In this document: positions 1 to 49,073 of the stretch, piece by piece
Layout of the letters: the number at the start of each line of letters is the position of its first letter
Position numbering within the stretch: the first letter of the stretch is position 1
NCBI GenBank assembly: GCA_024640025.1
Contig: JAHEFT010000006.1
Coordinates: forward strand, 1-49,073
DNA length: 49,073 nt
Reading direction: 5' to 3'
DNA from: Chromatiales bacterium
GTDB taxonomy: Bacteria; Pseudomonadota; Gammaproteobacteria; Xanthomonadales; SZUA-36
Program-made: the position numbers and the translations under genes
Notes under the pieces: model-generated
Databases searched by the model: none
Told to the model about the DNA's origin: nothing
The model's input: the letters and a program-made list of their open reading frames with translations, nothing else

Positions 1-131
1 GCGACCATGTTTCCCATGGTCAGCATCACGACGGGATTGATCAACAGGAAAAAAACGATGGTGAGTTTGTACCAGTTCGCAGCGTTGCCGAGAAAGTTAT
101 CCAGAAAAGACCGGGCAAAAGTTGTTGGCAT
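1..131 (-). CDS. nhaB: Na+/H+ antiporter NhaB, N-terminal fragment (runs off the window)
   Basis: Reverse strand reads MPTTFARSFLDNFLGNAANWYKLTIVFFLLINPVVMLTMGNMV, matching the NhaB N-terminal pattern (NFLG..P.WYK..I..FL..NP). Confidence 0.8.
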   Translation of the reverse strand, partial: MPTTFARSFLDNFLGNAANWYKLTIVFFLLINPVVMLTMGNMV

Positions 132-276
132 TTGTTTTTCCCTTGAGCAGATCGAACGCAATAGCGGGTAATTCTAATGGGTTCCGGCGCCTTTGCACCA
201 GTCCGGTGAATATTGGCTAACCGGGGTCAATGGTTTTGCGTTAGATGAACAAGTCAGATAGAATATATATCTCTTT

Positions 277-317
277 ATCTTGATTGAAAGATGTATCAAT
301 GGGATCGGGCAGATCCC
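277..317 (+). promoter_or_regulatory. metK leader: overlapping dyads (ATCTT-N6-AAGAT, TTGAT-N10-ATCAA) and a hairpin GGGATC-GGGCA-GATCCC just upstream of the metK SD
   Basis: Inverted repeats read directly: 277-281/288-292, 280-284/295-299, 301-306/312-317. Confidence 0.45.
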
Positions 318-338
318 GGCTTGCGAGGAATGCTAAAA

Positions 339-1502
339 ATGAGCAGTTATTTGTTTACGTCCGAATCGGTTTCCGAAGGGCATCCGGACAAAGTTGCGGA
401 CCAGATTTCAGATGCGGTTCTGGACGCCATACTCAGACAGGATCCGGCAGCACACGTGGCCTGCGAAACCCTGGTCAAGACCGGTGTCGCAATTATTGGC
501 GGTGAAATCACCACCAGTGCGTGGGTGGACCTGGAAGACCTGATCCGCAAAGTAATCGTGGATATTGGTTACGATTCCTCTGAAGTCGGTTTTGACGGAC
601 ACACCTGTGCGGTGATGAACATCATCGGCAAGCAGTCGCCCGACATTAACCAGGGCGTATCCCGTGAACGTCCGGAAGACCAGGGCGCCGGTGATCAGGG
701 CTTGATGTTCGGCTATGCCACAAATGAGACGGACGTCCTGATGCCAGCCCCGATTTACTATGCCCACGAACTGGTCAAGCGGCAGAGTATGATTCGGCGC
801 ACGACTAAAGAGGGGCGTCACCACCTGCGTCCTGATGCGAAAAGCCAGGTGACATTCCGTTATGAAGACGGCGTGCCGGTGGGCATTGACGCCGTGGTGC
901 TCTCCACCCAGCACAATGCCGAGTCCAGCCAGTCTGATCTGCGTGAACTGGTCATGGAGGAAATCATCAAGCCGGTGCTTCCTTCCAGTTGGTTAAACGG
1001 CGCCACCAAGTATCACATTAATCCGACCGGGCGTTTTGAAGTCGGCGGCCCTGTGGGCGATTGCGGATTGACCGGGCGCAAGATCATCGTGGACACCTAC
1101 GGTGGCATGGCCCGGCATGGTGGAGGCGCCTTTTCCGGAAAAGATCCTTCCAAAGTGGACCGTTCTGCAGCCTATGCAGCACGTTACGTGGCGAAGAATA
1201 TTGTCGCAGCCGGCCTGGCCGACCGCCTCGAGATCCAGGTGTCGTATGCCATCGGCGTCGCCGAACCGACATCGGTCACCGTGGATACCTTCGGAACCGA
1301 GCACATTCCGGCGAAGCAGATAGAGCAGATTGTGCGCCAGGAATTCGACCTCAGGCCGTACAGCATTATCAAGATGCTGGACCTGATCCAGCCCATCTAT
1401 CAGCCCTTAGCCGCCTACGGCCACATGGGCCGTGAAGATTTAAACGTTAAGTGGGAGGCCGTTGACCGTGTTGAGCATATCCGCTCCGCGGCCGGACTCT
1501 GA
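339..1502 (+). CDS. metK: S-adenosylmethionine synthetase
   Basis: [32 protein letters not shown]... [39 protein letters not shown] precedes the ATG at 339; the ORF-track start at 291 is an extension. Confidence 0.98.
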
Positions 1503-1530
1503 CCCCCCTTAAAACCAGGAGAAAATTCTA

Positions 1531-2961
1531 GTGAATGCCGTTATCGAAGAAGTGAAAAAGCACGATTATTTTGTCGCCGACATCAGCCAGGCAGGGTTCG
1601 GACGCAAGGAAATCGCCATTGCAGAATCCGAAATGCCCGGCCTGATGGCCTTGCGTCAGGAATATGGCGAAACGAAGCCTCTCAAGGGCACCCGGATTGC
1701 CGGCAGCCTGCACATGACGATCCAGACCGCCATGCTGATTGAGACACTGAATGAGCTGGGCGCTGATGTTCGCTGGGCTTCGTGCAACATATACTCCACC
1801 CAGGACCATGCAGCCGCGGCCATCGCAGCAGGCGGCACGCCCGTATTTGCTTTCAAGGGTGAAAGTCTGGATGAGTATTGGGAATTCACCCACCAGATAT
1901 TCAACTGGGGACCGGGTGACAGGGACGAAGATTTCGCCAACATGATCCTGGACGACGGTGGCGACGCCACATTGTTGCTGCACCTGGGCGCCAGAGCTGA
2001 AAAAGACCTGTCGGTCCTCGATAATCCTTCCAGCGAGGAAGAGGTGTCGCTGTTCAACTCGATCCGCAAGCGGCTCGAAGCGCGGCCCGGCTGGTACAGT
2101 AAAGCGCTTTCGCACATCCAGGGCGTGACCGAGGAAACGACAACCGGCGTAAAGCGCCTGTACCAGATGGCGAGGGACGGCGATCTGCCCTTCCCGGCGA
2201 TCAACGTGAATGACTCGGTCACCAAGTCTAAATTCGACAACCTTTACGGTTGCCGGGAGTCCCTGGTTGACGGCATTAAGCGTGCCACCGATGTGATGGT
2301 GGCCGGCAAGATTGCCCTCGTCGCAGGCTACGGCGACGTTGGAAAGGGCTGTGCACAGTCTCTGAAAGGCCTGGGCGCAACCGTCTGGATTACCGAAATC
2401 GACCCCATTTGCGCCCTGCAGGCTGCAATGGAAGGATTCCGCGTGGTTACCATGGAGCATGCGGCGGACAAGGCGGATATTTTTGTCACGGCGACGGGAA
2501 ATTACCACGTCATCAATCATGACCACATGGCTGCGATGAAGCACCAGGCGATCGTTTGTAACATCGGTCATTTCGACAACGAGATCGACGTCGCCAGCCT
2601 GAAGAAGTACGAGTGGGACAACATCAAGCCCCAGGTCGACCACATCGTTTTCCCGGACGGCAAAAGGATTATTCTGCTGGCCGAAGGTCGCCTGGTGAAC
2701 CTCGGATGCGCCACTGGACACCCAAGCTTCGTGATGTCCAATTCCTTCACCAACCAGGTGCTCGCGCAGATGGAGTTGTGGAATCATGGAGAACGCTACG
2801 AAAACCAGGTCTATGTGCTGCCGAAACACCTGGACGAGAAAGTGGCGAATCTGCACCTCGAGCGTATCGGCGCGAAGTTGACCGAATTGACGGATGTGCA
2901 GGCGAAGTACATTGGTGTCGAAACCCAGGGTCCGTACAAACCGGATCACTATCGCTACTGA
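1531..2961 (+). CDS. ahcY: Adenosylhomocysteinase (S-adenosylhomocysteine hydrolase)
   Basis: GTG start after an AGGAGAA SD; NAD-binding [14 protein letters not shown]-terminal KPDHYRY. Confidence 0.98.
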
Positions 2962-2964
2962 CCC

Positions 2965-3807
2965 TTGGCCACTCCTCGAATTTCGTTCGAGTTCTTTCCG
3001 CCAAGGACGGCGGAACAGAAACTCATCCTGGAGTCAACCTGGCAAAAACTGGCCCCGCTGAACCCGGACTACCTGTCCGTGACATTCGGCGCAGGCGGAT
3101 CGACGCTGGAAGCGACCCGGGATGCCGTCGAAGCGCTCACGGCACAAACGGATGTTCCGGTGGCGCCGCATATTTCCTGCATGGCGCAGAGTGAAGAGAT
3201 GCTGCGCAATATCCTGACCGCCTACCGGGAAAAGGGGGTCAGGCGGCTGGTCGTATTGCGTGGCGACCGGCCGGAAGGGATGAAAGGGCCCGGACCCTTT
3301 CAGTACGCCAACGAACTGGTAAGTTTCATCCGCCGGGAGTTCGGAAGTGATTTCCACATTGAGGTAGCCTGCTATCCGGAGTTCCATCCGGAATCCAACT
3401 CGCCACAAACTGAATTGTACTACTTCAAACAAAAGGTTGAGGCAGGCGCGAACGGGGCCGTAACGCAATATTTCTACAATGCCGACAGCTATTTCAGTTT
3501 TCTGGAAGATTGCCACCGGTCGGGCATCGATATTCCGATCACTCCGGGCATCATGCCGATTACCAATTACCGGCAACTGGCACATTTTTCTGATATCTGC
3601 GGTGCGGAAATTCCCCAGTGGATACGGCGGCGCCTGGAAGGCTATGGCGATGATGGTGCGTCCATCCGCGCGTTTGGACTGGATGTCGTCACTGCACTTT
3701 GCGAGCGCCTACTTGCCGGCGGTGCACCGGGTTTGCACATCTATACGCTTAATCGCGCAAATGCCAGCTTTCTGCTCTGGCAGCGGCTCATGGCGTCCAT
3801 GGGTTAA
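2965..3807 (+). CDS. metF: 5,10-methylenetetrahydrofolate reductase
   Basis: TTG start; ISFEFFPPRTAEQK..., VTFGAGGS, LRGDRPEG; third gene of the metK-ahcY-metF operon. Confidence 0.95.
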   Translation: MATPRISFEFFPPRTAEQKLILESTWQKLAPLNPDYLSVTFGAGGSTLEATRDAVEALTAQTDVPVAPHISCMAQSEEMLRNILTAYREKGVRRLVVLRGDRPEGMKGPGPFQYANELVSFIRREFGSDFHIEVACYPEFHPESNSPQTELYYFKQKVEAGANGAVTQYFYNADSYFSFLEDCHRSGIDIPITPGIMPITNYRQLAHFSDICGAEIPQWIRRRLEGYGDDGASIRAFGLDVVTALCERLLAGGAPGLHIYTLNRANASFLLWQRLMASMG

Positions 3808-3834
3808 AATGGGGGCAGGCAGGGAGTACAGGTG

Positions 3835-4236
3835 ATGAACGAAGCAATCAAAGGCCGGGTTTTGGGAGTGGGGGGTATTTTTTTCCGGTCCAGTGACCCG
3901 GCACGGCTGGGCAGCTGGTACCAGGAGCACCTTGGATTCCAGGTAGAAGAGTGGGGAGACACCCGCGGGACCTCTTTTTCGCCCGCTGATATGCCGCCTG
4001 CCTCATTCACGGTATGGAGTGCGTTTGCTGCCAAGACGGAGTATTTCGGGCCTTCTGGCCAGGGCTACATGATCAACCTGGTGGTAGACAACCTGGACGC
4101 TGCCCTGGAAAACGTTGCTGCGGGAGGCGCCGAGGTGCTGGAGGAGCGGGAAGACCACGACTTCGGACGTTTCGGCTGGTTCGTTGATCCGGACGGCAAC
4201 CGGGTCGAACTCTGGGAACCCCCCGAGGAAGAATGA
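3835..4236 (+). CDS. VOC/glyoxalase-like superfamily protein
   Basis: VGGIFFRSSDPARLGSWYQEHLGF ... FGRFGWFVDPDGNRVELWEPPE is a typical VOC fold signature. A GTG at 3832 is an alternative start. Confidence 0.85.
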   Translation: MNEAIKGRVLGVGGIFFRSSDPARLGSWYQEHLGFQVEEWGDTRGTSFSPADMPPASFTVWSAFAAKTEYFGPSGQGYMINLVVDNLDAALENVAAGGAEVLEEREDHDFGRFGWFVDPDGNRVELWEPPEEE

Positions 4237-4463
4237 CGAACATGGGCCGCGACATTGAATCAAGGCTGCAAGAGCTGGAAAGCCGGCTCGCATTTCAGGA
4301 TGACCTGATTGAAAGCCTGAACGAAACCGTGGTGCGTCTGGACCGCGAACTTGCCCGGCTCGAATTGAGGGTGAAATCACAGGGCGATAAATTGCGCGAC
4401 CTGGGCGAAACCGGCGCAATGCCCGGGTCTTCTCCCGAACATGAAGTGCCTCCTCACTACTGA
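4233..4463 (+). CDS. slyX: SlyX family protein
   Basis: 76-aa coiled coil, ESRLQELESRLAFQDDLIESLNETVVRLDRELARLE; C-terminal PPHY typical of SlyX. Confidence 0.85.
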   Translation: MTNMGRDIESRLQELESRLAFQDDLIESLNETVVRLDRELARLELRVKSQGDKLRDLGETGAMPGSSPEHEVPPHY

Positions 4464-4466
4464 TCG

Positions 4467-5495
4467 TCAATAGGGCAGGCTGAGCGCCGGTTCCTGCAGA
4501 ACTGAAAGTTGTTCGCGCAGGCTCAACACCAGGTCTTCCCAGTAACGGGGGCTGTCAAACCAGGGGAAGGCGGTCGGGAAGGCGGGGTCCTCCCAGCGCC
4601 GGGCCAGCCAGGCTGCGTGGTGCAGCATGCGGAGTGACCTCAGTGCTTCGATCAATTGCAGTTCGCGCGTATCGAAATCACAGAACTGCCGGTATCCCTC
4701 GATAATATCAGACAGTTGAGACTCCATTTCCTGGCCGTCACCGGACAGCAGCATCCATAGATCCTGGATCGCCGGCCCCGACTGGCAGTCATCCATGTCG
4801 ACAAAATAGGGTCCGTCCCGCCACAACAGATTTCCAGGATGACAGTCGCCGTGCAGGCGGATCATCTTCACCTGCCCGGATCGCTCGTAAGCGGCGCGAA
4901 TGCTGATCATCAGGTCTCCAGCGAGGCTCTCAAATGCTGTTTCCATATGCGGCGGAAGCCACTGTCCTTCACGGATTGTGGCTATCGCTTCATCACCGAA
5001 GCGTTCCGGCGTCAGTGCGGGCCTGAATCTGAAAGGCTTCGATTTCCCGACGGCATGGATCCGGCCGATGAAGCGGCCTAGCCACAAACGGGTTTCCCGG
5101 TCTTCGAGCTCCGGCGCGTGGCCTCCCTGGCGCCGGAACAATGCCAGGCGGAAGCCATCAGAATGGAAAAGCGTTTGGCCGTCTATCCGGGTGGGGGCAA
5201 TCAATGGAATCTCGTTGTCTGCCAGTTCCAGCGAAAAAGCGTGCTCTTCCAGGATTTGCTCGTCACTCCACCGGCCCGGGCGGTAAAACTTCGCGATCAC
5301 CGGATCGGATCCCTCGATCCCGACCTGGTACACGCGGTTTTCATAGCTGTTCAATGCGAGCAGCCGTCCGTCAGTCAGGAGACCAGTCGAATCTACCGCA
5401 TGCAGAACGGTGTCCGGATCAAGGCGGTAGTAAGGGGTTGCGTCGATAGGGGTTGCTTCCATGCGGGCATCATAACGGTAATGTGGGTCAAACAT
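4467..5495 (-). CDS. srkA: Stress response serine/threonine protein kinase (SrkA/YihE/RdoA family)
   Basis: NSYENRVYQVGIE..., VIAKFYRPGRWSDEQILEEHAF, RLHGDCHPGNLLW, FVDMDDCQSGPAIQDLWML. Confidence 0.93.
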   Translation of the reverse strand: MFDPHYRYDARMEATPIDATPYYRLDPDTVLHAVDSTGLLTDGRLLALNSYENRVYQVGIEGSDPVIAKFYRPGRWSDEQILEEHAFSLELADNEIPLIAPTRIDGQTLFHSDGFRLALFRRQGGHAPELEDRETRLWLGRFIGRIHAVGKSKPFRFRPALTPERFGDEAIATIREGQWLPPHMETAFESLAGDLMISIRAAYERSGQVKMIRLHGDCHPGNLLWRDGPYFVDMDDCQSGPAIQDLWMLLSGDGQEMESQLSDIIEGYRQFCDFDTRELQLIEALRSLRMLHHAAWLARRWEDPAFPTAFPWFDSPRYWEDLVLSLREQLSVLQEPALSLPY

Positions 5496-5551
5496 GCAGC
5501 GTCATTTGGCGGATTCACGTAGAATGAAGATTCTCACCAGGTACTCTGTCA

Positions 5552-6358
5552 ATGGCTGAAACTACTCGAAATCTCGCCCTGTATTGTGACTTTGAAAACA
5601 TTGCGCTCGGCGTGCGTGACGCCAATTATGCGCGGTTCGAAATCGGGGAAATACTGGAACGTCTCCTGGTCAAGGGCAATATCGTGGTTAAGAAGGCCTA
5701 TTGTGATTGGGACCGCTACAAGGGTTTCAAGGCGGCCATGCACGAGGCTTCATTCGAACTGATTGAGATTCCCCATGTGCGGCAGTCGGGCAAAAACTCT
5801 GCGGACATCCGCATGGTCGTTGATGCGCTGGACCTTTGCTATACAAAGTCTCACGTTGACACCTTCGTCATCATATCCGGCGACTCCGATTTTTCACCCC
5901 TGGTCTCCAAGCTCAGGGAGAACAATAAGCTGGTGATCGGAGTGGGAGTGAAAAATTCGACCTCAGACCTGCTGATTGCCAATTGCGACGAGTTCATTTA
6001 CTACGATGACCTGATCCGGAATGCGAAACGGCGCAAACCGGCAAAGAAAAAATCAGCCGCCCGCAAAGAAGGCGAGACAAGCACCCCGCAGAAAAAACAG
6101 CAGGATGATCGAGCCGAGAAAGGTTTCGAGGATGTCCTCGAAACTATAGACGGCCTGTTTTCGGAACGCTCTGATGAAGACAAGATCTGGGGTTCGATGG
6201 TCAAGCAGACGCTCAAACGCCGCAAGCCTGGCTTCAGCGAGAGTTATCACGGCTTCCGCTCCTTCGGGAAAATGCTGGAGCAGATGGAGACCCTGGGTAT
6301 GATCACGCTGGAGCATGACAAAAAATCTGGCAGTTACATTATCACCGGCGTGAGTTAA
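5552..6358 (+). CDS. NYN-domain (LabA/DUF88-like) putative RNase with C-terminal OST-HTH/LOTUS-like domain
   Basis: LALYCDFENIALGVRD... SADIRMVVDALDL... TFVIISGDSDFSPLVSKLRENNKLVIGVG (NYN acidic motifs), then a KR-rich linker and a winged-helix-like C-terminus. Confidence 0.85.
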   Translation: MAETTRNLALYCDFENIALGVRDANYARFEIGEILERLLVKGNIVVKKAYCDWDRYKGFKAAMHEASFELIEIPHVRQSGKNSADIRMVVDALDLCYTKSHVDTFVIISGDSDFSPLVSKLRENNKLVIGVGVKNSTSDLLIANCDEFIYYDDLIRNAKRRKPAKKKSAARKEGETSTPQKKQQDDRAEKGFEDVLETIDGLFSERSDEDKIWGSMVKQTLKRRKPGFSESYHGFRSFGKMLEQMETLGMITLEHDKKSGSYIITGVS

Positions 6359-6450
6359 GGAATCACGCCCGGGGGCCTGGGCATTGCTCCCCCGTGAATC
6401 CAGAGCCCCGCCCCGGCACTGGTGATTGAATTCCAGCGGCCCAACAGAAA

Positions 6451-6470
6451 AACCCGGCAAAAGCCGGGTT
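6451..6470 (-). terminator. Rho-independent terminator oriented to the minus strand (AACCCGGC-tttt-GCCGGGTT then TTTCTG)
   Basis: 8-bp GC-rich stem with 4-nt loop; the T run is on the minus-strand 3' side, downstream of the small minus-strand ORF. Confidence 0.6.
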
Positions 6471-6533
6471 CAAATATTACGTTCATTGCCCTGATTCTGT
6501 GCAAAACTCCTGCACAGCGGACAGTCTTCGTGA

Positions 6534-6737
6534 TCAGCGCATGGTACCCCCTAGGCGCATGATCGTTTCTGCTCGTCCCCCAAGCATTCTGGCTTTCAGA
6601 CTGATATGTGGACGGGTTACAGACCGTTGGAGTAGGTCTGCGCCTGCTGACATTTGGTCAGTTAGCAGGTGGCGAGTATTCTTTTGCTCTTGTTGCCTTC
6701 CCAGATAGTGTAATAGTTTTTTAAGCGTGTCTTCCAT
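6534..6737 (-). CDS. Small hypothetical protein (67 aa from internal ATG, MEDTLKKLLHYLGRQQEQ...)
   Basis: AAGGAG SD 8 nt upstream of the internal ATG at 6737; minus-strand terminator downstream at 6451-6470; no recognised family. Confidence 0.4.
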   Translation of the reverse strand: MEDTLKKLLHYLGRQQEQKNTRHLLTDQMSAGADLLQRSVTRPHISLKARMLGGRAETIMRLGGTMR

Positions 6738-6971
6738 GACAACAACTCCTTGCATTTCTGGCAGTGAACCCTCTGTGTATGAAGGGGGGAGAGCCGGAGC
6801 CCTGATTGGGCAAAGAGGGGCAGGGCCCCGGTTACTCCCGCTAACTGCTACCAGTCAGTTAGTTACTTCAACCATGTATATACAAGAATCGGGCCAAATT
6901 CAGATAAACAGATAAAACTCATTGAAATCATAGTCATACTAAATTTTATGCCGAGGGTGAGAAGATTCAGG

Positions 6972-7015
6972 AAATGACTTGTTGTCATTTTACGTCAGGA
7001 TTACTGACGTTTTTT
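6972..7015 (+). terminator. Tandem hairpins AAATGAC-ttgtt-GTCATTT and ACGTCAG-gatta-CTGACGT followed by a T run
   Basis: Two adjacent perfect 7-bp stems, each with a 5-nt loop, then TTTTT on the plus strand. Confidence 0.45.
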
Positions 7016-7147
7016 GTCACCTGTTCGGAGTCTCGCTTCCCTGCTCCCGGCTGTGCCGGAAGGCGGCTTCGCCGAAACCGCACTTGCTCCATTGCTTGCG
7101 CTGCGTTCGTCTTACCCCATCGGGGTCTGTGGGTCGCCTACGGTACC

Positions 7148-8068
7148 TTAACGGATGGGCTCCAGCCAGGACCACTTGTCCTCAGTCTGGCCGTTGAAAA
7201 GGCCGAAGAACTCGTCCTGCAGCTTTCGCGTGACAGGGCCGCAGCCGCCATTTCCGATCGTCATGTGGTCGACCTGGCGCACCGGAGTTACTTCAGCGGC
7301 CGTTCCGGTCATGAAAATTTCGTCTGCTGCGTAAAGCTGTTCACGGGAAATTGACGTCTCGCGTGTCTGTATACCGATTTCCGCCGCCAGCGTAATGACC
7401 GTGTCGCGGGTGATGCCGCTGAGAATAGAAGAGGATGCCGGCGGGGTGAGCAGCGAGCCCTTTTGCACCAGGAAAATGTTTTCGCCGGCGCCCTCGCTGA
7501 GCAGGCCGTCGGAACCAAGGCCGATACCTTCTTCAAAACCCCGGTCGCGGGCTTCCAGGCCGATCAACTGGCTGGAAAGATAATTGCCGCCTGCCTTCAC
7601 GCCGGGTGGCATCGTATTGGGTGCAAGCCTATTCCAGGAGGTGATGCAGGCTTTTATACCGTTTTTCAGGCCTTCCTCACCCAGGTAGGCGCCCCAGGGG
7701 CTCACCATGATGGCCACGTCGACGATGTTCATATCTTTGGGCATGACGCCAAGGCCACAGTTGCCGCGGGCAACCAGCGGCCGGATGTAGGCGCTGGCCA
7801 GGCCGCTATCGACCACGGTGTCGCAGCAGGCGCGATGAAGTTCCTCGACGCTGTAGTGCATCGGGATTCTGTACACCGCTGCTGAGTATTTCAGCCGGCG
7901 CAGGTGGTCCATTCCCCGGAACACGGCCGTCCCGCCGGGCGTATCGTAAGCCCGTATTCCTTCGAAGACCGAGGATCCATAGTGCAGCGCATGGCTGGCC
8001 ACATGGACCATGCAGTCTGCAGATTCACGCAGTTCGCCGTTGAACCAGATTCGTCCTTTGTTGCTCAT
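7148..8068 (-). CDS. ilvE: Branched-chain amino acid aminotransferase
   Basis: MSNKGRIWFNGELRESADCMVHVASHALHYGSSVFEGIRAY..., GVKAGGNYLSSQL, EGAGENIFLV, class IV PLP signature. Confidence 0.95.
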   Translation of the reverse strand: MSNKGRIWFNGELRESADCMVHVASHALHYGSSVFEGIRAYDTPGGTAVFRGMDHLRRLKYSAAVYRIPMHYSVEELHRACCDTVVDSGLASAYIRPLVARGNCGLGVMPKDMNIVDVAIMVSPWGAYLGEEGLKNGIKACITSWNRLAPNTMPPGVKAGGNYLSSQLIGLEARDRGFEEGIGLGSDGLLSEGAGENIFLVQKGSLLTPPASSSILSGITRDTVITLAAEIGIQTRETSISREQLYAADEIFMTGTAAEVTPVRQVDHMTIGNGGCGPVTRKLQDEFFGLFNGQTEDKWSWLEPIR

Positions 8069-8177
8069 TGCCGTTACCTGTGTTTGATTTATTCTGGATG
8101 TGCAGAAGGTAATATTAAAGAAGATTAGGCTGCGCTGATACAATGAATGCAACAAAACTGGAACTCGGGCTTCATTC

Positions 8178-9092
8178 TTGAACCGGCAGGTCAGTCACCA
8201 TCATCACAATGCGCCACCGGATTACAACCGGGCGTTTGCCGCGGGTGTCATTCTCAACGTGGGGTTCGTCGTCATCGAAGCCATTTTTGGCGTGATGTCA
8301 GACTCGTTGGCCCTGTTGACAGACGCCGGACACAACCTGAGTGACGTGATGGGTCTGTTGCTGGCGTGGGGCGCCGCGGCCCTGGCAAAAAAGCGGCCAT
8401 CGCCCCGCCGTACCTATGGATATTCGAGTGCAACCATCATTGCTTCGGTTTTCAGCGGCTTGCTGTTGATGGGAGCGGTGGGTGCAATCGGCTGGGAAGC
8501 GGTCGGCCGCCTGGTGGACCCGCCACAGCCGGCCGGTAAGACCATCATGATCGTGGCCGCCATCGGCGTATTGATCAACACCGCCACGGCTTTATTTTTC
8601 CTTTCCGGCAAAGACCACGACCTGAATATCCGGGGTGCTTTTCTGCACATGGCGGCGGATGCCGCGGTCTCATTGGGCGTGGTCATTTCGGGAGCATTCA
8701 TCCTGTTCCTGGGCTACAACTGGATGGACCCCGTGATCAGCCTGGTGATCGCAGCCGTGATTTTTCTTTCAACCTGGGGACTGCTGAGGGACTCGCTAAA
8801 CCTGGCGGTTGACGCCGTGCCGAGAAATGTCGATCCGGAGGCTGTCCGGGAATACCTGTCCGGATTACCCGGCGTTCATGCCTTGCATGACTTGCACATC
8901 TGGCCGATGAGCACCACGGATACGGCGCTGACAGCGCACCTCGTGATGGATTTATTTCCCGAAAGCGATACGTTTCTGAACGAAGTTGCAAAAATCCTGG
9001 AGAGTCGCTTTTCGATCAAGCACCCGACCATCCAGATGGAACGCTTCGACAGTGACGTCGTTTGCCACCAGTCGCTGCACTGTGCTGATTGA
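8178..9092 (+). CDS. Cation diffusion facilitator (ZitB/CzcD-like) metal efflux transporter
   Basis: His-rich N-terminus (SHHHH), MSDSLALLTDAGHNLSDVMGLLLAW, cytoplasmic HDLHIWPMST. TTG start likely. Confidence 0.93.
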   Translation: MNRQVSHHHHNAPPDYNRAFAAGVILNVGFVVIEAIFGVMSDSLALLTDAGHNLSDVMGLLLAWGAAALAKKRPSPRRTYGYSSATIIASVFSGLLLMGAVGAIGWEAVGRLVDPPQPAGKTIMIVAAIGVLINTATALFFLSGKDHDLNIRGAFLHMAADAAVSLGVVISGAFILFLGYNWMDPVISLVIAAVIFLSTWGLLRDSLNLAVDAVPRNVDPEAVREYLSGLPGVHALHDLHIWPMSTTDTALTAHLVMDLFPESDTFLNEVAKILESRFSIKHPTIQMERFDSDVVCHQSLHCAD

Positions 9093-10975
9093 TGTTCAGT
9101 AGCGTATTTTCCCAGGCATTCATCTATCTTCTGGCTGCCGTGCTGGCCGTTCCGCTTGCAAGGAAACTCGGCCTTGGTTCTGCCCTGGGTTATCTTCTCG
9201 CCGGTGTCGCCATCGGCCCGTTTGTGTTTGGTTTCATCGGCCCGGAAGGCCAGGACGTCATGCACTTCGCCGAATTTGGCGTGGTCCTGATGCTCTTCCT
9301 GGTGGGTCTTGAACTTGAACCGCGGGTCCTGTGGCGCATGCGGGTGCCTATTCTGGGACTCGGCGGTTCCCAGGTGGTAATTACCGGATCGGTGGTCGGA
9401 GTTGCGGCCTGGTACTTTGGATTGCCCTGGCAAACTGCGCTGGCTATCGGCCTGATTCTTGCCTTGTCATCGACGGCTATTGTGCTGCAAACGCTGAATG
9501 AAAAATCCTGGATGAACACGGCAGCGGGCCGGGCGGGGTTTTCAGTGCTTCTTTTCCAGGACATTGCGGTTATTCCGGTTCTTGCTTTGCTGCCCTTTCT
9601 TGCACTGGGCAGCGCGGGCGCCGGGATCGACGCGGCCGCGACTCATGGCGCAGAACCCGGTCTGGCCGGCTGGCTCAGGGGCCTGATGGTGCTGGGAGTT
9701 GTTGCCGGAATAGTGATTGGGGGTCGGTTTCTGATGCGACCGGCCTTTCACTGGATTGCTTCAACCCGTAGTCTGGAACTCTTCATTGCGACAGCACTGA
9801 CCCTGATCGTCGGCATTACGCTGGCGATGGAGTTTGTCGGCCTCAGTCCGGCGCTGGGAACCTTCCTGGCTGGAGTGGTCCTGGCGGAAAGTGAATTTCG
9901 GCACGAACTGGAATCCAATATCGAACCGTTCAAGGGTTTGCTGCTTGGGCTGTTCTTCATATCTGTTGGCGCCAGCATCGATTTTGGAATCGTGGCCGGG
10001 CAGCCGCTTCTGGTTCTCGGTCTGGTACTGGCCCTGATCATCAGCAAATTCCTGGTTTTGCTGGTCCTGGGCAAAATATTCCGCTTGAACCTGGCGGATA
10101 ACCTGAAGTTTGCTTTCCTGCTGGCCCAGGGCGGCGAGTTTGCTTTCCTGCTGTTTTCGTTTGCGACACAGAACCGGGTAATTTCCAGCGAATTGTCCAA
10201 CCTTCTGGTTGTAGTTGTAGTGCTGACCATGATGCTGACGCCGCTACTGATTATTGTTTATGAGCGGTTTGTGCGGCCGCGGTTTATTGATTGCGTGTCC
10301 GCTCCGGCAGACGAACAGATAGATGCCGGCCCCAGCCCCGTGATCATTGCGGGTTACGGACGCTTTGGCCAGGTCGTTTCCCGGCTGTTGTCGGCCGATG
10401 GGATCAAGACCACGCTGCTGGATCATGATTCCAGTCAGATCGAGTTGACCGGCCGCTTCGGTTACAAGGTATTTTTTGGCGACGCGAGCAGGCTGCAGTT
10501 GCTGCAGGCGGCCGGTGCTGACGAGGCCAGGTTACTGGTCATTGCCATCGATGAATGGGACAAGGCAGTTGAGATGGTGGCCTCCGCCAAAAAGTTTTTT
10601 CCTCAGCTAAAAATCCTGGCCAGAGCTTTTGACCGTTCACATGCTTACCGCCTTATGGAAGCCGGTGCGGACATTATTACGCGAGAGACTTTCGGGTCAG
10701 CGCTGATCCTGGGTGAAGAGGCGTTAAAACTTCTGGGTTATGACGAAGCGCGGGCCTACCGGTTGATGCGCACCTTTAAGCAACATGACGAGGAAGGGCT
10801 GCAAAAACTCTACGAGGTCTGGGGTGATGACAAGGAGTACGGGCTTCGGGTCCGGCAAAACATCGAGCAGCTGGAGAAAGTTCTGAAGGATGACAGCGAG
10901 GAGTCAGTTCAAGACTTTCGCGAAGCCTGGCAACAACTTCGGGGCGCCGAGTCCCGCAGATTCCCGGAGGGCTGA
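9092..10975 (+). CDS. CPA2-family monovalent cation:proton antiporter with RCK/TrkA-N domain (KefB/KefC-like)
   Basis: ALGYLLAGVAIGPF, FLVGLELEP, LSSTAIVLQTL, FLAGVVLAESEFRHELESNIEPFKGLLLGLFFISVGAS; Rossmann VIIAGYGRFGQVVSRLL. Overlaps the CDF stop (TGATG). Confidence 0.93.
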   Translation: MFSSVFSQAFIYLLAAVLAVPLARKLGLGSALGYLLAGVAIGPFVFGFIGPEGQDVMHFAEFGVVLMLFLVGLELEPRVLWRMRVPILGLGGSQVVITGSVVGVAAWYFGLPWQTALAIGLILALSSTAIVLQTLNEKSWMNTAAGRAGFSVLLFQDIAVIPVLALLPFLALGSAGAGIDAAATHGAEPGLAGWLRGLMVLGVVAGIVIGGRFLMRPAFHWIASTRSLELFIATALTLIVGITLAMEFVGLSPALGTFLAGVVLAESEFRHELESNIEPFKGLLLGLFFISVGASIDFGIVAGQPLLVLGLVLALIISKFLVLLVLGKIFRLNLADNLKFAFLLAQGGEFAFLLFSFATQNRVISSELSNLLVVVVVLTMMLTPLLIIVYERFVRPRFIDCVSAPADEQIDAGPSPVIIAGYGRFGQVVSRLLSADGIKTTLLDHDSSQIELTGRFGYKVFFGDASRLQLLQAAGADEARLLVIAIDEWDKAVEMVASAKKFFPQLKILARAFDRSHAYRLMEAGADIITRETFGSALILGEEALKLLGYDEARAYRLMRTFKQHDEEGLQKLYEVWGDDKEYGLRVRQNIEQLEKVLKDDSEESVQDFREAWQQLRGAESRRFPEG

Positions 10976-11011
10976 AAAAAGGCTATAGCCTGACCTCCCG
11001 GGAGGCCGGAC

Positions 11012-11536
11012 TCAATGGTTTGCTTTCAGGCGCTCACCGAGACGGTTTAACTGTTGGCCGATCACTCCGTCGACCGCAGGTGCGATGTCCGCCAGGCCGC
11101 CTTCCGGGTGCCCGAATACTTTATAGGTAAAAGTCACCTTGCTCCCGTTCTCCATGGCCTCTATTTTCCAGACCATGCGGCCCTGTACCGCCATGGTCTG
11201 TAACGGCCCCAGGGCTCCGTCGAAGCGGAGTTCCTTGCCTGGGGCGAGATAAATGATCCGCAAATGTTCGACTCGTCCTTCATCGGGCAGGCGCTCGCAG
11301 AAACAGCCACCGCGTTCCGTTTTCATGTAAAGATTCGCCGCGTTGCCACTCCAGCTGTGATCTGCGTTCCACCACTCGTCGATGTGGCCTGTCATGGTTC
11401 GATAAACGACAAAAGGAACGGCTGTCGTTTCGATCGAGTGGTTAACGGTGAAACTGTGTTCGCCCTGGTACGCGAGTTCTGCCCTCAATGGAAGGGCGAT
11501 AACGGTTAAAATCATGATCACGGCCCATCGATACAT
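11012..11536 (-). CDS. Exported SRPBCC (START-like) family protein
   Basis: Signal peptide MYRWAVIMILTVIALPLRAE; EWWNADHSWSG..., ELRFDGALGPLQTMAVQGRMVWKIE. Confidence 0.7.
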   Translation of the reverse strand: MYRWAVIMILTVIALPLRAELAYQGEHSFTVNHSIETTAVPFVVYRTMTGHIDEWWNADHSWSGNAANLYMKTERGGCFCERLPDEGRVEHLRIIYLAPGKELRFDGALGPLQTMAVQGRMVWKIEAMENGSKVTFTYKVFGHPEGGLADIAPAVDGVIGQQLNRLGERLKANH

Positions 11537-11566
11537 TGTTTTTACTCCTGCGGCCGGTTACCGCTT

Positions 11567-12982
11567 TCAGGGTTTATCGTGGTCGAAATGATCCGCCACC
11601 ACCTGAGCCACGCATGCTGTCAGTTTCCGCGCAAAGGGGATGTGGATGAATTCGTTCGGCCCGTGCGCATTGGAGTTGGGACCGAGCACGCCGGTGATCA
11701 TGAACTGCGCCTGTGGAAAAAATTCACCCAGCATGGCCATGAATGGAATGGTGCCGCCTTCACCCATGTACATGACGCCCTGACCATAGGCAGCCTGGGA
11801 GGCTTTCTCCAGCGAATTGTGCAGCCAGGGGGCTATATCCGGAGCATTCCATCCGGAAGCTGCATGATCGGGTTCGAAGGAAACTTTTGCATTTTCGGGC
11901 GGGTCGCCCTCGAGGGTCGCTTTCATTTCCTGCGTCGCTTCCTCGCCATCGACAGTGGGCGGCAGCCGCATGGAAAGCTTTAACGCCGTGTGGGGACGCA
12001 ATACATTACCCGCCGATTCCAGTGACGGCATACCCGATGAACCGGTGACCGACAATGCCGGCCGCCAGGTGCGGTTCAGTATCCGTTCCAGGTTGTCTTC
12101 TCCCTGGGGCTGGACGCCGTCGCAGAATGGGTAGGCTTTGAACACGCTGTCGCCGAGTGCATCGGCCATACGCCGACTCTGGCGCAATCGCTGATCCGGG
12201 ATTTCCGCTTGCAGGTATGCCGGGAGCACTTTGCCGGTATCTTCGTCCTCGAGGCGGCTGATCAGTTGCCGCAGCACCCGGAAGCTCGATGGCACGACGC
12301 CGGACGCATACCCGGAATGTACGCCTTCTTTCAGCACGTCGGCACGCAGGGTTCCCGCCGCCATTCCGCGCAGTGAAACTGTCAGCCACAACTGGTCGTA
12401 GTTGCCGGCGCCGGAATCCAGGCATACCACCAGTGAAGGCGTGCCGATCCGTTCCCGGAGATGTTCAATATAGAAGGGCAGGTCATAGCTGCCGGATTCT
12501 TCGCAGGCTTCAATGATGACCACGCAACGCGCATGGGGCATGTCCTGTTTCTGCAGCGCCGTCAGGGCCGTCAGGGAGGCATAGGCGGCATAGCCATCAT
12601 CCGCGCCGCCGCGGCCGTAGAGCTTACCGTCCCTGATCACGGGCATCCATGGCCCCAATCCATCGGCCCAGCCGGTCATTTCCGGCTGTTTGTCCAGATG
12701 GCCGTACATGAGGATGGTGTCGTCATTGTCACCGGGGATGTCCATGAAGATCAGCGGAGTCCGTCCGGGCAGCCTGACAATCTCGCATTCCATTCCCATG
12801 ATGTCCTGAGCCTTACACCAGGAAAAAATCTGTTGCACGGCGTCTTCGATATAACCGTTCTTTTCCCAGTCGGGGTCAAAATGGGGTGACTTGGCCGGTA
12901 TGCTTACATACTCGACAAGTTCGGGGACTATGGAGTCCATCCACACTTCGTCGACAAATTTCTGTACTGATTTATGGTCCAT
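11567..12982 (-). CDS. M20-family dipeptidase/metallopeptidase
   Basis: ILMYGHLDKQPEM, LYGRGGADDGYAAYA, IEACEESGSYDLPFYIE: M20 metal-binding signature. Confidence 0.93.
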   Translation of the reverse strand: MDHKSVQKFVDEVWMDSIVPELVEYVSIPAKSPHFDPDWEKNGYIEDAVQQIFSWCKAQDIMGMECEIVRLPGRTPLIFMDIPGDNDDTILMYGHLDKQPEMTGWADGLGPWMPVIRDGKLYGRGGADDGYAAYASLTALTALQKQDMPHARCVVIIEACEESGSYDLPFYIEHLRERIGTPSLVVCLDSGAGNYDQLWLTVSLRGMAAGTLRADVLKEGVHSGYASGVVPSSFRVLRQLISRLEDEDTGKVLPAYLQAEIPDQRLRQSRRMADALGDSVFKAYPFCDGVQPQGEDNLERILNRTWRPALSVTGSSGMPSLESAGNVLRPHTALKLSMRLPPTVDGEEATQEMKATLEGDPPENAKVSFEPDHAASGWNAPDIAPWLHNSLEKASQAAYGQGVMYMGEGGTIPFMAMLGEFFPQAQFMITGVLGPNSNAHGPNEFIHIPFARKLTACVAQVVADHFDHDKP

Positions 12983-13170
12983 CTTTTTTTCCTGATTTTT
13001 TGGCTTGGCTTATCCCGTAATTATTACACGCGGTCTTTGAGCCTGCCATGCAGGTTTTTCGCGGGCAAGGACTGTTTCAGCTGCGTGATCATGTTGCGGA
13101 GTTCCCGTTCCCAACGGCGGGCAGGGTCTGTTATGCTTGCGGCACTTTTAACAAGACTCGGAGGGCACGA

Positions 13171-14685
13171 GTGAACACCCAAACCGAAGCAGTAAACCGG
13201 CCACCCATTCCGCCCGGCGAATTCATGGGCCACCCCAAGGCTCTCTGGCAATTATCCAACATCGAGATGTGGGAACGCTTTGCCTACTATGGCATGCGCG
13301 CACTTCTGGCGGTGTATGTCGCAACCACTTTTTTTGACCACCTGGGTGACCAGGCAAATGCCGAAGCGAGCCTGGTTTATGGCGGCTACACGGCTCTCGT
13401 TTATGCTACCGGCATCATTGGCGGGTATATCGCCGACCATGTTTTGGGTTACCAGCGGTCAATTCTGCTGGGCGCCATCATTATGGCTGCCGGCCTGTGT
13501 GTCCTGCTGTTCGAAGACCTGACGATGTTCCTGGTGGGACTGGCCCTGATCGTCGCGGGTAACGGCCTGTTCAAACCGAATATCTCGACCATGATCGGTA
13601 AACTGTATGCCCCCGGTGATGTGCGCCGTGATTCCGGTTTCACCATTTTCTACATGGGGATCAACCTGGGCGCCTTCATTGCGCCATTTATAACGGCGGC
13701 CTGGATTGGTGCTACCTGGGGATTGAAATGGGGCTTTTTCGCGGCTGCCATAGGCATGATCCTGTCGACCCTGTTTCTGGAGATCTCCAAGAAAGCGCTG
13801 GGCCACGTGGGCCTTCCTCCGGAGGACAAGCAAGGCTGGGGACGCTTTTTCCTGGTTGGAATCGGTGCCCTGGTGATGGCCGTCGGCGTTTTCTTCCTGC
13901 TATCGGAGAGTGCGATCCTGGGTTGGTTGCTGGGTGCGATCATGCTGGGACTGATCGCATATTTCATCATTTCCGGTATCAAGAGCGGAGATAAGGTTCA
14001 GCTGCAGCGTTACATTGCGATGATTATCCTGTTTGCCGCCAACGCCTGTTTCTGGGCTTTGTTCGAGCAGGCCGGCAGTTCGATGAACTTCTTCGCGCGC
14101 GAGTTTGTGACGCCGATGTATGGCAGCATGGATTCCTGGCAAGCTGGAGGATTTGGTATTTTCCAGTCTCTTAACCCCCTCTACATCCTGCTTTTTGCGC
14201 CATTGTTTGCAGCCATCTGGCCCTGGCTGGATAAACGCAACATGAACCCGTCCATTCCAAGAAAATTCGCGTTGGGCCTTATCCAGGTTTCACTGGGCTT
14301 TTACGTGCTGGTATTTGCCATCGCCAATTTTCAGAATGCAGCTGGCCTGGTGCCCTGGTTCTTCCTGGCATTCTGTTACCTGCTGCACACAACCGGCGAG
14401 CTCTGTCTTTCTCCGATCGGCCTATCCATGGTCACCAAGCTGGCCGCGGAAAAAGAGACCGGATTGGCCATGGGCGGCTGGTTTCTGTCGATCGCGATGG
14501 CGCAGTATGTGGCCGGCCTGATCGCTGCAATCGCCTCCGGAGGAGGTCACGGCCCTGAAGCGGGTGCCGCCATAAGCCAGTATTCCGATACCTACATGCT
14601 CCTATTCATGTTCGGGCTTGGATTCGGCGTGTTCTACCTGTTGGTTGCACCGCTGATCAACAAACTCATGCATGGCGTGAAATAA
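13171..14685 (+). CDS. POT/PTR-family proton-dependent oligopeptide transporter
   Basis: GTG start (VNTQTEAV); LWQLSNIEMWERFAYYGMRALLAVY, GLFKPNISTMIGKLY..., FTIFYMGINLGAFIAP. Confidence 0.93.
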   Translation: MNTQTEAVNRPPIPPGEFMGHPKALWQLSNIEMWERFAYYGMRALLAVYVATTFFDHLGDQANAEASLVYGGYTALVYATGIIGGYIADHVLGYQRSILLGAIIMAAGLCVLLFEDLTMFLVGLALIVAGNGLFKPNISTMIGKLYAPGDVRRDSGFTIFYMGINLGAFIAPFITAAWIGATWGLKWGFFAAAIGMILSTLFLEISKKALGHVGLPPEDKQGWGRFFLVGIGALVMAVGVFFLLSESAILGWLLGAIMLGLIAYFIISGIKSGDKVQLQRYIAMIILFAANACFWALFEQAGSSMNFFAREFVTPMYGSMDSWQAGGFGIFQSLNPLYILLFAPLFAAIWPWLDKRNMNPSIPRKFALGLIQVSLGFYVLVFAIANFQNAAGLVPWFFLAFCYLLHTTGELCLSPIGLSMVTKLAAEKETGLAMGGWFLSIAMAQYVAGLIAAIASGGGHGPEAGAAISQYSDTYMLLFMFGLGFGVFYLLVAPLINKLMHGVK

Positions 14686-14699
14686 TCCTGGCCCGGTCA

Positions 14700-16454
14700 G
14701 TGTTCAGAAGAGCTGCGGGACTTTTTTGCCTCGCGGCCCTTCTGTTTATGGCGGTTGCCTGTAAGCCGGCCGCACCGCCGGCAACTGATATCCGTGAAGA
14801 ACCTGCCGAGGCTATAGTCATCCAGGCGCCGCCTCCGGCCTGGAACGACTTCGTCACGCAGTACATCGAGAACTATCTGGTGGCTCATCCCGCTTTTGCG
14901 GTGGCGCAGGGCCGTCATGAATTCGACGGAATGCTGCCGGACTGGAGCGCCGGGGGCATTGCCATTGAAATTACGCGCCTCCAGCAGGCCAGGAAAGACG
15001 CCCTGGCGTTCAACGATGCCGAACTTGGCGATGAAGGGCAGTTTCAGCGCGATTATCTCATCTCGTCAATCGACCGTGCCCTGTTCTGGCTCGACAAGGC
15101 GGAATGGCCTTTTGTTAACCCGGCTTTTTACTTCGACTGGATGTCGGATACGCTGGATCCGGCCCCTTACATCACGCTCGACTATGCCCCGCTGGAAGAG
15201 CGGATGAAATCCTATACCCGTTTCGCGGGAAATATTCCTCTGGCCGTGGAACAAATTCGAGCCAATCTCCGAATGCCCATGGCCCGCACGCGGCTGCAAT
15301 ATGGAATCGACTCTTTTAGCGGCCTCGCCAATTTCTTCCGTAATGACGTTCCCGCGGTTTTCTCGGCGGTGGAAGATGAGAATCTGCAGGAAGCCTTCAC
15401 GCAAACCAACGCCGCGGCTGCAAACGCCATGCAGGAACTGGCTGACTGGCTGAAGGGTAATCTCGAGACAGCATCGGAAGATTATGCCCTGGGACAGGAG
15501 CTGTTCCAGCAGATGATTTACGACACTGAACGGGTCAATCTGACGCTCGAGGAACTGGAAGCTCTGGGGCGGGATGATATGCGGCGTAACCGCATAGCAC
15601 TTGGCGAGGCCTGCGCTGAGTTTGCGCCGGGGGAGAGCATTCGCAGTTGTTTCTCCAGGATGGCGAACCGCAAGCCTGCTGGTGGAGCGGTCGAAAGCGC
15701 CCGGCTGCAATTGGAGGAAACCAGGGCATTCCTGGTGGAAAATGACCTGGTGTCGATTCCGGATGATGACCGGGCGCTGGTCGCCGAGTCACCACCCTAT
15801 GCACGTTCCAATTCGGCCTATATCAATATTCCCGGGCCCTTTGAAAAAAGCCAGCCATCGATATATTTCATTTCACCTCCGAATCCGGATTGGCCGGAGG
15901 AAGTTCAGCAGGACTATATTCCGGGTGAATCAGCTCTCCTGTTTACGTCGGTGCACGAAGTCTGGCCTGGGCATTTCCTCAACTTTATTCATGCCAGGCA
16001 TTCCGACCGGGTTTTCGGGCGAGTCTTCGTTAACTATGCTTTCGCTGAGGGCTGGGCTCACTACACCGAGGAAATGATGCTGGAAGCCGGCTTGCGTGGC
16101 GCCTCGGCGGAAACCCGTATCGGGCAGCTGGCCAAGGCCCTGCTCCGGAATGCCCGGTTCCTGTCAGCCATTGGCTTGCACACCCGGGGCATGACCGTCG
16201 AGGAATCGGAAAAGCTGTTCATGGAAGAGGCTTACCAGGATGAAGGAACGGCCAGGCAACAGGCCGCCCGGGGGACCTATGACCCGGCTTATCTCAACTA
16301 CACTCTCGGCAAGCTGTTGATCAAGCAGTTGCGCGAGGACTGGACATCGAGCCACGGGGGCCGGCAATCCTGGCGGGATTTTCACGACACATTCCTCTCT
16401 TTTGGCGGCCCGCCCATTCCGCTGGTCCGCGCTCAAATGTTGAAGAATCCCTGA
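14700..16454 (+). CDS. DUF885-family lipoprotein (putative Zn-peptidase-like)
   Basis: GTG start; lipobox LFMAVAC; HEVWPGHFLNFIHA and YAFAEGWAHYTEEMMLEAG motifs. Confidence 0.9.
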   Translation: MFRRAAGLFCLAALLFMAVACKPAAPPATDIREEPAEAIVIQAPPPAWNDFVTQYIENYLVAHPAFAVAQGRHEFDGMLPDWSAGGIAIEITRLQQARKDALAFNDAELGDEGQFQRDYLISSIDRALFWLDKAEWPFVNPAFYFDWMSDTLDPAPYITLDYAPLEERMKSYTRFAGNIPLAVEQIRANLRMPMARTRLQYGIDSFSGLANFFRNDVPAVFSAVEDENLQEAFTQTNAAAANAMQELADWLKGNLETASEDYALGQELFQQMIYDTERVNLTLEELEALGRDDMRRNRIALGEACAEFAPGESIRSCFSRMANRKPAGGAVESARLQLEETRAFLVENDLVSIPDDDRALVAESPPYARSNSAYINIPGPFEKSQPSIYFISPPNPDWPEEVQQDYIPGESALLFTSVHEVWPGHFLNFIHARHSDRVFGRVFVNYAFAEGWAHYTEEMMLEAGLRGASAETRIGQLAKALLRNARFLSAIGLHTRGMTVEESEKLFMEEAYQDEGTARQQAARGTYDPAYLNYTLGKLLIKQLREDWTSSHGGRQSWRDFHDTFLSFGGPPIPLVRAQMLKNP

Positions 16455-16537
16455 GAACAGTTTTCCCCGTTGTTGTGGTTCAGTGATGACATGATTCGAA
16501 ATGGATATGAGTTCGAGTCCAATATACGTTTTGGCTG

Positions 16538-16557
16538 ATTGTTGTCAGCACAACAAT
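16538..16557. promoter_or_regulatory. 20-bp perfect dyad ATTGTTGT-cagc-ACAACAAT upstream of the MBL exonuclease gene
   Basis: Two perfect 8-bp arms with 4-bp spacer; a TATACT -10-like hexamer follows at 16582-16587. Confidence 0.4.
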
Positions 16558-16595
16558 GCAAGGCGGTGGAAGATGAGCGGTTATACTCTGTCATT

Positions 16596-17972
16596 ATGAA
16601 ACTCGAATTTTTTGGCGCAGCAGCTGAAGTAACCGGGTCATGTCATGTTCTGCACATCGGCGGATACAAAGTGCTGCTGGATTGCGGCCTGATCCAGGGC
16701 AGCCGGAAAGATGAAGCACGCAACCGCGATCCGTTCCCCTTCGAGGCATCCAAAATTGATGCCGTGGTATTGAGCCATGCCCACCTTGACCATTGCGGGC
16801 GCCTTCCGCTGCTCGTGAAAAGAGGTTTCAAAGGGCCGATTTATGCGCAGGAAGCCAGCTGTGAGCTGGTGGCGATCCTTCTGGCCGACGCAGCGCACCT
16901 GGCCGAGCGCGACGCGGAGTACCAAACGCGAAAGACGGGTAAGAAGGTCAAGCCTTTATACACCTTTGCCGAGGGTGAGCATGTCATCCGGCAGCTGCAA
17001 CCCCGGAAATACCGCGAGGTTTTCGAGGTGGTAAACGGGGTCAAAGTCCGTTTCAGGGATGCCGGGCACATCCTGGGCTCCTGTTCCGTTGAAGCCTGGC
17101 TGAAGGATAATGACCGGGAAAGCAAAATCGTTTTTTCAGGCGACCTTGGCCAGTACGACACGCCGATCCTGAAAGACCCTGAACCGATAGATCATGCAGA
17201 CGTGGTCCTGATGGAAAGCACTTATGGCGGCCGCCGTCACCGCGAACGTGAAGAAACGATGGCCGAACTGGGCGAGATCCTGACTTCCGAACGCAGCCGC
17301 CGCGGGAACATCCTGATCCCGGCATTTTCGATCGGTCGCAGCCAGGAGATCATGTACCAGCTGGGCAAGCATTATGACGAGTGGAACCTTGAACGCTTTC
17401 AGATTTTTCTCGACAGCCCGATGGCGATCGAGGCCTCAAAGGTCTACTGGGAAAATACGGGTCTCTACGATGAAGAAGCCACCCGTTTGCGCCAGGAGAA
17501 CGGCGGCATGCCGTTGCTCCCCAACCTGAAGCTTAGCAGGCGCCCCGAGGAGTCCATGGAAATCAACCGAATTCGGTCGGGGGCGATCGTCATCGCAGGC
17601 AGCGGCATGTGCAACGGCGGCCGCATCATCCATCACCTGAAATACAACCTGGAGCGGGAGGAAACCCAGGTGTTGATCACAGGCTACCAGGCCATCGGTT
17701 CATTGGGCCGCCGCCTGGTCAACGGCGAAAAAACGGTAAGGATTCACGGCCGGACGATACCGGTGCGGGCTACCATCCACACGGTGGGCGGGCTTTCAGC
17801 CCACGGCGACCAGGACGACCTGGCGCGTTGGTACGAGTGCATGGAAAACAGGCCGCCGGTTTACCTGGTGCACGGAGAAGTGGAAGCCCAGGAAGATTTC
17901 AAAACCTACCTTTCAGCGCGCAATGGTGCCAAAGTTCACCTGCCCAAACCGGGCGATTTCCTGAAACTGTAG
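16596..17972 (+). CDS. MBL-fold beta-CASP RNA-processing exonuclease family protein
   Basis: MKLEFFGAAAEVTGSCHVL, VLSHAHLDHCGRLP, DAGHILGSCSVE, GSGMCNGGRIIHHL, HTVGGLSAHGDQ. Confidence 0.93.
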   Translation: MKLEFFGAAAEVTGSCHVLHIGGYKVLLDCGLIQGSRKDEARNRDPFPFEASKIDAVVLSHAHLDHCGRLPLLVKRGFKGPIYAQEASCELVAILLADAAHLAERDAEYQTRKTGKKVKPLYTFAEGEHVIRQLQPRKYREVFEVVNGVKVRFRDAGHILGSCSVEAWLKDNDRESKIVFSGDLGQYDTPILKDPEPIDHADVVLMESTYGGRRHREREETMAELGEILTSERSRRGNILIPAFSIGRSQEIMYQLGKHYDEWNLERFQIFLDSPMAIEASKVYWENTGLYDEEATRLRQENGGMPLLPNLKLSRRPEESMEINRIRSGAIVIAGSGMCNGGRIIHHLKYNLEREETQVLITGYQAIGSLGRRLVNGEKTVRIHGRTIPVRATIHTVGGLSAHGDQDDLARWYECMENRPPVYLVHGEVEAQEDFKTYLSARNGAKVHLPKPGDFLKL

Positions 17973-17995
17973 GAGCGGATTCATCCGCGATATCC
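17969..17995. repeat. REP-like palindromic element TGTAGGAGCGGATTCATCCGCGATATC overlapping the stop codon of the MBL gene
   Basis: TGTAGGAGCGGATTCATCCGCG resembles REP elements of pseudomonads/xanthomonads; a related arm pair occurs at 41336-41375. Confidence 0.6.
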
Positions 17996-18049
17996 TGCGC
18001 CAGACCGTTTAACAGCGTAAAATAAAAGCTCTGCAAGCAGGAGCTTCTC

Positions 18050-19792
18050 ATGTCGGATAAAACCACTACCAGTTTCATGCGTTCGCTGTGCATGGGACAA
18101 ATCGAACAGGATGTCCTGTTTCCCTTTCCCACCCTGTCAGCAGACCAGAAAGAAACACTGCATGAAATCGCTGGGGCGTTGGAAAGCCTGCTGGGGCCGC
18201 GCAGCGAGGATTTCCACCAGTGGGACGTTGTTGGGGAGATGCCCGCCGGGTTCATTGACGAGTTGAAGGAATTCGGGATGTTCGGCCTGATTATCCCGGA
18301 AGAGTACGGCGGCATGGGGCTCGGCAATATGGCTTACTCTCGCACGCTGCAGGAAGTAGGCCGTTACGATGCATCGGTTGCAGTCACGATTGGCGCTCAC
18401 AGCTCCATCGGCATGCGCGGGCTCGTACTGTTCGGCACGGAAGATCAGAAGCAGCGCTACATGCCGAGACTTGCCACGGGCGAGATGATTGCGGCGTTCT
18501 GCCTGACCGAGCCGGGAGCGGGTTCCGATGCGGCAGCCATCAAGACGACCGCAGTAAAAGAGGGCGGCGGCTGGGTGTTGAATGGCAATAAATTGTGGAT
18601 CACCAATGGTGGCTTTGCCGACTTCTTTACGGTCTTTGCCCGCACGGATTCTGAAGACAGTCACGGCATGATGTCCGCGTTTATTGTCACGAAAGACATG
18701 CCGGGTGTCAGCATCGGGCCGCATGAAGACAAGATGGGCTTGCGCGCCAGTTCTACCACCACCGTCCTGTTCGACGATGTACATGTACCTGCTGAAAATT
18801 TGTTGGGTGAGGTGGGTAAGGGTTTCAAGGTCGCAATGCAAATCCTGAACAGCGGGCGTACCGGCCTGGGCGGCGGTTCAGTGGGCGGGATGAAGCGCCT
18901 GATTGAACTGGCCACCCAGCAAGCCAATGAACGTAAGACTTTCGGGCAGCCCATCTCCAGTTACGGCCTGATCAAGGAAAAGGTCGGGCAGATGGTGGTT
19001 GACTGTTATACGTCCGAGGCCGTTGTAACGATGGTCGGAGGGTTGATTGACGGTGGCAGTGAGGAATATGCGGTCGAGGCCGCAATTTCGAAAGTCTACG
19101 CCACGGAATGCCTGTCGCGCAGCGCTGATGAGGCGTTACAGATTGCCGGCGGTAACGGCTTCATGCGCGAGTATCCTTACGAGCGAATTGTTCGCGATTC
19201 AAGGATCAATCGAATTTTTGAAGGAACCAACGAAATTCTGCGCCTGTTCATCGCGCTGACCGCGATGAATGATGTCGCCAGTCAGCTAAAAGAGTTATCC
19301 AGATCGATGAAGGGTGTGCTGAATGACCCCATCAAAGGATTTGGCGTGTTGTCGGACTACGCCCGTAAGCAAGCCAGCCTGAGAACCGGGCGGGGCGACG
19401 CAGGTAAGCTGGCAGGCCTGCATGAATCCCTGCAGCCGCAGGTGGATATTTTTGAGAAAAAGACACGCAACCTGGCGCAGGCAGCCGACCGGATACTGCG
19501 CAAGCACGGCAAGAATATTATTGGCAAACAATTTGCTACCAAGCGCCTGGCGGACATCATGATCGACCTGTTCGTCATGGCCTGCACACTTAGCCGTGTG
19601 CAAGCTTCAATTGACACCCACGGCGTTGAGAAGGCAGCGAAAGAAATCGAGATTCTAAAGGTTTTTACGCGCGAGGCACGAATACGCATCAAGCGCAATT
19701 TCCGCCGCATTGATAACAACGAAGACGAATTACTGAAAGCCCTGGCAGTGGACGCGTTCGAGGCCGAGCGCTATCGCTGGGATACGATTTAG
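18050..19792 (+). CDS. Acyl-CoA dehydrogenase family protein (VLCAD-like length)
   Basis: FCLTEPGAGSDAAAIKTTAV, KLWITNGGFADFFTVFART, YPYERIVRDSRINRIFEGTNEILRL. Confidence 0.95.
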   Translation: MSDKTTTSFMRSLCMGQIEQDVLFPFPTLSADQKETLHEIAGALESLLGPRSEDFHQWDVVGEMPAGFIDELKEFGMFGLIIPEEYGGMGLGNMAYSRTLQEVGRYDASVAVTIGAHSSIGMRGLVLFGTEDQKQRYMPRLATGEMIAAFCLTEPGAGSDAAAIKTTAVKEGGGWVLNGNKLWITNGGFADFFTVFARTDSEDSHGMMSAFIVTKDMPGVSIGPHEDKMGLRASSTTTVLFDDVHVPAENLLGEVGKGFKVAMQILNSGRTGLGGGSVGGMKRLIELATQQANERKTFGQPISSYGLIKEKVGQMVVDCYTSEAVVTMVGGLIDGGSEEYAVEAAISKVYATECLSRSADEALQIAGGNGFMREYPYERIVRDSRINRIFEGTNEILRLFIALTAMNDVASQLKELSRSMKGVLNDPIKGFGVLSDYARKQASLRTGRGDAGKLAGLHESLQPQVDIFEKKTRNLAQAADRILRKHGKNIIGKQFATKRLADIMIDLFVMACTLSRVQASIDTHGVEKAAKEIEILKVFTREARIRIKRNFRRIDNNEDELLKALAVDAFEAERYRWDTI

Positions 19793-19793
19793 C

Positions 19794-20429
19794 TTATTGA
19801 CCGCCGTGCCGTGCCTGCAGCACTGCGGTCACGTCAGCCAGGGTCAGGCCGCTGGCCCTGAGCAGAACCAGTAAATGGTAAATCAGGTCAGCGGATTCAT
19901 TCACGAGTTCGTCGATGTCGCCGGAGGTTGCGGCGAGTGCGGTTTCCACTCCTTCCTCGCCAACCTTCTGTGAAATTCGCTTGATGCCGGCTTCGAAAAG
20001 ACGGGTGGTGTAACTGTCCTCCGGACGCTCGATTTCACGTCGTGCGATCAGATGCTCCAACCTGGCCAGGAAAGCAAGGTCCGGAGTCACCTCATGCTCT
20101 TTCCCATCGAAACAGGTATCCGTGTTCCGATGGCAGGTGGGGCCGGTCGGCACCGCCATCACCAACAGGCAGTCGTTATCGCAGTCGGCGTGCACTTCGA
20201 CCAATTTCAGCGTGTTGCCGGAGGTTTCGCCCTTGGTCCAACGCTTTGCGCGGCTGCGGCTCCAAAAGGTGACGGAGCGGCTTTCCAGGCTATGCGCCAG
20301 GGCTTCACGGTTCATATAGGCCTGCATCAGCACCCGTCCGTCGAAGGCGTCCTGTACGATGACCGGCAGCAGGCCGTCCATTTTCTGCCACTCGAGTTTA
20401 TCTATGTCCTGTGGATCCCGGATCAACAT
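19794..20429 (-). CDS. hisIE: Bifunctional phosphoribosyl-AMP cyclohydrolase / phosphoribosyl-ATP pyrophosphatase
   Basis: [50 protein letters not shown]-terminal His[11 protein letters not shown]...[13 protein letters not shown]. Confidence 0.96.
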
Positions 20430-21214
20430 GGTCTTACCTCGATGCCGGCGTCCGCCAGCGATTTCTTGAGCCCGGGGATGGGAATCTGGCCGGAATGGAA
20501 TACCGTGGCGGCCAGCGCGGCGTCCACATCCGCCTGTTCGAATACGGCGACGAAATGACCGATGGCCCCGGCTCCGCCTGAAGCCACGAGCGGAATCGGA
20601 AGTACTTGCCTGGCCGCCGCCAGTTGATCAATATCATAGCCTGCCCGGGTACCGTCCGAGGACATGCAATTGAGGACCACTTCGCCTGCGCCGCGGTCGA
20701 CGACCTCTTGCAGCCAGTCCAGGGTTTGCCTGCCAGGCGAGCGCATGGCGTCCGGCGTGCCAGTGTGAGACCGGACGGTATATCCGACTTCATCGGCTAT
20801 TGAATCAACACCGATGACGACGCACTGGCTGCCGAAGGTCTTGACCAGGGCATTGATCAGGCCAGGATTTTCGAGCGCAGGGGTGTTGATCGAGATCTTG
20901 TCGGCGCCCTGGGACAAAACGCGGCCGGCGCTTTCAACGCTACGGATACCGCCGGCGACGCAAAAGGGAATGTCGATGGTTTCCGACACGCGACGCACCC
21001 AGTCCGTATCCACACTGCGGCCTTCCGGGCTGGCGGTGATGTCGTAGAAAACGAGTTCGTCGGCGCCCTCGTCACGGTAGCGGGCCGCCAGTTCGATGAT
21101 GTCGCCCATGACCCTGTGGTCACGAAACTGTATGCCCTTTACCACCTGGCCGTCGCGTACATCGAGACAGGGAATAATCCGGCGGGCGGCGCTTTTCAGC
21201 AGTTGGCTGGTCAC
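20423..21214 (-). CDS. hisF: Imidazole glycerol phosphate synthase subunit HisF
   Basis: GTG start; [56 protein letters not shown]. Confidence 0.97.
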
Positions 21215-21951
21215 GACAGGGCCTCGATGGCTTCTGCGACAGTGAAGCAGCCTTCCAACAGCGCCTTGCCGGTGATGGCGGAATCTACCCCGGTTTCTGA
21301 CAGCCTCTGCAGATCGAGTAAACCACTCACTCCGCCTGATGCTTGCACGGCCAGTTCCGGATAGCGCCGGGTGATCTGTCGATAGAGTTCGAGATTCGGA
21401 CCGCCCATGGCTCCGTCCCGGCCGATGTCCGTGCACAGAACATGCTTCAGGCCCTTGTCGGAGTAAAAGTCCAGCAGTTGCCAAAGCGAATCGCCGGATC
21501 CTCGAGTCCAGCCATGCGTCCTCAGCAGGGGAGTGCCATCATCTTCGATTCGCACATCCAGTGCAGCAACCAGTCGTTCTTCGCCGAACTCCGTCAGCCA
21601 TTCGGCAAACGTTTCCGGTTCGGTAACCGAGAGACTTCCAACCACCACCCGGCTCGCTCCGTGTTCCAGGCGTTTCCTGATATCGGCGGCGCCGCGGACG
21701 CCCCCGCCTGTCTGTACCGACTGTTTCGCCTTGCCCAGAAGGCGGAGCAGCGGTTTGATATCCGCTGCTTTACCGTCCCGGGAAGCGGCCAGGTCGACCA
21801 CGTGCAGCCATTCCGCGCCTTCCCGTGCGTAGACGGCGGCCAGCCTGACGGCGTCCAGGTCGTACACTTTGCACTTGTTGAAGTCGCCATGGAGCAGGCG
21901 AACACAGCTGCCGTCAAGCAGGTCGATGGCCGGAATAATCTGTAAGCTCAT
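21211..21951 (-). CDS. hisA: Phosphoribosylformimino-5-aminoimidazole carboxamide ribotide isomerase
   Basis: [24 protein letters not shown]..., [27 protein letters not shown]. Confidence 0.97.
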
Positions 21952-22544
21952 TGCAGGGGTGTCTCCAGGAATCCACGCAGTAATCTGGCGCCGGCTTTCG
22001 CTGAGCGTTCCGGGTGAAACTGTGCGCCGTAGAAATTGCCTTTGCGAACAATGGCGCTGAAGTCCGTACCATGGGTGCTGGTGGAAAGCGTCCACTCGCT
22101 GACGGGGGCGGCAAACGAATGTACGAAATAGAACCACATTCCGTCGAGGGGTTCGGTCAGTGTATCCGGCGCCTGGTTGGTGATGGCATTCCATCCCATG
22201 TGAGGCACACGCAACCCGTCGATCTCTTCAAGCCGGGTCAGGCGTCCCGGTATCAGGCCCAGCAGGCGGGCGTCGTCTTCTTCAGATGATTCAAACAACA
22301 ACTGCATACCCAGGCAGATTCCCAGCACGGGTTGCTGCAGGCTTTGGATTACAGGGATCAATCCGTGCTCGTCAAGCACTTCCATGGCCCTGCCTGCAGC
22401 GCCAACACCTGGCAATATCACGCGGTCCGCCTGGCGGATCTCCGCGGGATCGTCGGTAAATTTCGGATCCACCCCGAGCCGTCTCAGAGCGTGTAGCACG
22501 GAGGCGATATTGGCTCCACCGCTGTCGACGACTGCAATCGACAT
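21948..22544 (-). CDS. hisH: Imidazole glycerol phosphate synthase subunit HisH
   Basis: IAVVDSGGANIASVLHAL, PVLGICLGMQLLFESSEE (glutaminase Cys), YGAQFHPERSAKAG. Confidence 0.97.
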   Translation of the reverse strand: MSIAVVDSGGANIASVLHALRRLGVDPKFTDDPAEIRQADRVILPGVGAAGRAMEVLDEHGLIPVIQSLQQPVLGICLGMQLLFESSEEDDARLLGLIPGRLTRLEEIDGLRVPHMGWNAITNQAPDTLTEPLDGMWFYFVHSFAAPVSEWTLSTSTHGTDFSAIVRKGNFYGAQFHPERSAKAGARLLRGFLETPLQ

Positions 22545-23617
22545 TACAGCACGCCCTTCGTGCTGGGCAGGTCTCTGCCTTGTCGTTCCAGTGCAGGTTT
22601 GAGTGCGCGGCCGGCGCCCTTGAACAGCGCCTCGATCATGTGATGGGTGTTTTCACCGCGCACCTTCAGATGAATGGCGGCAGCCAGTGACTGGCTGAGT
22701 GACGCGAAAAAATGCCGCACCATCTCGGTGGAAAATTCACCCACCCGCTCACGGGGAAAGTCCGCTTCGAAAACGATCGCTGGACGTCCGGAAAGGTCGA
22801 TGGCCGTCTCCGCCAGCGATTCGTCCATTGGCAAAAGAAACCCGTAACGGCCAATTCCGCGCCGGTCGCCCAGGGCGGAATTCAGGGCCTGGCCAAGCGC
22901 CAGCGCACAATCTTCAACCGTGTGGTGTTCATCGATTTCCAGGTCACCGCGGCAACGGATTTCTAGTCTGAAGCCGCCGTGGCTGGCCAACTGGTCCAGC
23001 ATGTGGTCGAAAAATCCGATCCCGGTATCTGCGATGCAACTGCCAGGGGCATCCAGGTCGACGAACACGTGGATGTCGGTTTCACTGGTTTTTCGCTCCA
23101 CCAGCGATTGCCTGGGGCGGTTCACCAAACGGTGGGCTATGGACGCCCAGCTCTCGTAGCCTTTTCCCAGTCGCAGGCCGCCAATATCCATGTTTTCAGC
23201 CAACAACATATCGGTTTGCCGGTCGCCGATAACCCAGCTATCCGCCAGGTCCAGATCTCCGGATTTCAGGTAGCCAAGCACCAGTCCGATCTCCGGTTTT
23301 CGGGTGGGGGCGTTGTCATGCTCGAAATGTGGATCAATGAGCACATCGGAAAACGTAACGCCCTGGGATGCAAAAATATCCAGCATTTTTTGCTGCGGTA
23401 TTTCGTAGTCCGGGGTGGGGAAAGAATCCGTGCCCAGGCCGTCCTGGTTACTGACTATGACGAACTCATAGCCGGCCTGCCGCAACTCCAGCAGGGCCGG
23501 AATCACACCGGGCACCAGTTGAAGTTTTTCGAGTGAATCGATCTGCTCGTCGGGCGGCTCCACGATCAGGGTGCCGTCCCGGTCGATGAAAAGGATGCGC
23601 CGCTTCCGGTTGCTCAT
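22544..23617 (-). CDS. hisB: Bifunctional histidinol-phosphatase / imidazoleglycerol-phosphate dehydratase
   Basis: HAD N-terminus ILFIDRDGTLIVEPP; IGPD domain DTGIGFFDHMLDQLASHGGF, DEHHTVEDCALALGQAL. Confidence 0.96.
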   Translation of the reverse strand: MSNRKRRILFIDRDGTLIVEPPDEQIDSLEKLQLVPGVIPALLELRQAGYEFVIVSNQDGLGTDSFPTPDYEIPQQKMLDIFASQGVTFSDVLIDPHFEHDNAPTRKPEIGLVLGYLKSGDLDLADSWVIGDRQTDMLLAENMDIGGLRLGKGYESWASIAHRLVNRPRQSLVERKTSETDIHVFVDLDAPGSCIADTGIGFFDHMLDQLASHGGFRLEIRCRGDLEIDEHHTVEDCALALGQALNSALGDRRGIGRYGFLLPMDESLAETAIDLSGRPAIVFEADFPRERVGEFSTEMVRHFFASLSQSLAAAIHLKVRGENTHHMIEALFKGAGRALKPALERQGRDLPSTKGVL

Positions 23618-24690
23618 CGATTGCTCTCCCATTCATCGAGTACGGCCGCGAAACTGGCCAGCTCATTTTCGGCGCCAACCGAGATGCGAAGACAGCCCTG
23701 CAACAACGGATCGGCCGGGAACCCACGGATGATCACGTTACGGCTCGCGGCAAATGACAGCAGTTCACTGGCTCGGTCGACGCGGATCAGCACAAAATTT
23801 GCATCTCCGGGGATGACTTCCCGGATAAAATCGCGGTTTTCAAGGATCTGCAGCAGGTAGCGCTTGTTGTCCCCGATCTCGCGCATCAGGTCACGCTGCC
23901 TGTCCATCATGTCGTCTCCCAGCATGCGCATGGCCAGTTTCATGACCGGACTGGGAACGGGGTAGGGCGCAATCACGCGGCGCAGCAGGGAAATCACGGA
24001 TTCCTGTGCCAGTACTGACCCGCAGCGCAGGCCGGCGGAGGCCCATGCTTTTGACAGGGTGCGTAACACCACGAGGTTTTCGTGTTCTGCAATCAGGGCT
24101 GTGGCGGATGGCTGGCTGCAGAATTCGGCATAGGCCTCATCCAGGACGACGATCGCGCGGTCCCGTGCAGCCTCGAGCAGTTGGTCTATAAACGGCCGGC
24201 TGACCAAATCCCCGGTCGGATTGTTGGGCGAGGTCAGGAACACTAGCTTGATTCGTGCATCCGACTGCAGGGCATTCAGGACGTCCTGTTCCAGCAGCTT
24301 GAAACCCTCGTCGGCCTGCCGGTTAATGGACACGATATGAGCGCCCTGGGTCTGGGCCGCGATCCGGTACATGCCGAAGGTGGGCGGGCAATGCAGGATG
24401 GCGTCCTGTCCGGCACGGCAGAAAACCCGGACCAGCAGATCAATGCCTTCATCACTGCCGCGGGTCAACAGAACGTAATTTTCAGGAACTGAATACAGCG
24501 CCGCCAGTCGTGTGACAAGTTCGGCTGGTTGCGGGTCGGGGTAGCGGTTCAGCGAATCCGACGGATCCAGTAACGGCCGGGGAGATTCATTCGCGTTCAA
24601 CTGAATGCCCGTGCCCGGCGCCTCTTTTCGGGCCGAGGAGTAAGGCTTCATCGCCACGATTTCAGGCCTGGCCAGCGACTCGATGTTCAT
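23614..24690 (-). CDS. hisC: Histidinol-phosphate aminotransferase
   Basis: IQLNANESPRPLLDPSDSLNRYPDPQP, LTSPNNPTGDLV, VLDEAYAEF, RTLSKAWASAGLRCGSVLA. Confidence 0.96.
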   Translation of the reverse strand: MNIESLARPEIVAMKPYSSARKEAPGTGIQLNANESPRPLLDPSDSLNRYPDPQPAELVTRLAALYSVPENYVLLTRGSDEGIDLLVRVFCRAGQDAILHCPPTFGMYRIAAQTQGAHIVSINRQADEGFKLLEQDVLNALQSDARIKLVFLTSPNNPTGDLVSRPFIDQLLEAARDRAIVVLDEAYAEFCSQPSATALIAEHENLVVLRTLSKAWASAGLRCGSVLAQESVISLLRRVIAPYPVPSPVMKLAMRMLGDDMMDRQRDLMREIGDNKRYLLQILENRDFIREVIPGDANFVLIRVDRASELLSFAASRNVIIRGFPADPLLQGCLRISVGAENELASFAAVLDEWESNR

Positions 24691-26000
24691 CCCTCTCCAC
24701 CCCGGTCATCGAGCCTGGCGCGAACCGCCATGCGGTGGGCATCCAGGCCTTCAACGGCGGCGAGCTTTTCGGCGATCGGTCCGACTTCTTGCAACGCCTC
24801 CCGGGTTGCCTGCTGGAAGGTCATCCGGCGCATGAAATCACCCATTCCAAGCGCACCGTGGGAGCGTGCCCAACCGTAGGTGGGCAGAACATGGTTGGTT
24901 CCGGAACAGTAATCCCCCAGCGATTCGGGCGTCCAGGGGCCGATGAACACTGAGCCGGCATTCCGGACCCGATTGGCCAGCTTTTCGGCGTTCCTGGTGT
25001 TCAGAATCAGATGCTCCGGGGCGTAACGATTGGAAAGTGCGAGTGCGAAGTCCATATCCTCCACCCGGATGATACGGGACTCGGCCAGCGATTTCTCCAG
25101 TATGGCCGCCCTGGGCGAAAGTGGCGCCAATTCTTTCAGCTTTCTGATGACGGCCGCAGCCACTGCGTCGCTGTCAGTCAGCAGCACGACCTGGGAATCC
25201 GGTCCGTGCTCGGCCTGGGAAAGCAGGTCCCAGGCGATAAATTCGGGATTGGCGCTGGAATCCGCGATGACCAGCACTTCCGAGGGTCCGGCGGGCAGAT
25301 CGATGGCTGCACCCTTCGGATCCTGAGCCACCTGCTGCTTGGCTTCAGTAACCCAGGAATTTCCCGGCCCGAATATCTTGTTGCACTTGGGTATGCTTTC
25401 GGTACCGTATGCCATCGCCGCGATGGCCTGGGCCCCGCCGGCGCAGAAAACACGGGAGACGCCGCACAGGCTGGCAGCAACCAGGATTTCAGCGGCGATC
25501 TTTCCGTCCCGGCCCGGGGGTGAACACACGACGATTTCTTCACAGCCGGCCAGAACGGCCGGGATGGCAAGCATCAGTACCGTCGACACCAGTGGAGCAC
25601 TGCCCCCGGGTATGTAAAGGCCGACGGGCGAAAGCGCCGGGTAGCGAACTTCACAGGTCAATCCCGGCGCGGTTTCCACTGAGTTGTTTCGGGGCATGTC
25701 GCCGGCATGAAAAGCCCTTATGCGCTTTCCTGCGTCTTCAATGGCTTCTAACAGTTCCGGGTCCGCGCGTTCGACAGCCGCTGCCAGGTCATTCGGGCCA
25801 TACTCAAACCTCTCCGGAGTGGTTCCGTCCAATTCCCGCGTCAGATCGGCCAGGGCCGCATTTCCGCCATCGCGTACCCGGTTCAGTATGGCTGTGACCG
25901 AACCTCTCAGGCCTGGATTGTGGAACACCGGGCGCTCCAGCAGTCGTTCCTGTTCAGCCGGTTCCAGATCAGACCATCGGAGAATATTTATATCAAGCAT
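24687..26000 (-). CDS. hisD: Histidinol dehydrogenase
   Basis: PVGLYIPGGSAPLVSTVLMLAIPA, AGGAQAIAAMAYGTESIP, IDLPAGPSEVLVIADSSAN, TNHVLPTYGWARSHGALG. Confidence 0.97.
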   Translation of the reverse strand: MLDINILRWSDLEPAEQERLLERPVFHNPGLRGSVTAILNRVRDGGNAALADLTRELDGTTPERFEYGPNDLAAAVERADPELLEAIEDAGKRIRAFHAGDMPRNNSVETAPGLTCEVRYPALSPVGLYIPGGSAPLVSTVLMLAIPAVLAGCEEIVVCSPPGRDGKIAAEILVAASLCGVSRVFCAGGAQAIAAMAYGTESIPKCNKIFGPGNSWVTEAKQQVAQDPKGAAIDLPAGPSEVLVIADSSANPEFIAWDLLSQAEHGPDSQVVLLTDSDAVAAAVIRKLKELAPLSPRAAILEKSLAESRIIRVEDMDFALALSNRYAPEHLILNTRNAEKLANRVRNAGSVFIGPWTPESLGDYCSGTNHVLPTYGWARSHGALGMGDFMRRMTFQQATREALQEVGPIAEKLAAVEGLDAHRMAVRARLDDRGGEG

Positions 26001-26033
26001 AAGGAAATGACCTGTTTGGTGTTCGCGCCCGGA

Positions 26034-26912
26034 TCAGGCGAGCATCTTCTCGACAGGAAGGACCAGTATGGCCGAGGCCCCCTCGGCCTTCAAAGCCTCG
26101 AGGTGTTCCCAGAATACGGCTTCACCGCACACAGCGTGAATGGCGATCCGGTCGGAACCCTCCAGCGGCATAATCGAAGGGTGTTCGACGCCGGGCAGGA
26201 GCTCGGTAATCCTCTCGAGGGCTTCACGCGGTGCGTGCAGCATCACGTATTTGCACTCTGCCGCCTGCATCACCCCTTCGAGGCGGGCCAGCAGACGGTC
26301 AAGTAGTTCCTGCTTTGTGTCGGAGATATCATTGACCCGGCCATACAGGGCCGCCTGGCTCTCGAAAAGCACGTCCAGTTCCCGCAGATGATTGGCCCTT
26401 AGCGTCGACCCGGTTGAAACAAGGTCGGAAATGGCGTCCGCCGTACCCAGCCCCGGCGCAATTTCAACAGAACCGGATAGCTCAACGATTTGCGTGCTTA
26501 TACCCTGATTGTTCAACAGGTGCCGTGTCAGTTCGGGGTAACTGGTGGCGATTCTTCTGCCTTCCAGTATTCCGATGCTGGAAATTTCCATATTTTCAGG
26601 AACAGCGATAGAGAGCCTGCAATGGCCGAAGCCCAGTTTCCGGAGGCAGTTCAGCCCGGCCTCGCTGTCCCGCTCCAGCATCACTTCACGGGCAATGTTC
26701 TCGCCCACAATACCCAGTTCACAGACTCCGTCGAGTAACATGCGCGGAATGTCATCATCCCGTACGAGCAACACGTCCACAGGAAAGTCCCGCCCGTACC
26801 AGAACAATTTGTCCTTGCTTCGGGCAAAGCTGAGGCCACAGCTCTTCAGGATATCCAGTGATTTTTCCGACAATCGGCCGGATTTCTGTATGGCGACTCT
26901 TAAACGACTCAT
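26034..26912 (-). CDS. hisG: ATP phosphoribosyltransferase (long form)
   Basis: LRVAIQKSGRLSEKSLDILKSCGL; EIAPGLGTADAISDLVSTGSTLRANHL. Confidence 0.95.
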   Translation of the reverse strand: MSRLRVAIQKSGRLSEKSLDILKSCGLSFARSKDKLFWYGRDFPVDVLLVRDDDIPRMLLDGVCELGIVGENIAREVMLERDSEAGLNCLRKLGFGHCRLSIAVPENMEISSIGILEGRRIATSYPELTRHLLNNQGISTQIVELSGSVEIAPGLGTADAISDLVSTGSTLRANHLRELDVLFESQAALYGRVNDISDTKQELLDRLLARLEGVMQAAECKYVMLHAPREALERITELLPGVEHPSIMPLEGSDRIAIHAVCGEAVFWEHLEALKAEGASAILVLPVEKMLA

Positions 26913-27223
26913 GATGGTTTTTTCTCCAGGCGGTCCAGGACGGTGCGATAACCGCCCGTGCCTTGTTCCATGAAACGTGCCACGCGTCCGATGGTAGTCA
27001 CACTAACTTCGGTCATCTCCCTGATGTCACGATACGTATAACCCTGGTTTACCAGTTGGGCTACCCGCCATCGGTCCACCATGGCCTCCACTTCCGCAGG
27101 AGTACAGAGATCTTCCAGGAACTGCTTGACCTCCTGTGCTGTTTCCAGCGATAGCAAGGCCTCGGACAGTGAGCGGGCGGCAGATCTCAAATCGCCTTTC
27201 TGTGACTCGTCATGTTGTTTCAT
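26909..27223 (-). CDS. TrpR-family (YerC/YecD-like) repressor, first gene of the his operon
   Basis: TAQEVKQFLEDLCTPAEVEAMVDRWRVAQLVNQGYTYRDIREMTEVSVTTIGRVARFMEQGTGGYR; ATGA overlap with hisG. Confidence 0.92.
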   Translation of the reverse strand: MKQHDESQKGDLRSAARSLSEALLSLETAQEVKQFLEDLCTPAEVEAMVDRWRVAQLVNQGYTYRDIREMTEVSVTTIGRVARFMEQGTGGYRTVLDRLEKKPS

Positions 27224-27232
27224 GGCTGTTCT

Positions 27233-27256
27233 AATGTACTAGTGCGTTAATACATT
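27233..27256. promoter_or_regulatory. TrpR-box-like near-palindrome AATGTACTAGTGCGTTAATACATT upstream of the yerC/his operon
   Basis: Perfect AATGTA/TACATT outer arms; contains GTACTAGT as in the E. coli trp operator consensus. An inverted copy of ATTAACGCA lies at 27310-27318. Confidence 0.6.
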
Positions 27257-27377
27257 GGTAGGATACCTGAATATTTTCCGGCGGGCAAACTTAATACACG
27301 GTTTAAACCATTAACGCAGTGTTAGCATCCAACCAGTTGGAATCCAATGTTCATAACTCTTGATGGGAGTGATAGCG

Positions 27378-28139
27378 ATGAAAGCAGGTGCATTGACGGG
27401 TATTGCACTGATGTTCGTTTCCCTGGCGGTAAGCGCCGCGGTGACTGAAACTGAAGAAATGACCTATGACGTAAACGCTGATGCGAGGATCAGCCTTGAA
27501 AATATCAACGGCGATATTCGTATTACCGGAGGGGGTGGAGATAAGGTTCACCTGGTGGCCGAAAAGAAAGCTGGCAAACAGGAGTATCTCGATCAATTGA
27601 AAATCATCGTTGATGCTGACCAAGACTACATCCGCATAGAAACCCGTCATCCCAAGAGTGAGGGTGGCTGGTTCAATTGGGGTGAGGATAGCAACGGAAG
27701 CGTTTCCTACGTACTCGAGGTGCCTGCAACCGTCAATCTTGACACGATCTCGACAGTCAACGGAGATGTAGAGATCGCCTCAGTCAATGGCCAGGTCAAG
27801 GCTGAAACGGTGAACGGTTCGCTGCAGGCTTTCGGGTTGAAAGGGGATGTGGACCTTGAGACGGTGAATGGCAGCGTGAGGGCTGAATTTGACCAGTTGG
27901 GCGAGGGTCAGCGAGTTTCGGCAGATGCGGTGAACGGCAAAATTGTCCTGGTTCTCCCGAGTGATGCGAGTGCGCGTGTCGAAGCGGAAACCATCAATGG
28001 CAGCATCGATGCGGGTGATTTCGGACTTGAAGCGGAAAAAGGTTTCGTGGGTCGTGATCTTTCCGGCAAAATCGGTGGTGGTGACGCCAGGATTTCACTG
28101 GACACCGTGAACGGCTCCATCAAAATTATGAAGAAATAA
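27378..28139 (+). CDS. Exported DUF4097-like beta-strand repeat protein
   Basis: Signal peptide MKAGALTGIALMFVSLAVSAA; repeated (E/D)(T/A)(V/I)NGS/D/K motifs. Confidence 0.8.
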   Translation: MKAGALTGIALMFVSLAVSAAVTETEEMTYDVNADARISLENINGDIRITGGGGDKVHLVAEKKAGKQEYLDQLKIIVDADQDYIRIETRHPKSEGGWFNWGEDSNGSVSYVLEVPATVNLDTISTVNGDVEIASVNGQVKAETVNGSLQAFGLKGDVDLETVNGSVRAEFDQLGEGQRVSADAVNGKIVLVLPSDASARVEAETINGSIDAGDFGLEAEKGFVGRDLSGKIGGGDARISLDTVNGSIKIMKK

Positions 28140-28165
28140 CCCTCCGTCATTTAGCAAATTTGAGT

Positions 28166-28192
28166 AACCCGGCCAAAGGCCGGGTTTTTTTA
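28166..28192 (+). terminator. Rho-independent terminator AACCCGGCC-aaa-GGCCGGGTT + T run
   Basis: 9-bp GC-rich stem, 3-nt loop, T tail directly after the DUF4097 gene. Confidence 0.9.
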
Positions 28193-28246
28193 TCCTGTTG
28201 GCTGATATATCATCAACGGTCCCACTCACTCAAACAGCGGCAAAAC

Positions 28247-28918
28247 ATGACACAGGTGAAAAAGAGCGGTGTTCCCCCCGCCACGACCACACCTGCACTG
28301 AGCCTTGCTGAACAGGCCTACGGCTTGTTGGAAGAGAAGCTGGTAACGCTTGACTTGCCTCCGGGAGCGCAGGTTTCAGAAGGACAGCTGATCGAACTGA
28401 TCGGGCTGGGGCGGACGCCAGTGCGGGAGGCTATTCTCAGACTGGCACAGCAGGATTTACTGCTCGTATTGCCCCGTAAGGGACTGGTCGTTACCCCGAT
28501 AAACCGGGGCAGCATGCTGCACATACTCGAAGCGAGAAAACCTGTTGAGCGGGTTATTGTTTACCGCGCTGCCCTCAATGCCAAGGACGGGCAACGCAGC
28601 GAAATTGCGGCAATTGCCAGGAAACTGACGATTTCGCACGAAAGCTTCAATGGCTTTCTCAAACTCGAACAGGCGCTCAACATCATTCTTGACGAGTGCG
28701 CGGCCAATCCCTATACCATGGCTGCCGTGTCTCCCCTGAGGAGTCATTGCCGCCGGTTCTGGTATTACAACCGCCACCAGTTGCAACTTTCTGACGCGAT
28801 ATCCGCCCAATCCAAGATGGCCCGGTTGATTGCGCGCCGTGACTATGTCGGCGCCCAGAAGGCGTCCGACGGAGTGATTGCAGTGATGGAACGCTTCGTG
28901 GCCAATACAGGGCGCTGA
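28247..28918 (+). CDS. GntR-family (FCD-type) transcriptional regulator
   Basis: PPGAQVSEGQLIELIGLGRTPVREAILRLAQQDLLLVLPRKGLVVTPI winged helix; FCD-like C-terminal region. Confidence 0.92.
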   Translation: MTQVKKSGVPPATTTPALSLAEQAYGLLEEKLVTLDLPPGAQVSEGQLIELIGLGRTPVREAILRLAQQDLLLVLPRKGLVVTPINRGSMLHILEARKPVERVIVYRAALNAKDGQRSEIAAIARKLTISHESFNGFLKLEQALNIILDECAANPYTMAAVSPLRSHCRRFWYYNRHQLQLSDAISAQSKMARLIARRDYVGAQKASDGVIAVMERFVANTGR

Positions 28919-28924
28919 GCGAGC

Positions 28925-29935
28925 ATGCCCGGAAGCAACACTTTTCACTGTATCGATGCTCACACGTGCGGTAATCCCGTGCGTCTGGTCTACAGCGGCG
29001 GCCCGGAACTGGAAGGCGAGAGTATGCTCGACCGCCAGCAGCATTTCATTTCTGAATTCGACTGGATCCGGACCTCGTTGATGTTCGAACCCCGCGGGCA
29101 CGCCATGATGTCCGGCAGTATCCTGTACCCCACCCGGCGGGAGGACTGCGATATCGGGGTGTTGTTTATTGAAACATCCGGTTGTTTACCCATGTGTGGT
29201 CACGGAACCATAGGCACCGTAACCATCGCTATCGAGAATGGGTTGGTAGTTCCCAAAGTTCCCGGGCAACTCAGTCTGGAGACGCCGGCAGGAAAAGTCA
29301 CCGTATCCTTTGTACAGGAGGGGAGAAAAGTGCGGTCGGTCCGGCTGACCAATGTCCCTTCTTTTATGCATTCCAGCGGGCTGGCAGTGGATTGTCCGGA
29401 ATTGGGTGGAAGCCTGAAATTTGACGTCGCTTACGGCGGGAATTTCTATGCCATTGTTGAACCCCAGGACATTTACGATGATCTCACCCGGCTAAGTGCG
29501 GCTGATATCGTTCGGCTCAGCCCCCTGGTCCGGGAGAGGATCAACCAGCGCTACACATTTTCCCATCCCGACGATGACCGGCTGTCTCACATGCGCCATG
29601 TCATGTGGGTCGGCAGGCCGTTGAAACCGGATTCTGACGGACGTAATGCTGTATTTTACGGCGACGCCGCTATCGACCGGTCACCCTGCGGCACCGGGAC
29701 TTCTTCACGGCTGGCCCAACTGGCCGCCCGCGGCGAGCTTTCGGTGGGCGACGAGTTTATCCATGAAAGTTACATCGGCAGCCAGTTCAAGGGCCGTGTC
29801 GAGGCAGCCGTACAGGTGGGTCCCTACCCGGCCATTATTCCCAGTATAGAAGGCTGGGCGAGGGTTTATGGCCACAATGTGATCACCGTGGATCCACAGG
29901 ACGACCCGTTCTGGGAAGGCTTTGTGGTGACCTGA
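28925..29935 (+). CDS. Proline racemase family protein, probable 4-hydroxyproline 2-epimerase
   Basis: MCGHGTIG and DRSPCGTGTSSRLA motifs: both catalytic cysteines present. Confidence 0.85.
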   Translation: MPGSNTFHCIDAHTCGNPVRLVYSGGPELEGESMLDRQQHFISEFDWIRTSLMFEPRGHAMMSGSILYPTRREDCDIGVLFIETSGCLPMCGHGTIGTVTIAIENGLVVPKVPGQLSLETPAGKVTVSFVQEGRKVRSVRLTNVPSFMHSSGLAVDCPELGGSLKFDVAYGGNFYAIVEPQDIYDDLTRLSAADIVRLSPLVRERINQRYTFSHPDDDRLSHMRHVMWVGRPLKPDSDGRNAVFYGDAAIDRSPCGTGTSSRLAQLAARGELSVGDEFIHESYIGSQFKGRVEAAVQVGPYPAIIPSIEGWARVYGHNVITVDPQDDPFWEGFVVT

Positions 29936-29998
29936 TGCGGTCAGTGAGGACCCATTCGCTGGATTTCCGATCAAACTGAAGAGGGCTAGACAACCATC

Positions 29999-30481
29999 AT
30001 GAATATCGAAAACAAGAAAGTCGTTTCGTTTCACTACACCTTGAGCAACCAGCAGGGTGAGCAAATCGAATCTTCGAGAGACCGTGAACCGATGGTCTAT
30101 TTACACGGTTCCGGCAACATCATTCCCGGCCTGGAAAAAGCCATGGCCGGCAAAGCGGCGGGCGACCAGTTCGAGGTCACGGTGCGGCCGGCCGATGCAT
30201 ACGGCGAACGTGACGAAAACGGAATTCAGCGAATCCCCGCCAAGCATTTTAAGCAGGCGGACCGCCTGGAAGTTGGTCAACCCGTTATTCTTCATACCCA
30301 GCAGGGGCAAATGCAGGTAACCGTGGTTAAGGTTGGCCGTTTCAATATCGATGTGGACCGAAATCACCCGTTAGCAGGACAAACACTTAGCTTCGACGTG
30401 GAAGTGACGGATATCCGCGACGCGACGGAAGAGGAAATCGAACACGGCCACGCCCACGGACCGGGCGGGGCACACCATTAG
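29999..30481 (+). CDS. slyD: FKBP-type peptidyl-prolyl isomerase, SlyD-like
   Basis: VVSFHYTLSNQQGEQIESS..., YLHGSGNIIPGLEKAMAGKAAGD; His-containing C-terminus HGHAHGPGGAHH. Confidence 0.9.
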   Translation: MNIENKKVVSFHYTLSNQQGEQIESSRDREPMVYLHGSGNIIPGLEKAMAGKAAGDQFEVTVRPADAYGERDENGIQRIPAKHFKQADRLEVGQPVILHTQQGQMQVTVVKVGRFNIDVDRNHPLAGQTLSFDVEVTDIRDATEEEIEHGHAHGPGGAHH

Positions 30482-30495
30482 AGTCTGGTTTATCC

Positions 30496-31239
30496 CTAGT
30501 TCTTCCGGGCAGTGGTCTTCAGTTCGTCCATGTTCATGATGCGGACCTGTTTGCGGTCGACTTTGACCACCCCGGCCTTCTGGAATCGGGCCAGCACACG
30601 GCTGACGGTTTCAGTGGCCAGCCTGAGATAGCTCGCGATGTCGCGGCGTGACATGGCCAGGATAAATTCCTTGTCGGAATATCCGCGTCTTGAAAAGCGG
30701 TCGGACAGGGACAGCAGGAACATCGCGATTCTTTCGTCAGCGCTCAGATCGCCGGCGATGGTCTCCAGTTCACTGATACGATGGCTCATAACACGGAAAA
30801 GTTCTGACTGCAGCTCCGGCATATGCCGCGCCATGTTGGTAACGGTGTCAAATGTCAGCCCGCACACGGCACTGGTGTCGAGCGCCACGACGTTGGCGAC
30901 ATGCTTACAGGAGTGAATGGCGTCCAGACCAATGATCTCGCCCGGAAGATGAAACCCCAGGACCTGTTCCTGCCCTTCATGGTCAATGACATAGCTCTTG
31001 AAGCAACCGGTGCGAACCGAGGCGACTGAACGGAATTCGTCTCCTGCCCTGAACAGGTGTTCTCCAGGCTGGATCGGACGGGAGCGGTGCACGATCTGTT
31101 CGAACCGCTCGGTCTCATCAGGCGTGAGGCCCCGCGGAAGGCACAGTTCACCGAGAGCGCATCGGCTGCAGGCAACCTGTGAGCGGGAGGGTTCGCGACG
31201 ATAATCTCTGATATTCGCGACTCTTAAGGAACTTTCCAT
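30496..31239 (-). CDS. fnr: Fnr/Anr-type oxygen-responsive CRP-family regulator
   Basis: CSRCALGELC (C-x2-C-x5-C) plus IHSCKH: 4Fe-4S ligands; HTH MSRRDIASYLRLATETVSRVLARFQ. Confidence 0.93.
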   Translation of the reverse strand: MESSLRVANIRDYRREPSRSQVACSRCALGELCLPRGLTPDETERFEQIVHRSRPIQPGEHLFRAGDEFRSVASVRTGCFKSYVIDHEGQEQVLGFHLPGEIIGLDAIHSCKHVANVVALDTSAVCGLTFDTVTNMARHMPELQSELFRVMSHRISELETIAGDLSADERIAMFLLSLSDRFSRRGYSDKEFILAMSRRDIASYLRLATETVSRVLARFQKAGVVKVDRKQVRIMNMDELKTTARKN

Positions 31240-31294
31240 AAAGTGCTCTCCAATAATTGGTTCTTTTGGATGCATTATATGGTGCAGGGGTACC

Positions 31295-31310
31295 TCTACG
31301 CATGCGTAGA
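31295..31310. promoter_or_regulatory. Perfect 16-bp palindrome TCTACGCATGCGTAGA upstream of fnr
   Basis: Read directly; centred about 63 bp upstream of the fnr start. Confidence 0.4.
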
Positions 31311-31346
31311 ACTACTTATGTCATGGCCCTGGCGCGCAGAAAATAA

Positions 31347-32738
31347 CTAGATTACACGCGAAAATTTGGGTTTGTATTGCGGGTTTTGCAAGTATTCGTC
31401 AAATATCATGGCAATGGCTCTCAGCAACAGCCGTCCTTCAGGTGTCGCCTTGAATTCGTCATCGCCCATTTCGATCAGGCCGTCCTCCTCGAGTTGTTCC
31501 AGGTTTCCCAGTTCAAAAGCGAAATGGTCGTGGAAATCAATAGCGTAATTTGACTCGAATTCGTGAAAATGGACTTCACCGTGGCACATGATGGATTCGA
31601 TGATGCTGCGGCGCAGGCGGTCTTCCGTGGTCAGCTTGACGCCACGCCAGATCGGCAGTTGTCCCTCGTCGACCACTGACTGCCAGGTGGGAATGTCCTT
31701 GATGTTCTGAGCATAGCAATCGCCCACTTTTCCAATGGCACTGACCCCCAGCCCAACCAGGTCACACTCTCGTCGGGTTGAGTAGCCCTGGAAATTGCGC
31801 TGCAGGCCTCCCTCGCGTTGCGCGATAGTCAGTTCGTCTTCCGGCAGGGCAAAGTGGTCCATGCCGATATAGACATAGCCGGCGGAAGTGAGCTTGTCGA
31901 TGGTCAACTCCATCAACTTGAGCTTGGTCTCCGGCGACGGGATATCCTTGGAATCGATCATGCGCTGCGCACGGAAAATGTGTGGCAAGTGGGCATAATT
32001 GTATACGGCCAGCCGGTTCGGTTTGGCACTCACGACGGTATCGATGGTTTTACTGAAACTTGCAGCAGTCTGCAAAGGCAATCCATAAATCAGGTCGACC
32101 GAAACCGAGTTGAAGCCCAGTTTCCTGGAATCCTCGATCATGTCCAGGGTGGCCTTGGGATCCTGAATGCGGTTGACCGCCTTCTGAACCCTGGGTTCGA
32201 TATCCTGCACACCGAGACTTATCCGGTTGAATCCCATACCGGCCAGCTGTCCGAGCCGTTCAGTACCCATGGTCCTGGGATCTACCTCAATGGAAAACTC
32301 CCGGCCGTCGTCGCCACTCAGCGAAAAATGCTCGCCCAGGCAGGCCATCAGGCGATTGAGTTGCTCGTCGCTGTGGAAAGTCGGCGTTCCGCCACCGAAG
32401 TGGAGCTGAACAACTTCCCGGTCGTGGTCGAACAATTTTCCCTGCAGTTCAATCTCCCGCTCCAGGAGTTCCAGGTAGCGATCGCCCTGTTCCTGGTGAC
32501 GGGTCACCTTTTTCATACACCCGCAGTAATAGCAAAGCGACTTACAGAAGGGCAGGTGAACATAAAGCGACAGTGGTTTGGGAATCAGCTCGCTGTTGCT
32601 GGTGGCTGTAAACCGGCGATAAGCTTCCGCGTCAAAACCTTCCATAAACTGAACAGCGGTCGGATACGACGTATAGCGAGGTCCTGCTATGTCGTACCTT
32701 TTAATCAGTTCCGTATTGAATTTAACTCGCTGTTCCAT
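31347..32738 (-). CDS. hemN: Oxygen-independent coproporphyrinogen III oxidase (radical SAM)
   Basis: YTSYPTAVQF, LYVHLPFCKSLCYYCGCMKK, LHFGGGTPTF. Confidence 0.97.
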   Translation of the reverse strand: MEQRVKFNTELIKRYDIAGPRYTSYPTAVQFMEGFDAEAYRRFTATSNSELIPKPLSLYVHLPFCKSLCYYCGCMKKVTRHQEQGDRYLELLEREIELQGKLFDHDREVVQLHFGGGTPTFHSDEQLNRLMACLGEHFSLSGDDGREFSIEVDPRTMGTERLGQLAGMGFNRISLGVQDIEPRVQKAVNRIQDPKATLDMIEDSRKLGFNSVSVDLIYGLPLQTAASFSKTIDTVVSAKPNRLAVYNYAHLPHIFRAQRMIDSKDIPSPETKLKLMELTIDKLTSAGYVYIGMDHFALPEDELTIAQREGGLQRNFQGYSTRRECDLVGLGVSAIGKVGDCYAQNIKDIPTWQSVVDEGQLPIWRGVKLTTEDRLRRSIIESIMCHGEVHFHEFESNYAIDFHDHFAFELGNLEQLEEDGLIEMGDDEFKATPEGRLLLRAIAMIFDEYLQNPQYKPKFSRVI

Positions 32739-32799
32739 GGGTCATCTCTGGTTTCGATTTGTTATTCGTGAAGCGTATACGATGCCGGCTGTCATAAAA

Positions 32800-32813
32800 T
32801 TGATCAGTGTCAA
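32800..32813. promoter_or_regulatory. FNR/Anr box TTGATCAGTGTCAA in the hemN upstream region
   Basis: 13 of 14 match in the half-sites to TTGAT-N4-ATCAA; centred about 40 bp upstream of the start inferred from a minus-strand TATACG -10. Confidence 0.75.
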
Positions 32814-32824
32814 AAGCTTAGCCT

Positions 32825-32851
32825 TTGACCGTCAGTCCCGCCAGATATAAT
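32825..32851 (+). promoter_or_regulatory. Plus-strand promoter TTGACC-N15-TATAAT
   Basis: Perfect TATAAT at 32846-32851 with TTGACC at 32825-32830; overlapped by dyad CCAGAT-N10-ATCTGG (32841-32862). Confidence 0.5.
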
Positions 32852-32857
32852 TCAAAA

Positions 32858-33042
32858 TCTGGCAACAATTCTGGAGGAAATGGAAAAGTAAAACATGACT
32901 CAGGTCAATTACCCCACTGGAGCGCACCCGTAAACTTACTTCCGTCGATGAACCGGGACAATGGTTCTTCGAAGGAATACGATTGTGTGAAGACTCTCCA
33001 AGTCTCAAGAATTTAGGCCAGACTTCCGTCTGGCCTTTTTTT
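32858..33042 (+). ncRNA. Candidate orphan sRNA between hemN and queD, GGA-motif-containing
   Basis: Promoter-like sequence upstream, intrinsic terminator at the end, no convincing ORF; hairpin GAACC-GGGACAAT-GGTTC displays GGA in the loop. Confidence 0.45.
33016..33042 (+). terminator. Rho-independent terminator GGCCAGAC-ttcc-GTCTGGCC + 7 T
   Basis: 8-9 bp perfect stem with 7 T on the plus strand; the minus-strand side lacks a T run. Confidence 0.9.
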
Positions 33043-33076
33043 GTATGGCTATCAAGAGCGCAAAACGCGCCGGCAT

Positions 33077-33433
33077 TCAGGGTCCGGTATAGACGCACCC
33101 GGCGTTACAGGTTTCCTGCACCACTACCCTGGAAAGTTGTGGCAGGCTGGCATGCAGGCGGTCCCAGATCCAGCGGGCCAGGTTTTCACTGGTTGGATTC
33201 TCCAGGCCGTCGATGTCGTTCAGGCAATGGTGATCGAGTTGATCAAACAGAGGCTGGAAAGCACGACGCAAGTCGGCAAAGTCCATCACCCAGCCGGAAT
33301 GCTGGCCGACAGGGCCACTGATATGAATTTCTATTCGAAATGAATGCCCATGCAGCCGGGCGCACTTGTGCCCTTCAGGAACATTGGGCAGACGATGAGC
33401 TGCTTCAATTTGAAATACGCGAAAAACATCCAT
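33077..33433 (-). CDS. queD: 6-pyruvoyl-tetrahydropterin synthase family / 6-carboxytetrahydropterin synthase
   Basis: [67 protein letters not shown]. Confidence 0.93.
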
Positions 33434-33472
33434 CAGCGGATTGTGCCGCCCATGGCCTATCGGCGCAATACA

Positions 33473-34108
33473 TCAACCCGTTTTGAAGCCTGTTCTCGAA
33501 TGGGACCCGTCGCAAAAAGGCTTACTGGCGGATTGGCCGCAGCGGCAAAGCGATCCTCGCATCTTTACGCACTCCTGGTTGAATTGGTTATGCAACCGAA
33601 GTCGGCCGCGAAACGTGATCGGGCCGTCCTTGATACAGGACAAAGTAATTTTGCTGGGTCGCTGTGAGGCGGCTATTTCCGATGCTTCCGAAATTTTTCC
33701 GGGGTTGAGAAATTCCCGTTCCAGGTGCTGCCCGTTACAGGTGGGCTTGGTCCCGGAGGCCCCACAGCGGCAGAGCGTCACGTGATTAGAGTATTGGACC
33801 GTCCCGTCTTCATGCACCAGCGTGATGTTTCCAGTCAGTTGAAGAGGGCCCGCATTGGTGACCAGCACCTCGTTCGGGACCTCGAGCAATCTTGGTGCGC
33901 CCTGGTTCTTCTGGCGTTCGGTGAACCAGCGGTCCAGCGCTTTGGCGGTGGTCGTCAGTCCCGGCTGCTTAGAAGTCGGCGATTCAACCTTTTCGACTGG
34001 ATCGTTCATATAGGCGACAAAAGCATCGCCGGATTTCTGGCTATTTGGTTTCGGGTCCGGGTCAATCCGGACGGCAGCGGACGCCGCCTGTTTGGTAGTG
34101 TCATCCAT
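33473..34108 (-). CDS. Double-CDGSH iron-sulfur domain protein
   Basis: Two CDGSH-type motifs: CRCGASGTKPTCNGQH and CRCGQSASKPFCDGSH. Start at MDDTTKQ with GAGGA SD. Confidence 0.88.
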   Translation of the reverse strand: MDDTTKQAASAAVRIDPDPKPNSQKSGDAFVAYMNDPVEKVESPTSKQPGLTTTAKALDRWFTERQKNQGAPRLLEVPNEVLVTNAGPLQLTGNITLVHEDGTVQYSNHVTLCRCGASGTKPTCNGQHLEREFLNPGKISEASEIAASQRPSKITLSCIKDGPITFRGRLRLHNQFNQECVKMRGSLCRCGQSASKPFCDGSHSRTGFKTG

Positions 34109-34180
34109 GACAATGTCCTCCAGGAAATCCTTTTCCTGACTATACTGTAGCACCTGTTTTTCCAGAGAGCGAGAAGAATT

Positions 34181-34300
34181 GTGCAAAAAACAGTCAAATC
34201 CCTGGCAATATCGGCGATCCTGCTGGCCAGTTCGGCGGTTTATTGCGCGCCGGAAGCGGCCCGGGCCCGGAACGGCTTCCCTATGTTCCCGAGTGATTAA
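34181..34300 (+). CDS. Putative 39-aa exported peptide VQKTVKSLAISAILLASSAVYCAPEAARARNGFPMFPSD
   Basis: GTG start, purine-rich GAGAAG upstream, signal-peptide-like N-terminus, ends 1 nt before the convergent peroxiredoxin stop; below the ORF-track length cutoff. Confidence 0.4.
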   Translation: MQKTVKSLAISAILLASSAVYCAPEAARARNGFPMFPSD

Positions 34301-34837
34301 CTAGCCTGATTCGCCGATCAGGCCTTGCAGGTCATTCAAAACTTCCTGGGTGTGGTTGTCAGGGTCGACATCGGCATAGTGCTTGATGATCACGCCTTCG
34401 GGATTCACGAGGAAGGACTGGCGGCTCGCGATCTTCACCAGTTTCCAGTCCCGCAATACCCCATAGTCTTTCGCAACCGCACCGTCTTCGTCAGCCAGGA
34501 TGATGAACGGAAGTTTGTATTTCTCAGAAAACTCCTTGTGTGAATCAACGTCGTCCACGCTGATTCCCACGACTGCGGCGCCGATGCCCTTGAATGCATA
34601 GATGTTATCGCGAAAATTGCAGGCCTCGGTGGTACATCCGGGCGTATCGTCCTTCGGGTAGAAATAAATGGCCAGCCAGGTGCCCTGGTAGTCCGCCAGG
34701 TCGTGCCAGTCGCCATTCTGGTCCTGCAAATGAAATCCGGGCGCCGGACTGCCCACGGCGGGAACTTCGCCCGCTTGCAGGCCAGTGCCAAAAGCCGAGA
34801 GCGCAAACAGCGCCAGGATCAATATCCGGTTCTTCAT
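34301..34837 (-). CDS. Exported Bcp-type peroxiredoxin (AhpC/TSA)
   Basis: Signal peptide MKNRILILALFALSAFGTGLQA; YFYPKDDTPGCTTEACNFRD. Confidence 0.93.
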   Translation of the reverse strand: MKNRILILALFALSAFGTGLQAGEVPAVGSPAPGFHLQDQNGDWHDLADYQGTWLAIYFYPKDDTPGCTTEACNFRDNIYAFKGIGAAVVGISVDDVDSHKEFSEKYKLPFIILADEDGAVAKDYGVLRDWKLVKIASRQSFLVNPEGVIIKHYADVDPDNHTQEVLNDLQGLIGESG

Positions 34838-34860
34838 ATAAATTCCTCCATTAGCGATAG

Positions 34861-36039
34861 TTACGAGCCGCTGAATATCAATTTGGGTCGGTTATACAGG
34901 TTGGCTGCAAGCGCGGCTAGCACCAGACCTATGGCGAGCGTGCTGGCGATCGACAGACCGTACCAACCCAGAGACACTGTCTCTCCGCGGATGACTTCTC
35001 CAATCAGCAGGTTTTGCGAGAACAGCGGGATACCCATCATCCACGCCTCGGCCTTGATCGGATTGGCCATGAAAATAAGGCTCGGAATCATCGGGATCAG
35101 GATCACCAGCCCCATGTAACTTTGCGCTTCACGGTAGCTCTTGGCAAATGAAGCGAGCAGGGTCAACAGCGCGGCTGCCAGGATGGCGACAGGTGAAAGG
35201 ATCAACAGGATTATCAACAGCGTTTCCAGTCCCAGTGTGAGGTCCATACCGAATGCGCCAACGGGCATGTAAGGCAAGACTATGCGGAACGAAACCAGTG
35301 TTAGGGCAAGCGAAGCCATGGCAAAAACCATCGTGGTGATCATCTTGCCGGTCATGATCTGCCAGCGCGGGACCGGGTTGATCAATAAGGGCTCCAGGGA
35401 TTTGCGCTCTTTTTCGCCGGCTGTCGTGTCCATGGCCAGGTGGGTCGCGCCGGTGAAAGCCGTGATCATCAGCACATAAGGCAGAAAAATGACGGCGAGA
35501 ATGGCGCGGCTCTTGGGTGTGGACAGATCCACGTCCTTGATCATGATCGGCGAGGCCACCTGGGGAGAAACGCCGCGCAGTTGCAACCGCAGTGAGCCGA
35601 TTTGCTGGCCGTATCCGTATAGCAGACCTTTAACCCTTTTAATCGGTGCATTGGACTCCTGCCGTGATGGATCCGAAATTACCTCGACCGGCGCCGGCAG
35701 ACCCTCGGCCCATTTTTCGGGATATTCGGGCAGAATCCGGAGCACCACCGGGACCTCCTGGCTGAGAACCAGTTCTTCAGGGTTTTCCGGCTCGGGCTGA
35801 ATCTCGGCTCCCTGCTGCTCGAGGAAACGTATCAGGCTGGGCGCGTAGTGGGCGCCGATGACCGGCAATTCCAGCGTTTGCTCCGCACGTTCCTTTTCTG
35901 CACTGGTCACGAACCACATCATGCCGACAAACAGCAGCGGAAAGAGCAGGGGCCCCAACAGGAGCGAATTGAATAGAGCCCGGTGGTCGCGAATATTTTC
36001 ACGAACTTCCTTTTTGAATACCGTGGTAAGCCCCCTCAT
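34861..36039 (-). CDS. ABC-2 type transporter permease (NatB-like)
   Basis: VFKKEVRENIRDHRALFNSLLLGPLLFPLLF; TAGEKERKSLEPLLINPVPRWQIMTGK. Confidence 0.9.
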   Translation of the reverse strand: MRGLTTVFKKEVRENIRDHRALFNSLLLGPLLFPLLFVGMMWFVTSAEKERAEQTLELPVIGAHYAPSLIRFLEQQGAEIQPEPENPEELVLSQEVPVVLRILPEYPEKWAEGLPAPVEVISDPSRQESNAPIKRVKGLLYGYGQQIGSLRLQLRGVSPQVASPIMIKDVDLSTPKSRAILAVIFLPYVLMITAFTGATHLAMDTTAGEKERKSLEPLLINPVPRWQIMTGKMITTMVFAMASLALTLVSFRIVLPYMPVGAFGMDLTLGLETLLIILLILSPVAILAAALLTLLASFAKSYREAQSYMGLVILIPMIPSLIFMANPIKAEAWMMGIPLFSQNLLIGEVIRGETVSLGWYGLSIASTLAIGLVLAALAANLYNRPKLIFSGS

Positions 36040-36770
36040 GCCAGCAACCCCTCTTCTGAGCCGATCAGTTTTACAAAAGCATCTTCCAGGGAATCGGAAC
36101 CAGACCGCTCCAGAAGCTGCGCCGCCGTGCCGTCTGCGGCAACTTCCCCCTTGGCGATGATCACGATACGGTCACACAGTGCGGCTACCTCCTGCATGAT
36201 GTGGGTCGAAAGCACGACCGAATGGCCTTCATCCCTCAGGCTACGTATGTAGTGCCGTAACGCCCTGGTGGTCATCACATCCAGCCCGTTGCTGGGTTCG
36301 TCCATCAGGATGGTCTGCGGTTCATGCACCATGGCGCGCGCGATCGCCACTTTCACGCGTTGGCCCTGTGAAAAACCTTCTGTCCTGCGGTCGATGAAAT
36401 CACCCATGTCCAGCGTCTCAGTCAAATGATCGATCCGCTGTTGAATGGCTTTCTTGCTCATGCCATGAAGTTCGCCGTAGTACGTTATGTTCTCGCGTGC
36501 CGTAAGGCGCGAATACAAACCGCGGCTGTCGGGCACGACACCGAGCGTCCGCTTTATTTCCATGGCGCTCCGGGTCGGGTCGAGACCGTCTATCCGGATT
36601 TCGCCCTGGTCCGGCGGCAGCAGGGAATAGAGCATCCGGAGGGTCGTGGTCTTACCCGCACCATTGGGTCCGAGCAGCCCGGTGATTTCGCCGTCTCTGG
36701 CCGTGAACGTGACACCCTTGACTGCCTTGACATCGCCGAAGGACTTGTGCAGGTTCTTTACCTCGATCAT
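36036..36770 (-). CDS. ABC transporter ATP-binding protein (NatA-like)
   Basis: Walker A GLLGPNGAGKTTT; signature FSQGQRVKVAIARAM; Walker B ILMDEPSNGLD. Confidence 0.95.
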   Translation of the reverse strand: MIEVKNLHKSFGDVKAVKGVTFTARDGEITGLLGPNGAGKTTTLRMLYSLLPPDQGEIRIDGLDPTRSAMEIKRTLGVVPDSRGLYSRLTARENITYYGELHGMSKKAIQQRIDHLTETLDMGDFIDRRTEGFSQGQRVKVAIARAMVHEPQTILMDEPSNGLDVMTTRALRHYIRSLRDEGHSVVLSTHIMQEVAALCDRIVIIAKGEVAADGTAAQLLERSGSDSLEDAFVKLIGSEEGLLA

Positions 36771-38254
36771 GGTGTGGGCCCCGTCAGCGAGATGAAATAG
36801 GGTGTTGCTTGCAAATCGGACATACAGTCCGTTTCCAGATCGTCGGCGTTGCCCGCGATGATGAACTCGGAAACGATTTTGCCCATGCAGCCTCTGGTGG
36901 TTGCGATATGCCCTTGCCCGGGCGCCACCAGGTGGCGGCTGTTCGGGAAGTAGGTGGCCACGCGATCTGCATATTCCGGTGGTGTGACCGGGTCCAGTTC
37001 GCCCGACAGCAGCAGCACAGGCACATCCGCCGTGACCGGTTCATGAAAGTTTTCGGGCACTCGCCCCCTGGGCCAGACTCCGCACTGTATCCTGACCGCC
37101 TTTTCCAACATGTCGCCCATCAGGTAATTGTTGGGTCCGGGATTCTCGGGGAAGAGCGGGAAATCTTCGGCACACATTACGGAAAGTTCCATGCCCTGGG
37201 AAATGCTTTGCTGAAGCCCGGTAGCCGCAATAAGCAATTGGCTGGCCAGGCGCTCATAACGCTGTTCGACAGCGGCCTCGTGAATCAGCAGGGGCAGCAT
37301 GGCCTGGGTATCCGAAGAGTAAGTCAGGAACCGAAGGGAAGAAGAAAGAACATCTCGGTCGAAAGACATAGGGAAAAGCTCGCCGGTAGTCGGGTGTTCC
37401 ACCGTGATATCCACGGGGGCTTGCTCCAACCTCTGCATCAACAGGGAAAGTTTTCCGGGGCTATCGGGGAAGTTTTCACCGCACACGGGATCAGCTTCAC
37501 ATCCTTCGAGCACGCGAAAGATGGCCTGGTCAAGTTTTGCCGCATGCTCGGATCCGAGCGCAAGGGTTTGTGGCACCACGCCGTCCAGCACGGCCGTTCG
37601 CACCCTTTCGGGGAAGAGCCGCATGTAGACCTGGGCGGCGCGGGTACCGTATGAGCCGCCATACAGGTTGACGGTTTCGTAACCGAGGGCTTCGCGCGCG
37701 GCATCGATGTCAAACATGGCGATGGTCGTGGTGTAAAAGCGGGGGTCGCCGTCCAGGGAATCCAGGCATTCCCGGGTCGTTTTGGCAAGGTCATCCCAGT
37801 CCGATGCCAGCGCTTTCTCGAGTTCGGCCTCCGGGCACTTCAGTGGGTTGGACTGCCCGGTTCCGCGCTGGTCAACCAGCAGGATATCCCGGCTTTCATT
37901 CACTTTCTTGAGTGCGCCGGCAATGATGGGCCAGCTCTCCGTGGCCGATTGTCCGGGACCGCCGGCGAAAAAGACCAGGGGATCAGGTTCCGTTGTGCGC
38001 CCATGGGCGGGAACACGCGCAACGCGCACCCTGATCTGGCGTCCCTCGGGCTCGTCTGGGTTTTCCGCAGCATTCATCCAGCCGCATTCACCCACGGCAG
38101 ACAGCGGTGTCCCGGGTACAACCAGTTCGCAGGTTTCCAATACCAGGCCCGGTTCATATTCGCCCTCCTGGGTAAGGGCGGCAGTTGGGGGCAACAGAAA
38201 ACAGCTGCTGAACAGTGTGATAACACTCAATCGCTTGAAATACATAAAGATCAT
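36767..38254 (-). CDS. Alpha/beta hydrolase, tripeptidyl-aminopeptidase (TAP)-like, exported
   Basis: FFAGGPGQSATESW, LLVDQRGTGQSNP, NLYGGSYGTRAAQVYMRLFPE nucleophile elbow, LLLSGELDPVTPPEYA. Confidence 0.92.
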   Translation of the reverse strand: MIFMYFKRLSVITLFSSCFLLPPTAALTQEGEYEPGLVLETCELVVPGTPLSAVGECGWMNAAENPDEPEGRQIRVRVARVPAHGRTTEPDPLVFFAGGPGQSATESWPIIAGALKKVNESRDILLVDQRGTGQSNPLKCPEAELEKALASDWDDLAKTTRECLDSLDGDPRFYTTTIAMFDIDAAREALGYETVNLYGGSYGTRAAQVYMRLFPERVRTAVLDGVVPQTLALGSEHAAKLDQAIFRVLEGCEADPVCGENFPDSPGKLSLLMQRLEQAPVDITVEHPTTGELFPMSFDRDVLSSSLRFLTYSSDTQAMLPLLIHEAAVEQRYERLASQLLIAATGLQQSISQGMELSVMCAEDFPLFPENPGPNNYLMGDMLEKAVRIQCGVWPRGRVPENFHEPVTADVPVLLLSGELDPVTPPEYADRVATYFPNSRHLVAPGQGHIATTRGCMGKIVSEFIIAGNADDLETDCMSDLQATPYFISLTGPTP

Positions 38255-38385
38255 TTTAGTGGGAAAAGCCAGCGGAACAGGTTAGGACGAATCCATGGTG
38301 CTGTCCATAGGTGAATGGTCATTGAATTCGAGGGTCTTCTCCACCACACTGGAAACGGTTGGCAAAGGTAAGTGAATCACATCTC

Positions 38386-39321
38386 ATGTATGCGCTGGAA
38401 ATCAATAATCTCAGAAAAACCTACAAGAACGGGGTAGAGGCTCTCAAGGGCATTTCATTGAAAGTGGAAGAAGGGGACTTCTTTGCCTTACTGGGGCCCA
38501 ACGGCGCCGGTAAATCGACATTGATTGGAATCATTTCCTCGCTGGTCAATGCAACCAGCGGTGAGACGTTGGTGTTCGGCACCAGTGTTCAGAAGGATCG
38601 GTCGAAGGCCATGGCGCAAATCGGGTTGGTTCCGCAAGAGCTGAACTTCAACCAGTTTGAGAAGCCGATGGAAATCGTGGTCAACCAGGCCGGCTACTAT
38701 GGTATTCCCCGTGAAATTGCCCTGGACAGGGCCGAAAAATACCTCAAGCAGCTGGATTTATGGGACAAGGCTGAGAAAATATCCCGCACCCTGTCAGGCG
38801 GCATGAAGCGCAGGCTGATGATTGCGCGGGCCATGGTAAACGAGCCCCGGCTGCTGATTCTGGACGAACCGACTGCAGGCGTTGATATCGAAATCAGGCG
38901 TTCGATGTGGGAGTTCGTGAAAGACATCAATAACCATGGAACCACCGTGATACTGACGACTCACTACCTGGAGGAGGCAGAGAGCCTGTGCCGGAACATC
39001 GCCATTATCGACCATGGCGAAATCATCAAGAATACGGACATGCGGTCACTGCTGGCGACACTGGACGTGGAAACCTTCGTTCTGGATTTGCGGGAAGCCA
39101 TTGTTGACTGTCCCGCCGTGGATGGCATTGACATCGTGGTCCGTGATGACAGGACCCTGGAGGCCTCGATACCGAAGCAGAAGTCGTTGAATACCCTGTT
39201 TGCCGAATTGGAGCGCCAGGGTATTCACGTGTTGAGTATGCGCAACAAGGCCAACCGGCTTGAAGAACTGTTCATGAAACTGGTGGACAGGGGAGCGGCA
39301 CAGGGAGTTGAGGCCGCATGA
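38386..39321 (+). CDS. ABC transporter ATP-binding protein (ABC-2 exporter)
   Basis: FALLGPNGAGKSTLIGI, LSGGMKRRLMIARAMV, LLILDEPTAGVD. Confidence 0.95.
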   Translation: MYALEINNLRKTYKNGVEALKGISLKVEEGDFFALLGPNGAGKSTLIGIISSLVNATSGETLVFGTSVQKDRSKAMAQIGLVPQELNFNQFEKPMEIVVNQAGYYGIPREIALDRAEKYLKQLDLWDKAEKISRTLSGGMKRRLMIARAMVNEPRLLILDEPTAGVDIEIRRSMWEFVKDINNHGTTVILTTHYLEEAESLCRNIAIIDHGEIIKNTDMRSLLATLDVETFVLDLREAIVDCPAVDGIDIVVRDDRTLEASIPKQKSLNTLFAELERQGIHVLSMRNKANRLEELFMKLVDRGAAQGVEAA

Positions 39322-40091
39322 GCGAGAACCTGCACTGGGTTGGCTATAAAACCATCGTTCGGAAGGAGATTACGCGGATCCTGCGGATCTGGGGCCAGAC
39401 CATCGTCCCCCCTGCGATCACGATGACGCTTTACTTCATCATTTTCGGGGAATTGATCGGACGCCGGATCGGTGAAATGGGCGGTTTTACCTACATGCAA
39501 TACATTGTGCCCGGCCTGATCATCATGTCGGTAATAACCAACTCCTACGGCAACATGGTTTCGTCCTTTTTCGGGGCCAAGTTTGGCAAGCATATTGAGG
39601 AATTACTGATTTCGCCGCTACCCAACTGGGTCATCCTGGCCGGCTATGTGACCGGAGCGCTGACGCGCGGCCTGATGGTGGGCGGGGTCGTGATGGCGGT
39701 TTCGTTACTTTTCACACCGATTGAAGTGCAGCACCCGCTGGTCATGCTTACCGTGTTGTTGTTGACGGCTATCGTGTTTTCACTCGCCGGTTTGATCAAT
39801 GCCATCTTTGCCCAGAAATTCGACGATATTGCGATTATTCCCACCTTCGTCCTCGCGCCCCTGACCTACCTTGGGGGTGTATTCTATTCAATCGCACTCC
39901 TCCCGGCTTTCTGGCAGAAGGTTTCCGTGGTCAATCCCATACTCTACATGGTCAATGGGTTTCGCTACGGGATGCTGGGCGTGTCCGATGTCAGCCTGGT
40001 GGCGACCTACGGCGTGATCATTATCGCCGGCGCCGTGCTGTTTACCGGGTGCATGATTTTGCTGCACAAGGGAACGGGTTTGAGAACCTGA
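39318..40091 (+). CDS. ABC-2 type transporter permease
   Basis: VRKEITRILRIWGQTIVPPAITMTLYFIIFGELIG; PLTYLGGVFYSIALLPAFWQ. Confidence 0.93.
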   Translation: MSENLHWVGYKTIVRKEITRILRIWGQTIVPPAITMTLYFIIFGELIGRRIGEMGGFTYMQYIVPGLIIMSVITNSYGNMVSSFFGAKFGKHIEELLISPLPNWVILAGYVTGALTRGLMVGGVVMAVSLLFTPIEVQHPLVMLTVLLLTAIVFSLAGLINAIFAQKFDDIAIIPTFVLAPLTYLGGVFYSIALLPAFWQKVSVVNPILYMVNGFRYGMLGVSDVSLVATYGVIIIAGAVLFTGCMILLHKGTGLRT

Positions 40092-40191
40092 GGTCTACCC
40101 CGCATTGGGTTTATTTCGTGCGCTGATAGCGGCCTTCATCTAGAATGAAAGATTGCATATCGACGATTCGATCTTTTTAACAGGTATTTCA

Positions 40192-41340
40192 ATGTCTGCA
40201 GTCATTCATAGAGAGGAAAAGGAACACGCCCCCATCAACTGGGCCGTCACGGCGGTGCTTGGGTTGACGTTTCTCGCCGCCATTACCGTCGTGCCCTGGT
40301 ATGGCATCGTGCACGGTTTCAGTAGCTGGGCCTGGGCGTTTTTCGGCATATTCGTCGTTCTGAACGGCATTGGTATCGGCAGCGGTTATCACCGCCTCTG
40401 GTCTCACCGGACCTACGATGCCCATCCTGCGCTGAAATGGTTTTTAGCCGTGGTGGGCGGCATGTCGCTTCAAAACAGCATCATCGTCTGGTCGGCCCGC
40501 CACCGCATTCACCATCGTGAAGTGGATGACAACGACAAGGACCCATACTCCATCGGGCGGGGGTTCTGGTTTGCGCACATCGGTTGGATGTTGAAGGATT
40601 ATCCCAGCGGAAAGGTCGACTACAGTGTTGTGCGCGACCTCGAGAAAGACCCGGTGGCTGCCTGGCAGCATCGCTGGTACTGGACCCTCGTCTGGACGAC
40701 CAACCTGGTGCTGCCCCTGTTCCTGGGCTGGCTGACGGGTGACATGCTCGGCATGTTCCTGCTGGTGGGTATTGCACGCCTGGTAGTTACGCATCACATC
40801 ACGTTTTTTATCAATTCTCTGGCACACATGTGGGGCCGCCAGCCCTACACGGATGAGAATTCAGCCCGCGATCAGCATTTCCTGGCATTGATCACTTACG
40901 GTGAGGGCTACCACAACTACCACCATCTGTTTCAAAGTGACTACCGCTGTGGAATTCGCTGGTGGCACCTGGATATCAACAAGTGGTTCATCTCTACCTG
41001 TGCTTTGCTGGGGCTGGTAAAAAATCGCAAGCGCGCGCCGGCTTTCAAGGTCATGCGCGCCAGGCTGAACATGGAGTTCAAGGCTGCCCGTGAAAAACTC
41101 GAGCGAGAGGGCGTCAGTCCGCGCTGGAAAAAGCAATTGGAAACAGAATACGCGCAGTATGTCGAAATCATCAAGGAATGGCAGCAGTTGCAGATGGAGC
41201 GTGTGCAGGCCGGCAGGCAAAGGCTGGCGGAACGGATCGAAACCGAAACCGCGTCCTTTGCCCTGCGCTACCGTGAACTGGAAATGAGCCTGAAAATGCA
41301 GCACAAGCGCCTGGCTCTGCTGACTTCGCAGGTCATGTAG
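40192..41340 (+). CDS. Acyl-CoA/fatty acid delta-9-type desaturase with C-terminal coiled-coil extension
   Basis: GSGYHRLWSHRTY, SARHRIHHREVDDNDKDPY, GEGYHNYHHLF: three histidine boxes. Confidence 0.93.
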   Translation: MSAVIHREEKEHAPINWAVTAVLGLTFLAAITVVPWYGIVHGFSSWAWAFFGIFVVLNGIGIGSGYHRLWSHRTYDAHPALKWFLAVVGGMSLQNSIIVWSARHRIHHREVDDNDKDPYSIGRGFWFAHIGWMLKDYPSGKVDYSVVRDLEKDPVAAWQHRWYWTLVWTTNLVLPLFLGWLTGDMLGMFLLVGIARLVVTHHITFFINSLAHMWGRQPYTDENSARDQHFLALITYGEGYHNYHHLFQSDYRCGIRWWHLDINKWFISTCALLGLVKNRKRAPAFKVMRARLNMEFKAAREKLEREGVSPRWKKQLETEYAQYVEIIKEWQQLQMERVQAGRQRLAERIETETASFALRYRELEMSLKMQHKRLALLTSQVM

Positions 41341-41375
41341 GAGCGATTTTAAACGCGAATAATTTCGCCCCTACA
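41336..41375. repeat. REP-like inverted element TGTAGGAGCG...CGCCCCTACA between convergent desaturase and tatD
   Basis: Arms match at 9/10; each arm supplies a flanking gene's TAG stop; shares TGTAGGAGCG with 17969-17978. Confidence 0.6.
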
Positions 41376-42165
41376 ATCCCGGAATACGGAAAAAACGCCG
41401 GGCGTTGGCCGTTGTTTGCTCTGCCAGCACATCACGATCCTCATTGCGCGCCTCGGCCACCGTATTCAGAATCCAGGGAAGCCAGCGGGGCTCATTGCGA
41501 TGGCTTTTCACACGCGGCCTCAGGTTTCTCGGTTTGAGATAGGGCGCGTCCGTTTCGATCATCAGGCGGTTCGAGGGGATATCCCCAAGGAAATCCTTCA
41601 TGTGCGTGCCGCGCCGCTCGTCGCAAATCCAGCCGGTGATCCCGATGTGGCAATCCAGTCCCAGGTAGTCGTGAAGTTCCTCCCGGCTTCCTGTAAAGCA
41701 GTGCACCACAACGTCGCTCAATTGATCGCGAACGTCCCGAAGGATCGCGTAAAAGTCGCTGTGGGCGTCCCGCATGTGCAGAAACAGCGGCAGGCCGCTA
41801 TCGATTCCGATTTTCAGCTGCCTGTGAAAAACGTCGCGCTGCACGTCCCGGGGTGAAAGATCACGAAAATAATCGAGACCGGTTTCACCCACGGCCACTA
41901 CTTCCTTATGCGAACTTAGTTCACTCAACAGGGCTTCGGTTTCGTCACTGAACGAGGACGCCAGGTGCGGATGCACCCCTGCTGTCGCAAACAGTTCACC
42001 GGGATATTCCCGTGCAAGCTGCAGGGCGGTCTTGCTGCCTTGTTCGCTGGCGCCGGTGACAATCATCTGGATGACCCCGGCCTCTCGCGCCCGGTCCAGA
42101 ACTTGCGCCCGATCGCCGTCGAAAGAGTCGTGGGTCAGGTTGCAGCCGATATCAATCAATTCCAT
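41371..42165 (-). CDS. tatD: TatD-family metal-dependent hydrolase (DNase)
   Basis: MELIDIGCNLTHDSF, ATAGVHPHLAS, AVGETGLDYFRD, HCFTGSREEL, IETDAPYLKPRNLRPRV. Confidence 0.92.
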   Translation of the reverse strand: MELIDIGCNLTHDSFDGDRAQVLDRAREAGVIQMIVTGASEQGSKTALQLAREYPGELFATAGVHPHLASSFSDETEALLSELSSHKEVVAVGETGLDYFRDLSPRDVQRDVFHRQLKIGIDSGLPLFLHMRDAHSDFYAILRDVRDQLSDVVVHCFTGSREELHDYLGLDCHIGITGWICDERRGTHMKDFLGDIPSNRLMIETDAPYLKPRNLRPRVKSHRNEPRWLPWILNTVAEARNEDRDVLAEQTTANARRFFRIPGL

Positions 42166-42245
42166 GGCGCGCATTCTAGCGGATTTCAGCCTCACCGCCA
42201 CGACCGAGTACTTGCCTTCCTGCCTGAAGCGGTCAGAATATCGTG

Positions 42246-43121
42246 ATGACCGGACAGTGGAATGCATACTGGCGCCTGATGCGCTTTGACAAGCCCATCG
42301 GCATATTGCTGCTGTTGTGGCCGACCTGGTGGGCCTTGCTGTTTGCCGGACAGGGGCGGCCTTCCCTGCGCAACATATTCATATTCACCTGCGGTGTCGT
42401 GATAATGCGCGCAGCGGGCTGCGTGATGAATGATATCGCTGACCGGGACTTCGATCCGCATGTCGAACGGACCCGTCAGCGACCTCTTGCCTCCGGTGAG
42501 TTGAGCCTGAAGCAGGCATTGGGACTTTTCCTGATACTGATGGCCCTCGCGTTTCTGCTGGTTCTGTTTACTAACTTCCTGACGATCAAACTGGCGCTCG
42601 TCGGGGCCGTGCTGGCGTCGACCTATCCCTTTTTCAAGCGTTTCACGCATTTGCCGCAAGTCGTTCTGGGCATCGCCTTCGGCTGGGGAATACCGATGGC
42701 TTTTGCAGCTGAAAATTCGCTGGTGCCGCCGCTTGCGTGGGTTTTGCTGGCCATCAACACGATCTGGTCAGTTATTTATGACACTTTGTATGCCATGGTC
42801 GACCGCGAGGATGATGTGAGTGTGGGCATCAGGTCCACGGCTATCCTGTTTGGCCGGTTCGACATACTGATCACCGGTTTACTGATGGTAGCGATGGTCG
42901 TGATGCTGTTAGCCACAGGTCTGTTGTTCACGTTGCGGTGGCCGTGGTTTGCCGCCACCCTGGTTTCTTTACTGCTTTTTGGACGACAGTTGTTCAGCAT
43001 CCGGACCCGCGACCGGGACGCCTGCTTCAATGCCTTTCTAAACAACAACTGGGTGGGGTTTGCACTGTTTATGGGCCTGTTGGGTCATTTTTTGGTCAGC
43101 GGGATTTATTTGGCCAGTTGA
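42246..43121 (+). CDS. ubiA: 4-hydroxybenzoate octaprenyltransferase
   Basis: YWRLMRFDKPIGILLLLWPTWWAL, RAAGCVMNDIADRDFDPHVERTRQRPLASGE, YDTLYAMVDREDDVSVGIRSTA. Confidence 0.96.
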   Translation: MTGQWNAYWRLMRFDKPIGILLLLWPTWWALLFAGQGRPSLRNIFIFTCGVVIMRAAGCVMNDIADRDFDPHVERTRQRPLASGELSLKQALGLFLILMALAFLLVLFTNFLTIKLALVGAVLASTYPFFKRFTHLPQVVLGIAFGWGIPMAFAAENSLVPPLAWVLLAINTIWSVIYDTLYAMVDREDDVSVGIRSTAILFGRFDILITGLLMVAMVVMLLATGLLFTLRWPWFAATLVSLLLFGRQLFSIRTRDRDACFNAFLNNNWVGFALFMGLLGHFLVSGIYLAS

Positions 43122-43882
43122 TGAGGTTCCAGGGTCCTGGCAGCCACCCAAACGGACACGCAGGAGACCCCGGCTCTTTCCAGAGTCCTGGCGCATTCGG
43201 CCAGGGTTGCGCCCGTGGTCATCACATCGTCAACCAGCGCCACGTGCCTGAATTCGGCTATTTTTCGCGCCGGAATCGTGCAGTCGAATGCCCCACTGAT
43301 ATTCAGTTTCCGGGTGGCGGCATCCAGCCCCGAGTGGGCGCGGGTCCGGCGACAGCGCCTAAGCACCGATCCATCTACCGGCAACTGCAGGGCCTTTCCA
43401 ACCTGCCTTGCGATCAGGTCTGCCTGGTTGAATGCTCGCGAAAAATGGCGAAATCGATGTAACGGTACGGGCAGGATTATGCACGGCGGCACCGCGTTCC
43501 GCCGCCGCACAGCCAGGATCAGCTCCCGGGCCAGGACCTGGCCGCATGCCAGGCTGCGGCCAAACTTGAAACGGCGTACGAGTTGGTCTACCGGGTAACC
43601 GTAAACCAGGGCAGTGGTGGCGTATTGCCAGGGTGGCGGCTGGCGCAGGCAGTGTCCGCAATACCGGTCGGACGGGTGGGAAAGCGGAAGTCCGCATTGC
43701 AGGCAGGCGTGGTTTACCCGGGGGAGTTCAGACGAACACGGCAGGCAGAGGTTGTGTGGGCCGCTATCGCCGCCGCACATCAGGCAATGGCGCGGCAACA
43801 ATCCGTTGAGCGCCGAATGTGTCCAGGATGCGAAATTTCTCCGGATTTTCGGAATCCCCGGACTTTTCATGATTTTGTTCAA
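43106..43882 (-). CDS. ComF-family amidophosphoribosyltransferase-like protein
   Basis: CLMCGG...CLPC...CLQCGLPL...CGHCL zinc ribbon; VPLHRFRHFSRAFNQADLIAR; VALVDDVMTTGATLAEC PRPP motif. Confidence 0.92.
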   Translation of the reverse strand: MNKIMKSPGIPKIRRNFASWTHSALNGLLPRHCLMCGGDSGPHNLCLPCSSELPRVNHACLQCGLPLSHPSDRYCGHCLRQPPPWQYATTALVYGYPVDQLVRRFKFGRSLACGQVLARELILAVRRRNAVPPCIILPVPLHRFRHFSRAFNQADLIARQVGKALQLPVDGSVLRRCRRTRAHSGLDAATRKLNISGAFDCTIPARKIAEFRHVALVDDVMTTGATLAECARTLERAGVSCVSVWVAARTLEPHQLAK

Positions 43883-43976
43883 GGCTACTGAGCATACGCG
43901 ATCGGGACCGCCATCACTTTCATCATCCCGTGCGATAATCTGTAGGAAATTTCCCTATTTTTCCCGGAGCGTTTTT

Positions 43977-44837
43977 GTGTCAAATCTCCAAAACATTCGC
44001 CGTGCTTTCGACGAAATCGCCAGCCATTATGACGAGCACGCGGCGCTTGAGCAGGAAGTTTGCAACCGCCTGCTGGAGCGGACCTCGTTCAACCGGGTTT
44101 TGCCCGCGAGAATTCTGGACCTGGGCTGCGGAACCGGTTTTGGGACTGCAAAGCTAAAAAAGCTGTTCCGGAAGGCACAGGTGACAGGGCTGGATATCTC
44201 GATGGCCATGTTGACCGGACTGCGTCGCCGCTCGGGTCTGCTCAAGCCATTGAGCGGTGTTTGCGGGAACATTGGGGCGCTGCCATTTGCCACCCGATCG
44301 GCAGATATGGCGGTCGCAAACCTGGCCACTTACTGGTGCACTGATCCCAAGGCGATGTTTTCCGAATTTCGCCGGGTTCTCCGACCCGACGGCATGCTCC
44401 TCATCAGCACTTTTGGCCCCGCAACGCTAAGGGAATTGCGAGAATCCTGGTCAAGTGTGGAGTCGGAAGTGACCTTGCCGGAGTTTCCCGACCTGGTAGA
44501 GATTGGAAATGCACTGGTGGCGGCGGGGTTCAGAGAGCCCGTGATGGACATGGAGATCATCACCCTGAGTTACCCGGACCTGGGCGCGATGTTCGCAGAA
44601 CTCGAAGCAACCGGAACCTCACTCCTCATCGAAGGCTGGGACCAGGGGTATGGGGATGCGAGCGCTTTGAAACAGGCATATTCTGCCTTCGTGACGGACG
44701 CAAGGTACCCGCTCAGTTTCGAGATCATCTACGGGGTCGCTTTCGGCCCACAGGAGGGCCAGCCCATGAAAACGCCTGATGGAGACGTCGTAACGTTCTC
44801 GGTTGATGCCCTGCGTGGGAGCCGAAAAGTCCAGTAG
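43977..44837 (+). CDS. bioC: Malonyl-ACP O-methyltransferase BioC
   Basis: GTG start (VSNLQNIRRAFDEIASHYDEHAALEQEV); ARILDLGCGTGFGTAKL, ANLATYWCTDPKAMFSEFRRVLRPDGMLLISTFG. Confidence 0.9.
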   Translation: MSNLQNIRRAFDEIASHYDEHAALEQEVCNRLLERTSFNRVLPARILDLGCGTGFGTAKLKKLFRKAQVTGLDISMAMLTGLRRRSGLLKPLSGVCGNIGALPFATRSADMAVANLATYWCTDPKAMFSEFRRVLRPDGMLLISTFGPATLRELRESWSSVESEVTLPEFPDLVEIGNALVAAGFREPVMDMEIITLSYPDLGAMFAELEATGTSLLIEGWDQGYGDASALKQAYSAFVTDARYPLSFEIIYGVAFGPQEGQPMKTPDGDVVTFSVDALRGSRKVQ

Positions 44838-44845
44838 GCAACACT

Positions 44846-44874
44846 TTGCCAAAACCAACCACCTGGGCTATGAT
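44846..44874 (+). promoter_or_regulatory. Sigma70-type promoter TTGCCA-N17-TATGAT just after bioC
   Basis: 5/6 match at -35 and -10 with an ideal 17-bp spacer. Confidence 0.65.
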
Positions 44875-44880
44875 GAACGA

Positions 44881-45030
44881 AGGGCAAAAACTATTTTTAA
44901 TTGCTTAAGGAATCGATCAAACCGGGTGTGCCGCCCCCCCTTGCGGCATGTCTGGTTCGAGACCGGTGTTCCCCTTGCACCGTTCTCACGAAAGGGCCGG
45001 CTCACCCCTTGCCGGCCCTTTCACCTTTTT
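44881..45030 (+). ncRNA. Candidate sRNA with three tandem hairpins each exposing a CCCCTT loop
   Basis: HP1 TGCCGC-CCCCCCTT-GCGGCA; HP2 GAGAcCGGTG-TTCCCCTTG-CACCGtTCTC; HP3/terminator GAAAGGGCCGGC-TCACCCCTT-GCCGGCCCTTTC followed by ACCTTTTT. A promoter lies directly upstream. Confidence 0.65.
44990..45030 (+). terminator. Rho-independent terminator, 12-bp stem
   Basis: GAAAGGGCCGGC/GCCGGCCCTTTC then TTTTT at 45026-45030. Confidence 0.85.
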
Positions 45031-46115
45031 CAGGACAGGTGTGGCCGCGCCAGGTAGTCATGTGATTGCATCTCGATCAGGCGGCTGGCGGTCCGCTGAA
45101 ATTCAAATTCCAGTTGCCGTCCCCGGTACAGTTCCCTTATCGGTACGGCGGCGGAAATCAGCAGTTTAACGTTGCGATCATAGAATTCATCCACCATGTT
45201 GACGAATCTTCGGGCCGCATTTGCGTCGTCTTCCCCGAGTTGCGGCATATTGCTCAGTACAACGGTGTTGAAAGCACGCGCAATTTCGATGAAATCGATG
45301 TTGCCGCGGGGTTTTTTGCAAAGTTCTTCAAATTCGAACCAGATGACGCCGTCACCACGCCTTCGGGCCTGAAAATTACGGCCGTTGATATCGAGGTAAT
45401 GGTTGAGTTCGAATTCGGCCGTCATGCGGTTGAAACTCTCGGTCATCACGCGATCGGCTGCCTCGTCCAGCGGATAATGGAATATTTCCGACTGTTCCAG
45501 GATACGTAGCCGGAAATCCGTTTTGCCGGACAATTCGATCACCCGGGTATGCTGCTTGATCAATTCGATGACCGGAAGGAATTTGGCCCTCTGCAAGCCA
45601 TCTTCATACAGCCGGTCCGGTGCAATATTCGACGTGGTCACGAGCGTGACACCGTTGAGGAACAGGGCTTCGAGCAAGCCGCTCAGCAGCATGGCATCCG
45701 CGATATCAGAGACAAAAAACTCGTCCAGGCAGAGCACGCTGCATTTTTGGGCCCAGTCGGCGGCGATTCTGGGTAGCGGGTCGCGAACCTCCCCAAGGTC
45801 ACCGAGACTCCGGTGGACTCTTTGCATGAACCGGTGAAAGTGTATCCGTTGTTTCCGTTCAACCGGCAGGTGCTCGTAAAACAGGTCCATCAACCAGGTT
45901 TTACCACGCCCAACCGCTCCCCAGATATACAGGCCGGATACGGTTTCAGGTCGCTTGCGGCGGAGTCTGTCCAAAAACCTTGGGTCGCGCTGTCGTTGCA
46001 GGGCGTGCCACAGGGCATCCAGCGCTTTTAAGACACGTTCCTGGTCGGGATCGGAAATAAAATCGCCCTTGCCGGCTAGATTCCGATAGTGGCTCAGCGG
46101 AGACGGGTGGCGCAA
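45030..46115 (-). CDS. zapE: AFG1-family ATPase / cell division protein ZapE
   Basis: GLYIWGAVGRGKTWLMDLFYEHLP, FHRFMQRVHRSL, LCLDEFFVSDIADAMLLSGLLEALF, LVTTSNIAPDRLYEDGLQR. Confidence 0.95.
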   Translation of the reverse strand: MRHPSPLSHYRNLAGKGDFISDPDQERVLKALDALWHALQRQRDPRFLDRLRRKRPETVSGLYIWGAVGRGKTWLMDLFYEHLPVERKQRIHFHRFMQRVHRSLGDLGEVRDPLPRIAADWAQKCSVLCLDEFFVSDIADAMLLSGLLEALFLNGVTLVTTSNIAPDRLYEDGLQRAKFLPVIELIKQHTRVIELSGKTDFRLRILEQSEIFHYPLDEAADRVMTESFNRMTAEFELNHYLDINGRNFQARRRGDGVIWFEFEELCKKPRGNIDFIEIARAFNTVVLSNMPQLGEDDANAARRFVNMVDEFYDRNVKLLISAAVPIRELYRGRQLEFEFQRTASRLIEMQSHDYLARPHLS

Positions 46116-46122
46116 AACGGGT

Positions 46123-46824
46123 TTACTGGGAGTCCAGGCTGCGGACCGGTTCGGGGAGCTGAGTGGCCACGCCGTTCTTGAGCAGGCCGCGCAGATCCAT
46201 CAGGCGCCGGTGGAAAAAGTGATCCGCCTCTTTCATGACCACCAGCTCCGGTTCGGGATCGAGAGAATTTACCCAATTCCGGACAGCATCGATGTTCACT
46301 ACCTCATCCTCATCACCCTGGATGACCAGCCAGGGACACTCCGGGTGGTGCAGGCTGTCGAAAGGGTAACGGTCTACCGCGGGCGCAATCGAGATGAGCT
46401 GACCGACCTGGAGATTGAGCGCTGCTCTCACCGCCACGTATGCGCCAAAAGAAAAGCCTCCAAGCCATAAATCGTCATCGGGCCGGGTGCGTCTGACCCA
46501 CTCGGCGACTGCAAAGAGGTCATCGGTTTCACCGTAACCATCGTCAAATTCACCTTCACTCTCGCCGGCGCCACGGAAGTTAAATCGAACGGTACGCAGC
46601 CCCAGTTCACGCATGGATCGTTCCATGATGGTGACGACCTTGTTACGCATGGTTCCACCGTGCAGCGGATGAGGATGGCAAATAATCACCGTGGCGGGCA
46701 GCTCCTCACCGGGCTCGGGTACTTCCACGGCGCACTCGATCGCACCGACGGGGCCGCGTATCAGGAACTCGCAGTGCTCGGTTGGAAACTGTTCTGGTTG
46801 CTCGACTGTCGGGGCTTTGGTCAT
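46123..46824 (-). CDS. Alpha/beta hydrolase of the YsgI/dienelactone-hydrolase-like group
   Basis: VIICHPHPLHGGTMRNKVV, RFNFRGAGESEGEFDDGYGE, LGGFSFGAYVA. The ORF-track extension to 47115 is spurious. Confidence 0.88.
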   Translation of the reverse strand: MTKAPTVEQPEQFPTEHCEFLIRGPVGAIECAVEVPEPGEELPATVIICHPHPLHGGTMRNKVVTIMERSMRELGLRTVRFNFRGAGESEGEFDDGYGETDDLFAVAEWVRRTRPDDDLWLGGFSFGAYVAVRAALNLQVGQLISIAPAVDRYPFDSLHHPECPWLVIQGDEDEVVNIDAVRNWVNSLDPEPELVVMKEADHFFHRRLMDLRGLLKNGVATQLPEPVRSLDSQ

Positions 46825-46948
46825 GGCCTGGTAAACCACCTCGCGGGAACAGTCATGATACCGCAGACGGGAGGGTTCAAGCCAGACGGATCGGATTCTG
46901 GTAAATTGCGCCGATGAATCATCACTTCCTAGCCTGCGACCACCTTTT

Positions 46949-47554
46949 TTGAATTTCCTGGCACATCTGCTGCTTGCCGGCGACGATGAAGGACTGCGGC
47001 TCGGCGCCATGCTGGGAGATTTTGTCAGTGGGCGGGAAGCGCTGGGAAAGTATGACGCCGCCATCCAAAAAGGCATCATCTTGCATCGCCATATCGACGC
47101 CCATACCGACGCCATGCAAGGCGTCGCAGAGTTGAGGAGCCTGTTTCAGCCCCCTTTCAGACGTTATGCCGGGATCATCATCGACCTGGCTCTTGATCAT
47201 GTACTGGCGCTGCGTTGGGACGAGTATTCTGAAAATTCCCTGCAGGAGTTCGACCAGGGCGTGAGGGACATGCTGGCCAGGCATGACGGCCGCCTGCCGG
47301 AACGGCTCAAAAAGTTCATGAAATATGCTGACCAGCGCGGGCTGTTCGCTGCCTACCAGGAAGAATCGGAAATACTCCACAGCCTGCGTGGTTTGGGGCG
47401 ACGGCTTTCCCGCGATAATCCGCTGCACCGGACCGGAGAAATCTGGTCCGGGTTCAAGCCGATGCTTGCGGACCGATTTGAATCCATTTTTGAGGAAATT
47501 CAGTCAGATGTTGCCGATTGGCTGAAATCAAACTCCACCAATACCGGGTCGTGA
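46949..47554 (+). CDS. acpH: Acyl carrier protein phosphodiesterase (AcpH/DUF479)
   Basis: TTG start; MNFLAHLLLAGDDEGLRLGAMLGDFV, GIILHRHIDAHTD, FRRYAGIIIDLALDHVLA. Confidence 0.92.
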   Translation: MNFLAHLLLAGDDEGLRLGAMLGDFVSGREALGKYDAAIQKGIILHRHIDAHTDAMQGVAELRSLFQPPFRRYAGIIIDLALDHVLALRWDEYSENSLQEFDQGVRDMLARHDGRLPERLKKFMKYADQRGLFAAYQEESEILHSLRGLGRRLSRDNPLHRTGEIWSGFKPMLADRFESIFEEIQSDVADWLKSNSTNTGS

Positions 47555-49073
47555 TCGGAAGCGCGCAGCCAGGGTTGGGGCTGATCCGCGCCGGCCGGCC
47601 AGGCGGCATTGATGTGCCAGATTTCAGCTCTGAGGGCAAATTTTTCCAGGGCCGGGGATGCAAATGCATAATCCAGTGTGCCGGTCTGACCCCAGTATAG
47701 GAAGCTGTACTGCGGCAGGCCCGACAGGCTCTCAACGAGATCAATCAATCCCGAGGCGGTGAACTGCCTGATCGGATCTTCTTTGCGCCAGGCATTCAGG
47801 TCGCCCAGGACCAGCATGTGTTTTGTGTCCAGGTTCTCGGCAAGGTCTTCAAGCCAGTGGACTTCGGCCTTGACCGCATCCGTTCGGGCCCTGTTCCAGC
47901 AGCCTTGTCCGTCTTCCTGATCCGCGTTAACTCCACTTTCAGGGCAGCTCCCCTTGGATTTCAGGTGATTGACCGCGACGAGAAAAGTCGTGCCGGTCCC
48001 AGGGTCACGAAACAGTTGCGCCAGGGGTTGCCGGCTGAGATGCCTGAATTCCGGGCTGTCGAGCACTCTTGGTGAACCCACGGTCTGCAGCACCTGCCGG
48101 CGGTAAAAAAGCCCCACCGTGATGACGTCGCCACCGATTCCGTCCGGTCTGGGCGCAACAAATGCCCAGTCGCTATTGCCCGTGTCGTTCAGAATGTCCA
48201 GCAGTGCATGGGCAGCGCTGTCCGGTCCGAAACCGTCGTTCTCCAGTTCCTGAACGGCCAGCAAGTCCGGCTGCAGCTGAGCCATGACAGCCTCGATGCG
48301 TTCGGTCTGGGCCACAAACTCGTCAAAACTGGCGGCGCCGCGTTCAGTGGGGAATCCACGCCCCCTGCCATCACCGTTGAAAAAATTCAGCAGGTTGCTG
48401 GTGACGATCCTGATGGATCCACTGCCTGCGGGCACGGGCGGAGAAGGTAGCGCAACGCTCATCTCCGGAGTGACATCAAGAAACAATTGTTGGGCGCGGC
48501 CGTTATGGCCCATCAAACCGCTCACCCTTTGAGTGGTTGCACCGACTGCCATGGTGTCGGGGGTAGAAGGCAAAATCGCGACGATGGAGTGGTTTCGGTT
48601 CTCCTTTTCAAGTCTCCTTGCGGCGGTCCCCGGCATTGCGATTTCGGTGGGCACCCGCAGAACGCCGTTCGAACTTAAGGTCAATTCCCCCCTGTCCAGG
48701 TTGTAGACATCGGTGAGGGTCAATGTTTGCTCCAAAGAGACCCGCATTCCCTCCAGGACCTCGCGTTCAGCAGAGTTCATCGGCAAACTGATCCGGGTAA
48801 GCGGTAATTCAGACTGTTCAGCGCAAATCTCAAAAGCTGTGATACCGGCCAGCGCGGTCAGTTTATCGAGGCGCGAGCCTGACTCTGAAACGTGGCCGCT
48901 GAGCACCAGTTGCTGGCCCGGCCGGACCGAGCGGGCGAGTTCTGTATCCGACACGAACAGGGCCCTGGAAGACTGCTCATCGAAGACGGTTTCCGTATCC
49001 TCGATGAAAAACCCTGAATCACCGGATACCCGCGTTACGGTCCCGCGTACCGTCTGCGCTGACTCAACCAGCG
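47500..49073 (-). CDS. ExeM/NucH-like endonuclease/exonuclease/phosphatase family nuclease, N-terminus beyond window
   Basis: IRIVTSNLLNFFNGDGRGRGFPTERGA, DLLAVQELENDGFG, LGDLNAWRKEDPI, LRASDHDPVLVEF. In-frame coding continues past 48954 (VRGTVTRVSGDSGFFIEDTETVFDEQ). Confidence 0.9.
   Translation of the reverse strand, partial: LVESAQTVRGTVTRVSGDSGFFIEDTETVFDEQSSRALFVSDTELARSVRPGQQLVLSGHVSESGSRLDKLTALAGITAFEICAEQSELPLTRISLPMNSAEREVLEGMRVSLEQTLTLTDVYNLDRGELTLSSNGVLRVPTEIAMPGTAARRLEKENRNHSIVAILPSTPDTMAVGATTQRVSGLMGHNGRAQQLFLDVTPEMSVALPSPPVPAGSGSIRIVTSNLLNFFNGDGRGRGFPTERGAASFDEFVAQTERIEAVMAQLQPDLLAVQELENDGFGPDSAAHALLDILNDTGNSDWAFVAPRPDGIGGDVITVGLFYRRQVLQTVGSPRVLDSPEFRHLSRQPLAQLFRDPGTGTTFLVAVNHLKSKGSCPESGVNADQEDGQGCWNRARTDAVKAEVHWLEDLAENLDTKHMLVLGDLNAWRKEDPIRQFTASGLIDLVESLSGLPQYSFLYWGQTGTLDYAFASPALEKFALRAEIWHINAAWPAGADQPQPWLRASDHDPVLVEFDFSQSATSD

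Follow-up and report, generated by a model that had tools for sequence, protein, structure and literature searches.

The bioC–zapE interval

The region of interest lies between two convergent genes of the window (the whole stretch of 49,073 nucleotides that was analysed), and its features are as follows.

43977..44837, + strand: bioC (malonyl-ACP O-methyltransferase), upstream neighbour; TIGR02072 match of 184.2 bits, slightly below the cut-off of 184.95
44846..44874, + strand: sigma-70-like promoter TTGCCA-N17-TATGAT, read from the sequence
44881..45030, + strand: predicted sRNA transcript of ~150 nt, from its fold, covariance-model matches and lack of a conserved reading frame
44920..44957, + strand: hairpin 1 (HP1), 15-bp stem, loop CCCCCCUU at 44935-44942, from fold and covariation
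44959..44987, + strand: hairpin 2 (HP2), loop UCCCCUU at 44970-44976, from fold and covariation
44990..45022, + strand: hairpin 3 (HP3), intrinsic terminator stem, loop UCACCCCUU at 45002-45010, from fold and covariation
45026..45030, + strand: U run of the terminator, read from the sequence, directly next to the stop codon of zapE, which lies on the opposite strand
45030..46115, – strand: zapE, downstream convergent neighbour; NF040713 match of 436 bits

The promoter-like site begins 8 bp past the bioC stop codon, with a –35-like TTGCCA (44846-44851), a 17-nt spacer and a –10-like TATGAT (44869-44874). Direct reading confirms this element of the original prediction, and the site is the only sigma-70-like one in the 500 bp around it (44700-45200), where 0.1 is expected in shuffled sequence. 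The pattern TTGCCA-N17-TAT[GCA][AG]T is also found 5′ of the RNA at loci L034, L035, L037, L038, L040 and L042, each time with a different spacer sequence; in more distant genera the promoter of the RNA is less clear. We placed the transcript start 6–7 nt past the –10 box and the transcript end at the U run. The leader preceding HP1 had been described as AU-rich and unstructured. It is A/U-rich and not conserved, but weak self-pairing is possible within it.

The minimum-energy fold of 44881-45030 has a computed free energy of –66.5 kcal/mol, compared with –42.3 ± 3.7 kcal/mol for shuffled sequences (z = –6.5), and none of 200 shuffles was as stable. The three hairpins that had been proposed are real by this measure and the coordinates given for HP2 and HP3 stand, but HP1 is longer than first drawn, occupying 44920-44957 rather than 44929-44948. 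HP3 returned no match from a terminator scanner because its 9-nt loop exceeds the limit of 8 set in that program. The sequence CCCCUUGC is present exactly in all three hairpins of the host RNA. A search of 257 Gb of genomes for the exact three-motif pattern gave 31 matching places, 23 of which fold into these three hairpins, and the arrangement is therefore not a matter of chance. The other eight are unstructured or repetitive and come from Armatimonadetes, Chloroflexi, Kuenenia, Thioalkalivibrio and others.

Invariant loops on drifting stems

Most members of the host's family were found to carry the region when relatives were searched at the DNA level. The covariance search that had been suggested for checking the prediction matches 34 of the 39 genomes of this uncultured family, including 21 of the 22 of good quality, with one strong copy per genome. 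The family is placed in the order Lysobacterales/Xanthomonadales, partly from the presence of sX13 in a sister family. The five misses can be explained by assembly, since zapE is absent from four of these assemblies and the contig of the fifth (G002) ends 32 bases beyond the zapE match. Strong matches in an order-wide search with the model are confined to the host's family; weak matches in families f2 and f12 are G+C-rich terminators and not the RNA described here. A class-wide search of 369 genomes returned only the host's own genome at E <= 1e-4, and the RNA is therefore not class-wide.

The position of the RNA between bioC and zapE is conserved, and this synteny is kept in 14 genera. Of 30 family loci, 28 have a BioC relative upstream of the RNA and 23 have a convergent zapE adjoining it, the rest being contig ends or cases with a more distant zapE. 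A convergent zapE adjoins the RNA in the four divergent members as well.

Several members depart from the common form. A reduced, two-hairpin version beside zapE, with loops UUUUCCCCCUUUG and ACCCCUU, is present in genus g7 of the host's family (L107 1944-2025, – strand; L108 2002-2083, – strand; L109 1945-2026, + strand). In genome G026 (L111 2023-2142, – strand), HP1 and HP3 are intact and the HP2 stem is kept, while the C loop of HP2 is lost, making this a natural loop mutant. The C-loop pattern is largely lost at the same place in G013. Genus g8 (L052, L051, L053, L049, L059 and L060) has an extra small hairpin just 5′ of HP1, for example GGCCCGACAGGGCC or GACCCGAAAGGGTC, which lacks a C-rich loop.

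We aligned 24 relatives in the sense orientation, all of them with three hairpins, and derived the structure from their folds. In this alignment 94.1% of cells are paired, a figure that falls to 38–47% once the partners are slid by 1–3 columns. Compensatory double changes are found in 17 of 36 base pairs, and cells changed on both sides number 86, compared with 32 in shuffles. The hairpins contribute to different degrees: (i) in HP1, both sides have changed in 10 of 13 modelled pairs, the 5′ stem has 21 distinct sequences in the 24 species, and loop columns 22–28 have zero entropy; (ii) in HP2, both sides have changed in 5 of 11 modelled pairs (e.g. GGUG..CACC, GACGC..GCGUC and AAUGC..GCGUU) around an invariant loop and (iii) in HP3, 100% of cells are paired, double changes occur in two pairs and ACCCCUU is invariant. 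Entropy is 0.0 in the CCCCUU cores of all three loops, and 28 of 30 members have CCCCUU three times. The loop core that is invariant family-wide is CCCCUU, followed mostly by R-C (extended form CCCCUURC). Loops that are not C-rich and stems that do not covary would have been the expectation had the proposed structure been wrong; the relatives display the opposite, and the claim that a CCCCTT-type loop is the conserved unit on differing stems is borne out. With its loops frozen across 14 genera while the stems drift, the family amounts to a clean natural experiment.

The same alignment bears on the question of strand. Read as + strand RNA, it contains 106 G·U and 12 A·C pairs, as expected for a + and not for a – RNA, and in relatives too a U run follows the last hairpin on this strand only. 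Together with the promoter, the pair counts and the U run assign the RNA to the + strand.

Two readings in which there is no independent RNA gene can be weighed against these data. The first is that the region is the 3′ UTR or terminator region of bioC, with a strong terminator serving bioC and zapE in both directions and no function in trans. HP3 is indeed a terminator, and the convergent zapE lies right at its end. HP1 and HP2, however, are not needed for termination and nevertheless covary beneath invariant loops, the RNA has its own promoter in close relatives, bioC ends ~700–1000 nt upstream of the RNA in many genera, and the minus-strand side of HP3 lacks a U run. We consider this explanation very unlikely. 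The second is that the locus encodes a small protein. Some members do have short ORFs, and several of the closer ones could be translated into an LxxxR-SHERAG-like peptide, but the longest closed ORFs in relatives span 0–39 codons in differing frames and none is closed in the host. Relatives also differ by indels of a single base, both in loop 1 and where HP2 joins, which together with the compensatory pair changes speak against a protein, a reading to which we attach almost no credence. An uncatalogued sRNA gene between bioC and zapE, read from the + strand, is thus well supported by comparative sequence analysis, and its independence, as originally proposed, is upheld by covariation, G·U strand asymmetry, synteny in 14 genera and the promoter in close relatives.

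Possible targets of the loops

The best explanation of these features, and on the present analysis a probable one, is an sRNA that acts in trans by pairing of its loops with G-rich translation starts. According to this model, transcription of a stand-alone RNA of ~150 nt would start at a dedicated promoter and stop at HP3, and rigid stems would present three C-rich loops of almost the same sequence (core CCCCUU, extended CCCCUURC). In several mRNAs, a G-rich AAGGGG or GGGG element in or close to the ribosome-binding site could pair with each of the loops, and this pairing would be expected to block the start of translation, as with sX13, ar14 (NfeR1) and RoxS/RsaE; for sX13, NfeR1 and RoxS the precedent is experimental. 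Hfq is encoded in all good genomes of the family.

Computed energies are consistent with such pairing. Duplexes between the loops and AAGGGG have energies of –9.1 to –9.5 kcal/mol, and those with GCAAGGGG or GUAAGGGG reach –14.4 kcal/mol; at these sites the loop duplexes are predicted to be stronger than that of the ribosome's own anti-SD. The loops favor AAGGGG-type sites over AAGGAGG, whereas the ribosome has the opposite preference, and mRNAs with G-run starts would therefore form the natural target subset.

None of the target searches singles out particular mRNAs. In the host's own genome, GYAAGGGG is present 2–14 nt before an ATG 20 times, compared with 15 in a reversed control, which is not a clear enrichment, and none of these sites resembles a clear gene start. 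We also counted purine 6-mers upstream of gene starts taken from a simple script, for which the counts are rough: AAGGGG appears 6 times at starts (0.8 expected), and the plain SD motif AAGGAG, with 12 (0.7 expected), is more enriched. Comparable counts come from the genome of a family that lacks the RNA. GGGG lies in the –20 to –3 region of 8% of called genes in 800 kb of G022, and 12 of 17 genes retain it at their starts in G014, but neither figure sets GGGG apart from plain SD motifs. Neither hfq nor pilZ is a conserved target across the family.

It is also conceivable that the C-rich loops act not on mRNAs but as a sponge or decoy, for a G-rich sRNA or for a protein with affinity for single-stranded, C-rich sequence. 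Three repeated identical loops have the appearance of a decoy as well, and the lack of target enrichment in our searches is in keeping with one. Against this, all of the well-studied RNAs that we found with the same architecture act on mRNAs (PMC3771888, PMC10746234, PMC4409812), and no candidate partner was seen. We regard a decoy as unlikely and favor pairing of the loops with translation starts.

Relationship to other C-loop RNAs

The host RNA gives only chance matches in Rfam, both at the gathering cut-offs and at E values up to 10. It represents a real and previously uncatalogued sRNA family, one that resembles known C-loop RNAs in architecture. The original prediction had left open whether it is a homolog or an analog of sX13 and the alphaproteobacterial cuckoo RNAs; the comparisons below support the analog and not the homolog, given that RF02232 and RF02344 are unmatched, the locus is not at polA and CCUCCUCCC is missing.

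The closest likeness is to sX13 (RF02232) of the Xanthomonadaceae, which belongs to the same bacterial order and also has an unstructured 5′ end and three stable stems. Each sX13 stem carries a 4C/5C loop, the third stem is the terminator, and the RNA represses mRNAs with 4G motifs near their starts (PMC3771888); the host RNA likewise has three stems with a C-rich (4C/5C) apical loop each, the last being the terminator. A further trait of sX13 is that it represses 4G-motif mRNAs independently of Hfq. The two differ in location (downstream of polA for sX13, between bioC and zapE for the host RNA) and in loop sequence (AUCCCCUGG, CCUCCCCAAG and CCUCCCCCUGG in sX13, CCCCUURC in the host family). 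The sX13 target hfq has a 4G motif, whereas in 30 genomes of the host family no GGGG lies between –70 and +20 relative to the point where the Hfq domain starts. The RF02232 model (gathering cut-off 50 bits) matches neither the host RNA, at gathering or at E up to 10, nor the other members tested; in a positive control, the same search recovers sX13 at the polA locus of sister family f2 with 124.5 bits. Identity as sX13 is ruled out by the absent model match, the locus away from polA and the hfq genes without GGGG.

A diverged ortholog of sX13, or a descendant of a common C-loop ancestor, relocated from polA to zapE, is a separate question. The shared order and three-hairpin plan would suit such a history, and no C-loop RNA follows polA in the host or in the family-member loci examined (the host polA is on other contigs). 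Our model also scores sX13 and the polA-linked RNA of family f9, though weakly, at 25–29 bits. Homology with sX13 is not established by these scores because chance terminators in whole genomes of the order also reach 25 bits, and the unmatched RF02232 model, the differing loops and the unshared synteny all weigh against orthology, which we judge improbable.

Family f9, of the same order, has C-loop RNAs of its own. One is a three-hairpin RNA downstream of polA with CUCCCUCCCUAGG-type loops (L136 2737-2853, + strand; also L117, L133 and L139), of which the L136 copy scores 43 bits relative to an ar14 cut-off of 58.8; this RNA may possibly be a link between sX13 and ar14-type RNAs. The second, scoring 38–51 bits with our model and unmatched in Rfam, comprises hairpins GGGGUUCCCCCCUUCCCC and GAGGUUCCCCCCUUGCCUC plus a plain terminator of its own, with UUCCCCCCUU in both loops and a promoter of the TTGACA type (L093 1955-2082, – strand; also L092 and L094–L098, with shorter forms at L099 and L100). 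Its neighbour is a gene for an acyl-CoA dehydrogenase, in many cases together with a tRNA gene, and not zapE.

We tentatively raise a broader scheme, which we hold to be possible though doubtful, in which C-loop sRNAs form a type of regulator that recurs in Lysobacterales and can be replaced. The zapE-linked RNA of the host family, with its own CCCCUU code, would serve in place of a polA-linked sX13-like RNA, and a sister family would have kept the polA-linked RNA together with a second, CCCCCCUU-loop RNA. If this is true, the 'code' by which C-loop RNAs recognize ribosome-binding sites varies from lineage to lineage. In any case, this well-supported sRNA family enlarges a class of which few lineages have been studied by experiment, and the model and alignment are supplied for seeking its expression in existing metatranscriptomes.

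Likenesses extend beyond the order. NfeR1, of the ar14 family, has three hairpins in which an identical, ultraconserved anti-SD motif is unpaired and redundant while the stems differ strongly (PMC10746234), and in the host RNA, similarly, one loop motif is shared by the three hairpins on differing stems. The ar14/cuckoo RNAs (RF02344), however, belong to another class, the Alphaproteobacteria, and have the loop motif CCUCCUCCC, which is present in 0 of 30 members of the host family. Identity as ar14/cuckoo is ruled out by this absence and by the RF02344 covariance search, in which the host RNA was unmatched. RoxS/RsaE of the Bacillales have a repeated, CCCCUU-containing element, CCCCUUUGUU, that pairs with the SD, and in RoxS it inhibits translation via the SD of ppnKB (PMC4409812); these RNAs differ in phylum and in fold. 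The NmsR siblings of Neisseria have three stem-loops, and their UC-rich single-stranded regions pair with target SDs (PMC5362039), but they have two anti-SD regions only, one of them between stems, which are UC-rich and not CCCCUU. Neither likeness is reflected in an Rfam match for the host RNA. Taken together, these comparisons suggest that, in several separate families, repeated loops rich in C and directed at G-rich translation starts either emerged or were retained.
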